Origin: Candidatus Brocadia pituitae
Lineage (GTDB): Bacteria; Planctomycetota; Brocadiia; Brocadiales; Brocadiaceae
DNA: 64,000 nt
Assembly (NCBI GenBank): GCA_017347445.1
Contig: AP021856.1
Location: 3,108,613 to 3,172,612 of the forward strand
Direction of reading: 5' to 3'
Shown here: positions 1 through 64,000 of the stretch, one piece after another
Layout: the number at the start of each line of letters is the position of its first letter
Numbering within the stretch: the stretch's first letter is position 1
The notes under the pieces: generated by a model
What the model saw: the letters and a program-made list of their open reading frames with translations, nothing else
What the model was told of the DNA's origin: nothing
Databases searched by the model: none
Position numbers and translations under genes: made by a program

Positions 1-1077
1 AAAAACAAGATTCAGAGCGGCTATAACCTGCGCGAAGTCATTAATCGTATTGATGAACTCCGCTTTCGTTCCCACGCTGAAAAGCATGAGATGTCGCACC
101 TGTACGAAGACAAAATCAAGAACATGGGCAACGCGGGCAGAAACGGCGGCGAATACTACACGCCCCGTCCGCTCATAAAAACCATCGTGAAGGTGGTTGC
201 ACCCACCATCGGCAACAAGGTGTATGACGGCGCGGTCGCTTCGGCTGGCTTCCTGGCGGAGGCGTTTGAATACTTGAAAACGAGCAAGAACCTGACCACC
301 AAAGACGCGGAGACGCTCCAGAAAAAAACCTTCTACGGCAAGGAAAAGAAGTCGCTTGCCTACATCATCGGCACGATGAACATGATTCTGCACGGAGTCG
401 AAGCGCCCAACATCGTGCATACCAACACGCTGGCGGAAAACCTGGCCGATATCCAGGAAAAAGATCGCTACGACATCATCCTTGCCAATCCACCGTTTGG
501 CGGCAAGGAACGAGCGGAGGTACAGCAGAACTTCCCCATCAAAACAGGCGAAACCGCTTTTCTGTTCCTTCAGCATTTCATCAAAATCCTCAAAGCGGGC
601 GGAAGAGCTGGTGTGGTGATCAAAAACACCTTTCTTTCCAATACTGACAATGCGTCCGTATCTTTGCGCAAACTGTTGTTGGAAAGTTGTAATCTGCATA
701 CCGTGCTGGATCTGCCCGGCGGCACCTTTACCGGTGCGGGCGTGAAAACCGTGGTGCTCTTTTTTGAAAAAGGCGCGCCAACACAAAAGGTCTGGTTTTA
801 TCAGCTCAATCTGGACAGAAATCTCGGCAAGACCAATCCGCTGAACGAAAACGATCTGGCGGAGTTTGTGCGCTTGCAGAAGACCAAAGCCGATTCGGAA
901 AACTCCTGGTCGGTGAGTGTGGCTGATGTGGATAAAACCACCTATGACCTGTCGGTGAAGAATCCGCATAAAAAAGATGAAACCGCGCTGCGTGACCCGC
1001 AGAAGATACTGGACGAGATGCAACGGCTGGATAAGGAAAGCGCGAAGATCATGAAAGTAATCGGAAGGTTGCGATGA
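1..1077 (+). CDS. hsdM: Type I restriction-modification methyltransferase subunit HsdM, 5' end cut by window
   Basis: The reading frame is open from base 1, so the gene starts before the window; the ATG at 91 is internal. The visible 358 codons carry the N6-adenine methyltransferase catalytic motif NPPF (487-498) in the context DIILANPPFGG. Before it comes the VYDGAVASAGFLAEAF stretch (motif I region, FxGxG-like but altered), and after it the usual GGRAGVVIKNTFLSN and LDLPGGTFTGAGVKT blocks. HsdM modifies adenine in the target chosen by HsdS and supports restriction with HsdR. It ends in an overlap (ATGA) with a decayed Bro-N gene. The hsdS and hsdR genes follow downstream after inserted genes, so the operon is interrupted but its core subunits look intact. 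Confidence 0.93.
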   Translation, partial: KNKIQSGYNLREVINRIDELRFRSHAEKHEMSHLYEDKIKNMGNAGRNGGEYYTPRPLIKTIVKVVAPTIGNKVYDGAVASAGFLAEAFEYLKTSKNLTTKDAETLQKKTFYGKEKKSLAYIIGTMNMILHGVEAPNIVHTNTLAENLADIQEKDRYDIILANPPFGGKERAEVQQNFPIKTGETAFLFLQHFIKILKAGGRAGVVIKNTFLSNTDNASVSLRKLLLESCNLHTVLDLPGGTFTGAGVKTVVLFFEKGAPTQKVWFYQLNLDRNLGKTNPLNENDLAEFVRLQKTKADSENSWSVSVADVDKTTYDLSVKNPHKKDETALRDPQKILDEMQRLDKESAKIMKVIGRLR

Positions 1078-1319
1078 AGAACAATTTAACAGTTATTTGA
1101 AGATTGCAAAATTTGCCATCTATACAATAAAGAAACTGAAATCTGGTTTTTTCGGTGGTGGACATTGTTCAGGCTTTGACACAGGAGCCTGATTCTCAGA
1201 CCACCAGAAAGTATTGGAACAAGCTGAAAGAAAAGCTCTCAAAGGAAGGTAGTGAGTCGGTGACAAATTGTCACCGACTGAAATTGGAAGCGGTTGACGG
1301 GAAGAAATACTATGTCTAA
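1074..1319 (+). pseudogene. Decayed Bro-N domain (phage antirepressor / DinD-like) gene fragment
   Basis: An ATG at 1074 overlaps the hsdM stop, but the frame hits a stop within nine codons. Read with two compensating shifts (near 1095 and near 1150), the translation gives FEDCKICHLYNKETEIWFF, then SVVDIVQALTQEPDSQ, RKYWNKLKEKL and LKLEAVDGKKY. That is the recognisable core of the Bro-N domain found in phage antirepressors and in proteins often carried inside restriction operons. It stops at 1317-1319, just where the conserved domain should continue, and the next gene starts inside it at 1312. I read it as a relic left when the neighbouring AT-rich insert arrived. No function is expected. Confidence 0.7.
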
Positions 1320-2136
1320 AAAGACTCTAAAATTTACGGTCAGTCAGTTAATAATAAACAGTTCGCACTTTGATTTAGCTACTTTCAGTGACTTAAAAGA
1401 TGCTGATTTAGATACTCACAAAGTTGTTCATAAAGAGGGAGAGAAAGAAGAAATTTTATCTATAAAAAAATTTACTAAAACCATTGAGGAGGAAAGATTT
1501 ATTACTGTTTATTCCAATGAAGGCAGAAAATTTCCTTATACAGATAAAGTAATTAATGCTGATTTAGAAGAACACGATAATCCTAGATCTGCAGAAGAGA
1601 TTGAATTGGATGATCAATTTTTTGTGTTGATTGATGTAAAAACTCAGAGAATATTCATGTCTGATCAGAGAAAAAAAACCATATTTATTAAATGGCTTGG
1701 TGATAAAATAAAAAAACATATAGAAATAAAATCCATCATTAGTGAAAAAGAATTTATACAAAAAATAAAAACAATTAATAAAATATGTTTTACGGTTGTT
1801 CGTAATATATTTAATTTTCAAAACGGAGATATTTTATCAAACAAATTGCTGCAGGATATTTATGGATTTGATGCAGAAGAAGGACATATAGAACTATCTT
1901 ACAATGATGCAAGAATCACGGATAAAATAGTTAATAAACTCAAGGTATTAATCGGACGAAAGGTAGAATTTAAAGATATTACCGTGATAGGGAGAAGCGA
2001 TGAGGATTTTGAAAGTATTTTTAACATAAATGAAATAATAAGCGCAATTAACATTGATATTGATTGTAGTGATGAAGCAAAGCTTTTAGATGAAAAGATT
2101 GTTTTTGCTGTTTTAATAAAAAAAATAAAATTATGA
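1312..2136 (+). CDS. Unrecognised soluble protein, first gene of a two-gene insert in the hsd operon
   Basis: The chosen start is the ATG at 1312, with GGAAG about 8 bases upstream; an in-frame TTG at 1294 lacks this spacing. The product is 274 residues, with no signal peptide or membrane helix. It is rich in Lys, Ile, Glu and Asp, with an acidic block near residues 80-100 (DLEEHDNPRSAEEIELDD) followed by a hydrophobic strand FFVLIDVKTQRIFMSDQ. I do not recognise a family. Base composition is far more AT-rich than the flanking hsd genes, which suggests separate acquisition. Its stop overlaps the start of the next gene (ATGA), so the two are probably translated together. The setting between hsdM and hsdS suggests an anti-phage accessory, which is inference. 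The layout of soluble plus four-helix membrane protein resembles Kiwa only in outline, with gene order reversed. Confidence 0.75.
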   Translation: MSKKTLKFTVSQLIINSSHFDLATFSDLKDADLDTHKVVHKEGEKEEILSIKKFTKTIEEERFITVYSNEGRKFPYTDKVINADLEEHDNPRSAEEIELDDQFFVLIDVKTQRIFMSDQRKKTIFIKWLGDKIKKHIEIKSIISEKEFIQKIKTINKICFTVVRNIFNFQNGDILSNKLLQDIYGFDAEEGHIELSYNDARITDKIVNKLKVLIGRKVEFKDITVIGRSDEDFESIFNINEIISAINIDIDCSDEAKLLDEKIVFAVLIKKIKL

Positions 2137-2585
2137 AAAAAATAATTATATTATTATCATTTATCGTTTTTTGTATTCTCCAATATTTTCTTTTGGGCAC
2201 CTACTATATTGAAAGTAATTTAATAAATAATATCGTAACCTTTTTCTCAATAATTTTTGGATTTTACATAACTAGCTTAGCCATATTTGTAACTTCCACA
2301 TATGTTTCCCAATTATATAAAATCACAGATCAAAATAATAAGAGTGTTACTTTGCTACACACACTAATAACACAATATAAAGTGGGGTTAATTTTAATAT
2401 TAATTTCTATTTTATACTTATTATTTATTGAGTTCATACTAAGTCAAACTGATAATAACAAAATTATTCTGTCTAATATTTATGTACTCCCATTTTTATG
2501 GCTTGTAATTACAAACTTTTTTTACAGTTACAGAATGTTGGACACTTTAATAAAAATTATTATTCAGGAAGCAAAAAATAAATAG
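2133..2585 (+). CDS. Small four-helix membrane protein paired with the preceding gene
   Basis: This 150-residue protein has about four hydrophobic segments: residues 4-24, 33-55, 83-104 and 117-135. A short polar stretch (KITDQNNKSVT) lies between the second and third. It has no enzyme motif. The start overlaps the upstream stop by four bases, indicating translational coupling, and hsdS begins only 5 bases after its stop. It shares the very AT-rich composition of its partner, so they probably moved together. A membrane partner for a soluble sensor is a common layout for abortive-infection pairs, but I cannot name a family, and the defence role is inference from location. Confidence 0.75.
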   Translation: MKKIIILLSFIVFCILQYFLLGTYYIESNLINNIVTFFSIIFGFYITSLAIFVTSTYVSQLYKITDQNNKSVTLLHTLITQYKVGLILILISILYLLFIEFILSQTDNNKIILSNIYVLPFLWLVITNFFYSYRMLDTLIKIIIQEAKNK

Positions 2586-2590
2586 TTTAT

Positions 2591-3745
2591 ATGGTAACTG
2601 AACATTCGCTCAAAAACTGGCAAACCAAAAAACTAGGTGAGGTTTTGAAATTGGAATACGGAAAGCCGTTGCCAAAATCAAAGCGGAAAGATGGCGGTCT
2701 GTATCCTGTTTACGGTGCAAATGGGGAAAAAGACAGAACCGATGAGTATTATCATGACAAACAAAGCATCATTGTAGGTCGAAAAGGATCGGCTGGAGAA
2801 ATCAATCTTACTGAAAAAAAGTTTTGGCCTCTTGATGTTTCTTATTTCGTTACGTTTGATTATAAGAAATATGATTTGAATTTTCTCTATTATCTTTTGG
2901 GTAATCTTGAACTACCCAAATTGGCAAAAGGTGTAAAGCCTGGAATAAACCGAAATGAAGTTTATTCTATAGATGTACAAATTCCCCCACTCACCGAACA
3001 ACAGCGTATTGTTGCCATTCTGGATGAGGCTTTTGCCGCCATCGCCACGGCGAAAGAAAACGCCGAAAAGAATCTCGCCAACGCCCGCGAGCTTTTTGAA
3101 TCGTATTTGCAGAGTGTCTTTGCCAATCCGGGGGACGGGTGGGAAGAGAAGAAGCTGGGGGAGATTTCTGAAATATTTGGTGGATATGCTTTTAAAAGTG
3201 GTGACTTCCGGAAGAATGGCCGATATCAGGTATTAAGAATGGGGAATGTTCGCCCTGGTATCATAAGGTCTGATGAAAGTCCTGTTTTTATAGAAAATAT
3301 TGATGAAAAAATTCTTTCTCGTTCTTTGCTTAAACCTGGCGATATAATCATAACTCAAACAGGAACAAGAAAAAAAAGAGACTATGGGTATACTGTTTCA
3401 ATTGATAAATCCAACTATCTTTTGAATCAGCGTTTGGCTGCTATTCGGACATCAAAAAATCTTGATCATCAATTCTTTCTTTACTATTCTTGGTCTGATA
3501 ACTTTAGAGATCAGTTTTTTGCCAATGAGACTGGTACTGTCGGACAGGGTAATGTTGGGATGAGTGCTGTTACCGATGCAATCATCCCTTTACCACCTCT
3601 CCCCGAACAACGCTCCATCGTCTCCAAACTCGACACGCTTTCCGCCGAAACCAGAAAGTTGGAAGCTATCTATCAGCAAAAACTCGCCGATCTGGACGAA
3701 CTGAAAAAATCCATTCTCCAGAAAGCCTTTGCGGGGGAATTATAA
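2591..3745 (+). CDS. hsdS: Type I restriction-modification specificity subunit HsdS
   Basis: The product is 384 residues with the two-half layout of HsdS. The first target-recognition domain (about residues 10-130) is AT-rich at DNA level. A central conserved coiled-coil region follows (PPLTEQQRIVAILDEAF). The second recognition domain covers about residues 195-325 (WEEKKLGEISEIFGGYAFKS), and a second coiled coil (PPLPEQRSIVSKLDTLS) ends in KSILQKAFAGEL, typical of the family. HsdS chooses the bipartite DNA target and bridges HsdM and HsdR. Length is normal and both halves are complete, so specificity should be functional. The sharp change of base composition between recognition domains and conserved spacers is usual for HsdS, where recognition domains are exchanged. 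Confidence 0.93.
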   Translation: MVTEHSLKNWQTKKLGEVLKLEYGKPLPKSKRKDGGLYPVYGANGEKDRTDEYYHDKQSIIVGRKGSAGEINLTEKKFWPLDVSYFVTFDYKKYDLNFLYYLLGNLELPKLAKGVKPGINRNEVYSIDVQIPPLTEQQRIVAILDEAFAAIATAKENAEKNLANARELFESYLQSVFANPGDGWEEKKLGEISEIFGGYAFKSGDFRKNGRYQVLRMGNVRPGIIRSDESPVFIENIDEKILSRSLLKPGDIIITQTGTRKKRDYGYTVSIDKSNYLLNQRLAAIRTSKNLDHQFFLYYSWSDNFRDQFFANETGTVGQGNVGMSAVTDAIIPLPPLPEQRSIVSKLDTLSAETRKLEAIYQQKLADLDELKKSILQKAFAGEL

Positions 3746-3757
3746 TTTATGAATATT

Positions 3758-3825
3758 TGTATACATCCATTGACTGAATGTATACAAACAGCTATACTTT
3801 GTATATATTGCAAACTTTGTATACA
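3758..3825 (+). promoter_or_regulatory. Phased TGTATACA palindromes upstream of the Fic gene
   Basis: The 104-base gap before the Fic gene holds exact TGTATACA palindromes starting at 3758, 3779 and 3818, plus a one-mismatch copy TGTATATA at 3800. Start-to-start distances are 21, 21 and 18 bases, so the first three lie two helical turns apart on one DNA face. This looks like an operator array for a dimeric repressor covering the promoter of the Fic-hsdR part of the operon. The regulator is not identified in the window; the winged-helix-like C-terminus of the Fic protein itself is one candidate. Confidence 0.55.
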
Positions 3826-3849
3826 TTATAAAAAAGATAGATACATACT

Positions 3850-4998
3850 ATGGAAATACTAGAAATAGGCAAATATATTCAGCAAAAAGAAGGTTTTAAG
3901 GCCTTTATTCCCAACCCGTTCCCTCCCAAAGACGGTTTTCATTTTGATTTAAATATAGTAAAAAAAAACGAGCAAGCCACAAGATTGCTTGGGAAACTTG
4001 ACGGCATTACGAAACTTTTGCCAGACGCTGATTTTTTCCTCCTGATGTATTTACGAAAAGATGCGGCCTCCTCAAGCCAAATTGAAGGTACGGAAGCGAC
4101 GATGATTGATGCCATTGAAGCGGAAGCAAAAGTGAATGCCAATATTCCCGAAGACGTTGATGACATTTTGCATTATATTAAAGCCCTTAATTATGGAATG
4201 GAGCGGGTTGCGGTTAATAATTTTCCGGTAACCCTTCGATTTGTAAGAGAACTGCATAGCAAACTCATGGAACAAGCGAGATCGACTCACTTTTCCGATC
4301 CTGGAGAATTTCGTAAGAGCCAAAATTGGATAGGCGGCACTCGTCCGGATAACGCGCGATTTGTTCCTCCGCCGGTAAGTGAAATGCAAAATTCTTTAGC
4401 TGATTTGGAAAATTATTTACATGCTGACGACTCTATCTTGACTCTTATTAAAGCTGGGATTATTCACGCTCAATTTGAAACAATCCACCCGTTTCTTGAT
4501 GGCAATGGTAGAACAGGAAGAATGCTGATTACTTTTTATTTGTGGAAAGAAGGTTTTTTGGAAAAGCCAGTTTTGTTTTTGTCATCTTTTTTTAAAAAGC
4601 ATCAAAAACTTTATTATGAAAAACTTTTCGGATATCATAATGGACAGGTCGCCGATTGGGTTGATTTCTTTCTTGAAGGTGTTATAGAAATAGCTAACGA
4701 GGCTATTGATATCGTAGAAAAAATTACGCTATTGCGTGAAAAAGACAGACAAAAAATACAAAAACTTGGAACTCGCTCCGCGGAAAGCGCGACAATGATT
4801 TTACCAAAGCTTTATGGCCAGCCTATTGTAAATGTATCTGTAATTCAGAAATGGACAGGCTTTACAAGAGCAGGCGCACAACGCGTCATTGATCGTTTTA
4901 TCGATATGGAAATCCTTGTTCCAAAAGATAAAGATAAAAAATATGGGCAATCTTATGTATATAAAAAATATCTCGATATTTTTTATGACAATAAATAA
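3850..4998 (+). CDS. Fic family protein AMP-transferase, inside the hsd operon
   Basis: The product is 382 residues. The Fic active-site motif HPFLDGNGRTGR lies near residues 217-228 and contains the catalytic His, the metal and phosphate loop and the second Arg. The N-terminal part contains SSQIEG (about residues 76-81), fitting the inhibitory helix pattern [S/T]xxxE[G/N]. This makes it a class II, self-inhibited Fic enzyme that would transfer AMP to hydroxyl side chains of a protein target. The C-terminal ~100 residues (VSVIQKWTGFTRAGAQRVIDRF) look like a winged-helix DNA-binding module. It lies between hsdS and hsdR, 3 bases before hsdR, and behind a palindrome array. Fic genes are known passengers of type I operons. 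Its target is unknown. Confidence 0.9.
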   Translation: MEILEIGKYIQQKEGFKAFIPNPFPPKDGFHFDLNIVKKNEQATRLLGKLDGITKLLPDADFFLLMYLRKDAASSSQIEGTEATMIDAIEAEAKVNANIPEDVDDILHYIKALNYGMERVAVNNFPVTLRFVRELHSKLMEQARSTHFSDPGEFRKSQNWIGGTRPDNARFVPPPVSEMQNSLADLENYLHADDSILTLIKAGIIHAQFETIHPFLDGNGRTGRMLITFYLWKEGFLEKPVLFLSSFFKKHQKLYYEKLFGYHNGQVADWVDFFLEGVIEIANEAIDIVEKITLLREKDRQKIQKLGTRSAESATMILPKLYGQPIVNVSVIQKWTGFTRAGAQRVIDRFIDMEILVPKDKDKKYGQSYVYKKYLDIFYDNK

Positions 4999-5001
4999 TC
5001 T

Positions 5002-7383
5002 ATGAATGAAGCGGAAACCAGAGCGGAACTGATTGACCCTAAACTCAAAGAAAGCGGCTGGGGCGTGGTGGACAGGTCAAAAATATTGCGGGAATACCAT
5101 ATCACTGCCGGTAAGATCCTGACTGGAGGCGGGCGTGCCAAGCCGTTGATCGCCGATTATGTGCTGGTGTATCAGGGGCGCAAACTGGCTGTGGTCGAGG
5201 CCAAGAGCGATGAGCTTGAAGTGGGCGAAGGTGTGGCGCAGGCCAAGAACTACGCTGAAAAACTGAAACTGGACACATCCTACGCCAGCAACGGGAAAGA
5301 GATTTATCAAATCTGCATGAAAACCGGCGGGGAAGTTTTGATTGCCGGTTTCCCCGCGCCGGATGAACTCTGGAATAAAACCTTCGCCACGCAAAATCAG
5401 TGGCGGGACAAGTTTAATCAGGTGCCGTTTGAGGATGTGGGCGGTACGAAGAGCGCGCGCTACTATCAGGAAATCGCGGTCAACAATACCATGGCCGCTA
5501 TTGCCGAGGATAAACAGCGTATTTTGCTCACCATGGCGACAGGTACCGGAAAAACCTTTATTGCCTTTCAGATTGCGTGGAAGCTGTTTCAGACCCGCTG
5601 GAACTTAAAGCGCGACGGTTCACGCAGGCCGCGGATTTTGTTTTTGGCAGATAGAAATATTTTGGCGGATCAGGCGTTTAACGCATTTTCCGCTTTCCCT
5701 GAAGATGCGCTGGTGCGGATCAACCCTAAAGAGATCGGCAAAAAAGGCGGTGTGCCCACCAACGGCAGCATTTTCTTTACCATCTTCCAGACCTTCATGA
5801 GCGGCCTGGACAACCAACCCTATTTTGGTGAATATCCCGCCGACTATTTTGATTTCATTATCATCGACGAGTGCCATCGCGGCGGTGCGAACGACGAAGG
5901 CAACTGGCGCGGCATCATGGAATACTTTTCTCCTGCGGTTCAGCTTGGTTTAACCGCAACGCCCAAACGCAAAGACAATGCTGATACCTACAAGTATTTC
6001 GGCGAGCCGGTGTATATCTATTCACTCAAGGAAGGCATTAACGACGGCTTTCTGACGCCGTTCAAGGTAAAGCGGATCAAGACCACGCTGGACGATTACA
6101 TCTATACCTCGGATGACCAGCTCATTGAAGGTGAAATAGAGGAAGGCAAAATTTACACAGAACCAGACTTTAACAAGATCATCGAGATCAAAGAACGCGA
6201 AGCCAAGCGGGTGCAGATATTTCTCTCTGAAATCAATCAAAATGAAAAGGCCATTGTTTTCTGCGCCACGCAGGACCATGCGCTGGCAGTGCGCGATTTG
6301 GTCAATCAATTCAAAAAGAGCAAGGAGCCAAATTACTGCGCTCGTGTTACCGCCAACGACGGCGCATTGGGTGAACAGTATTTGCGCGAGTTTCAGGATA
6401 ATGAAAAGACTATCCCGACGATTCTGACTACCTCGCAAAAGCTATCCACCGGCGTGGATGCCCGCAATATCCGCAATATTATCCTCATGCGTCCGGTCAA
6501 TTCCATGATCGAGTTCAAGCAGATCGTGGGGCGCGGTACACGGCTATTTGACGGCAAAGAGTATTTCACCATCTATGATTTTGTCGATGCGTATCATCAT
6601 TTTGCCGATCCGGAATGGGATGGTGAGCCTGTTGGAGATGGCTTTTGTGCCAGGTGCGGCAATAACCCCTGTACCTGTGTTAAAGAACCGCCGATGCCTT
6701 GTCCGGAATGTGGTGAACGGCCTTGTGTCTGTATAAAAGAACCGACTGAACCCTGTCCTGTTTGTGAACGTGCCCCATGCATCTGTAATAAGAAACAAAA
6801 GGTAAAAATCAAACTCCGGGACGGCAAAGAACGTGAGATTCAACACATGATCGCCACTTCTTTCTGGAGCGCCGGCGGAAGGCCAATCTCAGCGGAAGAG
6901 TTTTTACAGAATATGTTTGGAAAGTTGCCGGATTTTTTCAAAAGCGAAGAGGAACTACGCAAGGTCTGGTCTAACCCGATCACACGTAAAATATTACTCG
7001 AAAAACTCGCCGATGCTGGATACGGCAAGGACGAACTGACTACTTTACAGAAATTGATCAACGCTGAAAAAAGTGACTTGTTCGATGTGCTCGAATATGT
7101 CTCGTTTGCAGTAAAACCAATCACCAGAGAAGCCCGGGTAGCCAAGGCGCAGTCCAATATATTTGCCTTGTTGAACAATAAACAGAAAGAGTTTCTGGAA
7201 TTTGTTCTGTCCAAATATATCGAAACCGGTGTTGAGGAACTTGACCAGGAAAAACTGCCTGAGCTCCTGACTTTAAAATATCACGCGCTCGATGATGCTA
7301 AAGAAATGCTGGGCAGTGTTGAAAATATCCGCACTATCTTTATTGACTTTCAGAAATACCTCTACGAGCGGAAGACGGCGTAA
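5002..7383 (+). CDS. hsdR: Type I restriction enzyme subunit HsdR (EcoEI-like)
   Basis: The product is 793 residues. The N-terminal nuclease domain shows D52 and VVEAKS (E66, K68) of the PD-(D/E)xK type. The helicase motor follows, with Walker A in MATGTGKT (about residue 178), the DECH box near 289, and LTATPKR and QIVGRGTRLF motifs. Residues ~549-595 hold three tandem CxxC-x4-PCxC units (CARCGNNPCTC, CPECGERPCVC, CPVCERAPCIC), likely zinc ribbons; one or two such units are usual for this subfamily. The C-terminal ~170 residues match the EcoEI R C-terminal domain that docks on the methylase core. HsdR translocates DNA and cuts at a distance from unmethylated sites. It is full length, closing an operon that should be functional. 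Confidence 0.95.
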   Translation: MNEAETRAELIDPKLKESGWGVVDRSKILREYHITAGKILTGGGRAKPLIADYVLVYQGRKLAVVEAKSDELEVGEGVAQAKNYAEKLKLDTSYASNGKEIYQICMKTGGEVLIAGFPAPDELWNKTFATQNQWRDKFNQVPFEDVGGTKSARYYQEIAVNNTMAAIAEDKQRILLTMATGTGKTFIAFQIAWKLFQTRWNLKRDGSRRPRILFLADRNILADQAFNAFSAFPEDALVRINPKEIGKKGGVPTNGSIFFTIFQTFMSGLDNQPYFGEYPADYFDFIIIDECHRGGANDEGNWRGIMEYFSPAVQLGLTATPKRKDNADTYKYFGEPVYIYSLKEGINDGFLTPFKVKRIKTTLDDYIYTSDDQLIEGEIEEGKIYTEPDFNKIIEIKEREAKRVQIFLSEINQNEKAIVFCATQDHALAVRDLVNQFKKSKEPNYCARVTANDGALGEQYLREFQDNEKTIPTILTTSQKLSTGVDARNIRNIILMRPVNSMIEFKQIVGRGTRLFDGKEYFTIYDFVDAYHHFADPEWDGEPVGDGFCARCGNNPCTCVKEPPMPCPECGERPCVCIKEPTEPCPVCERAPCICNKKQKVKIKLRDGKEREIQHMIATSFWSAGGRPISAEEFLQNMFGKLPDFFKSEEELRKVWSNPITRKILLEKLADAGYGKDELTTLQKLINAEKSDLFDVLEYVSFAVKPITREARVAKAQSNIFALLNNKQKEFLEFVLSKYIETGVEELDQEKLPELLTLKYHALDDAKEMLGSVENIRTIFIDFQKYLYERKTA

Positions 7384-7496
7384 TTGTCCAAGTAATAGCA
7401 TGAAATGAAAAAACTCTATAAGTTTTCAAAATATAGCAGAGAACGTCGGGATCGCAGAGAATGGTAGAGTACAAACAGGAAAGAAAGGATTAAAAG

Positions 7497-8156
7497 ATGA
7501 AGATACTGGGCGTTTCAGGTTCTCCTATCTACAACAGCAATACGGATAGGGCATTAAAAGTCGCTCTGGAGGCCACCGGCCTCGAAACTGAATTTCTAAA
7601 ACTGAGAGAGTATACGATCACACCTTGCAGGGCGTGTATCGGTTGTGTAGAAACGAACAGGTGTGTAAACATCCAGGATGATGGGATTATGTTGGCGGAA
7701 AAGGTCAAAGAGGCAGACGCCCTGATCATCGCCTGCTATACCCCTTATTCTTCCCTGGACTCATTAACAAAGGCATTTCTTGAAAGACTCTATCCGCTTC
7801 GCCATAAACACGGATTCATGGCAGGTAAGCCGGGCGGCGTAATTGTTACCGGTGCAATTCCTGATACAAAGAAAGCATTGCCACCCGCCTGCGATATGGC
7901 AATACAAGCAATCATGTTTTATATGATGGAAGAAGGGATGAATTTTGTCGGCGCTGTCAAAATATTGGGAAACGTACCCTGTATCAAATGCGGCTATGGA
8001 AACGAGTGTAAGACATCCGGTATCAAAATGATCTATGGAAATGAAGCTACCGTACAATCGGTTGGCGTAAATACATTTGAGGAACAATTGGACGCCTTTC
8101 ATGCTGCACGGGAGCTTGGGGAAAAAATGGCAAGCGCCCTTAAGAAGAAGATATAA
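7497..8156 (+). CDS. Iron-sulfur flavoprotein (NADPH-dependent FMN reductase family)
   Basis: The product is 219 residues with a flavodoxin-like fold. It begins MKILGVSGSPIYNSNTDRAL, the FMN phosphate-binding loop of the NADPH-dependent FMN reductase family. At about residues 38-48 is a compact cysteine motif PCRACIGCVETNRC (Cx2Cx2Cx5C), which in the archaeal Isf proteins binds a 4Fe-4S cluster. A second Cys-rich stretch, PCIKCGYGNEC, lies near residue 160. It probably shuttles electrons between ferredoxin and another carrier in the cytoplasm. The gene is preceded by AGGAAAGAAAGG. A monoheme lipoprotein gene follows 43 bases later, suggesting a shared redox context. Confidence 0.85.
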   Translation: MKILGVSGSPIYNSNTDRALKVALEATGLETEFLKLREYTITPCRACIGCVETNRCVNIQDDGIMLAEKVKEADALIIACYTPYSSLDSLTKAFLERLYPLRHKHGFMAGKPGGVIVTGAIPDTKKALPPACDMAIQAIMFYMMEEGMNFVGAVKILGNVPCIKCGYGNECKTSGIKMIYGNEATVQSVGVNTFEEQLDAFHAARELGEKMASALKKKI

Positions 8157-8199
8157 AGGTATCTCTTTACCATCATAACGTTTGCAAGGGAGGAGAGAA

Positions 8200-8466
8200 A
8201 TGAGATTTTCAGGCGCAAGAATCAGGCAGTCTTTACTTGCTCATTACACAACGCTTGCTGTTCTGCCTGGTTTATGGGGTTGCTCCGCAGGCTTGCATAA
8301 TACTCGTGCTCTGTCTCAGCAACCGGAAGTAAAACAGGTGGCAACTGTGGCAGAAGAAAAAGGATGTCTTTCCTGCCATGAAGGAATCGAGGTGATTAAT
8401 GACAATATGCAGCCCTTTCTGCTGGGCTTTGTTAAAAAGCTTTATGGAAAAGTCTCTGAAGGGTAA
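8200..8466 (+). CDS. Small lipoprotein with one c-type heme site
   Basis: The start at 8200 is chosen because GGGAGGAG lies about 6 bases upstream; the in-frame codon at 8182 has no such site. The 88-residue product has an N-terminal hydrophobic stretch ending in LPGLWGCSAG, a plausible lipobox with Cys as the lipidated residue. One heme-attachment motif, CLSCH, sits near residue 60. It should be a periplasmic, membrane-anchored monoheme c-type cytochrome. No clear distal Met ligand motif is seen; a Met occurs in NDNMQPF. It lies 6 bases before a glycosyltransferase gene and after an iron-sulfur flavoprotein gene. No specific electron partner can be named. Confidence 0.78.
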   Translation: MRFSGARIRQSLLAHYTTLAVLPGLWGCSAGLHNTRALSQQPEVKQVATVAEEKGCLSCHEGIEVINDNMQPFLLGFVKKLYGKVSEG

Positions 8467-8472
8467 AGAATA

Positions 8473-9696
8473 ATGCCAAAGATTACCGAATATGAACCTA
8501 TCGTAGGTCCAAACACCATTGAAGAATTACGTTTACTGGCAGGTAAGCTTCAGGGAAAGGTGATTCAGAACATTAATTCCACGGCAGTGGGAGGCGGCGT
8601 GGCGGAAATCCTTAATCGCATGGTGCCTTTATTGCAGGAATTGGGGGTGGATGCCCGATGGGATTTTATTAAAGGCGGCGAGAGTTTCTTCAATGTCACA
8701 AAGAAGTTCCATAATGCGCTGCATGGAAAACCAGAGGAAATTATCCCACAGATGTTTGAGACCTTTATGGAAACCAGCCAAAGGAATATTGATGAGGTAA
8801 AGCTGTATGGAGACATTATGCTTATCCATGATCCTCAGCCCATTGCACTGGTTAAGAAGAAGGACTCTATGCCCAACAGTAAGTGGATCTGGCGGTGTCA
8901 CATTGACGTCTCAACACCCAACAAACAGGTATGGGATTTTTTGACGTCATTTATCCATCAATACGATAGCGCTGTTTTTTCTGCCCCGGGTTTTTCACAA
9001 CCCTTACCTATACGACAATTTTTAATTTCGCCATCTATTGATCCTTTAAGTGACAAGAATAAAGAATTGCCCCAGGAAACGATCGATGCGGTGTTAGAAA
9101 AATATCACATCCTCAACGACAAGCCCATTATTACCCAAATATCACGGTTTGACTATTTAAAAGACCCGGTTGGAGTTATTGAGGCATACCGCCTGGTAAA
9201 GAAGCGTAATAACTGTCAGCTCATTATCGCCGGCGGGACGGCAACTGACGACCCCGAATCAACCAGGGTTTTTGCCGAGACAAGAGAGGCTGCCGGGAAT
9301 GACCCGGACATCCATATCCTCCCCATTCCGTCTGGCAGCGATCTGGAAATTAATGCGCTCCAGAGGGCATCCACGGTTATTGTACAAAAATCATTGCGTG
9401 AGGGGTTCGGGCTTACGGTAACCGAGGCGCTGTGGAAGGCAAAACCAATTGTTGCGTCCAGTACGGGAGGAATTCCGCTGCAGGTCAAACACAAATACAG
9501 CGGTCTTTTATGTCATAGTGTTTCCGGTGCGGCCTTCGCCATCAAACAGTTATTAAACAGCCCGGAATATGCCAAAAGGCTTGGTGAAAACGGACGTGAG
9601 CACGTCAGGCAGAACTTCCTCCTTACCCGTCATTTAAAGGACTACCTGCTCTTGTTTCTATGCATGTATCACCCGGAAGACATTATTTATTTATAG
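8473..9696 (+). CDS. Trehalose-synthase-type glycosyltransferase (GT4 family)
   Basis: The product is 407 residues. The N-terminal half has NINSTAVGGGVAEILNRMVP, the acceptor-side signature of TreT-like trehalose synthases. The C-terminal half has the GT-B nucleotide-sugar site: SRFDYLKDPVGVIEAYR, then EGFGLTVTEALW with the two glutamates of the EX7E motif. TreT-type enzymes join glucose from a nucleotide donor to glucose, giving trehalose, a compatible solute. The substrate is inferred from the family. It follows the monoheme lipoprotein by 6 bases and is probably cotranscribed. Length is normal. Confidence 0.85.
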   Translation: MPKITEYEPIVGPNTIEELRLLAGKLQGKVIQNINSTAVGGGVAEILNRMVPLLQELGVDARWDFIKGGESFFNVTKKFHNALHGKPEEIIPQMFETFMETSQRNIDEVKLYGDIMLIHDPQPIALVKKKDSMPNSKWIWRCHIDVSTPNKQVWDFLTSFIHQYDSAVFSAPGFSQPLPIRQFLISPSIDPLSDKNKELPQETIDAVLEKYHILNDKPIITQISRFDYLKDPVGVIEAYRLVKKRNNCQLIIAGGTATDDPESTRVFAETREAAGNDPDIHILPIPSGSDLEINALQRASTVIVQKSLREGFGLTVTEALWKAKPIVASSTGGIPLQVKHKYSGLLCHSVSGAAFAIKQLLNSPEYAKRLGENGREHVRQNFLLTRHLKDYLLLFLCMYHPEDIIYL

Positions 9697-10299
9697 AGCC
9701 TACGCATAAACTTCAAAACAAGCTTCTAAAAGGCAGAAATGCCTATTGAAAGCACTGAGAGAGAAACGGATATACCTCAAAAACGAAGTCAAAGAGGCAA
9801 AAAAATACGTCGTCAGATGATGAAAGCGAAAATAAGTCCGACTCCGGACATACCATCTCCCCACAACATCACTATTTTATACTGAAGACCAGATTTAGTT
9901 TCTTAATAAGAGATAGAACGCAATTATCGTTTTATCCAGGTAAGCCGGGAATGAATCATTTTCCCCTCGTCCTGAGCTGATTCTCTCCCAAATCGCACTT
10001 CAGTCGTTTTATGATTCTTACCACGGCAGGACGTCTGCTCAAGATCGCTTTGTCATAGGCTGGTCATTTTGGTCTATATGGGACAAACTATCAAATGAAT
10101 GGTAATCGTCCGCTTCGAATTTATCCCAGCAGCCCCTCCTCTGTATAGAGGATTATGAGAAAAAGTGACAACTATCCGATTCAATATTTCTGCTTTATTT
10201 GTTAATCTGAAAAGTGCATTTTCTGTTGTTCTTGGAATGCCCTTTTGGCTGTGCTGTATAAGGAATAATCAAAATACCTAATCCCTACAAAATGATAAC
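9697..10299. other. Intergenic region with no convincing gene
   Basis: About 600 bases separate the glycosyltransferase gene from the convergent multicopper oxidase gene. A 48-codon open frame at 9739-9885 (+, starting MPIESTERETDIPQKRSQRG) is basic and has no clear ribosome site, so I do not call it a gene. I see no tRNA, insertion sequence end or strong terminator here. Confidence 0.4.
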
Positions 10300-11535
10300 T
10301 CATTTCGCATCTGGTTTCATGCTTTTTGGCCTCACATCAAAAATAGTTTGTGGACCATGGGGATAAATTCCCTGGCTCACCATCCCCATCATATTATGAT
10401 CATGGGCTATGCTGATACCAGGTCCGAAATTACACGACAGGCATCTCCGTTTAGCAGAAAAATCAGGGATTCTGTACAAAATGTCATATCGCTCACCCGA
10501 TCCAATGAGTAAGGTGTCTTTTTCATAGGGATAGCTTAGCTTTCTGCCGTCCGTTCCGATTACCAATCCATGAAACCCGTGTGGATGCCACGCAAAGATA
10601 TGGTTGTACCCAACGGCCATTAATCGGACCAAAACTGTCTCTCCTTCATATGCAACAATCCTTGTCTTAGGATCATTAATTGTGGACAAAGGATTGGTCA
10701 AATTATCCATGTATATCCTGCCGTTAAGCATAAAATAATTTGACTTCCAATCCAATCCGCGCCGTATACTGCCTTCCGTTCTGAGCATCTCCATATATTC
10801 ACTATCAACTTCACTCATCACAAGCGTATACTCCCTGTCAAAAGTATATCCGTAGATTTCATTCGGTCTTTTCTCCAGTATCAAAGGGAAATACATCCCC
10901 GCCATGAGATGATTCGTGGTATCCACATGGCAATGTCCCAGGTACGACCCTTCAATATCTTCCGGTATTGTTAACAGATACCGGTACTTTTCCCCAGGAA
11001 ATACCGGTGTATACGGCAGATTCGGTACACCATCATAAGCCGGGATTAAATCCAATCCATGGAAATGGATGGTGTGCGGAACGCCATGAACACCGGAATG
11101 TGTCTCTATTTCATAGAATCCGGCGTTATGTAAAATAACAACATAGTTCTTGCCTGATGTGAGACGTATCTCGTCACCAGGCACTTTAAGGGGTAATAAT
11201 TTCATGTCCCTTTCTTCTCTTGTCTTTATCTCTCCGGCATCGGCAAAATCTTTTGCATGGGCAAATCCCCAGAAATAGATCAATTCTCCATCAGCCATTT
11301 CCTGATAACCATCCGTAGCATACAGATGAAATTCCCTTTCGACCTGTCCCTTTTTACTCAATTCTAAAAACATCCCTTCTACATTTTGGTCTCCAGGTAT
11401 GAGTATCTCTTCAGGAGAAGCTGTCACGGAAAGGCAGTACAAAATCGCAATCAGAAGATACCATGCAAAGCATTTTTTCAGCATACATCGTGCAATAAAA
11501 ATCAATATGAAATATTTCTTTGGGTCAGATATCAT
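10300..11535 (-). CDS. Exported multicopper oxidase (two-domain type)
   Basis: The product is 411 residues. The start at 11535 is supported by AAGGAG about 7 bases upstream, giving a signal peptide with an extended basic N-terminus (hydrophobic core about residues 22-38). Copper motifs are visible. In the first cupredoxin domain, HTIHFHG is followed by GHCHVDTTNHLMAGM, which offers Cys, His and Met for a type 1 site and paired His for type 2/3 sites. In the second domain, HIFAWHPHGFHG and AHDHNMMGM provide more His ligands. Two domains and the Cys-x6-His-x4-Met spacing recall copper nitrite reductases and two-domain laccases. The substrate cannot be told from sequence. It acts in the periplasm and is transcribed alone. 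Confidence 0.83.
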   Translation of the reverse strand: MISDPKKYFILIFIARCMLKKCFAWYLLIAILYCLSVTASPEEILIPGDQNVEGMFLELSKKGQVEREFHLYATDGYQEMADGELIYFWGFAHAKDFADAGEIKTREERDMKLLPLKVPGDEIRLTSGKNYVVILHNAGFYEIETHSGVHGVPHTIHFHGLDLIPAYDGVPNLPYTPVFPGEKYRYLLTIPEDIEGSYLGHCHVDTTNHLMAGMYFPLILEKRPNEIYGYTFDREYTLVMSEVDSEYMEMLRTEGSIRRGLDWKSNYFMLNGRIYMDNLTNPLSTINDPKTRIVAYEGETVLVRLMAVGYNHIFAWHPHGFHGLVIGTDGRKLSYPYEKDTLLIGSGERYDILYRIPDFSAKRRCLSCNFGPGISIAHDHNMMGMVSQGIYPHGPQTIFDVRPKSMKPDAK

Positions 11536-11803
11536 GGTTCTTCTCCTTAAAGTAATTCTGGGCTAAAGCATTTTATACAATATTTCATTCAAATAAATAC
11601 GATTATTCTTTGTCTAAAGACTATCCCAGTTCTTCTGATTACCGGCATGTATTATCAAACTAATCCTGTAATTAAGACTGGCAAAGGTGATTTTAAAAAT
11701 TGGAACTTATTTACTATTAACATTTTGTTTGAGACTGCCGATCATATGAAATGTTTATTATGGCTAGAGAAATCAATCGATACCTAATGGCCAGGAGAAT
11801 GTT

Positions 11804-13981
11804 ATGAACAAAGAGAAGTTGAAAATACTTCTTGTCGATGACGACGAAGACGATTACATTATAACACAAGATCTGCTTTCTGAAATACGATTAATGAAAT
11901 TTGATTTGTCATGGGAAAAAACTCATGTGAATGTGCTCAGGTTATTGAGTGACAACCAATTTGACCTGTGCCTTTTCGATTATCGTCTCGGCTCAAAAAC
12001 AGGACTGGATCTCTTGCAGGAAGTAATAAAAATTGGCTACAAGGGACCGGTCATTATATTGACCGGACAAGACGATCACGAAATTGATAAAGAGGTAATG
12101 AAAGCCGGTGCGTCAGACTATCTGGTCAAAGGGCAGATAAGTTCATCTTTGCTTGAGCGCTCTATTCGTCATGCTTTAGAGCGAAAACGTGCAGAAGAAG
12201 CCTTGGTTGCATCAAAAGATTATGCAGAGAATCTTATTAATAGCTCAATTGACATGATTGTAGCCACAAATACAGACCGTCTGATTACCGAGTTTAATCC
12301 TGCCGCACAAAAGGTATTTGGATACAACAAATATGACGTGCTCTACAAGCCGTTTCATTTTCTTTTTGCTCATCACAATGAATGGCTGCAAATCAGCAAA
12401 ACAATAAAACAGGAAAAGGTGTTTTCCGGAGAAGTACTCAAGAAAAAGAAAACTGGCGAAACCTTTCATTCATATTTATCTGCGTCTGTTATGAGAGACT
12501 TGAAGGGCGAAGAAGTGGGAATTATTGGCATATCACGCGATATCACTGTGCAGAAGCGCCTTGAGGCACAACTGTTGTATAATGCCTTTCATGACTCATT
12601 GACTGGCCTTCCTAACAGAAAGCTTTTTATGAATCATCTGGAAAAAGTTATTGGCTGCTCACAGGCAAATAAAGACTTTTTATTTGCCGTGCTTTTTCTC
12701 GATATCGACCGCTTTAAAGTCATAAATGATAGTCTTGGCCATGCAATCGGGGATAAGTTGCTGATTTCGATTGCGGAAAGGCTAAAAGAATGCCTGCGTC
12801 ACAATGATATCGTTGCGCGTTTTGGCGGAGACGAGTTTGTTATCCTCCTTAACGATATAAGAGAAAGTTCGTGTGCAAAAGTCATTGCAGAAAAGATTTT
12901 AAAAAAACTGAAGGAGCCTTTCTGCCTGAATGGGCACAGTGTGTTTACCGGCACGAGCATAGGAATTGTTTTAAGTGAGAATTATTACGATCGGCCGGAG
13001 GATATCCTGAGAGATGCCGATACTGTCATGTATCGTGCAAAAATGAATGGCAGATCTAATTACGCAATGTTTGACAAGGAGATGCATGCTCACGCGGTAA
13101 GGGCTTTACAGATGGAGGCAGACCTTCAAAGGGCCATTGTAAACAATGAATTTAAAATGTATTATCAACCCATTGTGTCACTGACAGACGGCAACATTAT
13201 CGGCGTTGAGTCTCTCATTCGTTGGGAACATCCACAAAGTGGTTTAGTATCTCCCGCAGAATTCATACCCCTAGCGGAAGAGACAGGGATGATTGAACCT
13301 ATCGGCAGATGGGTAATAAAAGAGGCCCTTTCTCAAAATAAGATCTGGCATGATGCCGGATATTCAAACACGTCTCTTTCCGTGAATGTTTCGGCACGAC
13401 AGTTCCGTAGTCATAACTTGCCGGAGGTAATACAAAGAATCTTGGAAGAAACTGGCATGAATTCAAAGACTTTCGATTTAGAGATCACGGAAAGTAGCGT
13501 CATGGAGGATATGGATAGAGGCATTAAAACATTGGAAGAATTAAACGGCATGGGTATAAAAATCATGCTTGATGATTTTGGTACAGGTTTTTCTTCAATA
13601 AATAACTTACGGTTCTTGCCCGTGAGCGGAATAAAAATAGATTTATCTTTAACGAAAGACGTTGCTACAAGTCCTGGCGCTGCAACAATAGCCAAGGCGA
13701 TTATTAATATGGCACACGGCCTTAACAAAAAGATAGTAGCTGAAGGCGTGGAAACGGAGGCACAATTGGAATTCTTACGTTCTCATAATTGTGATATGGC
13801 GCAGGGATATCTTTTCGGGAAACCTATGCCTGCAACTGAACTTGTGAAGGTGTTGGGAAAAAACACTATGCATTACAGGGTATTGAGTCATAAAAAACGC
13901 GTATCATCCAAGATGCCGCATCGGAAAAGTTTTGCTAACTCATTTTCGGCATCAACTACTTCCTCCTCATATACTTCTTAA
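11804..13981 (+). CDS. Response regulator with PAS, GGDEF and EAL domains
   Basis: The product is 725 residues. The receiver domain (about 5-130) has acidic residues in LLVDDDEDD, phosphoacceptor D59 in LFDYRLG, and the conserved Lys in DYLVKGQ. The PAS domain spans about 135-245. The GGDEF domain (about 265-420) keeps an intact FGGDEFVILL. The EAL domain (about 435-690) keeps ESLIRW (an accepted EAL variant), EITES, DDFGTG and EGVETE. It therefore has the residues both to make and to break cyclic di-GMP, with activity set by phosphorylation and a PAS signal. CCAGGAG precedes the ATG. No histidine kinase gene is adjacent. The stop overlaps the convergent flavodiiron gene by 4 bases. Confidence 0.95.
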   Translation: MNKEKLKILLVDDDEDDYIITQDLLSEIRLMKFDLSWEKTHVNVLRLLSDNQFDLCLFDYRLGSKTGLDLLQEVIKIGYKGPVIILTGQDDHEIDKEVMKAGASDYLVKGQISSSLLERSIRHALERKRAEEALVASKDYAENLINSSIDMIVATNTDRLITEFNPAAQKVFGYNKYDVLYKPFHFLFAHHNEWLQISKTIKQEKVFSGEVLKKKKTGETFHSYLSASVMRDLKGEEVGIIGISRDITVQKRLEAQLLYNAFHDSLTGLPNRKLFMNHLEKVIGCSQANKDFLFAVLFLDIDRFKVINDSLGHAIGDKLLISIAERLKECLRHNDIVARFGGDEFVILLNDIRESSCAKVIAEKILKKLKEPFCLNGHSVFTGTSIGIVLSENYYDRPEDILRDADTVMYRAKMNGRSNYAMFDKEMHAHAVRALQMEADLQRAIVNNEFKMYYQPIVSLTDGNIIGVESLIRWEHPQSGLVSPAEFIPLAEETGMIEPIGRWVIKEALSQNKIWHDAGYSNTSLSVNVSARQFRSHNLPEVIQRILEETGMNSKTFDLEITESSVMEDMDRGIKTLEELNGMGIKIMLDDFGTGFSSINNLRFLPVSGIKIDLSLTKDVATSPGAATIAKAIINMAHGLNKKIVAEGVETEAQLEFLRSHNCDMAQGYLFGKPMPATELVKVLGKNTMHYRVLSHKKRVSSKMPHRKSFANSFSASTTSSSYTS

Positions 13982-15189
13982 ACATGCGTTGCCACTGGCG
14001 GTTTATGACAGACCCATTCACGCATCAGGATTTCCTGTTTTACCTGATTGAAAATTTCTTGTAATTGTGTTTCATCTGGTACGTACTGGATCTTTCTGCT
14101 TTCCATCATTTCGAAACCGCAGTCTTTTAATATGTCTTCCACATGGGTAACTGACTGACCTCCCCAGCCATACGAACCAAAAGCCAGCCCAATTCTGTTT
14201 TTTGGAGACAAACCTTTTAAATAGGTTAAAAACCCCGCTACCGTCGGCAGCATATTGCTATTTAAAGTAGGCGAACCAACACAAATAAATCTGGTAGTCA
14301 GGACATCAGCAATAATATCCGAAATATGACTATGCCTGAGATTTATCATTTTTACGGGAATTCCATGAGATTCAAAGACTTCCTGTAAAACACCGGCAAT
14401 CTTTTCCGTGGACTTCCACATGGTATCATAAATTATCAGGCACTTATTATCCACCTGATTGGAAGCCCACTTCTTATATTCTTCTATAATGGTCTTTATA
14501 TGCGAACGCCAGACAATTCCATGACTCGGGGCAATCATGTCAATCTTTAATGGAGTAAGAGCATCCATAGCCTTTTGAACCTGGCTTGAATAAGGCAAAA
14601 CAATATTTGCATAATACTTCTCAGCTTCATCAATAACGATACCAAGAGGACATTCATCATCAAATCTTTCAGAAGAAGCGATATGCTGTCCAAAAGCATC
14701 ATTTGAAAAAAGAATACCATCTTCGGCCAGATAACTCATCATGTTGTCGGGCCAGTGTACTAACGGAGTAAGGACAAATTTGATATTTCTCTTACCAAGA
14801 CTGACAGTTTCATCAGACTTGACGACTTTAAAATTCCAGTCCTTCCTCTTGTAATGAGCCATCAATCCTTTCTGCCCATGCGGAGAAGTAATAATAGTAG
14901 CATTTTTCGCAATTTTTGTGAGGAGTGGCAGGCTACCTGAATGGTCCATCTCTACGTGGTTTGAGATAATGTAGTGAATATCTGCAGGGTCTACGAGAGA
15001 CGACAGTCTCTTTATCATTTTGTCATAAAGGTACGGTCTTACACCGTCAATTAAAGTAATTTTTTCATCAAGGATCAGATACGAATTATAGGTTGAACCC
15101 CTTTGGGTTGAATATCCATGGAAATTTCTTAATTCCCAGTCAACTTCTCCAACCCAATAAACTCCTTCTTTTAGCTTAACCGGATTCAT
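13978..15189 (-). CDS. Flavodiiron protein (A-type flavoprotein, FprA-like)
   Basis: The start is placed at 15189 (MNPVKLKEGVYWVG), where GGAGG lies 7 bases upstream; the longer frame to 15219 lacks a site. The product is 403 residues. The N-terminal metallo-beta-lactamase-like domain shows HVEMDHSGSLP, the HxExDH di-iron motif. The C-terminal flavodoxin domain begins at CLIIYDTMWKSTEKIA, an FMN-binding loop, and carries GSYGWGG. These proteins reduce oxygen to water or nitric oxide to nitrous oxide in the cytoplasm, using rubredoxin or similar donors. No rubredoxin domain is fused. For a nitrogen-cycling anaerobe, either detoxification role would fit. Confidence 0.94.
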   Translation of the reverse strand: MNPVKLKEGVYWVGEVDWELRNFHGYSTQRGSTYNSYLILDEKITLIDGVRPYLYDKMIKRLSSLVDPADIHYIISNHVEMDHSGSLPLLTKIAKNATIITSPHGQKGLMAHYKRKDWNFKVVKSDETVSLGKRNIKFVLTPLVHWPDNMMSYLAEDGILFSNDAFGQHIASSERFDDECPLGIVIDEAEKYYANIVLPYSSQVQKAMDALTPLKIDMIAPSHGIVWRSHIKTIIEEYKKWASNQVDNKCLIIYDTMWKSTEKIAGVLQEVFESHGIPVKMINLRHSHISDIIADVLTTRFICVGSPTLNSNMLPTVAGFLTYLKGLSPKNRIGLAFGSYGWGGQSVTHVEDILKDCGFEMMESRKIQYVPDETQLQEIFNQVKQEILMREWVCHKPPVATHV

Positions 15190-15534
15190 ACATCTTCCTC
15201 CATTAACATGAAAACACAAAAATGCAATGCACTACATTTTACCGGCAGGCATCTTATAAACAGCCAACAATAAAAATAAATGTTAGCAAATCCTGGTATG
15301 AATAGGAAGAAAAATAAACGTAATAGTACTATATGCTTTTTGTCAAGTATATACCAAATGGCGGGAACGAGAAATGGGTGCTGTGATGTTTGAATTATGT
15401 GTTTACGTTTGAAGTGGTTCTCTCATTTCCAACTAATTTGGAATACCTGTCATGCCTATGCTTATTCTGAGGCCATGAAAGGGTTGTTTGAACGATTTCG
15501 TGATTAGGATCGTATTCTCCATAAAATGACTCAT
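15190..15534. other. Intergenic region, no gene seen
   Basis: This 345-base gap lies upstream of the minus-strand flavodiiron gene and downstream of ispD. It holds the flavodiiron ribosome site and presumably its promoter. I see no hairpin with a T run and no coding potential. Confidence 0.4.
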
Positions 15535-16221
15535 CTATCCGTTTATCAGCAATGCCCCGGCTAAACGCATATCTTCAGGCGAGGTAATTTTAATATTGTC
15601 ATCTGTGCCAGGAACAATCTCTACCCTGTAGCCTGCCTTTTCCACCATTTCCGCATCGTCCGTAAATTCTCCCTCCTCGGTTTTAAATTGGTCAAAGACT
15701 TTTAGAATAAGTTCCCTTTTAAATCCTTGAGGGGTTTGTGCCATCCACAGCTTGTTCCTTGGGATGGTTCTCCGGATGCACAAATTATCACCTGTTTCTT
15801 TGACCGTGGCCTTCATTGGTGCGGCAAGAATAGCGGCATGAGATTCTTTTACCTTGTTTATCACGGCCTCGATATGCTCTTTTCTTACAAACGGTCTTAC
15901 AATATCATGAATCAATACAATTTCGGCGTCCGTGCCAGTCTGACAAAGTCCGTTATACACGCTATCCTGACGCTTTTTTCCTCCGGGAACAATTTTCTTA
16001 ACCTTATGCGCATACAGGGTATCGTGCCATTGATCGCGGAGGATAGGAATTTCTGACGGACCAACTACGAAAATGATTTCGCTAATCGTTTCGATTTGAG
16101 AAAAGCGTTCAATCGTATAAAGAAAGATGGGTTTACCATGTAGTTGCAGGAAAGGTTTTTTGACAGGGCCGCCCATGCGTAATCCAAGCCCTGCTCCGAC
16201 CAATACGACGGATACATTCAT
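15535..16221 (-). CDS. ispD: 2-C-methyl-D-erythritol 4-phosphate cytidylyltransferase
   Basis: The product is 228 residues, normal for IspD. It begins VSVVLVGAGLGLRMGGPVKKPFLQLHGKPIF, the nucleotide-binding GxGxRMG...K signature. It continues with VLIHDIVRPFV and TPQGFKRELIL, and ends with EDMRLAGALL. IspD transfers CMP from CTP to methylerythritol phosphate in the non-mevalonate isoprenoid pathway. It is the last gene of the minus-strand run and lies 80 bases after the dGTPase-like gene. ispF is not next to it. Confidence 0.93.
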   Translation of the reverse strand: MNVSVVLVGAGLGLRMGGPVKKPFLQLHGKPIFLYTIERFSQIETISEIIFVVGPSEIPILRDQWHDTLYAHKVKKIVPGGKKRQDSVYNGLCQTGTDAEIVLIHDIVRPFVRKEHIEAVINKVKESHAAILAAPMKATVKETGDNLCIRRTIPRNKLWMAQTPQGFKRELILKVFDQFKTEEGEFTDDAEMVEKAGYRVEIVPGTDDNIKITSPEDMRLAGALLING

Positions 16222-16301
16222 TTTACATCCCGTAATAATTGTTTCTGAAGAGGCAAAGACGCAAAGTTTCCATGACTTTACGCCCTTTGTGTTGAACCGT
16301 T

Positions 16302-17456
16302 CTAAACCCTTTCGTATGGATAGAAGAGCTTTTTGTATTCATCCTGTGCAAAACGGTCTGTCATCCCAGCGATATAGTCACATACTGCCTGATAAAGACC
16401 TGCTTCTTCTATCCATCTTTGATATTCAATGGGAAGTTGTTTGGGGTTTTTAATAAATGCAATAAAAAGTTCTTCCAGGAATCGCTTTGCCTTATCAGCC
16501 ATTCTGACTACCCGATAGTGCTGATAGACATTTTTAAACAGGAATTCCTGGAGATTTTTTTTCTGTTCAGACAGGGTGGGGGAAAATGACACGATCAGGC
16601 TGGGATACTCTCTGACGTCCCGGACAGTTTTGATGCCTTCCTGTTTCATCCTGGACACCGTAGTCTCAATGAGGTCGGTGACTTCAAGATTAATTAACAT
16701 TTTGATCGTTTGGGCAATAACGATATCGCGATCATAAATCGTATATTTTTGTTTTACTTTTTTTTGTGTCTCTCGCCATAAATTAACGGCTTGCAAATCA
16801 TCATCTGTGATAATACCAGCCTTCAGGCTGTCGTCCAGATCGTGGTTGTCGTAGGCAATGGAGTCTGCTTTATCCACGATTTGCGCCTCCAGCAACGGCT
16901 GTTCATTAGCATGATACTCCGTTACGACTGATGTATTGTTGTCAGGAGAGTTATGCTTGACTATGGATTCCTTAAGCTCCCACGACAAATTCAGTCCGGG
17001 AAAGTCAGGATATTTGCGCTCGAGAATATCAACAACGCGCAACCCGTGGAGATTGTGTTCAAATCCCCCGTGCCCTTCCATCAGTTTTTTCAAAGCGTCT
17101 TCGCCTGAATGTCCAAAGGGTGTATGCCCCAAATCATGCGCAAGGGAAATGGCTTCCGCAATATCCTCGTTCAGATTCAATACTCGAGCAATGCTTCGTG
17201 CTATTTGTGAAACTTCCATGGTATGGGTCAATCGGGTCCGGTAATAATCTCCTTCATGATTCACAAATACCTGGGTTTTATATTCAAGTCTCCGAAAGGC
17301 CGTTGAATGAATAATGCGATCCCTGTCTCTCTGATAAACACTACGGTACTGATGCTCCTTCTCGGGATATTTCCTGCCACGGGAATCCTTGCTTTTTATA
17401 GCATAGGTGGCAAGCTCCCGGTCTTCTCTCAACTCTATTTCTTTACGGGTCAGCAT
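16302..17456 (-). CDS. dGTPase-like HD-domain triphosphohydrolase
   Basis: The product is 384 residues. The N-terminus has DRDRIIHSTAFRRLEYKTQVF, the start of the dGTPase-like family. The HD metal site follows as TRLTHTMEVSQIARSIAR and SLAHDLGHTPFGHSGEDAL, with the second His-Asp pair and the later Asp in VDKADSIAYDNHDLDD. It would hydrolyse a dNTP to nucleoside and triphosphate, controlling nucleotide pools. It begins 12 bases after the HIT gene, so the two are probably cotranscribed. Length matches the short, non-enterobacterial class. Confidence 0.92.
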   Translation of the reverse strand: MLTRKEIELREDRELATYAIKSKDSRGRKYPEKEHQYRSVYQRDRDRIIHSTAFRRLEYKTQVFVNHEGDYYRTRLTHTMEVSQIARSIARVLNLNEDIAEAISLAHDLGHTPFGHSGEDALKKLMEGHGGFEHNLHGLRVVDILERKYPDFPGLNLSWELKESIVKHNSPDNNTSVVTEYHANEQPLLEAQIVDKADSIAYDNHDLDDSLKAGIITDDDLQAVNLWRETQKKVKQKYTIYDRDIVIAQTIKMLINLEVTDLIETTVSRMKQEGIKTVRDVREYPSLIVSFSPTLSEQKKNLQEFLFKNVYQHYRVVRMADKAKRFLEELFIAFIKNPKQLPIEYQRWIEEAGLYQAVCDYIAGMTDRFAQDEYKKLFYPYERV

Positions 17457-17468
17457 GTGGATGGGTAG

Positions 17469-17945
17469 TTACACGTGTTTTTTGAATTCATGATAAAGAT
17501 CTGTCAGTGATTGGGGAATAACCTTTACCTCTGAAATAACAGGCATAAAGTTCGTGTCACCGTTCCAGCGCGGCACGATATGGAGGTGGAAATGACCAAC
17601 AAGCCCTGCCCCGGCAGATTTTCCCAAATTGATGCCAAGATTAAAACCTTCAGGTTTCATCATGGACGCCAGAAGCGCCTTCATGTCTCTCGCCAGTTTC
17701 ATAATTTCAAGCATTTCATGATCAGTAAGGTCTGAAATATCCGGCTTATGCTTGTAGGGCGCAATCATGAGATGGCCGCTGTTATAAGGATATTTGTTAA
17801 GAATGCAAAAACACTCCTTCCCCCGAACCACAATGAGATGTTTTTCATCCTGATTATCCAGGAAAGCGTTACAGAGGAAACAGCCATTATCTTTCGGATG
17901 TTCCTGGATATAGGTCATACGCCACGGTGCCCAGAGATTTTTCAT
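17469..17945 (-). CDS. HIT family nucleotide hydrolase or phosphorylase
   Basis: The product is 158 residues. It starts MKNLWAPWRMTYIQ, typical of the AP4A phosphorylase-like branch. A CFLC pair sits near residue 22 and the catalytic histidine triad HFHLHIVPRW near residue 118. NSGHLMIAPYKH is the partner strand. HIT proteins act on dinucleoside polyphosphates or nucleotide conjugates; the substrate here is not certain. It sits between the FmdB-type and dGTPase-like genes on the minus strand. Confidence 0.92.
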   Translation of the reverse strand: MKNLWAPWRMTYIQEHPKDNGCFLCNAFLDNQDEKHLIVVRGKECFCILNKYPYNSGHLMIAPYKHKPDISDLTDHEMLEIMKLARDMKALLASMMKPEGFNLGINLGKSAGAGLVGHFHLHIVPRWNGDTNFMPVISEVKVIPQSLTDLYHEFKKHV

Positions 17946-17997
17946 TGGTAATCACCCGCTTGTGTTTATGAAAGAAAAAATCTGCATATACAAGAGA

Positions 17998-18231
17998 TTA
18001 TGACTCACATCCTGTACATGAAGATGCAGTACAAGTTCCACAACCACCCGAGCCACCATCGGAAGCAGCGCCACCACCGCCTTTCACAGACATGCCAAAT
18101 ACGGAAAATATCTTTTGGACAGCTTCACTCTGGCAAGACGGACAAAACAATTTTTTCCGTTCCGATGCGCTCCGAAAATATTCGTCAAATTTCGTGTTGC
18201 ACTGATTGCATTGAAAATCATATATTGGCAT
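17998..18231 (-). CDS. FmdB-type zinc ribbon protein
   Basis: This 77-residue protein begins MPIYDFQCNQCNTKFDEYFR and continues with FCPSCQSEAVQKIF. The two CxxC knuckles (about residues 8-11 and 31-34) form a zinc ribbon of the FmdB/CxxC_CXXC_SSSS family. A Gly- and Cys-rich tail (GGSGGCGTCTASSCTGC) closes it, a common feature of the family. Its role is unknown; the name comes from a presumed regulator near formamidase genes. Confidence 0.88.
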   Translation of the reverse strand: MPIYDFQCNQCNTKFDEYFRSASERKKLFCPSCQSEAVQKIFSVFGMSVKGGGGAASDGGSGGCGTCTASSCTGCES

Positions 18232-18258
18232 AATGAATACTCCGGTACAGACAAACTC

Positions 18259-18665
18259 TCATTTGCTATCCAAATAAAACTGAAGAATATCTTTCCATGT
18301 CACAATTCCTACAATATTACCCTGGGAAAAAATGACAGGGAGGCATGATATATTTTTTTCCAGAAGAAGGTCTGCGGCAGTTTCTATGCCCGTCCTGGAT
18401 ATACGGCAACAGGATTTCTGGTCATAATCTGATGCGCTCTCTTCTTCAGGATATCCAAGTCACGGGTCGTCTCAATCCTTTTTCCGATAAAAGAACTTAC
18501 CTCTCTGAGAACGGCGCGGTCAGATATTATCCCAACGAGTTTTCGGTTTTTCACAACCACCAGATGATGAAATTTAACATGCTGAAAAATCATGCGGATT
18601 GTCAAGAGGGTATCATCCATTTCCACCGTGACTACTTTACGGGTCATAATCGTCGCCACCGACAA
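18259..18665 (-). pseudogene. Two-CBS-domain protein split by a one-base frameshift
   Basis: The first frame (18384-18665) encodes 93 residues with a complete CBS motif (MSVATIMTRKVVTVEMDD, LVGIISDRAVLREV). It then stops after VAVYPGRA. Shifting frame at about 18392 restores GIETAADLLLEKN, then SCLPVIFSQGNIVGIVTW and KDILQFYLDSK to a stop at 18259-18261, which is the second CBS domain. Adding one A (GGAACGGGC in place of GGACGGGC on the coding strand) would repair it to PGTGIET. CBS pairs sense adenosine nucleotides. The break is either a recent mutation or an assembly error in a short A run. Confidence 0.8.
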
Positions 18666-18721
18666 TCTGATTCTCCCTATTTTTCAGAGAATTCCATCGA
18701 AATATTTTTATTTACCGGTCA

Positions 18722-19507
18722 TTATGGCAAATAATTCCCGGGATTTACCGGCTTATCTTTGACGTAAATCTTAAAAGTAATCTCTTGTGCTTTACCGCCA
18801 TTCGTTGAATTAATATCTGCAATCGGATGCCCCCTCTCTACGTAACTGCCCTCTCCCACCACCGGACTACCACAAGATTCGTAGATGGTGCGTATTCCCT
18901 GCTCATGTTTAATCACAACAACTGACATGCCATCTCCTGCGTCAGAAACTGCCTCAATGGTGCCCTTCTTAGCGGCAACAACTTTTTGTCCTGCATGAGG
19001 CAGGATATGAATACCAGAGTTTTTCGTCCCATTTCTCACTTCGCCAAATTGCGATACGATTTGCCCTTTTACTGGCCAGATAAAACCCCGGGATGACACA
19101 TCGCTCGCAGTGTCCCTTGCTGGCTCATAACTTGAACGGGATACAAAAGAAGACGATGTCTGCGATCTTCCAGAAACTGGGATAAAGAGCTTCTGTCCTA
19201 CTTTCAGGTCTTTTGTATTCGTGATATGATTGGCCCCGAGAATTGCATTTACGGATACTCCGTAATTTTTTGATATACGCCAGAGGGTATCACCTTTTTT
19301 TACAACATAATACGTTGCCTTCTGGCTTTGAATTTGCGTCCGATACGTTGCGCCGGATTTTTGATCTTCAAGGGATTTTATTTCACTTTTCAGAGGCACC
19401 GGCATCTCTGTCTTCTTAGGTTGTACAGCACAACCATTTGCAAGTATCAAGAGAAAAATAATAGAACCGGCTTTAACCGTAAAATTTATTGAACAATACT
19501 TCTTCAT
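18722..19507 (-). CDS. LysM lipoprotein with degenerate M23 domain (NlpD/EnvC-like amidase activator)
   Basis: The product is 261 residues. The signal peptide ends in ILANGC, with Cys26 the probable lipidation site. A LysM domain follows at about 65-110 (YYVVKKGDTLWRISKNYGVS). The C-terminal M23-type domain covers about 140-258. Its zinc ligands are missing: where active enzymes have HxGiDi, this has NSGIHI, and the later HxH is replaced by EITFKI. By analogy with NlpD and EnvC, it probably binds peptidoglycan and activates a cell-wall amidase rather than cutting itself. That is inference from family knowledge. It is the first gene of the minus-strand run down to ispD. Confidence 0.85.
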   Translation of the reverse strand: MKKYCSINFTVKAGSIIFLLILANGCAVQPKKTEMPVPLKSEIKSLEDQKSGATYRTQIQSQKATYYVVKKGDTLWRISKNYGVSVNAILGANHITNTKDLKVGQKLFIPVSGRSQTSSSFVSRSSYEPARDTASDVSSRGFIWPVKGQIVSQFGEVRNGTKNSGIHILPHAGQKVVAAKKGTIEAVSDAGDGMSVVVIKHEQGIRTIYESCGSPVVGEGSYVERGHPIADINSTNGGKAQEITFKIYVKDKPVNPGNYLP

Positions 19508-19612
19508 ACTGCTTTGGAAGGATGCTTTTCTGATAAATTTGATCGGCCTTTTACATTATTGATTGCAATTTTATCAGCGCCGGTAAGCAAATTCAAGTCA
19601 ATCTTCATAAAA

Positions 19613-19646
19613 CGAAAAAGGCAACTCATTTGAGTTGCCTTTTTCG
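19613..19646. terminator. Perfect palindromic terminator
   Basis: Two 16-base arms (CGAAAAAGGCAACTCA and its exact complement) flank a 2-base loop, giving a GC stem with a T run in each direction. It lies just after the small secreted-protein gene (minus strand, ending 19693) and upstream of the LysM lipoprotein gene. It therefore terminates the small gene, and would work for plus-strand transcripts too. Confidence 0.85.
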
Positions 19647-19692
19647 CATATTCTTTTACACCTTGCCAAATATTTACATCTGGCTTACTACA

Positions 19693-19869
19693 TTAGTGTT
19701 TGTGATGGCATTCACACTTGCAATCTTTACCCTCTTTTGCCGTGTGTCCGCATTTGTCGCACTTTGCCTCATTGGCAACAACCGTACCAACCAATGCCGC
19801 ATTTACTGCACCAACACCAACTACCAATGCACCAACCACCAACAGACTATAACCAAACTTCTTCAACAT
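19693..19869 (-). CDS. Small secreted Cys/His-rich protein, 58 residues
   Basis: The frame starts with ATG at 19867-19869, preceded by a strong TAGGAGGAGAAGGAA ribosome site, and ends at TAA 19693-19695. The N-terminus MLKKFGYSLLVVGALVVGVG is a signal or membrane-anchor segment, with likely cleavage after VNA or VVA. The mature part is EAKCDKCGHTAKEGKDC followed by KCECHHKH: five Cys and four His in about 25 residues, suggesting metal binding. A perfect terminator follows 47 bases downstream, so it is a single-gene transcript, probably well expressed. I cannot name a family; metal carriage or a periplasmic scavenging role is inference. Confidence 0.78.
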   Translation of the reverse strand: MLKKFGYSLLVVGALVVGVGAVNAALVGTVVANEAKCDKCGHTAKEGKDCKCECHHKH

Positions 19870-20056
19870 TTCCTTCTCCTCCTACGGATACAGAAACCTG
19901 AAACAAGCCGCTGAGAACGCTCTCAGAATATCCGGTTTGTTTCTTCGTAATATAATATGTTACATACCCGACACAATTGCAACAAAATTATTACTCTCCT
20001 ATTCAAAATGATGTATGTTTTTGCATACACTCAGAATCCGTACGGCAACGAACCAT

Positions 20057-21121
20057 TCATACATTAAGTTCAATAAAATCAATATGTTGCCTGTCATAAA
20101 CACCCAATCCTTTATTCCCGGCAGTGGCAATATGTTTGGCCTTTTGAAATACCGATGGACGATTATTTTCTTTGCGTTTTCTCTCAATGATTTCGAGTCC
20201 TATCCTGTCAACGGCTACGGGGTCTGTCCCCAAAAAAAGGCGTTCCTCATTCCATATTGTCCATGCTTTCATGCTGGCAGGGCCACCATCGAAACAGGCC
20301 TGCAATGCATCAACAATATGTAAACGCACCTTTTTTCTGAGCGCTGGATGTGCACAGACTTCTGCTGAGGCCGGGTCACAGAAGTAGGGTGACGGATGGA
20401 ATCTGGGGGTATTATTTACGGCGCCGAATGCCAGATTTTTAAGGCATAACGTTACCCCTGCAATTCCATGATCCTTCATAACCGGCACATTAATAATGGC
20501 GGTAACGTGTTGCGTAACGATCGTACTGAAGAGTGACCGCGCCCCGTCGTCCTGACGTAAAGAGAAGTCGTCATCAAGTGATTCATAATATATCTTTTTG
20601 TCATATCCGGCAGTTGGTTCCGTGCCATAACAGCGAACACCACTGTTGCCCTGATTCAAAGGGAAGCCCGCAGTAATCAGATGATAGCTGAAACGGTCCC
20701 ATATAATGATGTTGTTTTCCTTAACCCCGGCAGCTATGAGACCTCGGATGATTGCATGAACAACCTCTGGCCGTGTTGAAAGTTTTATCCCGCCAATCGG
20801 ATTTATCTTTATCCCTACAATATCTTCCGGAGTGAAAAACGTTCGCCATGCATCCGCAACCGTCTTTTTCCCGGTAAGAGAGAACATCCCATCCTCCATC
20901 ATCCGCTGGACAATTTCTGTTCCAGGTTTTCCACTGCCCATAACCCCACTGTTTTTCACCGCAACTACCTTACTTTTTTCAGCCGGGGCAGACCGTATAT
21001 CTGACCCAATTGCCCATTGCACGGCTTCTAAGCCTCCCATGCCCACCCCACATCCAGCAATGCCAAGTGCCGTATGTTTCAGAAAATTTCTGCGTGAAAG
21101 ATTGTTGTTTTTTGTATCCAT
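20057..21121 (-). CDS. DUF362 domain protein with Tat signal
   Basis: The product is 354 residues. The start at 21121 has AGGAGGAAAGG directly upstream. The N-terminus NLSRRNFLKHTALGIAG is a twin-arginine signal, so it is exported folded, usually with a bound cofactor. The rest matches DUF362: DIVGIKINPIGG, NIIIWDRFSYHL, INVPVMKDHGIAGVTLCLKNL and GTDPVAVDRIGLEII. Some DUF362 proteins carry ferredoxin domains; none is visible here. Function is unknown. Confidence 0.87.
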   Translation of the reverse strand: MDTKNNNLSRRNFLKHTALGIAGCGVGMGGLEAVQWAIGSDIRSAPAEKSKVVAVKNSGVMGSGKPGTEIVQRMMEDGMFSLTGKKTVADAWRTFFTPEDIVGIKINPIGGIKLSTRPEVVHAIIRGLIAAGVKENNIIIWDRFSYHLITAGFPLNQGNSGVRCYGTEPTAGYDKKIYYESLDDDFSLRQDDGARSLFSTIVTQHVTAIINVPVMKDHGIAGVTLCLKNLAFGAVNNTPRFHPSPYFCDPASAEVCAHPALRKKVRLHIVDALQACFDGGPASMKAWTIWNEERLFLGTDPVAVDRIGLEIIERKRKENNRPSVFQKAKHIATAGNKGLGVYDRQHIDFIELNV

Positions 21122-21347
21122 GACCTTTCCTCCTAAAAAATTAATCTTTCAGGATAATAAATTGATTGTAGCCTAAAAAAATTTCCTGTCAAAATATTAT
21201 TTTGACCTTCAATACGGTTTTGAATTCCTGGACAGCCGGATGCATAGAGAGTCAGTTTTTATAATTGACAAATAATTTTTCTCTGATAATGTTTTTCGTA
21301 GTATGTTGTTATATTCTAACCATCGTTTTTAAAAAGGAGAAAGGACT

Positions 21348-22898
21348 TTGTATACAATTTATAGAGCTTTTATGGTAGTACAAGTTATTTTCATCCTTAT
21401 CGTATTGAACCATAGGACACATGAGGCATACGCTGAGAGACTGATTCAGGAACATACTATCAAATTCAGACGTCCTCATGTCAGAACATCCGAAGATATG
21501 GAGGCAGCTGAGAACTCTTTGCGGGAAGCCGGAAAGACACCCGCCGCACCGAAGATACCTTTTCGGCCGACGATGAACAAGGCAGCTTATAAGGCAACTA
21601 AACGAGCCGCAGAAACCGATACTGGTATGAGTCATCCCATTAAAGAATTTTCCCACGCATTGCTTAAACCGCCCGTTTTAAAGGGGATAAACGTGGATGG
21701 TGTTAACCAAACAGAGGCCGGCGGTAGCCGTCCACCAGATACCCATGGTGCGGTGGGACCCGATCACTTTGTTGAGATTACAAATTCGAACATCGACGTC
21801 TATAAAAAGAGTGATGGCTCCCGTGTCAAGAGTATTTCACTGGCAAGCTTCTTCGGATATACCAAACAGCCTCTATTTGACCCGCGGTGTGTATATGATA
21901 TAGCCGGTGGCCGCTGGATCATATCTGCCGAGGCTTTCCAGGAGTCTTTAACAATACAACGGCAATTTGTTGCCGTTTCGAAAACCTCAGATCCTTTAGG
22001 CCCATACTATGTCTATAATGGGGATGTTAACTTCAAAAATAATGACGATTTCTGGGACTTTCCACAGCTTGGTGTTGACCGTAAAGCGATTATCATTACC
22101 GCAAATATCTTTGGACCACAATTCTATAGAGAGACTCGGATGGTTGTGGTGGACAAGACAAGGCTTTACAATGGGCTGAGCGCCAAAATTAAACTTTTTA
22201 TCGGTCTTGATGGTACCCTTACTCCGCCTGTTGTACTTGATGATAATGACAAGACGTTTTTGGTCGCAGCCGTCTCAAGTGGTATTATAAGAAAGTATAC
22301 GCTGACATATCCCGGAGGTATTCCTGTCCTGAGTTCGTCTACGATAACCGTACCCGCTTACAGTGTGCCTCCGAATGCAAAGCAACCGGGTACCGCGGAG
22401 ACCCTTGATACAAGCGATCTCCGTTTTGTTAATGCAAGCACACAGGTTGGCAATTCACTCTGGCAGGTGCATACCATAAACGTTAATAGTTTACCAAAGC
22501 CAAGATTCTATGAGTTCAACACAGTTACGAATACGATTATCCAGAGCGGAATAATCTCCGCATCTGCGACATCAAACGACTGGAATGCATCGATTGCAGC
22601 AAATGCAGATAACGATGTATTTGTGACATGGTCATCAACTGATCCAAATGCCGGTACTCAAGCACAAGTGAGATTTTCCGGCAGGTTGCATACCGACCCG
22701 ATAAATACCATTTCCGGCGGCAGCGCACTCTTTACCAGTTCAACGTTCTACAATCCTTCCACTGATAATCCTGAACGGTGGGGAGATTATTCGTCGGTGA
22801 CCGTGGATCCAAAAGATCCGTCAAGGGCGTGGATCGTTAACGAAAAGATCAATAAGTCCAATATTTGGGGCAGTCGCATTGGTGAAATTGGGTTCTAA
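21348..22898 (+). CDS. Secreted protein of unknown function, PDTHGAVGP family
   Basis: The product is 516 residues. Start TTG at 21348 lies 8 bases after AAGGAG; the ATG at 21372 is less well placed. An N-terminal hydrophobic segment (FMVVQVIFILIVL) is a signal peptide. The conserved centre reads SRPPDTHGAVGPDHFVEITN, then SNIDVYKKSDGS and FDPRCVYDIAGGRWII. This is a repeated-strand pattern seen in secreted proteins of many environmental bacteria and probably forms a beta-propeller-like fold. Repeated VAVSKTSDPLGPYY and VTWSSTDPNAGT blocks resemble those in sialidase-like propellers, but no catalytic motif is evident. Role unknown; location outside the cytoplasm is well supported. Confidence 0.75.
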   Translation: MYTIYRAFMVVQVIFILIVLNHRTHEAYAERLIQEHTIKFRRPHVRTSEDMEAAENSLREAGKTPAAPKIPFRPTMNKAAYKATKRAAETDTGMSHPIKEFSHALLKPPVLKGINVDGVNQTEAGGSRPPDTHGAVGPDHFVEITNSNIDVYKKSDGSRVKSISLASFFGYTKQPLFDPRCVYDIAGGRWIISAEAFQESLTIQRQFVAVSKTSDPLGPYYVYNGDVNFKNNDDFWDFPQLGVDRKAIIITANIFGPQFYRETRMVVVDKTRLYNGLSAKIKLFIGLDGTLTPPVVLDDNDKTFLVAAVSSGIIRKYTLTYPGGIPVLSSSTITVPAYSVPPNAKQPGTAETLDTSDLRFVNASTQVGNSLWQVHTINVNSLPKPRFYEFNTVTNTIIQSGIISASATSNDWNASIAANADNDVFVTWSSTDPNAGTQAQVRFSGRLHTDPINTISGGSALFTSSTFYNPSTDNPERWGDYSSVTVDPKDPSRAWIVNEKINKSNIWGSRIGEIGF

Positions 22899-22916
22899 AG
22901 AGCATGGAGGATCAAT

Positions 22917-22948
22917 AACAAAGGGGCAGTCGATAATACCCCTTTGTT
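22917..22948. terminator. Hairpin between secreted-protein and HAD genes
   Basis: A perfect 10-bp stem (AACAAAGGGG and CCCCTTTGTT) with a 12-base loop starts 18 bases after the stop of the secreted-protein gene. The T run on the plus strand is short (TTTGTT), so it is a moderate terminator. The next gene starts 14 bases later. Confidence 0.55.
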
Positions 22949-22962
22949 AAGGATGTGCCTGT

Positions 22963-23643
22963 ATGAAGGCGATAATATTTGATATGGACGGCGTACTTGT
23001 CGATTCCATGTCCTATCATGCTGAGGCATGGGATGTTGTGCTGAAAACGGTGGGAATCAGTATCGACCGGAACATTATCTATGAGCTCGAAGGCGCAAAT
23101 TACCGGCAGGTGATTGATATCATCCTGCGGCAACATGGCCGAGTACCAACGGAAGCAGAAATACAAGAGCTTGGTCACAGGAAATTAATGGTGTTCGAGC
23201 AGATAGAGCAAGTAAGACCCTTTGACGGCATACCAGAACTTCTTGAAACACTGAAGCCAAAATATAAACTTGCCGTTGTCTCCGGCTCTAACAGAAAGAC
23301 CGTACAGACAACCCTGAATACCTTTTTTCCTGATACGTTTAAGGTTGTCATCGATGGAGAAGAAACCAGGATAGGGAAACCGTCTCCTGAGCCCTATTTG
23401 CGGGCTATAGAAAAACTTGATATTCCAAAGAGCCACTGTCTCGTCATTGAAAACGCCCCCCTTGGTATCCGTTCAGCAAAAAGCGCCGGCTTATGCTGCA
23501 TAGCCATTGCCACCTATCTCACCAGGGACTCCTTGAAAGAAGCAGACTTCATTGTTGATAATCACGGGGAGTTAGAAAGATACCTTCAAACAGAAGCAGA
23601 ACGAGAGAATAACAAAGAGCATACCCAGGCAGACACACCATAG
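22963..23643 (+). CDS. HAD-superfamily hydrolase, beta-phosphoglucomutase/phosphatase-like
   Basis: The product is 226 residues. Motif I is FDMDGVLVDSM (nucleophile Asp8). Motif II is VVSGSNRKT, and the Lys and acid motifs are GKPSPEPYL and VIENAPLGIRSAKSAG. A helical cap domain sits between motifs I and II. It hydrolyses or transfers phosphate on small sugar phosphates; the exact substrate is not predictable. The C-terminal ~20 residues are polar and probably disordered. Confidence 0.88.
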   Translation: MKAIIFDMDGVLVDSMSYHAEAWDVVLKTVGISIDRNIIYELEGANYRQVIDIILRQHGRVPTEAEIQELGHRKLMVFEQIEQVRPFDGIPELLETLKPKYKLAVVSGSNRKTVQTTLNTFFPDTFKVVIDGEETRIGKPSPEPYLRAIEKLDIPKSHCLVIENAPLGIRSAKSAGLCCIAIATYLTRDSLKEADFIVDNHGELERYLQTEAERENNKEHTQADTP

Positions 23644-24104
23644 AAGATCGTTATCAGATCAAGAGATTTTGCAACAATTTAGTTGTTCGAAAGAGTAGGG
23701 GCAAATCATTTGCTATCTTGTGTATAAACACCTGTAAGCTAATGATGTCAAATGCTTTGCACTTACACTGCGTGGTAAACACCGCCATTATTCAAATTTT
23801 TCAAAAGGCTAAATTGTTACAAGATTTCTTTTCGGCCGCCAGGTGTACTGTTACTGTACTTTTCCGTCTTTTCTTCGGCACCGTCCCTTCTCATATGATA
23901 CTTGCATTCACCTACCGTATGTGCTAAACTCTTTTTACATGCGCTTCTTTCTTGCGGTTATTCTACGGAAACAATCATCCTTTCCATTTATTGACGATGA
24001 AATGATTTCTCTTGAGATCCTTGTGACAGAATCGGTATGGGCTGGCTTTGCGATGCAAAGCGCCTGTATCTCCCCCGCGTCTGTTACCTGAATAGAGGAA
24101 AAAG
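23644..24104. other. Intergenic region upstream of the FBPase-like/TPR gene
   Basis: About 460 bases with no convincing gene; the plus-strand frames here read as low-complexity Cys/Phe-rich translation. A short motif at 23797-23825 (TTTTTCAAAAGGCTAAATTG...) recurs almost identically at 61898-61924, suggesting a dispersed repeat. Confidence 0.35.
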
Positions 24105-26726
24105 ATGTTCATAAAAGATACGAGTTTTGATTCCAAAAGGATAGACGATCATTATATCATCGAGGCACATATCCCCGAAGAACATAATTTGAAAATTTCT
24201 GGCGAAGGCCTTCAATTGGCAAACCGAAATGAGTTGAGACATCCTGTTGGTGTGGTTGCAGCAAGGTCATTGCGGTACTTCAGTACAAATGGCCAAGATT
24301 TTAATATCTTCCGCATACGAGATATGGTTGTCTGGCGGCTAAGGCATATCTATAACAGTTTCAACTGGTGGAACGCCTACGTGGTAAATGCAGAGGGGGA
24401 ACGGAAATATATGCCTATGTTATATATTGGGGAAAAATTCGGCATCGTATCAGGGAATGCAGAGGTAGCAGACATTGTGCCAAGCGCATTTGAAAATGAC
24501 CGGTGTATCGTCAATGAGGGATGTGTGGGAGGGGCAATTTTTGCAGTTGGTTACAGTGAAAGAGGAGGCTTGTTTAACGCTCCTGATATGTATGGAGCCA
24601 AGACGATTGTTGGAAATAAGCATAAAGGTGCTGGTGTCAGCGTAATCCATGGCATTACAAAAAATCTAAGACTTATGGCAGAGCACACCTTAAAAGCCAA
24701 AGGCAATGAGGTTTCTCCTCAAAATATTCAAAATGAAATCAAGGAAATGAAAATTGTTATTCTGGACAGACCAAGGCATGAGAAACTCATTAAAACGGTC
24801 AAAGAGCTTGGTGCTCAATTAATTCTTGTTAAGGATGACGATCTAACGCCTACCCTTGCAACGGCGAGAGGGGAAGTTGACCTGATTACCGGTGTAGGTG
24901 GAATCCCCGAGGCGATTTTAAGCGCAATTATTATCGAAAAATTGGGCGGAGAAATGAGTTTAAGAATATTACCCGCTGATGTAACACAGGATGAAAAATT
25001 ATTGGGAAAACAGAATAACTGGAATCTCTTTAAGAAGAACGAAAGAGATATCTTAAAGAATTTTAAAATTGTAAAACCTGGCACCGAAAAATCAGGGGAG
25101 AAATCCTGGGACACCGTATGGACTTCAGAGGCTTTGGCCAGTGGTAAGGATATGGTGTTTACGGCCTGTGTCATCAAAAAGACACCGTGGATAAAATTTC
25201 CTGATGGAAAAGATGTCCCGGGGGTAAAACTGGATCCCGAAACAGGAAAAGTAACCGTATATGTAGTTCGTATTACCCATCATAACCTTGAAATTATTCC
25301 TATCATCTATACAACAGCGATTAGTGAATGTATTAATCGCTGTAATACAATGAAAAAAGATCATGGAAGGGTTGATGGCGATTTGCTCGTTCAACTGGGA
25401 GAGTCGTATGCAGAGTTTGGCATGTTTCAAAAGGCACAGGAATGCATACAAAATGCAAGGATGGGTAAGAACCTCCATGAGGATTTCATTCAGAAATGTG
25501 ATTCTCTGTACGAATATATTGAAGGATTGGATGACCTTACAAATAAGCCAATTCAGACGCCAGAAGCTTTGATAGGACGCTTTAAAAAGATATGTCATTC
25601 AGGCAGGAGAGATGAAATATGGCTGAAATCAAAGATAATGATCAAAAGGTTTTTTGAGTACCTCGGCGATAAAAACTATTATAACCATCACTATGAGGCA
25701 GCACTTGCCTGTTACCGGGAGTCGTTACAATACAGCCCCCAATTGAATCTCTACCGTAAAGTAAATTCCATTCAAATGAAAGATGTTCTGGAAGAATATT
25801 TTCATCTGACTGATAAAATATACAAAGAAAACCATTACAAGGAATCAGGGGATCTGGAAAAATACAAACTCGAAATTGCGCTGCGGGTCTTTTATCAGAA
25901 TAAAGGGCAGGCAAAATCATCGTGCAGGGAACCATGGCTTATCTTCTTCAGACGGTCAGTATTACATGGGAAAAGACCTTCTTACAAATTAGTCATTCTC
26001 AACAAATTGTTGATATTGTACAAAAAGCTGAATACTGCAAGCGATGACGAACTTTCTCTCTTCCTGAAAAGAGAATTTAAAATGACAGAGGATGAAATAG
26101 CTTATATCCTTCACTATAAGAGTGAACATAAGCGCTTTCATTCTGTGGGCGAACTTTACCGAGTGAATGGGCTGAGTTTGGAAGGCTTGTCGAAATTACT
26201 TCTTCCCCAGGTAACCGTCGAGAGCCAAAATCAGCTGGAAGATACCGATATTCCACTAAGTATCAGCCTTGTTGAGGTCATGGAAAAACGATATAAAAAT
26301 ATGCTTGATGAACTGAAAGAAGGGCACCTGAAAGATGCGCAAGAACATTCATATGCCTTGGCAGAGGCATATCATTATGTGGGTCTGGCGCTGTACGACG
26401 TTGGTGATGACGAGGGGGTAAAAATATATTATGAAAAAGCGCTCGTAAAATTTCAAGAGATCATAGAGAAATTTGAGGGAATAACACCGGTTCATGCCCA
26501 GTATCGTATTGGCAATCTTTACGAAGAATTAGCCTTGCTCTATGGGAAAGAGCAGGAAGAATATTACAAAAAGGCGATAGATGCCTATATCTGCATTATC
26601 GATGAGCAGCAATCGGCAATGTTATTCGGTGCTATACGCGAGTTGGTTCCGACCAAAATAAAACAGGCTAAGGAAAGAGTGGAATGCTTGAAAAGAGAGT
26701 TATTACAGGTAACGGCCGGTGTTTGA
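24105..26726 (+). CDS. Class II fructose-bisphosphatase-like (GlpX) domain fused to TPR region
   Basis: The product is 873 residues. Residues ~100-385 align clearly with GlpX: MLYIGEKFG (105-113), GGLFNAPDMYGAKTIVG (154-170), ILDRPRHEKLI (about 220-230), VDLITGVGGIPEAILSA (about 257-273) and the GGEM block. However, the metal-binding segments are changed. GEGEIDEAP is replaced by NAEGERKYMP, and DPxEGT by PSAFEND, so hydrolysis of fructose or sedoheptulose bisphosphate is doubtful. Residues ~420-870 are helical repeats of TPR type (ALACYRESLQYSP, GLALYDVGDDEGVKIYYEKAL). GAGG precedes the ATG. I infer a sugar-phosphate-binding or scaffold role; an unusual fusion. Confidence 0.75.
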   Translation: MFIKDTSFDSKRIDDHYIIEAHIPEEHNLKISGEGLQLANRNELRHPVGVVAARSLRYFSTNGQDFNIFRIRDMVVWRLRHIYNSFNWWNAYVVNAEGERKYMPMLYIGEKFGIVSGNAEVADIVPSAFENDRCIVNEGCVGGAIFAVGYSERGGLFNAPDMYGAKTIVGNKHKGAGVSVIHGITKNLRLMAEHTLKAKGNEVSPQNIQNEIKEMKIVILDRPRHEKLIKTVKELGAQLILVKDDDLTPTLATARGEVDLITGVGGIPEAILSAIIIEKLGGEMSLRILPADVTQDEKLLGKQNNWNLFKKNERDILKNFKIVKPGTEKSGEKSWDTVWTSEALASGKDMVFTACVIKKTPWIKFPDGKDVPGVKLDPETGKVTVYVVRITHHNLEIIPIIYTTAISECINRCNTMKKDHGRVDGDLLVQLGESYAEFGMFQKAQECIQNARMGKNLHEDFIQKCDSLYEYIEGLDDLTNKPIQTPEALIGRFKKICHSGRRDEIWLKSKIMIKRFFEYLGDKNYYNHHYEAALACYRESLQYSPQLNLYRKVNSIQMKDVLEEYFHLTDKIYKENHYKESGDLEKYKLEIALRVFYQNKGQAKSSCREPWLIFFRRSVLHGKRPSYKLVILNKLLILYKKLNTASDDELSLFLKREFKMTEDEIAYILHYKSEHKRFHSVGELYRVNGLSLEGLSKLLLPQVTVESQNQLEDTDIPLSISLVEVMEKRYKNMLDELKEGHLKDAQEHSYALAEAYHYVGLALYDVGDDEGVKIYYEKALVKFQEIIEKFEGITPVHAQYRIGNLYEELALLYGKEQEEYYKKAIDAYICIIDEQQSAMLFGAIRELVPTKIKQAKERVECLKRELLQVTAGV

Positions 26727-26796
26727 CCTTCCGTTATTATATTTATCAATAGGTTTACTCAGATTGCGGATAAAGCACGGAAAGAAAGAATGAATT

Positions 26797-29271
26797 GTGG
26801 GAAGAACAACTGTTCACTCCTGTCTCACTGCCCGGGAATCTATGGTCACATCATATCAAAACAAGGTGTATTTTTACGGCATTCCTATCGGTATCATAGC
26901 CATCCTTACGGCAATTACATATCTGAATAGCCTGCCTAACCAGTTCGTTTACGATGATACATCTACGATTACCGAGAATCACCTCATCAGGGATTGGGGA
27001 AATCTCAAGGTCCTGTTTACCCGGGATTATTTCAAATATTCGGGAGAACTTACCTACCGGCCGCTGGTTACCCTTTCTTACATGATTGATTATTCACTCT
27101 GGGGTACAGATCCCGCAGGATATCATATCGTAAATGTCGTATTGCATGCCATAAATGTGACCCTTCTCTATGTTCTCTTGCTTTTCTTTTTTCGTTATAC
27201 TGACACAAGGAAAACGGAGCTTACAGGGAAAGTCTTGTCCCGTGTCAGACTCGCAGCGCTGACGTGTGTGCTTTTTGCTGTGCATCCCGTTGCCAGTGAG
27301 GTTGTCAATGGCATCAGTTACCGTGAAGACCTGCTGGCAACGGCATTCCTGATTACATCTTTCCTGTTTTTTGTGCTTTACCAGGAAAGGATGTTTCCAC
27401 AAAACACCTCTGTTCCCCTTGTGGGAGCAGAAAATCCAAAAGGACTTGCCGTTCCTGAAACCCGTCGCAGAGAGAACATTTTTTTTTCTATAGTCGCCTT
27501 GACTGCCTATTTCTTCGCTCTCCTTGCCAAAGAATCCGCTATTGTGCTGCCTGCCCTGATTTTTTTCTTCAGCATGCTTTTTAAAACAGGTGTCACAGCA
27601 AACGAACATTCGTCTCTTTTTTTTTCTCTCGTCAGAAAGGCCTCAAAAACAATTCAAACCCCGTTTTTCCTGGGATACCTGGGAATAAGCTTCTTATATC
27701 TTGTAATTCGGTTCTTCATTATTCATAATCCCAGCGAAAAGATTGGCTATCCGGAAGGCAGTTTTTTCATCAATACCCTTACCATGACAAAGGTATTGGG
27801 GAGATATATTGCCACGGTCTTCCTGCCTTTCAACCTTAATGCTGATTACCACGTTCTGTACCTTAAACCGTCTCTACCATTACCTTTCGTTATCCCGCTT
27901 TTTACCCTCATCTCCATCACCATCATCGCCTTCTGTCTGATGAAAAAAACAAATGCCAATCAGCCTTCCTCTTCTTGTAAAAAGAAAAATGCGCTGACGG
28001 GAAACAATGGTTATAGTTACCGTATCATGCTATTTGCCATCCTCTGGTTTTTTATCTCCGTGCTGCCGGTACTAAATATTATTCCTTTGGCAAATATCAT
28101 GGCAGATCGCTATCTCTATCTACCTCTCATCGGGTTTTGTTTATGCATTTCAACCGGATTAACTATTTTTCGAAGAATAAAGCACCCGGTAATTATTCCC
28201 TTACTCATATTTTACATGATCATGACGGTTGCCAGAAACAACGTATGGCGTGATGAATTTACGCTGTGGTATCAATCCTCTCAAAGCCCGCTGTGCAGCT
28301 TTACGACATATAATAATCTGGGGACACAATACAACAAAAGGGGCGATCCGGACACGGCATTGCGCTGTTACGAGAAGGCCTTACAAAAGGCACAGGAGGT
28401 CGGATTTACCCACTATGCCATCGTGTACTATAATATGGGAAATATATACGAAAAGAAAAATTTGCCTCATCAGGCCATCACCATTTATAAAAAGGCAATT
28501 CAGATGAAACCCAATTACCAGCAAGCACACAACAACCTGGGAAAAATTTATTTTACCCTCGGACACTATAATGATGCCATGGATGAATATAACACCGCAC
28601 TGGGAATTGACCCTGATTTTGCCTATGCCTACAATAATATGGGTGTCCTGTACCACAAGCTTGGCAGGCAAGAGGATGCAATCATGGTATACCAAAAAGC
28701 ACTGTCCTTAGATCCTCAGTATGGCGATGCGTATTATAATCTAGGTAATGTTTACGAGGCAGGAAAACAGTATAATCTTGCCCTCGAAGCATATAAGAAT
28801 GCCCTGAAATTCGATCCGGCGCAAGTTTATGTTCATAATAACCTGGGCACGGTGTATGATAAAAAAGGCCTTTTGGAAGATGCAATAACTGAATATCAGC
28901 ATGCAATCAGGCTGAGTCCGGCCTATCCCTATTCATATAATAATCTTGGTGCCACGCTGATAAAAAAAGGAGACATAGAAAACGCTGTGGAATCATTTCA
29001 AAAGGCGGTGGGTTTACTACCAGAACAGCCCGATTTTCATTTCAATATCGGGTATACCTATTTCTTAAAAGGCAATTGGGAAGGTGCCCTGAAGGAATTT
29101 GAAATTACCCGAAAGCTTGCTCCTACCCACGCCGAGGCTATCTTTTATATAGGAACTATTTATTATAAGCAGGGCAACAACGAAAAGGCAAGAAACGCAT
29201 GGCAGGCAGTATTAGGTCTCAACCCAAATCATGCAAAGGCGAAAAAATATTTGGAAATGCCTGCTGAATAA
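26797..29271 (+). CDS. Polytopic membrane protein with C-terminal TPR array (TMTC / O-mannosyltransferase-like)
   Basis: The product is 824 residues from GTG 26797; ATG 26842 (MVTSYQNKV) is an alternative and neither has a strong ribosome site. The N-terminal ~480 residues hold about ten membrane helices and the luminal motif LPNQFVYDDTSTITEN. YRPLVTLSYMIDY and HIVNVVLHAINVTLLY follow, as in TMTC and PMT-like glycosyltransferases, where the YDD acidic pair is catalytic. From ~490 on lie about nine TPRs (AYNNMGVLYHKLGRQEDAIMVYQKAL and similar). It may glycosylate exported proteins using a lipid-linked sugar. The gene follows the FBPase-like/TPR gene by 70 bases, perhaps as an operon. Confidence 0.85.
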   Translation: MGRTTVHSCLTARESMVTSYQNKVYFYGIPIGIIAILTAITYLNSLPNQFVYDDTSTITENHLIRDWGNLKVLFTRDYFKYSGELTYRPLVTLSYMIDYSLWGTDPAGYHIVNVVLHAINVTLLYVLLLFFFRYTDTRKTELTGKVLSRVRLAALTCVLFAVHPVASEVVNGISYREDLLATAFLITSFLFFVLYQERMFPQNTSVPLVGAENPKGLAVPETRRRENIFFSIVALTAYFFALLAKESAIVLPALIFFFSMLFKTGVTANEHSSLFFSLVRKASKTIQTPFFLGYLGISFLYLVIRFFIIHNPSEKIGYPEGSFFINTLTMTKVLGRYIATVFLPFNLNADYHVLYLKPSLPLPFVIPLFTLISITIIAFCLMKKTNANQPSSSCKKKNALTGNNGYSYRIMLFAILWFFISVLPVLNIIPLANIMADRYLYLPLIGFCLCISTGLTIFRRIKHPVIIPLLIFYMIMTVARNNVWRDEFTLWYQSSQSPLCSFTTYNNLGTQYNKRGDPDTALRCYEKALQKAQEVGFTHYAIVYYNMGNIYEKKNLPHQAITIYKKAIQMKPNYQQAHNNLGKIYFTLGHYNDAMDEYNTALGIDPDFAYAYNNMGVLYHKLGRQEDAIMVYQKALSLDPQYGDAYYNLGNVYEAGKQYNLALEAYKNALKFDPAQVYVHNNLGTVYDKKGLLEDAITEYQHAIRLSPAYPYSYNNLGATLIKKGDIENAVESFQKAVGLLPEQPDFHFNIGYTYFLKGNWEGALKEFEITRKLAPTHAEAIFYIGTIYYKQGNNEKARNAWQAVLGLNPNHAKAKKYLEMPAE

Positions 29272-29399
29272 AGATGCTATCCCGCATTTCTCACGGAGGG
29301 TAATTGGTGATATCAAAAGGTCTCAGGATGCGTTACAAGGTTGCTTTATCGGACAGATTTTTCGGTTGTTCTGCAATAAAAATGAATAGTTTCATGATT

Positions 29400-29795
29400 T
29401 CACTGATTCTTGCTTCGCCTATCCTGCCCTGTTGGGTCTTTCTTCTTGCACAATACTGCCAACAATGGGTCTATCCTTAATTGATCATGATCATTCAAGT
29501 CCTCATAGCCTAACGCTACCCCGTATATCCTCTGTGATAATAACTCTTCTACCGTATGCTCTATTGCCTCCGGATCTCGATAATCGCTAAAACACTTGGA
29601 AAACTCTTTCATGAAACCTCGTGCTTGTTCTATTTCTCTCAGGAAAAGACCCCCAGAGTCTGTTGTTATTTGCCCTCCTTTAAATTCCGATAGTACCTTC
29701 CTTCCGCTTAACTCCTGATACTCTATTGCATCGGTACACCCTGTTTTCACCTTCATCCCTCCTCTTGTTGTGTATACTCTGTTACTTACAAACAT
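29400..29795 (-). pseudogene. Truncated IS1380-family transposase (N-terminal fragment)
   Basis: The 131-residue frame carries FKGGQITTDSGGLFLREIE, YRDPEAIEHTVEELLSQRIY and GVALGYEDLNDHDQLRIDPL, the N-terminal signature of IS1380 transposases (DDE, group 1). Full-length members have roughly 430-480 residues; this one ends soon after KKKDPTGQDRR and lacks two of the catalytic acids. No far inverted repeat is evident, so it is an inactive relic. It marks the left edge of the mobile-element-rich segment. Confidence 0.82.
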
Positions 29796-30013
29796 CTTAT
29801 ACCATAAATAGGGAGGTTTGTCTAATGTATCGGTGAGAAATCCGGGCTATCCGGTTGTAATAGATGATGTCCGTCCCACGATTCTTTACTATTACAAATG
29901 CGTCCAGGCTATTGTCTTGAATCCTTTGAAATTACTGCTAGAATATACACCATGGGAGATAAAAACCATTCTATCGTGTCGTTAAAATATTGACATTTCC
30001 ACGTATGGTTAGT

Positions 30014-30031
30014 CGCAGGCTTTAGCCTGCG
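30014..30031. repeat. Short palindrome CGCAGGCT-TT-AGCCTGCG in intergenic space
   Basis: A perfect 8-bp stem with a TT loop lies in the 376-base gap between the IS1380 fragment and the ComEA-like gene. This sequence type recurs as a dispersed intergenic repeat in many bacterial genomes. The rest of the gap holds no gene. A TATAAT box at 30132-30137, 34 bases before the comEA-like start, may be its -10 element, but no good -35 is seen. Confidence 0.5.
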
Positions 30032-30171
30032 TAAAATCGATAAAATAACGCAACCTAAAGATTATGATGACATGCGAACATGTTAATGAAGCGTTATACT
30101 ATGCGGAGCAAAAAAACATATAATATTATGGTATAATACAAGAAGACCACACGAAAAGCCGGGTTATTCTT

Positions 30172-30579
30172 ATGTCCATATCACAAAAACCGTCTGATGT
30201 ATCTTCCCCTACAAAAAAGCAACTCGTGGTCATCTACTTTTTGGGGACGACGCTTTTTATCAGTGCAATAATAAAAGTAGGTATGGATTATCATTGGTGG
30301 TTACCCAAAACGGAGATTGTCAGCAGCCTCCAACCAGAGGAGATAAAGATCAAATTTGATATTAATACCGCTCCCTGGTATGAGCTGGTTTTGCTGCCGA
30401 AATTGGGTGAGGCAAAGGCAAAAGCGATTGTGGCATATCGTGAAAAACATGGCAATTTTAAGACCCTGGACGAGCTTGATAAGGTAAAAGGCATCGGGCA
30501 TTCCATTACTGAAGCTATCAGAGATCACTTGAAAATAGGCTCGGCCACGACCAGTGCGGATCTGGATAACAAGGAATAG
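30172..30579 (+). CDS. ComEA-like helix-hairpin-helix protein
   Basis: The product is 135 residues. An N-terminal membrane anchor spans about residues 20-42 (LVVIYFLGTTLFISAIIKVG). The C-terminal domain (about 60-125) starts with FDINTAPWYELVLLPKLGEA and continues AIVAYREKHGNFKTLDELDKVKGIG. It holds two helix-hairpin-helix DNA-binding motifs as in ComEA, which captures DNA outside the membrane during uptake. No other competence gene is nearby. It is 5 bases from the next gene, so they are probably cotranscribed. Confidence 0.88.
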   Translation: MSISQKPSDVSSPTKKQLVVIYFLGTTLFISAIIKVGMDYHWWLPKTEIVSSLQPEEIKIKFDINTAPWYELVLLPKLGEAKAKAIVAYREKHGNFKTLDELDKVKGIGHSITEAIRDHLKIGSATTSADLDNKE

Positions 30580-30584
30580 AACGT

Positions 30585-31838
30585 ATGGAAAATGAACGGC
30601 AAAAAATGTTGGATAATTTGTGGGTGCGGATTATGCTCACAGGTATTTCGGTTATTATCTTTTTTGTGTTGTGTTATTTCCTGAGAGGAACACTTATTTC
30701 TTTGCTTCTTGCTTTTATCAGCGCCTACATCGTTGATCCTGCAGTTGATTTCTTTGAGCGAAGAACCTGGCCGTTTACCCGGAAATACATCCATCGCGGA
30801 TTCGGCATCGTTTTCATCATCATCATCGTTCTCCTTACTACTGCCGGATTTCTGACCTATGCAATTCCGAAAACGGTCAGTGGAATATATCAGGTTGGCG
30901 GTACTATCAAAGATCACTATCCGAAATATCAGGCAGCCTTTGAATCGTGGATTGAAACGCATGGAGACACAGAATTTGCCAAGTCAGTCAAATCCCTGTT
31001 AAAGGAATTGAAGGAACCGGCTCATGACCATAATCATGAAGAAATGGAATCCGCACCTCTTGAAAAGTCCATGGAAAAGGGGATGGTTTCCACGCAAGAA
31101 TCTGCACCTGACGAAAAATTCCGCGCGAAAAGGCCCCCCCTAGTAGAAATCCTGTGGAAATTAAAAAAATATCTGCCACAGGTTATGGAATTTCTTACCA
31201 ATATCATCAGGAATATTTTTTACAGTACCTTTGGTTTTTTCGGCATTATCCTGAATTTTATCATCTTTAGCGTCGTATCCATTTACCTGCTTAAGGACTT
31301 CAATATCATTGCCCAAAAGATAAAAACCATTTTTCCTTTATCCACAAGAGACCAGGCGCTTGGTCTCTTGTCTCGGGTAAACGATAATCTCCGGTGTTTT
31401 CTGCGCGGACAGCTTATTATCTGCCTTATCCTTTCGCTTATCTATAGCACAGGTTTAACGATTGCCGGGATTCCTTTATCATTTCTTATCGGTTTCATCG
31501 GTGGTTTTGGCAATCTGATTCCCTACGTTGGCACAGGCATTGGAATTGTCCTGGCTTCCACACTCGCACTCTTCCATTTTCATGATTTCACACATATCGC
31601 GTATGTGATTATAACCTTCGGTATTGGACAGATGCTCGAGGGAACCGTGATAACGCCGCGGATCATGGGGAAGGGGTTGGGACTCAGCCCCGTCATGGTG
31701 ATCCTCTCTATCCTGATCTGCAGCCAATTGTTTGGATTTTTGGGATTATTGCTGGCCGTGCCGATTGCCTCTACGGTAAAAGTCTTTGTTGACGAGATCA
31801 TTTCAAAATACAAGTCTTCGGAGTATTACAAAGGGTAA
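30585..31838 (+). CDS. AI-2E family transporter (PerM/YdiK-like membrane protein)
   Basis: The product is 417 residues with about eight membrane helices and a large extracytoplasmic region between the third and later helices. Family motifs include LIGFIGGFGNLIPYVGTGIG, FGIGQMLEGTVITPRIMG and LSPVMVILSILICSQLFGF. Residues ~150-200 form a charged insert (HDHNHEEMESAPLEKSMEKG) not typical of the family. Members export autoinducer-2 or act as Na+/H+ antiporters; the substrate is unknown here. Confidence 0.88.
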   Translation: MENERQKMLDNLWVRIMLTGISVIIFFVLCYFLRGTLISLLLAFISAYIVDPAVDFFERRTWPFTRKYIHRGFGIVFIIIIVLLTTAGFLTYAIPKTVSGIYQVGGTIKDHYPKYQAAFESWIETHGDTEFAKSVKSLLKELKEPAHDHNHEEMESAPLEKSMEKGMVSTQESAPDEKFRAKRPPLVEILWKLKKYLPQVMEFLTNIIRNIFYSTFGFFGIILNFIIFSVVSIYLLKDFNIIAQKIKTIFPLSTRDQALGLLSRVNDNLRCFLRGQLIICLILSLIYSTGLTIAGIPLSFLIGFIGGFGNLIPYVGTGIGIVLASTLALFHFHDFTHIAYVIITFGIGQMLEGTVITPRIMGKGLGLSPVMVILSILICSQLFGFLGLLLAVPIASTVKVFVDEIISKYKSSEYYKG

Positions 31839-31960
31839 GGCAAGTTTACCAAAATAAATATATCAATGTAAAAAGGTATGCAATAATCTCCTTTAAAACC
31901 ATACGAGCATATTTCTATAACTCAAGATATTTATAAAAAGTGAATTTTATATTGGTAGCA

Positions 31961-32115
31961 GGGTGGCACGAACAAACCCCGTTTGTCCATGTTGTACTTG
32001 TACGACGTTGTTTACGAAGTATTCATTTTCACATTTGGATAGACAATACAAGGCAGACATGCAAGCACAAGGAATGAAAAAAACATGGACAAGCATAGCT
32101 TGTCCATGCCACCCC
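31961..32115. repeat. 155 bp palindromic element with GGGTGGCA inverted ends
   Basis: GGGTGGCA at 31961-31968 is matched by TGCCACCC at 32107-32114. Inside the right end is a perfect hairpin (CATGGACAAGC, ATA, GCTTGTCCATG; 32084-32108). Inside the left end, ACAAACCCCGTTTGT and GTCCATG echo the same sequence. The core has no gene. It looks like a small non-autonomous or REP-like element in the 360-base gap between the AI-2E transporter and the radC fragment. Confidence 0.6.
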
Positions 32116-32198
32116 GTTAGAGTATGACAACTCTGTATCAAGTTTATAAATCACAAATAGTGAGCCTCTTGAGTATATAACACCGATGAGATACCGCC

Positions 32199-32427
32199 AT
32201 GGCAAAAATTAAGGATTTACCGAAACATAAGAGGCCCAGAGAAAAGCTTTCTGAAAAGGGAGCAGAAAATTTAAGCGATGCTGAGCTGCTGGCAATCCTT
32301 ATTCGTACTGGGCGTACTGGCAAGAGCGCTCTGGATATTGCCAGGGAAACTTTGAGAAAATATCCCCTATCAAAACTTTTCGCCGCCACTCAAGAGGATC
32401 TGGCCTCCATTAAGGGACTGCCCTCTG
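32199..32427 (+). pseudogene. radC: radC N-terminal fragment truncated by an insertion sequence
   Basis: The frame begins [20 protein letters not shown] and continues [23 protein letters not shown] and [16 protein letters not shown], the helix-hairpin-helix N-terminal part of RadC. The protein should run to about 220 residues with a JAB/MPN metal domain, but coding ends after ~75 residues where the insertion sequence begins. The frame drifts into the element and stops at 32459. The missing part is not found on the far side of the element. Confidence 0.85.
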
Positions 32428-32490
32428 TGTCAATAATAGTTGGACACTTTACCCCATAGAGTTTAGTGTAGGGCGTAAAGGAGAAAAACC

Positions 32491-32982
32491 ATGAAAAATA
32501 GTAGTGCAATAAGTCTGAAAACAAATAACACGCCAGGGGAAACGGAAGGAGCCCGTAGGGCGACTGGAGTTTCCCCTGGCGGCGCAACTCAAAGCGGCCA
32601 TTTTCCTGACCCTGAGGTAACCGAGAAGGTTGTTCGGAGGAAATTCACCGCGAAATACAAACTCCGCATCCTTCAGGAGGCAGAATCGTGTGCCACACAG
32701 GGTCAAACAGGGGCGCTGTTACGCCGTGAAGGACTCTACTCGTCCAATCTCACTACGTGGCTTCGTCAACGCAAACAAGGCGCACTGGAAGCGCTTTCCC
32801 CAAAACATCGTGGCCCAAAGATGAAAAAGAGTGATCCTTCCGTTTGTCGTATTGCTGAACTGGAAAAAGAAAACCATCGGCTTAAAAAGGAGCTCAAACA
32901 GGCGGCAACCATTATTGACGTCCAAAAAAAACTCTCGGAAATACTTCAGATACCACTCGATCCAACAGGAGAGAAGATATGA
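32491..32982 (+). CDS. IS3-family transposase OrfA (helix-turn-helix protein)
   Basis: The product is 163 residues. The helix-turn-helix region (about 45-105) is RRKFTAKYKLRILQEAESC through LRREGLYSSNLTTWLRQRK, typical of the HTH_Tnp_1 class. A leucine-rich coiled coil follows (IAELEKENHRLKKELKQAA), used for multimerisation. Its stop overlaps the orfB start (ATGA), unlike classical IS3 members that fuse by -1 frameshift, so orfB may be made by translational coupling. Confidence 0.9.
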   Translation: MKNSSAISLKTNNTPGETEGARRATGVSPGGATQSGHFPDPEVTEKVVRRKFTAKYKLRILQEAESCATQGQTGALLRREGLYSSNLTTWLRQRKQGALEALSPKHRGPKMKKSDPSVCRIAELEKENHRLKKELKQAATIIDVQKKLSEILQIPLDPTGEKI

Positions 32983-33980
32983 TGCTTGCCGCTGAATCTC
33001 TTGCTCGAAATGTGCGTATCAAAAAGGCCTGCCAGGCGCTGGGTATACCAAGAGCAAGTTATTATTACTACCAAAAGTACAAAAAAGACCTTTTTTGCAA
33101 AAGGGTATCTTCGACGCCTCCCCTGGCATTATCTGAGCAGGAACAGCACGTGGTGCTTGATATCTTACATAGTGAACGCTTTATTGATAAGGCCCCGCAT
33201 GAGATTTACGCGACCTTGCTTGACGAAGGAACCTACCTGTGTTCCACAAGAACCATGTACCGTATCCTGAAAAAACAGGGTGAAGTGCGTGAAAGGAGAA
33301 ACCAGTTGCTCAGACCCCATTACCAGAAACCGGAGATTCTGGCAACGGCCTCTAATCAGGTATGGTCATGGGATATTACAAAACTCAAGGGGCCTGCAAA
33401 GTGGACATATTTCTATCTCTATGTCATTCTCGACATCTTCAGCCGTTATGTCGTCGGATGGATGGTTGCACACCGTGAACAGGCCGTATTGGCACAACGG
33501 CTTATCGCTGATAGCTGCCAAAAACAGGCTATCAAGCCTGAACAACTGGTAATCCACGCCGATCGCGGTTCAAGTATGACGTCGAAATCCGTGGCGTTTC
33601 TTCTTTCTGATATGGGAATAACAAAAAGCCATTCTCGTCCTTACGTCAGTAACGACAATCCCTATTCTGAGGCACAATTTAAAACCCTCAAGTACAGACC
33701 GGATTTCCCCGGCAATTTCGGCTCAATTGAGGACGCCAGGGTATTCTGCAAAAGCTTTTTTACCTGGTACAACAGAGAACATCATCATTCCGGCATCGGC
33801 CTCCTGAAACCGGAAGACGTCCACTATGGGCGTACGTATCAAATTATGAAAGAACGTTGTCTTGTCTTAAAAACCGCCTTTGAAAATCATCCTGAACGAT
33901 TCAAAGGTATACCGCCTAAACCACCAAGTGCGCCTGTGGCTGCTTGGATTAATAAACCAAAAACCGAAAATACTCTATGA
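32979..33980 (+). CDS. IS3-family transposase OrfB (integrase core)
   Basis: The product is 333 residues. The catalytic acids of the rve core are visible: Asp in VWSWDITKLKG, Asp in VIHADRGSSMTS and Glu in NDNPYSEAQFKTLK, with the following Lys. The N-terminal part contains the HTH_21-like PHEIYATLLDEGTYLCSTRTMYR. It cuts and joins the element ends together with OrfA. No frameshift or stop interrupts it. Confidence 0.92.
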   Translation: MMLAAESLARNVRIKKACQALGIPRASYYYYQKYKKDLFCKRVSSTPPLALSEQEQHVVLDILHSERFIDKAPHEIYATLLDEGTYLCSTRTMYRILKKQGEVRERRNQLLRPHYQKPEILATASNQVWSWDITKLKGPAKWTYFYLYVILDIFSRYVVGWMVAHREQAVLAQRLIADSCQKQAIKPEQLVIHADRGSSMTSKSVAFLLSDMGITKSHSRPYVSNDNPYSEAQFKTLKYRPDFPGNFGSIEDARVFCKSFFTWYNREHHHSGIGLLKPEDVHYGRTYQIMKERCLVLKTAFENHPERFKGIPPKPPSAPVAAWINKPKTENTL

Positions 33981-34055
33981 TTAGAGTCTAAATTATTTTT
34001 AAAAGTGTCTAATTTCCATTGACATATTCCGACCCTTCAAATAATCTGCGAACAA

Positions 34056-34095
34056 CTCCCCTCTCCTCCTGGGAGAGAGGTTAGGGGTGAGGGTA
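34056..34095. repeat. CTCTCC/GGAGAG palindromic intergenic repeat
   Basis: CTCTCC, TCCTG, GGAGAG forms a short stem, followed by GGTTAGGGGTGAGGG. This sequence type occurs as a dispersed intergenic repeat in many genomes. It sits between the insertion sequence and the hsdM remnant. Confidence 0.45.
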
Positions 34096-34133
34096 GATTT
34101 TCCGGGCCGTTAAACAGGAAAGGACACGTCCTG

Positions 34134-35033
34134 ATGATAGATGCAAGAAACATCTATCGAAAGGTAACCCGGAAAATCTATGATTTTAGTCCGGAGCAAT
34201 TGCAGCATATTCTTTCAATCGTCTGGCTCTATCGCGGCGAGACAAAGCGCTTTCACGACCTGGTCATAAGCTACATTTCAAAATCCCTTAAAGAGTCTGT
34301 GCAGGGCATTCTCCTTGCGCAGGAGTATGAAACGGTTTTTGGCAGGCTGCACAAGGGGCTTGAACCGTTTCTTGCCATACTCCCCAAAGACGGCAAACAG
34401 GCGGAGGCAGTCAGAGAACTTACGGAGTGCCTGCAAGCCTACAAAGACAACTGCCGGATATTTGCCAAATTAGCTCAGGAAAAGAACACGTGGTGGAAAA
34501 AAGCAGAGACACAAAGCCTTGCGTCTTTGCCCGAAATGCTAAAAGAATTAGAACTGCTGGCAACGGAAAACAACAAGCTCATGAAAGAAGCAGAACTCAT
34601 GTATCGTCTTTTTAACCGCTTGATTGATGTCTGCCTCAATGAACACCATGCCAAAGAAAACGGTAAATGGAACGCGCGGGAGATTATCAACCTGAAAAAA
34701 CAGACCGAAGAAGCCCGCGATAATGCAGTAAGTCAATTAAAACGTGCCCGCTATTTTCACCATCAGGTCGAGTGGCTTGTGGAGCGTTTCCCCGATGAAA
34801 AACTGCGGGATGTGGAAGGGCTGGTAAAGCTGGTGGATAAAGACGGGCTGAAAGAGAACGACTGGAGTCTGACGCCGGGCAGGTATGTGGGCGTGGCGCC
34901 GGAGAAAGAAGACCCGGACTTTGATTTTGGTGAAGCCATGCGGACTATTCATGCCGAACTGGAAGACCTGAACGCCCAGGCCGCTGATTTGGCGGAAAGG
35001 ATTAGCGGGAATTTTAAGAAGTTGGGGATATGA
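34134..35033 (+). pseudogene. C-terminal remnant of a second hsdM
   Basis: The 299-residue frame begins MIDARNIYRKVTRKIYDFSP and ends NDWSLTPGRYVGVAPEKEDP, then EDLNAQAADLAERISGNF and KKLGI. These are C-terminal blocks of long HsdM proteins, which contact HsdS. The S-adenosylmethionine-binding and NPPF catalytic parts are missing. A coiled-coil-rich middle (about 60-230) is intact. It has its own ATG but only a weak ribosome site. Probably the 3' part of an inactivated gene; it differs from the intact hsdM at the left of the window, which lacks this tail type. Confidence 0.75.
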
Positions 35034-35034
35034 A
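35012..35034 (+). repeat. hsdM-tail direct repeat, left copy
   Basis: These 23 bases cover the last codons of the hsdM remnant (KKLGI stop) and match 22 of 23 bases at 37064-37086. Together the copies flank the toxin-antitoxin cassettes. Confidence 0.75.
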
Positions 35035-35163
35035 GAACACAGATGATGAATTATATAAAAACCGGTATCGCATAAAATCAACACGTTTACCCGATTGGGA
35101 ATATTCTTCAAACGTATATTATTTCGTTACAATTATAACAAAAAAGTTTTTAAGGAGCATCTT

Positions 35164-35412
35164 ATGAAGAAACAGGAGAAAGGTCTCATTGTATGCGACC
35201 CCAAAATTCTTAATGGCAAGCCTATTATTAAAGGCACAAGAATATCGGTGGCTCTGATACTGCAAAATATTGCTTCAGGCATGACCAGGGAAGAAATTCT
35301 GCAAGGCTATCCAACACTGACACCGGAAGGAATGGATGCGGCTCTGGACTTTGCTGCTCGACAATTTCAGGGAGAAGAGGTTACTGTCTTTGCAAACAAA
35401 GAGCAGCCATGA
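35164..35412 (+). CDS. DUF433 protein, probable antitoxin
   Basis: The start at 35164 is supported by AAGGAG 8 bases upstream; the longer frame to 35095 is not. The 82-residue product contains IVCDPKILNGKPIIKGTRIS, then ILQNIASGMTREEILQGYP and LTPEGMDAALDFAA, the DUF433 signature with a helix-turn-helix-like fold. DUF433 proteins are usually partnered with a DUF5615 PIN-like toxin, exactly the next gene, with a 4-base overlap. It likely neutralises that toxin and represses the pair. Confidence 0.88.
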   Translation: MKKQEKGLIVCDPKILNGKPIIKGTRISVALILQNIASGMTREEILQGYPTLTPEGMDAALDFAARQFQGEEVTVFANKEQP

Positions 35413-35711
35413 AAATACTTGCGGATGAAAATATATACACTGGCATTCTCAACGAATTACGCAAGGCTGGCTTTGAGATTCTCACTATTACAGAGGCAGG
35501 ACTTGCCGGGTGCAAAGATCAAAAGATTTTAGAATATTCTGAAAGGCACGATTTAATATTACTTTCTGGCGATAAAGATTTTGGCGGACTTATAGAATTT
35601 GGCACATTGTGGGGACGAGGGAAAGTAATACTGCTTCGCTATCGTCTTATCAACACAAGTCGAATTGCAAAAAATATAGCCGAGGTTATAAACAAGGAAA
35701 AAAGCTATTGA
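35409..35711 (+). CDS. DUF5615 PIN-like protein, probable toxin; C-terminus possibly shifted
   Basis: The product is 100 residues. It begins MKILADENIYTGILNELRKAG with the PIN-type DEN acidic start, then LSGDKDFGGLIEFGTLWG, the DKDF motif of the family. These are putative RNA-cleaving PIN-like toxins. The frame stops after VINKEKSY, but another frame across the A-rich stretch near 35700 continues NTEKSFVIVLSESGYRIHRH to a stop at 35777-35779. This resembles the usual DUF5615 C-terminal strand, so a one-base shift may have shortened the protein. Confidence 0.82.
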   Translation: MKILADENIYTGILNELRKAGFEILTITEAGLAGCKDQKILEYSERHDLILLSGDKDFGGLIEFGTLWGRGKVILLRYRLINTSRIAKNIAEVINKEKSY

Positions 35712-35818
35712 ATACTGAAAAATCATTTGTGATAGTGCTTTCCGAATCTGGATATAGAATTCACAGACATCAGGATTGAACAATTACCGGTAAAAGATAA
35801 AAAGAATGTGAGGGATAC

Positions 35819-36133
35819 ATGAAACAAAAGGCAATTGAATTAATAAATCAGGGGTTTGAAAAAAGAAAAATTGGAGTGAATAAAATTATCATTTTTGGCA
35901 GTAGGGCGAGAGGAGACTATAGAAAAGACAGCGATTGGGATTTTCTCGTTGTGATAGATAAGGAAATAGGACATAGAGAGAAACGCGAGATTGCCAGTGA
36001 GATAAGAAAAAACTTTGTATATTCAGGGATGCTGGCTGATATCATCATTATTTCAGAAAAATATTATCAGGAAAGATTAAATGATATAGGGAATATAGTT
36101 TATTATGCTGTTAAAGAAGGAATGGTAGTATGA
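35819..36133 (+). CDS. MNT-type nucleotidyltransferase, antitoxin of a HEPN pair (MntA-like)
   Basis: The product is 104 residues with the minimal nucleotidyltransferase motif GSRARGDYRKDSDWDFLVV (GSxxxGxx..SDxDxxV) near residues 28-46. In the type VII toxin-antitoxin system, MntA adds AMP to the HEPN toxin and blocks it. The stop overlaps the HEPN gene start by 4 bases. Confidence 0.88.
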   Translation: MKQKAIELINQGFEKRKIGVNKIIIFGSRARGDYRKDSDWDFLVVIDKEIGHREKREIASEIRKNFVYSGMLADIIIISEKYYQERLNDIGNIVYYAVKEGMVV

Positions 36134-36531
36134 ATGAAAAAAGCACAAGGGAATGGATTGCAAAAGCCGATAGGGATTTCAAGATTGGCAAAGACGAATT
36201 TGCCACGGAAGGCCCTGTTACTGATATGATTTGTTTCCATATGCAGCAATGTACAGAAAAATATCTTAAAGCATTTCTTATTTTCAACAGCAGAGAAATA
36301 AGAAGAACCCACATTGTTGAAGAGCTTATCAGAGAATGCATAGAAATAGATTCAGACTTCCAGCAGTTATTTGAGATAAGAGCACATACTTTGACGGACT
36401 TTGCGGTAGAGTTAAGGTATCCCAGCGATGTTTCGTTACCTTCCAATGAGGAAACAAAAGAAGCCATTGACATTACTGAAAAAGTTAAGCACTTTATTCT
36501 TGATAAACTAAAAGATAGAGGTTTTAAATGA
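36130..36531 (+). CDS. HEPN-domain protein, toxin of an MNT pair (HepT-like)
   Basis: The product is 133 residues, all helical. It shows WIAKADRDFKIGKDEF and CFHMQQCTEKYLKAFLIFNS, the classical HEPN helices. REIRRTHIVEEL has the Arg-x4-6-His arrangement of the RNase-type HEPN active site. It is overlapped by and partnered with the MNT gene before it. HepT cuts RNA unless modified by MntA. Both genes look intact. Confidence 0.88.
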   Translation: MNEKSTREWIAKADRDFKIGKDEFATEGPVTDMICFHMQQCTEKYLKAFLIFNSREIRRTHIVEELIRECIEIDSDFQQLFEIRAHTLTDFAVELRYPSDVSLPSNEETKEAIDITEKVKHFILDKLKDRGFK

Positions 36532-37063
36532 TTTATAATCATAATAAAGGCGCATTTGAGGCTTCAGACATCGAGTAGATGACCTGGCAGAAAAGTTAGC
36601 AGGCCATTGAAAAGGTGCTTATCTGCATGCAATATTGCCATGCCCGCGAAAGCAGGAATCCAGAACCTCTGGCGGGTGAGGGAGACCGCAGTCGCGATTG
36701 AAAATTGAAAAGACTTAACCATAAAGGGCACAAAGGATAGCCACAAAGAACACAATGACAGAAAACGAAATAGCACATTAAATAATGTTCATCTTCAAAG
36801 ACCCTTACCTGTTTGAAGTTAGGGAATTACACGCTGGGGTTACTGATAAATTTTAATGTTGTCAAACTAAAAGACGGCATAAAAAGGGTAATAAACGGTA
36901 CTTTGTGAGCTTTGTGTGAGACTTTGTGTGCTTTGTGGTTAAACTTTTTTTGCTTCCTACACGATAGAGGCTTCCGTCGAGGAAGGAGGAGAAGTCGTGA
37001 ATAAGGGTGCAATTGGGGTTTCATGTAGAAACACAAGATTTTGCGTCTACGGATGAATGAGAG
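36532..37063. other. Non-coding junction rich in dispersed repeats
   Basis: About 530 bases without a gene. It holds a CCCGCGAAAGCAGGAATCC-type repeat (about 36640-36665). A pair of complementary blocks, AACCATAAAGGGCACAAAGG (36716-36735) and TTTGTGTGCTTTGTGGTTAA (near 36922-36941), could fold on each other. Both are of kinds that recur between genes in environmental bacteria. The stretch ends in the second copy of the hsdM tail. Confidence 0.45.
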
Positions 37064-37086
37064 TTTTAGGAAGTTGGGGATATGAA
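37064..37086 (+). repeat. hsdM-tail direct repeat, right copy
   Basis: It matches 22 of 23 bases of 35012-35034. Translation of the surrounding frame gives NESFRKLGI and a stop, again an hsdM C-terminus. The hsdS remnant starts inside it (ATG 37082), the normal hsdM-hsdS join. Confidence 0.75.
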
Positions 37087-37817
37087 AAAGACCGCCAAAT
37101 TAAAACCCTATTGTAAAAAGATTGGAAGCGGAGTTACGCCAAGAGGCGGCGCGGCTTCTTTTCCGCGAATGGTTTGTCTATTTCCGTTTCCCGGGACATG
37201 AAAAAATCAAGATTGTTGATGGCCTGCCGGAGGGGTGGGAGAGAGTACATCTTGAAGACTTGGTCGAAACCCAATATGGATATACCGAGACTGCAACTGA
37301 TGAAGAACTTGGACCTAAATTCCTCCGTGGAACGGACATTAATAAAAATTCTTACATTGATTGGTGTGCCGTGCCTTATTGCACTGAACAGGGATTGAAT
37401 TTTGAGAAATATGCACTTAGCAAAGACGACATTTTGGTTATACGTATGGCAGACCCCGGTAAAGTTGCCATTATAGAGAAGAATATTAGGGCAATTTTTG
37501 CTTCATACTTAGTGCGGCTTAAAATAAAACCGAATGCACCTTTATTGCCTTATTTTCTTTTTTACAAATTGAGCAATGAACAATATCAAGGCTTTATTGC
37601 AAATGCAAGCACAGGATCAACACGACAAAGTGCAAGTGCTAAATTACTTGTAAATTTCCATTTTGTATTGCCACCGCTTCCATTGCAGGAAATGTTCAAT
37701 AACTACATCATTCCTCTTCGCGCACAAATGAATACATGCCTTGATCAAAACGCTGCGCTCAAAAAAGCGCGAGATTTGTTATTGTCCCGGCTTTTGAATG
37801 GAACAATACAAGTATGA
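37082..37817 (+). pseudogene. hsdS remnant lacking the first recognition domain
   Basis: The ATG at 37082 opens MKKTAKLKPYC, then KKIGSGVTPRGGAASF, which starts like an HsdS N-terminus. The coding then switches frame near 37122 to EAELRQEAARLLFREWFVYF, the conserved block that closes a first recognition domain. The first domain has therefore been deleted. The downstream frame (231 residues) keeps a full second recognition domain (DGLPEGWERVHLEDLVETQY to VLPPLPLQEMFNNYI) and the final coiled coil. A functional specificity subunit is unlikely without the first half, although half-size HsdS proteins can dimerise in some systems. Confidence 0.78.
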
Positions 37818-38011
37818 AAAAGAAAGATTTACAATTTTTGTACATACTGCTAAACTGCTAAAGACGGTAAAATATTATTAAATGAAAACAACAGGGATGT
37901 CTGTTGATTTTTGTACAGTTAATGAATAAATATAAAAATTAAGGTATCATATTGAGAAAAAACGTATTCGTATTGGAAAGATGTCGGGATTGAATTTAAG
38001 GCGGTGTAGAA

Positions 38012-38992
38012 ATGGCAAGAGCAGATATATTAATTAGTTTAGTTCAATCAGCAAGTCGGAATGATATGGTTTCATTTCGTAAATCTGTTGAAAGTTTAAT
38101 TGCAGAAGAACGGGCTAAAAAGCATACTATTCTTGCTGACAGGCTGGCAGCAACCATTAATGAAAATGGAAATAAAACGAGTACTGTCATTCGCCCTAAT
38201 GGGCATGCAAAGGATTCAGTTTTCGAAATTGTGCCTCAAAAACAATTTGATGATTTAATAATTGAAGATCAATCCTTAAAAATATGTAAAGATTTAGTAG
38301 AGGAACAGCACAGAGCCGATTTACTCCGGTCTTATGGTCTTGAACCACGCAACAGAATATTATTAACAGGTTCGCCTGGCAATGGCAAAACCAGTCTTGC
38401 AGAGGCCATTGCTACGCACTTAATGTATCCTTTCTTTGTTATTCGTTATGAAAACTTAATCGGCAGTTATTTAGGGGAAACAGCGTCACGCCTTAATAAT
38501 ATGTTTGATTATATAAAAACACGAAATTGTGTACTCTTTTTCGATGAATTTGACACTATCGGAAAAGAAAGAGGCGATACCAAAGAGACTGGGGAAATTA
38601 AACGAGTGGTAAGTTCTTTACTTCTTCAAATGGATAGGCTTCCAAGTTATGTAGTTGTTATTACTGCGAGTAATCACCCGGAGCTTCTCGACCGTGCAGT
38701 ATGGCGTAGGTTCCAGTTAAGGTTAAACCTTGAAGGGCCGGACAAGTCACAAATTGAACGTTTTATAAAAATGTTCACAAAAAAAACCGGTATCAGTATT
38801 GATTATAATATGAAACAACTTACTGAAATATTAACAGGTCAAAGCTATTCTGAAATTGAAACATTTTGTACGGATGTCTTAAGACAAGCAATTTTGGATC
38901 ATCAACAGGATAATACAAAGCCTATTGTTATTGAAAAATTAAAACAGTGGCAACAAAGATTTATTACTGATAGCCGGAAAGAGGAAAAATAA
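38012..38992 (+). CDS. AAA ATPase, IetA-like partner of a subtilase
   Basis: The product is 326 residues. Walker A is LLTGSPGNGKTSLAEAIA (about residues 117-134), Walker B CVLFFDEFDTIGKERG, sensor ITASNHPELLDRAVWRRF with the arginine finger region. The N-terminal ~100 residues are a helical substrate-binding region. Such ATPases are encoded one base or so before a large S8 protease in the IetAS pair, reported as an anti-phage system and earlier as a plasmid incompatibility/exclusion factor. The protease gene follows after 1 base. The ATPase itself looks intact. Confidence 0.85.
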   Translation: MARADILISLVQSASRNDMVSFRKSVESLIAEERAKKHTILADRLAATINENGNKTSTVIRPNGHAKDSVFEIVPQKQFDDLIIEDQSLKICKDLVEEQHRADLLRSYGLEPRNRILLTGSPGNGKTSLAEAIATHLMYPFFVIRYENLIGSYLGETASRLNNMFDYIKTRNCVLFFDEFDTIGKERGDTKETGEIKRVVSSLLLQMDRLPSYVVVITASNHPELLDRAVWRRFQLRLNLEGPDKSQIERFIKMFTKKTGISIDYNMKQLTEILTGQSYSEIETFCTDVLRQAILDHQQDNTKPIVIEKLKQWQQRFITDSRKEEK

Positions 38993-38993
38993 T

Positions 38994-41750
38994 ATGCCTG
39001 GAAAACCTCTTTTAATATTTCCAGCACCTTCTGCCGCTGTTCGAGTAAAGAAAAATACGGGATTTGGATCCGCATCATATCACTTCCCTGATTTTTTTAA
39101 CCAAAAAGACAGACTTACGCCGCAATTTGAATCCATGCAACAGTCTTTCATTGTTGATACAGCAGATGGACTTGAACCTGAATATGTATTAGTGATAGAG
39201 ACGGTTGGTCAAATTGAGGATTTTCAAAGGGCAGTACGAGCTATTCCCGGCCTTGAATGGCTGGCGGAAATTGATGAAGAAGCCATTGAGCCGGATGATG
39301 ATTTTTACCAAACTTACAAAATAGGGAAATCCCTTTTTAGTAAACAGATACAATCCATTAAAAGGAAACAATCATCACAAATATGGGATTTGCTTCGGGA
39401 AAATGCTTTTATTAGCAATGATGGTTATTTATTTGATAAAGATATTAATGAATTCCAGCAATTTATTCCGGCTGAATTTTCTGAACATAGCGAGGAAATA
39501 ATAAAGATTATAAGAGATGAATCTATTACCTGCCGCAAACAATTATTAAGCGGACGGCTTTTTCTCAGCATGAGTAACAAACAGGCTATAGATATGTTAC
39601 TAAGTTTATGGAATCAATGGGATTCCGGCGATAAAAAATTGCCGGAGCCTTATGGTAAATGGACTGAAATATTTAAACAAACAAGGACAATCAAAAGATG
39701 GGATGCGCAAGACCGACTAAGAGATACTGGCATAATTGAATACTGGAAAGAGGAATTAGTATTAAAAAGAGGAACCGCATCTAAAATAACTTTTGAAATT
39801 GAACTGTGGTACAGAAATAATGAAGACCAAAGACAAGAAATACAAGAAAAGATCAGTGCTCTCATTTCTAATGAGAATGGAAGCATTATAACGACCTGTA
39901 CTATAAAAGAAATACGATTTCATGCCATCAAAGCAGAATTGCCACCACAAAGTATTGAAAAAGTTCTTAACTCTGAATACACCAAAATATTTTCTTGTAA
40001 TGATGTAATGTTGTTCCGGCCTGTTGGCCAATGTAGAGTCGCCGTATCCCCCGAAGGTACACAAAGAGATTTTGAATCTGGAAATACCGATGGAGAGCCG
40101 ATTGTTGCCATACTTGACGGAGCGCCTTTTACACATCACAATCTTCTTAAAAATCGATTAATTGTAGATGACCCTGATGATTTCGGAAGCAATTATCCGG
40201 CAAACGACAGAAAACATGGCACTGCAATGGCTTCGCTTGTATGCCATGGTGAGCTGGATGCTCAGGAAGAACCACTTCAACGCCCAGTTTATTTCAGGCC
40301 AATAATGAAGCCTGACACCAACGACTTTGTAAATAACCCGCCTTGAGAAAATATTCCCAAAGAATATTTCATGGAAGACCTGATTGAACGCGCAGTTCGT
40401 AGAATATTTAAAGGGGATAGTAATGAAGGAGCGGTCGCACCAACAATAAAAGTAATCAATCTTTCAATTGCTGATTCAGCAAAGATGTTCTTTAATCAAT
40501 TAAGCTCTTGTGCAAAACTATTAGACTGGCTTTCCTATAAATATCAAGTCCTTTTTTGCGTTAGTGCAGGAAATATAAACACCGATATTAATATACAAAA
40601 AAGCATCAATGAATTAAGGTCTCTTTCAAATGATGCGCTATTACGCCATGCAATGTTGAAAATCCACGAAGATATTCGAAACAGGAAAATATTATCTCCG
40701 GCTGATTCCATAAATTCAATAACTTTAGGCTCTATTCATTCGGACAGATCAACAGCTAATAGTATTGGCAACAGAGTTGATATTTTACCTAGTCAGAATT
40801 TACCATCGCCAATTTCTGCTCATGGATTAGGTTATAAAAACTCTATAAAGCCAGAGCTGTATATAAATGGAGGAAGACAGTTATACGACGTTGTAAACAA
40901 CACTTGTAGTGTGTCAGATTCAGGATTGGCACCCGGACAATGTGTTGCAACAACGCCCGCAACAGGTGGTGAAATTAACAGATGTGTTTACACCAGAGGA
41001 ACAAGTAATTCTGCCGCACTTGCTACACGGGCAGCAGCTCAAATATATGAAATGTTAAACTCATTAATATCTGAAAATGGCCTTCTGATTGACCAAAGCA
41101 ATATAGCTGTTATTTTAAAAGCATTATTAGTACATGGGGCATCGTGGAGTGAAGGTCGTAACATTTTAGAATTTATATTAAAAACAAGTGAAAATTCCGG
41201 GCAATTTAAAAGAATTATCGCGCGTTATATGGGTTTTGGTATACCAAATATTCAACGTGTACTTGAGTGCACTTCTCAAAGAGCAACTGCTATTGGCTAT
41301 GGAAAAATTAAAAAAGAGGATAGACATGATTTTCGATTCCCTTTACCACCCAGCTTAAGCGGCAGAAATGAAATGAGACGATTAACTATTACTCTGGCAT
41401 GGTTTAGCCCCATTAATTCCGCAAACAGAAAATATAGAAAAGCAAATCTGTCTATTGAACCCCCTAATGAAATAATAGGCGTTGATAGAATAAATGCAGA
41501 TTGGCAGCAGGTTAAAAAGGGCACTGTACAACATGAAGTATTAGAAGGAAGCAAGGTTGTCTCATATCAAGATGGCAATTTTTTAAAAATACCAGTAGTA
41601 TGCAGGGAAGATGCGGAGAGCCTTGATGAAGAAGTATATTATGGCCTTGCTGTAACCTTGGAAACAGGCGAAAGTGTTGGCATACCAATTTATGAGGAAA
41701 TTAAAGATAGAATCCGCATTCCTTTACAGGTTGAGGAAAAAATTCAGTGA
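38994..41750 (+). pseudogene. Large S8 (subtilisin-like) protease, IetS-like, with one in-frame TGA
   Basis: Two frames, 38994-40346 (450 residues) and 40347-41750, lie in the same phase and are separated only by TGA at 40344-40346. Together they make ~917 residues, a normal IetS size. The catalytic Asp is in VAILDGAPF (GAC 40116-40118) and His in RKHGTAMASL (CAT 40215-40217), both before the stop. Ser is in RGTSNSAALATR (AGT 41004-41006), after it. The stop thus separates the triad, and neither half alone can be a protease. ATG 40371 could restart the second half, but no good ribosome site is seen. Recent inactivation, or a sequencing error, is the likely reading. Confidence 0.82.
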
Positions 41751-42009
41751 AATTTCATTTTAATGAGTTGTCGTGGATTAGGGGATTTAGTCAATAAGGC
41801 AATAGAATATTGCAGCGATGGGTTTAAAACTCAGTTTACTTTGCGAGATTCTTAACATGAAATACAAAGAAGTGATATACATCTACCACGAATATATTAA
41901 TACCTGAATCTTGCACTCGAGTAAGCAAAAAGGTAGTGAAACCATAAGGGATTACTTCATTATAATAGGGTAAGTGAGAGTACTCTAATAATAAGAGGAG
42001 GTAACCCAA

Positions 42010-42513
42010 ATGGTTAAAGAGCAAGATAAGGATACCGCTAAGAGGCGTGAAAATCAAGGAAAAGCAGAGTGTCCCGTACCGGCGAGTAAAATAGGGCATA
42101 CTACAGCGTACCGTTATTGTAGTGAGCGGCTAAGTCCCTTTGGAGGGCTTTTGGGGTTGGTAAAGTTTATGGAGTTGATACGGTTTCAAGAGATATTTGA
42201 GGGGTTGTATAATCCACCGTCACGAACACCGGAGATGGGTCACCATAAAATGGTGTATGGTTTTATCATGCTCTTGTTTATAGGATTCAACCGGGTATGG
42301 TATTTTCTGTATATCCAGACCGACTCGATGTTGTGTTCAATATTTCAGGTGGTGAAACTTCCGTTTGTCACGACATACTGGCGATATGTGGATTCATTGG
42401 GGATAAATCAAGGGAAGTCATTGCTGATGGTAATGAGTGCACTGAGGGAGCGGGTGTGGCATGTATGCGAGATCGGGTACGAGACGATCCACATAGATGA
42501 CTCTGTTGAATAA
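42010..42513 (+). pseudogene. Truncated transposase, IS1380-like, interrupted by an inverted-repeat element
   Basis: The start is well supported by AAGAGGAGG. The 167-residue frame includes LVKFMELIRFQEIFEGLYN, GHHKMVYGFIMLLFIGFNRV and TTYWRYVDSLGINQGKS, then ETIHIDDS, close to the first catalytic Asp of IS1380-type transposases. Translation then runs into a 333 bp element at 42498 and stops. The rest of the transposase is not found beyond the element, where asd begins. The 259-base gap before it probably holds the left end of the original insertion sequence. Confidence 0.72.
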
Positions 42514-42830
42514 CCTCAATTTATGAGGATGGTTGGTTTTTGCAATTTTGTTCTTTGAGAAATTAAAACAGAACAATTTTTAGCGGGAAAAGGGCATACC
42601 AACCACAAAAAGTGGAATAAATGCGCCGAGGCACTGTTTTTATCGGGGAAAAAGAGTTAAAACTACGGTTGCCAAGTTTTCCTTATAAAAATAGCGTTTC
42701 GACTCATCCGTTCCACTTTTTGTGGGTGGAATGCCCTTTTCTCAAGAAACATTGCCCTGTTTTAATTTTTCAAAGAACAAAACTACAAAAACCAACCATC
42801 CTCATAAATTAAGGCTATTCGACAGAGTCA
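42498..42830. mobile_element. 333 bp MITE-like element with ~135 bp terminal inverted repeats
   Basis: Both ends begin TGACTCTGT when read inward and stay complementary for about 135 bases with scattered mismatches. Shared inward blocks include TTTATGAGGATGGTTGG, TTTTGTTCTTTGA, TTAAAACAG and CCACAAAAAGTGGAA. The unique centre is only ~60 bases and has no gene. The RNA could form a very long hairpin. It splits the preceding transposase and ends 12 bases before the asd stop, so it may also influence that transcript. Confidence 0.82.
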
Positions 42831-42842
42831 CATATTCATTCA

Positions 42843-43850
42843 TCACAACAACTTCTCCGCAATCTGAATGGCGTTGAGGGCGGCGCCTTTTCGAATATTA
42901 TCGCTTACAACCCACATATTGATCCCCTGATCGATCGATTCGTCTTCGCGGATACGGCCTACAAAGACTTCGTCTTTCCCAGCAGCCATGGCGGCTAATG
43001 GATACAATTGGTTGGCTGGGTCATCCATCAGCTTAACACCCGGCGCCGTTGAGAGAAGCTTCTTTACAGAGGCTGCAGTAATTTTTCTTTCTGTTTCTAT
43101 ATTGATACACTCGCTATGACTACGAATAACAGGTACGCGCACAGTAGTCGCAGTAACCCGAATGCCATTATCCCCCATGATCTTTTTGGTCTCGTTTACC
43201 ATCTTCATCTCTTCCGATGTATACCCGTTAGGCATAAACGCATTGTTCTGGGGAATCTGGGGCAACACATTAAAGGCAATCTGATGGGGAAACAGATTTC
43301 TTTTAAAACCTTCCTGCCCGGACAGAATGCTTGCCGTCTCCTTTTGAAGTTCATCAATGGCTTTCAACCCTGCACCTGACACCGCCTGGTACGTTGACAC
43401 AACAATCCTCTTTATCCTGACAGCATCATGGATCGGTTTCAAGGCGACCACCATTTGAATGGTAGAACAATTCGGGTTGGCAATCACGCCATGATGTTTT
43501 GCAATATCCTGTGGATTCACCTCCGGCACCACCAAAGGCACGTCATCATCCATCCTGAAGGCGCTGGAATTATCTACACAAACGGCCCCACTCTCAATAG
43601 CATACGGTACATATTCCCTGCTGATGCTTGCCCCGGCACTAAAGAGGGCAATCTTTATCCCCTGGAAAGAATGCTTCGTTAATTCCTGCACAGTGTAATC
43701 AGCCCCGCAAAACCGCATCTTTTTCCCAACAGAATGTTTGGATGCCAGCAATCTCAATTCTTTTACGGGAAATTTCCTACTTTCCAGTATCCTGAGAAAT
43801 TCCCCGCCTACCGCTCCTGTTGCACCAACTACTGCGACATTTACTGCCAT
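42843..43850 (-). CDS. asd: Aspartate-semialdehyde dehydrogenase
   Basis: The product is 335 residues. The NADP-binding loop GATGAVGGEFLRIL is at residues 9-22. The catalytic Cys is in ANPNCSTIQMVVALKP (about residue 131) and the active-site His in VPVIRSHSECINIET. It reduces aspartyl phosphate to the semialdehyde for lysine, methionine, threonine and diaminopimelate synthesis. It is transcribed alone, and its stop lies 12 bases from the MITE-like element. Confidence 0.95.
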   Translation of the reverse strand: MAVNVAVVGATGAVGGEFLRILESRKFPVKELRLLASKHSVGKKMRFCGADYTVQELTKHSFQGIKIALFSAGASISREYVPYAIESGAVCVDNSSAFRMDDDVPLVVPEVNPQDIAKHHGVIANPNCSTIQMVVALKPIHDAVRIKRIVVSTYQAVSGAGLKAIDELQKETASILSGQEGFKRNLFPHQIAFNVLPQIPQNNAFMPNGYTSEEMKMVNETKKIMGDNGIRVTATTVRVPVIRSHSECINIETERKITAASVKKLLSTAPGVKLMDDPANQLYPLAAMAAGKDEVFVGRIREDESIDQGINMWVVSDNIRKGAALNAIQIAEKLL

Positions 43851-43937
43851 CTCTTCCCAAAACTCCTTTCATCGTTAAAAGCATCATTTTGCTGTCAGCT
43901 TTAACACCTATTGCCAACAGTTATCGCCTGGAGCGAT

Positions 43938-44900
43938 TTATCTAACACGTATGAGCATATTATCCTGAATTTTTTCTCTCTGCTTAACCGGCGCTATCTC
44001 AGCTAAAAATCGTTGTGCATCGCTATAATACCCTGCTGTTGGTTTCAAACCGGGGAGAAGTTGAACCCAATATTGATTTTCCAATCGCATAAATAGCTCC
44101 CGAATATACTTACTGAACATCGAAGCAAGGGCAACTGTCATACACATGTCTTCGCCTTTTTCCATAAAGGATATCATCATTTTCTTGTCTGTCGTTCTTG
44201 CTTCGTATGTTGAAATTTTATCTCCCTCCTTTAAAACACGTATGTCTGCAATGGATAATTGCTCTTTCAGTAAGTCAGTATAAGTATTTCTGCCCCCTTG
44301 CTTGTCAACAATTAAACGGATATGCCCGTGAGATATGTTCCATAGCCGTGAAATAAGTTCCGCGCATGCTTTAAACAAGACACGAGACTTATTTCGCAAC
44401 ACCTGTATTTGTTCGTTAAATTCCTGCACAGGGATAATGCAACTGCTTGCATGAAAAAAGCTCACGTCCTGCTTACCACAGACATGTTTTAAAGCATCTG
44501 CACCGTTTAAGACAACCACCCGGTTGGTACTAAAAGGAAGTGGATAATTTTTCCCTGCATACCAGGGGTAAAGTTCGAGTTCTCCGGCATTATACGATAG
44601 GCTGTCAAGCAGTTGATGAAAGGACGTGATATTTAAACTCTTTGATTCGAGGAACGAAAGAACGCCGACTTCCAATGGTTGTAAGCCCAAGCCACTGTGC
44701 GGACGATAGAGTTTTTTACTATCCCGAACAGCAATCCGTTGGTTCCTGCCCTTGAGATCGTTTGCGATGGCATCACTCAAGAGCTCCCACAGTGAACAAT
44801 CAATCTTCTCGTCCGGCACACAAAAGGCAACTACGGTGGTCACCATTGGTCCAAGCACAGGACCATAGCCGGCTTCATCGATACCTGCTATAATAGTCAT
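43938..44900 (-). CDS. RNase HII-like ribonuclease
   Basis: The product is 320 residues, longer than ordinary RNase HII (~200-250). It begins MTIIAGIDEAGYGPVLGPMV with the Asp-Glu pair of the catalytic site. VRDSKKLY and LIVDKQGGRNTY supply the further acidic residues. The extra length lies between residues ~70 and 190 (LYPWYAGKNYPLPFSTN) and appears to be a lineage-specific insert, so it may be an RNase H-fold variant with other specificity. It would cut RNA in RNA-DNA hybrids. Confidence 0.8.
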   Translation of the reverse strand: MTIIAGIDEAGYGPVLGPMVTTVVAFCVPDEKIDCSLWELLSDAIANDLKGRNQRIAVRDSKKLYRPHSGLGLQPLEVGVLSFLESKSLNITSFHQLLDSLSYNAGELELYPWYAGKNYPLPFSTNRVVVLNGADALKHVCGKQDVSFFHASSCIIPVQEFNEQIQVLRNKSRVLFKACAELISRLWNISHGHIRLIVDKQGGRNTYTDLLKEQLSIADIRVLKEGDKISTYEARTTDKKMMISFMEKGEDMCMTVALASMFSKYIRELFMRLENQYWVQLLPGLKPTAGYYSDAQRFLAEIAPVKQREKIQDNMLIRVR

Positions 44901-45240
44901 CCCAAGACACGATTATACATGTTCGTATAATATCTCTTTCTCATTGAAAGTCAAAACAAAACCTTGCTATTCCTTTCCTTTTTATGGTTGAAATGATCCG
45001 GACTCGCCTAAACTATCCGGATCATGTATTTATGAAGCATTCATGTGCCTCTGGCTCACAAGAGATAATAAAGATGTCACCCTGAGCCGAAAGCGAAGGG
45101 TCTCGTTAAGACCAGATTCTTCGCTTTGCTCAGAATGAACGTGGGTTGTTATTTTCAGGTGAAAGAGGAGAATTCGTTTTTGGAACAAGCGTTGTGCAGG
45201 CTGAATGATACAAAGACTAAAATTCTCAAGCCTTTTCGAT
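44901..45240. other. Intergenic region with a dispersed repeat
   Basis: About 340 bases. GTCACCCTGAGCCGAAAGCG with AAGGGTCTCG and TTCGCTTTGCTCAGAATGA (45077-45139) form an imperfect palindrome of a type widespread between bacterial genes. It lies just past the M4 protease stop and may act as its transcript end. No gene seen. Confidence 0.45.
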
Positions 45241-46926
45241 TTATTGAATGCCCACAGCATCAAAGGCGGTCCGTACGACAGAAAGCTCTTTTCCATTACC
45301 ATAAAGATCTATTGTGGCCTGTTCTACGGCATCCCTGGCATCAACAAATTGAGAATTGGCGGAAAGATAGAACATGGCATAATAATATATTTGTTTTGCC
45401 TTTTTAGCGCCAACGTTTGCATGGGTGGTGATCAGATACGCCGCCTTGTTGGGAATACCAGAGTTAATATGGACTCCTCCATTGTCAGTCCATGGCCAGC
45501 TAGCTGCACGATACTGTTCTGAAGTATGCTCGGGCTGGCCCCAACCGTTCAGCGGATCTTTAGGATTATAGTTGTTTTCAGGATAACTATCGGTTCTGAA
45601 GGGAGGGTCATCAAGTCTTCTCATGGCATAGTATGGCCCTTTAGCATCTTTTATAATATTTTCTGCCATCCAGTATGGCAGGTCGTCACCGTAATCAATC
45701 GATGCAAACATCCCCATGACATCAGACCATGATTCATTCAGTGCACCCGGCTCCTGGCTATAGATAAGATTATTTATTGCCTCGGTAACACCGTGGGTGA
45801 TTTCGTGGGTAACAACGTCCAGCGATCCTGAAAAGGGAAGAAAAGTATTGCCGCCATCTCCATACACCATCTGTGTTCCATCCCAGAAGGCATTTTCATA
45901 ATTGGTTCCATAATGAACGGTTGATAAAAGGCCGTTAGAAGAATCAAAACCACTGCCAGAAAACCAGGAATAGTTGCTGAAGTTATCTTTGTAGAAATCA
46001 AAGACGTAATTTCCGTAAAAATGGGCGTCTATCCCTGCCGGGTCTTCCCAAGAGTTGTTTGCGTCCTTCATGAGGTTTCCCGGAAGGATTTTGAAATTAT
46101 TTGCTGTATAAGTCTTTATTGCCACGGAGGTCGTATTGGAAAGAGGGGCGTTGCCAAGATAGAAAGTGCCATTTTTTTCGTACGTGTCAAAACTCTTTAG
46201 TTTTCCGTCAACGCCGATGCCGGATCCAACAGCAGAACCGGCATGCATAATCCTGTTTTCCGCAAAAACAACAGCGCCGTCATGTGCATCAACATAGACG
46301 CGATATCGTGATGGTTCCGGCTGGGGGTTAAACGCAAAATCTATTGTATAGGCAAGATAGAATTTCTCTTCCCAGTGCAAAATGGTGAGGATTGCAGTGA
46401 TGGCCTTTTTGTCAATACCCAGTTCTTTCCTAGCTATGGCTTCTGCTTCTGCCGGGGAAAGAGTCGGTGTTGTTTTAACCGGGATATTTGGTTCAAAATA
46501 GTTTGCCACGGTGGTGATGATCCCTTCCTGTATCCGTACGGTGATTTTACCGCCTATGACATCAAGCCCATCTTTTTTTTGTTTTACGGTGACATAGGAT
46601 CCGCCAGGTACGGTCTTGACACTTTCTAATGCAATATCCTGTTTCGGGTCTTGTATTCCCAATAAGACCTTGTACTTGTCAATAAAGCCTAAAGCTAATG
46701 CCTCTTGAGACAATGATGGAGTTTCTGCAAGCTCTCCCGAAAGAAATTTCGCAACACCCCGGCGTTCATCCCATTTTATATTAAAATTTTTCGAAGATAT
46801 CTTTTGTAATTCCGCAAGAGCCATTCTTTGATCCTCATTTGCGGCAAAAGGAGATTCTCCAGCCGTAAGATTCCAGCAGCTAAATATTACCACAAAAGAC
46901 ACGATGCCTCTCGCCCAATATTTCAT
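45241..46926 (-). CDS. Secreted M4 (thermolysin-like) metalloprotease precursor
   Basis: The product is 561 residues. Signal peptide: MKYWARGIVSFVVIFSCWNL (cleaved near TAG-ES). A propeptide with FTP and PepSY-like regions covers about 25-215 (GLDVIGGKITVRIQEGI). The catalytic domain has VVTHEITHGVTE, the HExxH zinc site, and GALNESWSDVMGMF with the third ligand Glu. The proton-donor His lies in NGGVHINSGIPNKAAYLI. No C-terminal sorting domain is seen, so the mature enzyme is released outside the cell. A ribosome site AAAGGAAG precedes it. Confidence 0.93.
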   Translation of the reverse strand: MKYWARGIVSFVVIFSCWNLTAGESPFAANEDQRMALAELQKISSKNFNIKWDERRGVAKFLSGELAETPSLSQEALALGFIDKYKVLLGIQDPKQDIALESVKTVPGGSYVTVKQKKDGLDVIGGKITVRIQEGIITTVANYFEPNIPVKTTPTLSPAEAEAIARKELGIDKKAITAILTILHWEEKFYLAYTIDFAFNPQPEPSRYRVYVDAHDGAVVFAENRIMHAGSAVGSGIGVDGKLKSFDTYEKNGTFYLGNAPLSNTTSVAIKTYTANNFKILPGNLMKDANNSWEDPAGIDAHFYGNYVFDFYKDNFSNYSWFSGSGFDSSNGLLSTVHYGTNYENAFWDGTQMVYGDGGNTFLPFSGSLDVVTHEITHGVTEAINNLIYSQEPGALNESWSDVMGMFASIDYGDDLPYWMAENIIKDAKGPYYAMRRLDDPPFRTDSYPENNYNPKDPLNGWGQPEHTSEQYRAASWPWTDNGGVHINSGIPNKAAYLITTHANVGAKKAKQIYYYAMFYLSANSQFVDARDAVEQATIDLYGNGKELSVVRTAFDAVGIQ

Positions 46927-47233
46927 AGTGTATCTTCCTTTCTCTAAGATTTACAAAAAGGCTATTTAAAGTTTTTTACCCTTTGTCAACAAACAATATC
47001 TGACATTTTTGCGGTTCACAAAAAAAATGCCGGGAAAAGGAATGGAAACATCATCTGTGATAGAGGAGAAAAAGAGTCCGGCAAGAAATAAATATCGGTC
47101 TATTTTGCCGTATTTAAAGGGGTAAAACGACTTTATTTTGAAAGAATTGTTGATATTTACGGTTGCATTTGATAGATTTAACAGCCACTTATACTGTTCT
47201 CGTCGGAAAAAATTTAAGAAAGCATATGCAATT

Positions 47234-47437
47234 ATGAATCTCATAGAAGCGATTAATATGGTAGCAAAAGATGAACGTGAATTACAAGAAAAATACTCCA
47301 AGGTGATCGAACAAGAAACGGACCCGTTTGTAAAAGCATTTTTACAAAGAATTGTTAAAGATGCAATAAAACATGAAAAGAAAGTATATAAGAAATACGA
47401 AAAAGTTTTGGCTGCCTTAAACAAGAAGACGTATTAA
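47234..47437 (+). CDS. Small helical protein, ferritin-like fragment
   Basis: The start at 47234 (MNLIEAINMVAKDERELQEK) is chosen over the frame start at 47138 because the extra N-terminus looks unlike protein; there is no strong ribosome site. The 67-residue product forms two amphipathic helices with DERELQEKYSKVIEQETDP and DAIKHEKKVYKKYEKVL. The E..H and H-E pattern recalls rubrerythrin or ferritin-like helix pairs, but no di-iron site is complete. A terminator follows at 47473, which supports a real gene. Function unknown. Confidence 0.5.
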   Translation: MNLIEAINMVAKDERELQEKYSKVIEQETDPFVKAFLQRIVKDAIKHEKKVYKKYEKVLAALNKKTY

Positions 47438-47472
47438 ACTGTTTGACCGGTAATTCAGTTCCCCGGAAACAA

Positions 47473-47507
47473 AAAACCCCAATGTCTTACGCAGATATTG
47501 GGGTTTT
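47473..47507. terminator. Intrinsic terminator after the small helical gene
   Basis: AAAACCCCAAT and ATTGGGGTTTT form a perfect 11-bp stem around a 13-base loop. The plus-strand side ends in TTTT and lies 36 bases after the stop at 47437. A minus-strand run of T is also present, so it may serve the convergent cspA as well. Confidence 0.8.
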
Positions 47508-47605
47508 GATGTCGCAATTATAATAAGTGACAACTCCATATTTTTATACATCAGCCGACTGAAACCATTTCGCTATAATATAAGAGTGCTCTTTTTTAAT
47601 AAATT

Positions 47606-47806
47606 TTATAATTTGACGACTTTTGTGGCCTTGTAGCCTTTCTGGTCCTTAATGACTTCAAACTCGACCTTATCTCCCTCTGCAAGGGTCCTAAAACCCT
47701 CACTTTGGATAGCGCTTTGATGTACAAAGACATCCTGACCGTTGTCCTGAGAAATAAAACCAAACCCCTTTTTGTCATTAAACCATTTTACAGTTCCCGT
47801 TGCCAT
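47606..47806 (-). CDS. cspA: Cold shock protein (CspA family)
   Basis: The start at 47806 ([18 protein letters not shown]) is set by GAGGGGGTGAT just upstream; the frame extends 4 codons further without a site. The 66-residue product has RNP1 KGFGFI and RNP2 DVFVHQSAI. It binds single-stranded nucleic acid as an RNA chaperone. A terminator-like hairpin lies in its presumed leader (47849-47883). Confidence 0.95.
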
Positions 47807-47848
47807 TCTAAAAATCACCCCCTCTCATATTCCATATAAATTCAATAA

Positions 47849-47883
47849 AAAAGGCTACCAGGTTCAAGCCCTGGTAGCCTTTT
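47849..47883 (-). terminator. Hairpin with T run in the presumed cspA leader
   Basis: AAAAGGCTACCAGG and CCTGGTAGCCTTTT make a perfect 14-bp stem with a 7-base loop. Read on the minus strand it is followed by TTTTTTATT, so it looks like an intrinsic terminator 43 bases before the cspA start. It could end a short upstream RNA or attenuate cspA. Read on the plus strand the T run is shorter. Confidence 0.6.
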
Positions 47884-48106
47884 ATAAAAAAGATAGAAGT
47901 AGTCCTATGAAACAAACGAACAACATTATCGAATAATAACAGTCAATGATTATTAAATCAAGCGAAATAATAGAATTATCATGTAATGGTGTGATAAAAT
48001 TTATTTGAATTTCAGTTGGGTGTTTGTTACACTCCAACATCCAAATATATCATTGGTTTATAGAGAATATGTATTTTTTGTAATGTTATGGAGGTTTAAC
48101 AAAAAG

Positions 48107-49465
48107 ATGCCTACAGCGGATGTAGATCTTGATACACTCATGAAGGTTGAGTCATTGTCAAGGGAAACCGTCACTCATATCAGGAAACAGGTGTTCAGTT
48201 CCAAAGAAATCAGGGAAAAACTGGATGCAAAGACCGCTTCGCTAAGAATCGGCATAAAAAAGGTTCACGATGTGAACGAAGCAAAAGATATGACCCTTTT
48301 ATTAGGAATATTAGAATGGATGATCGGAAATGTTCGAGAGGCTTCCGAATTTCTGAAAGAGGTGAAATCAAGAAAAATTGGCGTTTATTATCTGGGCAAA
48401 TGCTATCAGGAATTGGGCGACTATGATCATGCTCTAGAATGTTTTGAACGCGCCCAAAAAACCGATGATGAAGAATTTGATATTTGTATGGATATTGCCG
48501 AAACCAAGAGACTAAAAGGCGACAACGAAGATGCCCTGAAGATGATTAAACGTTTTTCCCAATCTCACGGAGATAATCCTGATTTTCATTATCAACTGGG
48601 ATGTTGTCTGGATGCACTTGGCGAATACGATGATGCATTCAATCATTATGGGCAGGCCCTTCGAATAGACCCGAACCATGCTAAATCTCTCTTTCGTATC
48701 GCCTTTTATTATGATCTTAATGGAGAAGACGAAAAAGCCATTGACTCCTATGAACAGTGCATAAACTTATGTCCTAGCCATAAAAATGCGTTTCTTAATC
48801 TGGGAATTTTGTACGAAGATAAAGGCAGCTTTGATGATGCGGTATATTGTTTTGAAACAGTTTTGGACGCGGAACCAAATAATCCCCGGGCATTGCTGTT
48901 TCTAAAGGATGCAAAAGCCTCCATGGGAATGTATTACGACGAGGAGGTTTCAAAAAAACAAGGGAAGGAAAGTGAGGTATTAAATATACCAATCTCAGAT
49001 TTTGAACTCTCGGTAAGAAGCAAAAATTGCCTGGAAAAAATGAATATTCGCACTTTGCGAGACCTGACGAGAATCACCGAGATCGACCTGCTTTCTTTTA
49101 AGAATTTTGGAGAGACCTCACTCAACGAAATCAAGGTTATTTTGTCACAAAAAGGATTACGTTTAGGACAGGCATTGGAAAGCGACAGTAAACCGGATGT
49201 TTTTGGAAAAAATACCGAAACAAAGGCAAGTGTCATTGAGTCTATTTCTGAACTTGAACTATCCGCTCGATGCAGGAGCGCCTTGAGTAAGGAAGGCATT
49301 GAAACAATCGCAGATCTTGTTGAACAAACAGAAATCGCATTGGATCAGAAGGGGATAAAAGAAAATCATATTGCTGAGATACGCGAAAGATTGGCTGAAT
49401 TTGGTCTGACATTGAAAACCGTTGGCAACGGTACGCCGGCGTTAAACGACAGCGAAACAGAGTAG
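48107..49465 (+). CDS. TPR protein with two RNA polymerase alpha C-terminal-like domains
   Basis: The start at 48107 (MPTADVDLDTLMKVESLSRE) is preceded by GGAGG at 48090; the longer frame from 48005 reads as unlike protein. The 452-residue product has a helical N-terminus, then about five TPRs (~90-270). Residues ~291-355 match the alpha-CTD of RNA polymerase: PISDFELSVRSKNCLEKMNI, then LLSFKNFGETSLNEIKVIL. The DNA-contacting Arg and Asn of VRSxNC and the NFGxxSLNEI hairpin are kept. A second, weaker copy covers ~377-440 (ISELELSARCRSALSKEGIE). It may bind UP-like DNA or a transcription factor and join it to a TPR partner; that is inference. Confidence 0.82.
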   Translation: MPTADVDLDTLMKVESLSRETVTHIRKQVFSSKEIREKLDAKTASLRIGIKKVHDVNEAKDMTLLLGILEWMIGNVREASEFLKEVKSRKIGVYYLGKCYQELGDYDHALECFERAQKTDDEEFDICMDIAETKRLKGDNEDALKMIKRFSQSHGDNPDFHYQLGCCLDALGEYDDAFNHYGQALRIDPNHAKSLFRIAFYYDLNGEDEKAIDSYEQCINLCPSHKNAFLNLGILYEDKGSFDDAVYCFETVLDAEPNNPRALLFLKDAKASMGMYYDEEVSKKQGKESEVLNIPISDFELSVRSKNCLEKMNIRTLRDLTRITEIDLLSFKNFGETSLNEIKVILSQKGLRLGQALESDSKPDVFGKNTETKASVIESISELELSARCRSALSKEGIETIADLVEQTEIALDQKGIKENHIAEIRERLAEFGLTLKTVGNGTPALNDSETE

Positions 49466-49518
49466 TTTCCTGAAAAAATTTCGGATGGCACAATTGCGTT
49501 ATCTGGGGATTGCTGTGC

Positions 49519-50109
49519 ATGTTAGATTACATCCGAGGGCGGGTGGTTAGGAAGTCTCCCACAAGGCTTGTCTTGGAAGTAGCGGGCATCGGTTATCTAT
49601 TACACATTCCGTTATCTACCTTTGAGAAAATACCCAATCACGAAGAGACTACCGTTCTTACCCAGTTATTTATCAAGGAAGATCAGATAAAAATCTTTGG
49701 GTTTGCAACAGGAGAAGAACGGGAACTGTTTCAGTTGCTGCTTTCCGTGAATGGCATAGGCCCTACTACCGCAATTACGATACTTTCTGGCAGTTGTGTG
49801 GATGATATTAAAGATGCAGTCGCCCGCGAAGATGCGAAGGCTTTGGAAAAAATCAAAGGGATAGGCAAGAAGACGGCCGAACGGATCGTCCTGGAACTTA
49901 AAGGAGTAATAAAGGAAATGTCGTACCCTGCGGATTCTGGGATAGTTACCGGGCAAAAGGCTCTGGTCTCTGACGCTATTATGGCGCTGGTTTCTTTAGG
50001 GTATGGACGGCCAGTAGCCGAGCATGCAGTAAACGAAGTGATGAAAAAATTGAAAACTATTGATAATGTCGAGGTGCTTGTAAGGGAGGCCCTGAAATAT
50101 AAGGCCTGA
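49519..50109 (+). CDS. ruvA: Holliday junction branch migration protein RuvA
   Basis: The start at 49519 (MLDYIRGRVVRKSPTRLVLE) is chosen by family alignment; 49510 adds three residues. The 196-residue product has the OB domain, helix-hairpin-helix motifs (LLSVNGIGPTTAITIL and LEKIKGIGKKTAERIVLELK) and a C-terminal RuvB-binding domain (SDAIMALVSLGYG). It binds the four-way junction and loads RuvB, encoded 46 bases downstream. Confidence 0.95.
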   Translation: MLDYIRGRVVRKSPTRLVLEVAGIGYLLHIPLSTFEKIPNHEETTVLTQLFIKEDQIKIFGFATGEERELFQLLLSVNGIGPTTAITILSGSCVDDIKDAVAREDAKALEKIKGIGKKTAERIVLELKGVIKEMSYPADSGIVTGQKALVSDAIMALVSLGYGRPVAEHAVNEVMKKLKTIDNVEVLVREALKYKA

Positions 50110-50155
50110 TTATTCCGGTAAACGGCTGAGAATCTCACCGGGTGGGAAATAGGTT

Positions 50156-51178
50156 ATGATAAAAGAAGATGTTTTATCTTCTACACAGATTGTTGAAGAT
50201 AAAAATCTGGACTTTACCCTCAGGCCGAGGCGATTCAATGATTTTATCGGACAGGACCGCATAAAAGAAAATCTGCTCATTTACATTGAAGCAGCAAAAA
50301 AAAGGGGAGAGCCATTGGATCATATATTGTTTTCCGGGCCTCCTGGCTTGGGAAAAACGACGTTATCTCAAATTATTGCCAATGAAATTAATGCCGCCAT
50401 TAAGACAACTTCCGGCCCCATTCTTGATAAGCCAATGGACCTTGCCGGCATTCTTACAAATTTGCAACAGGGAGACATCCTTTTTATTGACGAAATCCAC
50501 CGGTTAAACACGACCGTTGAAGAGTACCTGTATTCGGCAATGGAAGATTTTTATATTGATATTCTTATCGATCAGGGGCCAAAAGCGCGATCGGTAAAAA
50601 TCAATTTGCCAAAATTTACGCTTGTTGGTTCTACGACCAGGGAAGGATTGCTCACAGCACCGCTTCGTTCGCGCTTCGGAGTCCTGGAAAAATTGGAGTT
50701 TTATCCTTGGACAGACCTTTATAAAGTAGTGTGTAACTCTGCCCGCATTCTTTCTATCCAGACAGATGAAAGAGGGGCTGAAATTATCGCAAAGAGGTCC
50801 CGTGGCACTCCCCGTATAGCCAATAGATTTTTGCGTCGTATCCGGGATGTTGCCCAGGTTCGTGGGAACGATATCATCAATGAAGAGGTCGCCCGCATGG
50901 GCTTGGAAATGTTGGGGGTGGATGAAAATGGATTGGGAGAAATGGACAGAAAGATACTGGAAACCCTTATTCGATACGGTGGTCCCGTCGGTCTGAAAAC
51001 AATAGCGGTTTCGGTAAGCGAAGAAGAAGACACGATTGAGGAAGTGTACGAATCGTATTTGATCCAAAAGGGGTATCTGGATAAAACACCGCGGGGAAGG
51101 ATTGCTACCAGACTCGCTTATGAACATCTAGGATATCAATGCCACTCAGAAACGGGACTCCAAAAAAGACTCTTTTAA
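50156..51178 (+). CDS. ruvB: Holliday junction DNA helicase RuvB
   Basis: The product is 340 residues. [19 protein letters not shown] opens the AAA+ domain. Walker A is [16 protein letters not shown], Walker [12 protein letters not shown], sensor [19 protein letters not shown], and the winged-helix C-terminus contains [20 protein letters not shown] and [13 protein letters not shown]. It drives branch migration with RuvA. ruvC is not in the window. Confidence 0.97.
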
Positions 51179-51190
51179 AGGGGCCGGCAT

Positions 51191-51826
51191 ATGAATCTTT
51201 TGTTGCATATTTGCTGCGCTTGTTGTTTGTGCGCGCCATTACGTGAAATGAGAAAAGAAGGTTTCAGCGTAACGGGGCTCTTTTACAATCCAAATATACA
51301 TCCCTTACTTGAGTTTAGAAAGCGATTAAAGGCATTGCGCGTGTTTCAGGAAAGCGATCCTATCCCGGTAATTTACCATGATGAGTATGGTTTACGGGAA
51401 TATTTGAAGCATGTTGATTATGAGGGCAATGACCGGTGTGCAGATTGTTATACCATGAGACTGAGATTTACTGCGGCATATGCACGTGAAAACGGATTTG
51501 ATGCCTTTACCTCGACTATGCTATTCAGTGTTTATCAAAATCACGGGCAACTAAAAATGTTTTCAGAAAATCTTGCGCATGAATATGGCGTAGCGTTTGT
51601 CTATCGAGATTACCGTTACTTGTCTGAGTGTAGCCATGATATAGCCAGGGAAAAAATGATTTACCGGCAAGGTTACTGTGGGTGTGTGTTCAGTGAATAT
51701 GAGAGATATAAAGACACCACACGAGAGGTGTACAAAGGGAATAAACCCCAGAGCGGGGACAAGGAAAGTAATCACAAAGGTCTTGATACGAAAGATGTGT
51801 TACAAAGGTGCGATTGTTTTGAATAG
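51191..51826 (+). CDS. queH: Epoxyqueuosine reductase QueH
   Basis: The product is 211 residues. The Cys clusters MNLLLHICCACCLCAPL, DRCADCYTMRL and GYCGCVFSEYERYKD are those of the QueH (DUF208) family. QueH is the non-cobalamin replacement for QueG and reduces epoxyqueuosine to queuosine in tRNA, using an iron-sulfur cluster. It is 12 bases after ruvB and near tgt, the first enzyme of the pathway to act on tRNA, so queuosine genes cluster here. Confidence 0.93.
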   Translation: MNLLLHICCACCLCAPLREMRKEGFSVTGLFYNPNIHPLLEFRKRLKALRVFQESDPIPVIYHDEYGLREYLKHVDYEGNDRCADCYTMRLRFTAAYARENGFDAFTSTMLFSVYQNHGQLKMFSENLAHEYGVAFVYRDYRYLSECSHDIAREKMIYRQGYCGCVFSEYERYKDTTREVYKGNKPQSGDKESNHKGLDTKDVLQRCDCFE

Positions 51827-51858
51827 CTTTTTCGGGTTATCGGTAAATACCAGATGAT

Positions 51859-53046
51859 ATGGGCAGGACGTTAACATTCATGCTTGCTGCAATAGTGCCG
51901 GTTATTTCTGCCGGGGTACCTCTTTCATGCCAGAGGGGTGCCACGGTGGTGAGGGAAGAGGTCCTTGATTACGGGCCGCTTTTGGATAAAACGCCCATTG
52001 TCCGCGTACTCCTGGTAAATGACAAGCGCGAGGCACAATTGGCTATCCATAGCTGTTATCAGATTACCGGCAGTCTCATGAATATTATTGATCAGGGCCA
52101 GGGACTGCAGAGATGCACCATATCCGTGAGTAACGGCGGCATCATGATAGGAAATAAACGTTATAACAACAGCGAACTAAGGATTGCCGGTCAGCAAGAT
52201 GGGGAGATTGAGGTAAATAATCAGCGATATCGTGGTGAAATCAGGATAGTGCAGCAATTTCACAATAAATTCTCCATAATCGGAGAAATAGATATTGAGG
52301 ATTTTGTTTCTGGCGTAGTTGGAAGTGAAATGCCATCAAGCTGGGAAGAAGATGCCCTGTGTGCACAGTCGGTTGCGGTAAGAACATACGTGATGTATAA
52401 GAAAAAGAGGCGGCGGGATGAGGTTTATCATCTGGATATGCAGGAGCTTGCGTATAAAGGTGTGGCAGGTGAAACGCCACGGGTCAACAAAATGGTACAA
52501 GAAACGAAAGGCGTGGTCATGGTGTACAACTGGAATATTTTCCCTGCCTATTTTCATAGTACGTGTGGGGGACATACGGAAGATGTTAGCCATGTCTTTG
52601 GAAAAGATAGCATGCCACCCTTAAGTGGGGTGGTATGCAATTACTGTAATGATTCCAAACATTCCTATTGGAGCAAAGATATTCGCAAAGCAGAGATTGA
52701 AAAAAAATTACAAGAAGCCAATGTCCCTGTCTCAAACATCAGTGCCGTAAAGATCGTCAATCCGGGGGCTGGTAATCATGGCTCGAAAGTCGAAATTACA
52801 TATGACAAAGGAAGTAAAGAAATGAACGCAAATGATTTCCGGCTATTGGTTGGTCCGAATTATTTGCATAGTACGGCCTTTGATTCCAGAAGCAATGGAA
52901 AAAGTATTACCTTTTCAGGTACAGGATGGGGACATGCCGTGGGGCTTTGCCAGTATGGTGCTCAGGGTATGGCCCAAAAAGGTTTTTCATGGACCGCTAT
53001 TTTAAAACATTACTATCCGAAGATAGAATTAGTTCGGGTATATTAA
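51859..53046 (+). CDS. SpoIID/LytB-domain protein, probable lytic transglycosylase or its enhancer
   Basis: The product is 395 residues. Signal peptide at 1-20 (LTFMLAAIVPVISAG). The SpoIID region (about 125-390) has IEDFVSGVVGSEMPSSWEED, ALCAQSVAVRTYVMYKKKR, AYFHSTCGGHTEDVSHVF and the C-terminal GTGWGHAVGLCQYGAQGMA. This domain cuts denuded glycan strands in SpoIID and enhances amidases in LytB. In a non-sporulating bacterium it probably acts in wall turnover outside the membrane. It lies between queH and tgt. Confidence 0.9.
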   Translation: MGRTLTFMLAAIVPVISAGVPLSCQRGATVVREEVLDYGPLLDKTPIVRVLLVNDKREAQLAIHSCYQITGSLMNIIDQGQGLQRCTISVSNGGIMIGNKRYNNSELRIAGQQDGEIEVNNQRYRGEIRIVQQFHNKFSIIGEIDIEDFVSGVVGSEMPSSWEEDALCAQSVAVRTYVMYKKKRRRDEVYHLDMQELAYKGVAGETPRVNKMVQETKGVVMVYNWNIFPAYFHSTCGGHTEDVSHVFGKDSMPPLSGVVCNYCNDSKHSYWSKDIRKAEIEKKLQEANVPVSNISAVKIVNPGAGNHGSKVEITYDKGSKEMNANDFRLLVGPNYLHSTAFDSRSNGKSITFSGTGWGHAVGLCQYGAQGMAQKGFSWTAILKHYYPKIELVRVY

Positions 53047-54171
<1,125 letters not shown>

Positions 54172-54244
54172 TAAGCGTTAGGGGTAGAAGACAGATTGGG
54201 AAATAATTATTTGGGTAAAACTTTTAAAAAAGAGTAGGAGGAAT

Positions 54245-54616
54245 ATGATGTTTTTTTTATTACAAGCGGCAGGAAAACAGTCATCGCCAGGTGGTATGCT
54301 GTCCATGCTGCTTCCGTTTGTCCTTATGTTTGTCGTAATGTATTTTCTGATCCTGAGACCGCAAAAAAGAAAGGAAAAGGAGCGCAAGGCCTTGCTGTCA
54401 AGGATCAAAAAAAACGACCGGGTCGTAACCGCCGGAGGAATCCATGGATTAGTCACTTCTGTCAGAGAGCATGAGGTTATTCTTCGTATAGACGATGCCA
54501 AAGATATAAAGATTAAGGTTGACAGGACCGCGATTGCTGGGGTATTAGAGGTTTCTCACGACGACGATACCGAAGAGACAAAAGAATCTCTTCAGGCGAA
54601 CAAAGAGACGAAGTAA
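54245..54616 (+). CDS. yajC: Preprotein translocase subunit YajC
   Basis: The product is 123 residues. One membrane helix (about 18-38, LLPFVLMFVVMYFLILRPQ) is followed by KRKEKERKALLSRIKKNDRV and VTAGGIHGLVTSV, the YajC signature. It associates with SecDF, encoded 72 bases downstream. GGAGGAAT precedes the start. Confidence 0.93.
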   Translation: MMFFLLQAAGKQSSPGGMLSMLLPFVLMFVVMYFLILRPQKRKEKERKALLSRIKKNDRVVTAGGIHGLVTSVREHEVILRIDDAKDIKIKVDRTAIAGVLEVSHDDDTEETKESLQANKETK

Positions 54617-54688
54617 GATTACATCATTATTTATGAAATTGGCAGTTTATCATACACAACGGAAAGGGAGCCGGTTGAGGAGAAAGAA

Positions 54689-57600
54689 ATGACGAAAAAC
54701 TTAAGGTGGAGAATACCTATCATTGCGGTAGTGGTTGCTCTTGGCATCATGATTTTGTATCCACCGTCAGAAAAGATTTTGAAGAAGGAGCAGGTGAAAG
54801 AGATTGACGGTACTGTAGTCGAACGGACGCTACTGGAAAAATCATGGACACGGTTCTTCATAACAAACCCTGTTATTCGTGAAACGATTGTTGGTGAAGA
54901 AACGGACAAAGATGGCAGGAATATCCGCAACAAGGTCGTCGAGCAGGTATCAAAGGGAAAGATTAAGCTTGGCTTAGATCTCAAAGGCGGCTCAGAGTTG
55001 TTGTATGAAGTAAGAGTGGATGAAAGGGAAGAACGTCCTGGTATTACCAGGGAAATCATAGAAGTATTGAAAAAGAGGATTGATCCTCAGGGGGTTATCG
55101 AATACAGAATACAAGAGCATGGCAGCCACCGGATACTCATACAGGTGCCGGGCGCAACAAGGACGGAAATAGAAGGGCTGAAAACACGAATTACACGGCT
55201 GGGTAAGCTCGAGTTTCGGTTGGCGGCGAGCAGTGACAGTCCGGAATATAAAGAGGCCATGGAGGAAAAACAAGTCCCGGGTTTTTACAAACAATGGTTG
55301 CGTAAGAAAAAGGGAGAAGTAGGTGAGGCTGGCAAATGGTTCCTTGTTCAAAATAAGGCTGCCATTTCCGGGGAACATTTGTCCAGAATATACGCTGACC
55401 GTAAGGGAATCGAACCCGTTGTGGGGTTTGAATTTGATGCCATAGGCAAATCCAAATTCGGGCAGATAACCGAACGTAACATTGGCAAACCGCTGGCAAT
55501 TATCTTAGACGGTACCTTATATTCAGCGCCTGTTATCCGTGACCGCATACCAGGACAAGGCATCATTGAAGGAAATTTTACCCAGGATGAGGTAAATGAG
55601 CTTATCGCCATTATGCGGGCAGGAAGTCTTCCGGCAGATCTTGAACTTGAAATGGAAACCATGGTCGGACCGAGTTTGGGAAGAGATTCCATTAACAGAG
55701 GTTTAATTGCGGGGGCCATTGGCGGCGCATTTGCCATCATTTTCATTGGCATTTATTATTTGGGAGTAGGGTGGATTGCCAACTGTGCAAATGCCTTGAA
55801 CATCTTTCTTATTGTGAGTGCAATGGCGCTTCTGAATGCTACCATGACGCTTCCTGGTATTGCAGGATTGGTGCTCATGATTGGTATGGGTATAGATGCC
55901 AACGTGCTTATTTTTGAAAGAATCCGCGAAGAAAAAAACAAGGGAAAACCTACCCGTGCCGCCGTTAAGGCGGGATATGAAAAGGCCTTTTCCGCTATCT
56001 TTGACTCAAATATTACCACCCTGATTACCGGGGTAATACTTGCCTCTGTTGGTACCGGGCCGGTAAAAGGATTTGCATGGACATTGATCCTGGGTTTGAT
56101 CATCAATCTTTTTACGGCTATTTTTGTGACCAGGGTAATTTATGATGTGTTTATGGATTTAAGCTGGATCAAGAAATTTTCCATGTTTAAGCTCATTGGC
56201 ATTCCCCATGTTAAATTTATTAATTATCGTTTTACTCTGCTCGCTATTTCTGGTGCGTGTATTATCGGTGGATTGACTACGTTTGCCCTCCGCGGAAATA
56301 AAAAATACGACATCGATTTTACCGGTGGAACACTTGTCCATCTCCACTTAAATAATTCCACCCCACCGGGATTTATCAGGAGCGCTTTGGCAGAGACCGG
56401 CTATGAGGAAGCTGAGGTACAAAGTATTTGGGCCGGAGAGAATTTAACACAGTTTGCCTCAACCGCAAATGAATTTGGCATCAGAATAAAAGATCTGGGA
56501 GATGAAAAGGTAAAAGAAAAATTAACTGATGATATCAGGAGCGTTTTGGGTAAGAAAGATTTGTTTGAAGGGATTGATTTTATTGAACCGCTCATTTTTC
56601 ATCTGAGGCTTACAAAGCCAATAGATGAGGAGTTCCTGCAAAAAAGCCTAAAAACTGCTGGCTATAGCGAGGAAGACGTGCTATCTACAGTGCCGGTAAA
56701 TCAATCGTCCAGGGAGTATTTGGTAAATATTCTCGGTTTGGAAGATACGAAAAAACGTTCACGAATGGTTAGTGCAATCGTCGATGGATTGAAAGAAAAC
56801 CTGATCTTCAAGGACGTTAAAATCGTGCTCGGTGACGTTGTTGAAGCCTTGCTGACACAAAAAACGGATGCGCCTGCTGCTCAGCCTTTTATGGATGTGG
56901 AAGCCGGAGAACCTGTCGATCCGGCGATTCTTACCTTCGAGCTTCACAAGCGGGGGTTTGGCAATGTTGCAGTAACAGGCCAATCGAAAGAATCCGCAAA
57001 TGAACGGACAAACAAGCTGAAAATAGAGGGATCGAGAACAAGCTTGCAAGAGATAAAACAAACGCTGAAGGATACCATCGCCGTACCAAGCATTTCTCTC
57101 ATAGGGTATGAAGCGATCCGGGTTGAATTAAAAGAAGGTATAGGAAAGGCAAATTTTGTAACGATCCTTCATGGGATTAAGCCTGTCAGTGATGCGGTAA
57201 AAAGCGTTTTGACAATGAATGCGCCAGCGCAAGTGTTTGCAATTCATATGCAGCCTTTAAGTGCAGGAAAAGTTCAGGAGAAGATTAAAAACGATGTTAT
57301 TGAAAAATTTAAGGACAACTTGTATAAAGAAAAGGTGCGTGTGTCTTTTGAATTGCTTAAAGATGCTTCCGAAAGTATAATGGCAACCGATGATAAGTCA
57401 GGCCAGGCGCATACCGCGCTCTTTCGCATGAACTTGTCAAAACCCCTGAAAAAGGAGGTTATTGAAGAAGTGCTTGCCTCGGCAGGCTATCACGATGTTC
57501 TGGAACAGGGTTTGGAATCCGGCAAAGAATATCAAACAGTTAAGATATCCCTTCCTTCTCAAAAAACCGAGATGATAGAAAAGACCATTCAAAATGCGTT

Positions 57601-58234
57601 TGAAATACCACAACCCCTGAAACGGATTATCAGCATTGGCGCTACAGTTGCTGGTGAAATGAAGGGACGCGCCATCCTTGCGGTGATCTTTTCCTGTATT
57701 GCAACCATCTTTTATGTATGGCTGCGTTTTGGAGACCTTAAATTCGGTTCTTCCGCGATTATCGCTGTTATTCATGACATCCTGATTACCCTGGGTGCGG
57801 TAGCAGTTGCAGATTATTTTTTTGGCAACATGAAGATCGACAGCGCCATGGTAGCTGCATTTCTCACTGTTGTTGGTTACTCCCTGAATGATACGATCGT
57901 CATCTTTGACCGGATCAGGGAAAATATGGGGGGGCGTGGTAATTTGCTTACCCCGCAATTGGTTAATGACAGTATCAACCAGACACTGAGCAGGACACTC
58001 CTGACAGGGATCACTACGATTGGGGTGTTGTGTGCGCTCTTTTTCGTGGGCGGACCCGAGATTCATGGTTTCGCATTTGTGATGCTCGTGGGAATTATTG
58101 TAGGCACATATTCAACGATATTTATTGCATGCCCTATGCTCCTCAAATGGAAGGGACTCCCTTCTGCAAACCAGGCATTGCCCCGGCAAAATTACCCGGC
58201 TCAAAGAAAGGAGGCAACCGCTAAAAAGGGATAA
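54689..58234 (+). CDS. secDF: SecD-SecF fusion with a large repeat insertion
   Basis: The product is 1,181 residues. The SecD half has a first membrane helix (about 6-28), GLDLKGGSELLYEV and the five-helix block ending GMGIDANVLIFERIREEKNK (~330-500). The SecF half opens with KKYDIDFTGGTLVHLHL (~530-550) and closes with its own helix block, AAFLTVVGYSLNDTIVIFDRI. Between residues ~555 and 965 lies an insert of about 400 residues in the SecF periplasmic region, where ~100 are usual. It holds three to four degenerate repeats of ~80 residues (LIFHLRLTKPIDEEFLQKSL, ALFRMNLSKPLKKEVIEEVL). SecDF pulls exported proteins across using the proton or sodium gradient. Confidence 0.95.
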   Translation: MTKNLRWRIPIIAVVVALGIMILYPPSEKILKKEQVKEIDGTVVERTLLEKSWTRFFITNPVIRETIVGEETDKDGRNIRNKVVEQVSKGKIKLGLDLKGGSELLYEVRVDEREERPGITREIIEVLKKRIDPQGVIEYRIQEHGSHRILIQVPGATRTEIEGLKTRITRLGKLEFRLAASSDSPEYKEAMEEKQVPGFYKQWLRKKKGEVGEAGKWFLVQNKAAISGEHLSRIYADRKGIEPVVGFEFDAIGKSKFGQITERNIGKPLAIILDGTLYSAPVIRDRIPGQGIIEGNFTQDEVNELIAIMRAGSLPADLELEMETMVGPSLGRDSINRGLIAGAIGGAFAIIFIGIYYLGVGWIANCANALNIFLIVSAMALLNATMTLPGIAGLVLMIGMGIDANVLIFERIREEKNKGKPTRAAVKAGYEKAFSAIFDSNITTLITGVILASVGTGPVKGFAWTLILGLIINLFTAIFVTRVIYDVFMDLSWIKKFSMFKLIGIPHVKFINYRFTLLAISGACIIGGLTTFALRGNKKYDIDFTGGTLVHLHLNNSTPPGFIRSALAETGYEEAEVQSIWAGENLTQFASTANEFGIRIKDLGDEKVKEKLTDDIRSVLGKKDLFEGIDFIEPLIFHLRLTKPIDEEFLQKSLKTAGYSEEDVLSTVPVNQSSREYLVNILGLEDTKKRSRMVSAIVDGLKENLIFKDVKIVLGDVVEALLTQKTDAPAAQPFMDVEAGEPVDPAILTFELHKRGFGNVAVTGQSKESANERTNKLKIEGSRTSLQEIKQTLKDTIAVPSISLIGYEAIRVELKEGIGKANFVTILHGIKPVSDAVKSVLTMNAPAQVFAIHMQPLSAGKVQEKIKNDVIEKFKDNLYKEKVRVSFELLKDASESIMATDDKSGQAHTALFRMNLSKPLKKEVIEEVLASAGYHDVLEQGLESGKEYQTVKISLPSQKTEMIEKTIQNAFEIPQPLKRIISIGATVAGEMKGRAILAVIFSCIATIFYVWLRFGDLKFGSSAIIAVIHDILITLGAVAVADYFFGNMKIDSAMVAAFLTVVGYSLNDTIVIFDRIRENMGGRGNLLTPQLVNDSINQTLSRTLLTGITTIGVLCALFFVGGPEIHGFAFVMLVGIIVGTYSTIFIACPMLLKWKGLPSANQALPRQNYPAQRKEATAKKG

Positions 58235-58399
58235 TAAATCCTCACCACGAAAGACATTCGTGGCATAAAGGTCTTAACAAAAAAAGGGGTAAAATTTTTT
58301 AAAACTGGTCTGTATCAGGTCATTTAAGGAGGAGAAAAGGGTGGAAAGATATTTCTTGGTGTTCATTCCTATAAAACCTACGAAAGGAACAAAAAAACG

Positions 58400-59263
58400 A
58401 TGAAAAGAGACGTGCAAGTTGGCGTGACTTTAGGAGTGATTATTATGGCAATTATAGGTGTCTTTCTGAGCACAAGAACTTCCGTGAAAGAACCTGCGAT
58501 CCCTATTCCAGAAATGGAAGAAGAAACTCAGGGCGATGCATTAGAGGTAACCGAATTATCACCTGAACCTCAAAATGCAAACCAAGAGCCTTTTAAAGAG
58601 ATAACAGCCAGCGCGCAGCTTCCCGAACAAAATGAATCGCCCGTTTCAGATACCGCAAAAACCGATGAATTACCGTCACAAAAGGATGACAGAATCGTTG
58701 ATGTAGAATGGAAGAAGGCAAAGGAGGCTGAGCCATTGCCCGGAGTCTTCCAGGATGATAAAAAACCTCTTGATTCTCATTCGGATGATTGGAAAGACAT
58801 TCCTTCCGGCAACAACAAAAAATCTGATGTGCAACTAGCAAAATACAAGGTGAAATCGAACGACAGCCTCCGTAAGATAGCAAACAAATACTATGGCGAT
58901 GAATCGAAATGGCTCCTTATTTTCAATGCAAATCAAGATAAAATTCATGACAGAAACAGCCTCAGAATTGGCACAGAGCTTATAATACCTGTTGAAAAGA
59001 CCGCATCAGAGAAGACAAAGGAAGGAAGAAGGGCAGAGACAACGACCCCTGCGCTTTCTCAGGTAGTGTCTGTGGAAGAAGAAAAAGCCGTTGATAGTGA
59101 GAAAAGACACACCGTACTGCAAGGCGATACCCTTTATACGCTGGCGGTTAAATATTATCATAATGGCACACAATGGGAAAAAATATTTGATGCAAACAAA
59201 AAAACACTTAAGAGCAAAAAATTTTTAAAAATCGGACAAGAACTTGTTATTCCAGATATCTAA
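58400..59263 (+). CDS. Membrane-anchored protein with two LysM domains
   Basis: The product is 287 residues. One N-terminal membrane helix (about 8-24, VGVTLGVIIMAIIGVFLS) is followed by a long acidic, Pro/Glu-rich linker (~30-145). Two LysM domains follow: YKVKSNDSLRKIANKYYGDE (~149-198) and HTVLQGDTLYTLAVKYYHNG (~237-286). LysM binds N-acetylglucosamine in peptidoglycan. It lies after secDF and 21 bases before the beta-propeller gene. Role: probable envelope or wall attachment. Confidence 0.85.
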   Translation: MKRDVQVGVTLGVIIMAIIGVFLSTRTSVKEPAIPIPEMEEETQGDALEVTELSPEPQNANQEPFKEITASAQLPEQNESPVSDTAKTDELPSQKDDRIVDVEWKKAKEAEPLPGVFQDDKKPLDSHSDDWKDIPSGNNKKSDVQLAKYKVKSNDSLRKIANKYYGDESKWLLIFNANQDKIHDRNSLRIGTELIIPVEKTASEKTKEGRRAETTTPALSQVVSVEEEKAVDSEKRHTVLQGDTLYTLAVKYYHNGTQWEKIFDANKKTLKSKKFLKIGQELVIPDI

Positions 59264-59284
59264 TGCATCTGAGGAGCAAACAGA

Positions 59285-60430
59285 ATGAATTTTAAACGTC
59301 GTTTTCCACCTATTTCAAACGTCCTCTTTTTTCTTATTATTATGGTAATGGTTCCATGCAGTACATTACCAGTGTTTTCTCTCTGTGCTCAAGAGCAAAT
59401 GAACGCATACCCGCTGTTTCGATACAATTTAGAAAGAACGGGCAGGGTATCCTTTGCCGGGCCTTCCGTGAATAATATGAAATGGAGTGTATCAAGTGCC
59501 GGAGAAATTTGGTCATCTCCGGTAGTGGATGCAGATGGAGTTGTTTATGTGGGCAGTACGGATGGGAATTTGTTATCGATAACCTCCAACGGAAAGGTTT
59601 TATGGGCGTTTAAGAGCGGCAGTGAAATATTTGGTTCTCCTGCAATTGGCGCAGATGGTGTTGTTTATTTTGGTGCTGTAAGCGGAAGGCTGTACGCGGT
59701 CAATCCTGATGGAAAAACAAAATGGAAGTTCCAGGCAGCCGGGGCTATTCATTCGTCTCCTGCTCTTGCTGATAAAGAAACCGTATATTTTAGTTCTTAT
59801 GATGGAAGACTTTATGCAATTGGCGCTAACGGGAAACTCTTGTGGAGTTATAAAACCGAGGCACCAATTATGCTGTCCTCTCCTGCCATTGGCAAGGATA
59901 AGACAATTTATATTGGTTCCTGGGATAAACATTTGCATGCCTTGAATCAGGACGGCACGGTAAAGTGGCGCTTGGAAACCGAAGCCAAAATAGACTCTAC
60001 GCCAGCTGTTGCTGATGCTGTTGTGTATATTGTGGATATGAACGGAAAGCTCTATTCCGTGAATTTGGACGGGACATTGCGGTGGGCATTTGACTTGGGC
60101 AGCAGGTCGCATTCATCTCCGGCGGTAGGTGCGGATGAGACGGTTTATGTCGGCGCGCAAGACGGCAACTTATGCGCAGTTGCAAAAGATGGCACCTTGA
60201 AGTGGAAATTTAAAACTGAAAAATCTATTACCGCATCTCCTGTTATTGATGTAAACGGTACCATTTACTTTGGTTCATGGGATGGAAATGTATATGCCGT
60301 CAATCCTGATGGATCGCTCAAATGGAGTGCGAAAATCGGAGAACCGTTACTTTCCTCCCCGGCAATCGGTTCAAGTGGTATGCTCTATGTCGGCTGCGTA
60401 GACTGGAAATTGTATGCAATAGGGCAGTGA
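59285..60430 (+). CDS. Exported PQQ-like beta-propeller repeat protein
   Basis: The product is 381 residues. The N-terminal signal segment (about 12-33, VLFFLIIMVMVPC) is followed by about eight blades of ~40 residues with the pattern SSPAIGADGTVYVGSxDGxLYA and W-K-F (KWKFQAAGAIHSSPAL, RWAFDLGSRSHSSPAVG). This is the PQQ-repeat (BamB-like) propeller. A catalytic site for PQQ is not seen, so it is probably a binding or assembly scaffold in the envelope. Tandem LysM and propeller genes suggest an envelope function. Confidence 0.85.
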   Translation: MNFKRRFPPISNVLFFLIIMVMVPCSTLPVFSLCAQEQMNAYPLFRYNLERTGRVSFAGPSVNNMKWSVSSAGEIWSSPVVDADGVVYVGSTDGNLLSITSNGKVLWAFKSGSEIFGSPAIGADGVVYFGAVSGRLYAVNPDGKTKWKFQAAGAIHSSPALADKETVYFSSYDGRLYAIGANGKLLWSYKTEAPIMLSSPAIGKDKTIYIGSWDKHLHALNQDGTVKWRLETEAKIDSTPAVADAVVYIVDMNGKLYSVNLDGTLRWAFDLGSRSHSSPAVGADETVYVGAQDGNLCAVAKDGTLKWKFKTEKSITASPVIDVNGTIYFGSWDGNVYAVNPDGSLKWSAKIGEPLLSSPAIGSSGMLYVGCVDWKLYAIGQ

Positions 60431-60561
60431 TTTTTTTATCCACAAAATGGTTTTACTTAATTGCCGGTTTCCTTTATACTATACATTTAGAGTTTTGTGA
60501 AGAATAAGTTACCATCCACATAATGCTTGAGCACGTATATTCGTGCAGGAGATGTTATTAT

Positions 60562-61788
60562 ATGATCGGCATATCAAAATTATACTGCGGGACGGTAGAA
60601 CCATCGGATGCGTTGCGCTATGGAAGAGAATCGAAAAAATTACCATCACATTTATTGCAATTTTCACAGGATAAAAAACCGGTTGTCGTATGGAATGTGG
60701 GACAACGCTGCAATCTGAAGTGTATTCATTGCTATTCTCAGTCAAAGGATATTGAATATCCGAATGAATTGTCTACCCGTGAGGCAAAGGCAATGTTAGA
60801 TGACCTTGCAGACTATGGCGCTCCGGTAATTTTGTTTTCCGGTGGTGAACCCCTTATGAGACCGGATCTTCTTGAATTAATCGGATATGCAAAAGAGAAA
60901 GGTTTGCGGGCAGTAATTAGTACCAATGGCACCTTAATTACCAGGGAAAAGGCAAATGAGCTGAAAACGTTTGGCCTTTCCTATGTGGGAATAAGCCTGG
61001 ACGGTCTTCAGGAGACTAATGACCGTTTCAGGGGGATTCCCGGTGCATTTGAAGCCGCTTTATCGGGAATCCGGAATTGTCTGTCGGTGGGTATTAAAGT
61101 CGGTCTGCGATTTACCATTAATAAAAGAAATGCGCATGACATCCCGGGAATATTTCAGCTCATTGAAAAAGAAAATATCCCAAGAGTCTGTTTCTACCAC
61201 CTGGTTTACTCAGGAAGAGGTTCCAACCTCATTGAGGAAGACCTTTCCCACAAAGAAACCCGTGAAGTCGTGGATCTTATTATGAATAAAACGAGAGAAG
61301 CGCATGACAGGGGCAGAAAAATAGAGGTGCTTACTGTGGACAATCATGCCGACGGTCCGTATGTGTATTTGCGGCTATTAAAGGAAAATCCAAAAAGGGC
61401 AAAAGAGGTATTTGAACTTCTCCAGATGAATGAAGGAAATAGCTCAGGAAAGGGACTTGCCTGTATTAGTTGGGATGGAGAGGTGCATGCAGACCAGTTC
61501 TGGCGGCAATATTCCTTTGGAAATATCAAGAAAAGAAAGTTTAGCGAGATATGGGAAGACACCTCGAACGAATTAATGGCGCGACTGAAGAATAAGAACC
61601 CTTATATCAAAGGGCGGTGTGCACCGTGCAAATGGCTCTCGGTTTGTGGCGGCAACTTCAGAGCACGGGCTGAGGCCTATTATGGTGATATGTGGGAACA
61701 CGACCCTGCCTGCTATCTTACTGATGAAGAAATTGGAATCGAGTCTGTATCTCCCAAAAAGGCAAGACAAAAGGTAGCAGTTTCGTGA
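60562..61788 (+). CDS. ahbC: Radical SAM/SPASM enzyme, AhbC-like (12,18-didecarboxysiroheme deacetylase)
   Basis: The start at 60562 (MIGISKLYCGTVEPSDALRY) has AGGAGA 9 bases upstream; 60523 is less likely. The product is 408 residues. The radical SAM cluster is in GQRCNLKCIHCYSQS (CxxxCxxC). The SPASM region has GLACISWDGEVHADQFWRQY and CAPCKWLSVCGGNFRARAEA with extra cluster Cys. The N-terminal SKLYCGTVEPSDALRYGRES and SHLLQFSQDKKPVVVWN are typical of AhbC, which removes acetate side chains in the siroheme-dependent route to heme. NirJ (heme d1) is a close relative and remains possible. Confidence 0.82.
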   Translation: MIGISKLYCGTVEPSDALRYGRESKKLPSHLLQFSQDKKPVVVWNVGQRCNLKCIHCYSQSKDIEYPNELSTREAKAMLDDLADYGAPVILFSGGEPLMRPDLLELIGYAKEKGLRAVISTNGTLITREKANELKTFGLSYVGISLDGLQETNDRFRGIPGAFEAALSGIRNCLSVGIKVGLRFTINKRNAHDIPGIFQLIEKENIPRVCFYHLVYSGRGSNLIEEDLSHKETREVVDLIMNKTREAHDRGRKIEVLTVDNHADGPYVYLRLLKENPKRAKEVFELLQMNEGNSSGKGLACISWDGEVHADQFWRQYSFGNIKKRKFSEIWEDTSNELMARLKNKNPYIKGRCAPCKWLSVCGGNFRARAEAYYGDMWEHDPACYLTDEEIGIESVSPKKARQKVAVS

Positions 61789-61808
61789 TGTCATTTCACG
61801 CTAACCTA

Positions 61809-61843
61809 TTACATAAACATTGCCTGACGTAATGTTTATGTAA
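61809..61843. repeat. 13-bp perfect AT-rich inverted repeat after ahbC
   Basis: TTACATAAACATT and AATGTTTATGTAA flank a 9-base loop, 20 bases after the ahbC stop. No T run follows, and the stem is AT-rich, so it could be an operator or RNA 3' structure rather than an intrinsic terminator. The rest of 61789-62007 holds no gene; 61898-61924 repeats the motif seen at 23797-23825. Confidence 0.5.
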
Positions 61844-62007
61844 AACCAATATAAAACGGAATACGTAGCGCGGGTGGTTTATCCCCCGCCCAATGCCTTT
61901 TTCAAAAGGCTAATTTGCTACGAATTTTTAAAACCGTGGTTGCAGAGCGCCGAGCCTCGTTGCCTTGCAGATAAAGAGTTACCGAAGACCTGATTTTAGA
62001 AAAAGAA

Positions 62008-62808
62008 TTACATCTGCCTTTTTAGAATAAAAGGCAGGTGAACCTGGTCCTGTTTATAGTCGCCGGTAAGCGCATACATGATGATGTTTATACCGAGACG
62101 AAATGCCATAGACCGTTGTGCCTCACCTCCAGGAGTCACCTGATATTCCCAGGAACCAAGCGGGTCTTTAGCCCAGGCGCCTCCCATGTCGTTCTGTGAA
62201 TAGATAATGGCCGCCCGGTTTTCTGTGGTTATACCTTCCAGATAAGATTTTTCCATAATCCTTCCGTAGGACTGGTTCAGTAAGTAAAAAGATTTGAAAA
62301 TCGTGTGATCTGCGGGTAGTCTTTCCAGGGATTTATTGGGAAACAGCCGCTTGACTTCACGCCGCACAGAATTATCAAACCCAAAATTGCTCTTTCCGAC
62401 GCAGTCGTCAATCAAGAGTGTGCCTCCGAATTCCAGATATAGTTTGAGATTGCTGATTTCTCTATCACTGAATGGTGGAAGTTCCTGGTCGCCCGACATA
62501 TAAAGAAATGGGTATTCAAAGATAGTGATGTCATCTGCCCGAAGGATTACCGTATCAATACGCGCCTCAACGCTGGTTCGCTTGATAAGCTCCCACATCA
62601 GGCGATTTCCCGCACGGGGTCGTGGATTCCAGTTCCCTCCTGAATACTCTAGTTGGGCAAAGGTAAATTTTGAAGCTTCACCCATCGCAAAACCCTTACA
62701 GGGGAAAAAAGTAAAACCGCAGATTACAAAGATTGCACAGATAAAGAATCTGAGATTCCTGCGGATGACAGGCCACAGCAGGACAGAGACACGGAGACAA
62801 TAATACAT
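62008..62808 (-). CDS. DUF4159 domain protein with signal peptide
   Basis: The product is 266 residues. A basic N-terminus and hydrophobic stretch (VIRRNLRFFICAIFVICGFTFF) act as signal or anchor. The domain shows FTFAQLEYSGGNWNPRPRAG, EYPFLYMSGDQELPPFSDRE and GGTLLIDDCVGKSNFGFD, the DUF4159 blocks (glutamine-amidotransferase-like fold without catalytic Cys). Such genes are usual in planctomycetes next to MoxR and DUF58 genes; neither is here. Function unknown. Confidence 0.85.
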   Translation of the reverse strand: MYYCLRVSVLLWPVIRRNLRFFICAIFVICGFTFFPCKGFAMGEASKFTFAQLEYSGGNWNPRPRAGNRLMWELIKRTSVEARIDTVILRADDITIFEYPFLYMSGDQELPPFSDREISNLKLYLEFGGTLLIDDCVGKSNFGFDNSVRREVKRLFPNKSLERLPADHTIFKSFYLLNQSYGRIMEKSYLEGITTENRAAIIYSQNDMGGAWAKDPLGSWEYQVTPGGEAQRSMAFRLGINIIMYALTGDYKQDQVHLPFILKRQM

Positions 62809-63171
62809 GCTATTATCCTCAATTTTGCTCCCCTTTCCTCAATACAGCGGAAAGCGAATTTGCGCAGTACATATTTCAGATCGTGTAAAGAGTGCAGTTG
62901 ACAGAAGGAGACGGAGATGAAAGAAAGTGTATCACATACGGTAGGGGAGTGCAAGTATCATGTGGCAGTGAGTCCTGTTGAAATATTTCAAGGGAATACA
63001 TTTCCTCGACAAAAAGGGAAAAATAGTGTATGCTAAAGCTTTAAAGAGATAAGGTGCAGGATTCAAGATGAGAGATGAAGCGTGCCGTCGTAAATAGCAC
63101 GACCTTCGATAGAGTGGCGTGTTCTCAGTGGTTAATTTTTCGTACTATTTAAAATCGACGAGGAGAAAGAA
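62809..63171. other. Divergent intergenic region
   Basis: These 363 bases lie between the divergent DUF4159 and nifJ-type genes and must hold both promoters. The ribosome site AGGAG at 63161-63165 serves the downstream gene. TTGACA occurs near 62888, but I cannot place a convincing matching -10. No gene is seen. Confidence 0.4.
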
Positions 63172-64000
63172 ATGAGTCGGAAGATGGTTACCGTTGATGG
63201 CTGTACGGCGTGTGCACATGTGGTGCATGCTACCAATGAAATTATCACAATTTATCCGATAACGCCTTCTTCGCCAATCGCCGAGATATGCGATGCCAAG
63301 ACGGCCGCTGGACAGGTGAACATCTGGGGGTCGGTGCCGAAGGTAAGCCAGATGCAGTCAGAGGCAGGCGTTGCTGGGGCGGTGCACGGGTCGCTGACAA
63401 CAGGTGCGCTGGCAACCACGATTTCATGTTCTCAGGGGCTTCTATTGCTTCTTCCGAACATGTACAAGATTGCCGGAGAACTTGTCCCAACTGTCTTTCA
63501 CTTGACTGCTCGTTCCCTGGCATGTCAGGGATTATCGATTTTTGGCGACCATTCAGACGTCATGGCCGCGCGTTCTACGGGCTTTGCCATGCTGTGCTCG
63601 AAAAACGTGCAGGAGGCCATGGACTTCGCCTTGATTGCTCAGGCGGCGGCCCTCGAGTCCAGGATACCGTTCATGCATTTCTTCGATGGATTCAGGACGT
63701 CCCACGAGGTGCAAAAGATTGAAGAGGTGTCTTTTGATGATATGCGGGCAATGATCGATAACGATCTGGTGATAGCCCACCGCAAGCGGGGTCTTACCCC
63801 AGACAATCCTTCTATCCGCGGCACTGCTCAGAACCCTGATGTGTACTTTCAGGGACGGGAAACCGTGAATAAATATTATGCCGCGACACCTTCCCTTGTG
63901 CAGAAGGCAATGGACAAATTTGCCAGGGTTACCGGTCGCCAGTATAAACTTTTTGACTACTCTGGCGTACCCAATGCTGAACGCATTATTATCATTATGG
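63172..64000 (+). CDS. nifJ: Pyruvate:ferredoxin (flavodoxin) oxidoreductase, 3' end beyond window
   Basis: The ATG at 63172 follows AGGAG by 6 bases. The frame stays open to the window end (276 codons). The protein begins MSRKMVTVDGCTACAHVVHA, then TIYPITPSSPIAEICD, SVPKVSQMQSEAGVAGAVHG and LTTGALATTISCSQGLLLLL, the alpha-subunit pyrimidine-binding part of NifJ-type single-chain enzymes. It converts pyruvate and coenzyme A to acetyl-CoA, CO2 and reduced ferredoxin, central to anaerobes using the acetyl-CoA pathway. Composition is more GC-rich than its neighbours, perhaps from high expression. Confidence 0.93.
   Translation, partial: MSRKMVTVDGCTACAHVVHATNEIITIYPITPSSPIAEICDAKTAAGQVNIWGSVPKVSQMQSEAGVAGAVHGSLTTGALATTISCSQGLLLLLPNMYKIAGELVPTVFHLTARSLACQGLSIFGDHSDVMAARSTGFAMLCSKNVQEAMDFALIAQAAALESRIPFMHFFDGFRTSHEVQKIEEVSFDDMRAMIDNDLVIAHRKRGLTPDNPSIRGTAQNPDVYFQGRETVNKYYAATPSLVQKAMDKFARVTGRQYKLFDYSGVPNAERIIIIM

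Follow-up and report, generated by a model that had tools for sequence, protein, structure and literature searches.

The closest described relative of the protein reported here is the C-terminal domain of the RNA polymerase alpha subunit (alpha-CTD; PF03118; residues 249-329 of E. coli RpoA), in which R265 and N268 are needed for DNA binding and both touch DNA in the crystal structure (PMC11434276). Two other groups of proteins are comparable in part, namely TPR superhelix proteins such as MamA (3vtx), TTC0263 (2pl2) and the TPR domain of OGT, and NCBIfam family NF005841 (PRK07758), a 95-residue "hypothetical protein" with an alpha-CTD-like domain outside RpoA.

The window analyzed, a stretch of 64,000 nucleotides from Candidatus Brocadia pituitae, encodes at 48107-49465 (+ strand) a protein of 452 amino acids in which a TPR superhelix is followed by two alpha-CTD domains, CTD1 and CTD2. 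This TPR-alphaCTD protein shares with the polymerase alpha-CTD the sequence family, the predicted fold and, in CTD1, all seven contact positions, but its domains lack an alpha-NTD, are fused to TPRs, occur in two copies and carry E rather than K at position 297; furthermore, the gene lies away from the ribosomal-protein cluster that houses the true rpoA. The repeat motif and, in the model, the superhelix are common to the TPR proteins, whereas none of the TPR matches seen has alpha-CTD domains, and two features are specific to this family, an M-x-Y-D-E-E connector and a conserved E-D pair (positions 12-13 of the final repeat). NF005841 aligns with residues 300-352 at 35 bits, below its cut-off of 115; it shows weak similarity only, is far shorter, lacks TPRs and has one copy of the domain. 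Both pieces are recognized by domain databases, while their combination, its near-universality in the phylum and its function are not described in the open-licence full texts searched, so that the statement in the initial annotation that no function is established for this architecture stands uncontradicted.

Gene and Domain Organization

The open reading frame begins with an ATG at 48107, 12 bases downstream of a GGAGG, and its stop codon ends at 49465. The nearest named loci are 77-78% identical, the host being a Candidatus Brocadia relative. The following features were assigned:

48107..49465, + strand: TPR-alphaCTD gene, 452 aa plus stop (ORF; GGAGG Shine-Dalgarno at about 48091-48095; phylum-wide orthologues)
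48107..48373, + strand: N-terminal helical region, residues 1-89 (AlphaFold2 helices; conservation)
48374..48931, + strand: TPR superhelix, residues 90-275 (Pfam; Foldseek matches to TPR superhelices; conservation)
48929..48991, + strand: TPR-to-CTD1 connector with M-x-Y-D-E-E motif, residues 275-295 (conservation)
48992..49171, + strand: CTD1 with intact DNA-contact set, residues 296-355 (PF03118, E 1.2e-22; PDB matches to alpha-CTDs; residues)
49172..49243, + strand: spacer from CTD1 to CTD2, variable and of low confidence, residues 356-379 (pLDDT below 50 at 362-373; conservation 0.26)
49244..49420, + strand: CTD2, divergent alpha-CTD, residues 380-438 (PF03118, E 3.5e-9; pLDDT about 90)

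Upstream of the gene lie a 99-residue ORF (47138-47437, + strand) with a weak, sub-threshold ferritin/rubrerythrin-like match and, at 45241-46926 (- strand), a thermolysin-type (M4) metallopeptidase with a PepSY propeptide, noted here in a genome of the anammox type.

Pfam recognizes tandem 34-residue repeats in four stretches of the TPR part (TPR_2, E 2.4e-30, 102.5 bits). Tested alone, CTD1 (79.8 bits) and CTD2 (36.7 bits) both exceed the curated cut-off of 23.8 bits for PF03118 (RNA_pol_A_CTD). When the whole protein was compared with PDB sequences using phmmer, only alpha subunits were matched, the best alignments (from E 1.2e-11) pairing CTD1 with the alpha-CTDs of E. coli and other bacteria. 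The AlphaFold2 model (58-row alignment; mean pLDDT 87.8, pTM 0.63) consists of a confident TPR array and two small helical domains. Its N-terminal two-thirds resemble TPR superhelices in Foldseek, and within residues 280-452 the predicted compact helical alpha-CTD fold superimposes on 3n4m and 3n97 with an rmsd of 1.0 Å over 64-65 columns. The former is the E. coli domain in complex with CAP and DNA; 9zum, the Caulobacter alpha-CTD on A+T-rich DNA, was also top-ranked against the C-terminal model. The proposal that a TPR protein carries two alpha-CTD domains is thereby borne out by sequence and by predicted structure alike.

Two other identities were rejected. A generic helix-hairpin-helix (HhH) fold does not account for the matches, because the neighboring RuvA has no PF03118 match in the same search; the two CTDs match PF03118 but not the general HHH families. 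Neither is the gene a displaced or duplicated rpoA: it lacks the alpha-NTD, matching the RpoA model TIGR02027 only over positions 218-297 (105.9 against a cut-off of 227.8), and a complete rpoA, the separate gene for which a check had been advised, encodes 338 residues beside ribosomal-protein genes elsewhere.

Conservation of CTD1

In the window protein CTD1 keeps R265, N268, C269, N294, G296, S299 and E302 (E. coli numbering), as the initial annotation had recognized. R265 and N268 apart, the E. coli DNA- and protein-contact assignments used here are those that we take to be correct. Among 70 orthologues each of the seven is kept in 93-100% (R265 in 69, N268 in 66, C269 in 65, N294 in 69, G296 in 70, S299 in 69 and E302 in 70). 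At these sites the orthologues are on average 97.6% identical to E. coli, compared with 44% over 40 comparable sites, and none of 20,000 random seven-site sets equaled this value; RpoA proteins from Planctomycetota reach 91% at the same positions. No other part of the protein is as well conserved as CTD1 (majority-residue share 0.75; other parts 0.26-0.59), and the pairwise identity of CTD1, 67%, is about equal to that of planctomycete RpoA-CTDs (64%). Since the DNA-contact face is strictly preserved in a domain that is not part of the polymerase, continuing DNA binding is the best explanation. On this reading the protein descends from the alpha-CTD of RNA polymerase or has a common ancestor with it.

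Three positions set CTD1 apart from planctomycete RpoA: 260 is F instead of L, 267 is R or K where RpoA mostly has S, and 297 is E in place of K. Position 297 is K in 28 of 29 planctomycete RpoA sequences and E in 62 of 70 CTD1 sequences. The substitution places a negative charge beside the DNA-contact loop and could weaken or retune DNA binding by CTD1; confidence in the DNA-binding reading is limited because the DNA face may be altered in this way. A further change, T for E. coli K298, alters the normal DNA-contact set phylum-wide and is not specific to the TPR-alphaCTD protein, because it is common to the planctomycete RpoA-CTDs examined (28 of 29).

The same charge at 297, adjoining the DNA face, would suit an alternative in which CTD1 acts as a decoy or bridge, titrating or linking regulators such as sigma region 4 or activators through protein contacts and not through its own binding to DNA. 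Positions 259 and 261, acidic residues that face sigma in the E. coli domain, are conserved in 87-91% of CTD1 sequences, a point that favors the preferred reading as well; for D259, E261 and E286 the range is 87-97%. The DNA-contact positions are nevertheless stricter (97.6%) than the protein-contact ones, of which 257, 258 and 287 vary, and we regard a decoy or bridge as unlikely, if the strongest of the rival explanations.

TPR Scaffold and Connector

The N-terminal residues 1-90 are the least conserved of the folded parts (mean majority-residue share 0.32). Within the TPR array conservation climbs toward CTD1 and is highest in the last full repeat (226-258), where E237, D238 and C248 are kept in 93-96% of sequences. 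It extends into the connector (M275 94%, D278 93%, E279 89%, L292 94%, P295 94%), the main positions of M-x-Y-D-E-E being 84-94% conserved. Conservation of the last repeat and the connector suggests that the protein has a specific partner or that its last repeats are held in a set position relative to CTD1.

Distribution

A search with the window protein revealed an orthologue matching through CTD1 (E 2.4e-39 or better) in 146 of the 148 Planctomycetota genomes that are at least 90% complete, which answers the call for a survey of the planctomycetes. One of the two exceptions (G031) has a single PF03118 hit; the other (G143) probably contains a broken or split gene, because three PF03118 hits remain. 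PF03118 matches were found in 292 of 294 Planctomycetota genomes, about 228 of which have exactly three, the typical trio being rpoA and the two domains of the TPR-alphaCTD protein. In G019, G058, G192 and some 33 more planctomycete genomes four to six hits were counted, which hints at paralogues or additional alpha-CTD architectures.

Two diagnostic peptide patterns were scanned against 84,980 species genomes, and the best 80 loci of a longer list were taken. All but three of these records are from planctomycetes (Brocadia, Loosdrechtia, Scalindua, Gemmata, Phycisphaerae, Pirellulales and others); two of the three have no phylum in their titles, one of them coinciding with a sampled Planctomycetota genome, and the third is a contig binned as an Ignavibacteria MAG (L108; JAERMQ010000120.1). 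Spread beyond the phylum by way of this record was rejected: the contig is taken as mis-binned, and probably a contaminant, because it is 3.6 kb long, orthologues from the window's own genus share up to 77% identity with its protein, and the rpoA of the genome itself differs. Among 118 Bacteroidota genomes a single strong PF03118 hit, rpoA, is the rule, a few having an extra weak partial hit, and two strong hits occur in the L108 bin alone. The PF03118 survey covered Planctomycetota and, reached through the genome of L108, Bacteroidota; exclusivity to Planctomycetota is not claimed. An origin from phages or plasmids was likewise rejected, as the viral contigs searched encode no relative of the protein, plasmids gave only TPR matches, to Azospirillum, and PHROGs gave no significant match.

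CTD2 and Domain History

In the window genome CTD2 retains just two of the contact residues, R265 and E302. Across orthologues these two are almost always present and N294, G296 and S299 are found in about 80%, while position 268 is N in only 13% (replaced by K or R) and position 269 is C in 40%. The description of the second copy as a divergent repeat holds for the Brocadiales, Brocadia included, which have lost the G-x-T-S hairpin, but not for most of the phylum, where CTD2 retains it. In one genus of the Brocadiaceae (L042-L044) the match ends after CTD1, and CTD2 has been lost, since these genomes hold only two PF03118 hits; the pair is therefore not obligatory. The match to a 60% identical protein in a lake MAG (L110) likewise ends after CTD1.

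In a FastTree phylogeny CTD1, CTD2 and RpoA-CTD domains form separate groups (support 0.92-0.97), no more than four CTD1 sequences being misplaced; the domain is short, and deeper branching is left uninterpreted. Because the three groups stand apart, the tree suggests that the duplication giving CTD1 and CTD2 is older than the radiation of the Planctomycetota.

Gene Neighborhood

Downstream of the TPR-alphaCTD gene the window contains:

49510..50109, + strand: ruvA, which follows on the same strand (Pfam RuvA_N, HHH_5, RuvA_C)
50156..51178, + strand: ruvB (Pfam RuvB_N and RuvB_C)
51191..51826, + strand: queH (Pfam QueH, E 2.6e-52)
51859..53046, + strand: SpoIID-domain protein (Pfam SpoIID, E 5.9e-20)
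53062..54171, + strand: tgt, queuine tRNA-ribosyltransferase (Pfam TGT, E 1.1e-156)
54245..54613, + strand: yajC (Pfam YajC, E 9.3e-29)
54689..58234, + strand: secDF fusion (Pfam SecD_SecF_C, E 1.1e-72)

When the genes of the window served as queries, a member of this set was identified as the next same-strand gene in 60 of the best 80 loci (spoIID 33, ruvA 16, tgt 10, queH 1), many of which, contig permitting, continue to tgt, yajC and secDF. The TPR-alphaCTD gene is usually the first in such a run with ruvAB, spoIID, tgt, yajC and secDF and, because the same neighbors recur across loci, has long belonged to a housekeeping cluster, which by itself singles out no function.

The alpha-CTD fold is a member of the HhH group, and in the Brocadiales and a small number of further lineages ruvA is the next gene; both would fit a part in DNA repair or chromosome organization, in which the HhH-type domains would bind DNA structures and the protein would work with RuvAB or in the nucleoid. 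Given that spoIID or tgt, not ruvA, is the neighbor in most other loci, that the preserved residues are specific to alpha-CTDs and that HHH families are unmatched, we hold such a role to be rather improbable. The linkage of spoIID, tgt, yajC and secDF on the same strand across the phylum raises another explanation, an adaptor outside transcription with the TPR, a general protein-binding fold, as its working part and the alpha-CTDs as a recycled protein-protein module, perhaps serving the downstream Sec, queuosine or cell-wall genes. If CTD1 were a spare module it should be less conserved than the TPRs; the opposite is seen (0.75 against 0.43-0.59), and neighbors of this kind are general housekeeping genes which may share only a promoter. 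An adaptor of this sort seems to us a long shot, on a par with the repair role.

Proposed Role

The reading that we prefer, at about an even chance of being correct, is that of a core planctomycete DNA-binding factor in which CTD1 binds the minor groove, the TPRs hold a partner and the protein acts in trans on transcription initiation. CTD1 would contact the minor groove of A+T-rich DNA through R265, N268, N294, G296, S299 and E302, with CTD2 a second copy on a flexible tether, either weaker or partner-binding. The last TPR repeats and the M-x-Y-D-E-E connector would hold a dedicated protein partner near promoters. The whole may be pictured as a detachable alpha-CTD modulating initiation in trans, which would either bring the partner held by the TPRs to A+T-rich DNA at promoters or make alpha-CTD contacts, to sigma or RNA polymerase for example, available from outside the enzyme. 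Counting against this reading, a single free alpha-CTD of E. coli binds DNA weakly and normally relies on tethering to the polymerase. A narrower version is offered more tentatively, as somewhat short of an even chance: a phylum-wide accessory factor, found beside the ordinary polymerase in practically all species, whose TPR-tethered alpha-CTD would provide UP-element and activator contacts in trans or compete for them. The functions suggested in the initial annotation, competition with RNA polymerase or its recruitment at UP elements and a link from activators to a TPR partner, would agree with the observations made here.

Planctomycetes have an unusual cell biology and their gene regulation is poorly known. 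The essential genes of one tractable member of the phylum, Planctopirus limnophila, have been mapped (PMC10632474). Almost every planctomycete apparently carries the TPR-alphaCTD protein, so that the phylum may possess one more transcription factor made from a piece of the polymerase. The DNA-contact face of this protein, as strict as that of the enzyme, points toward a layer of general transcription control in the Planctomycetota.
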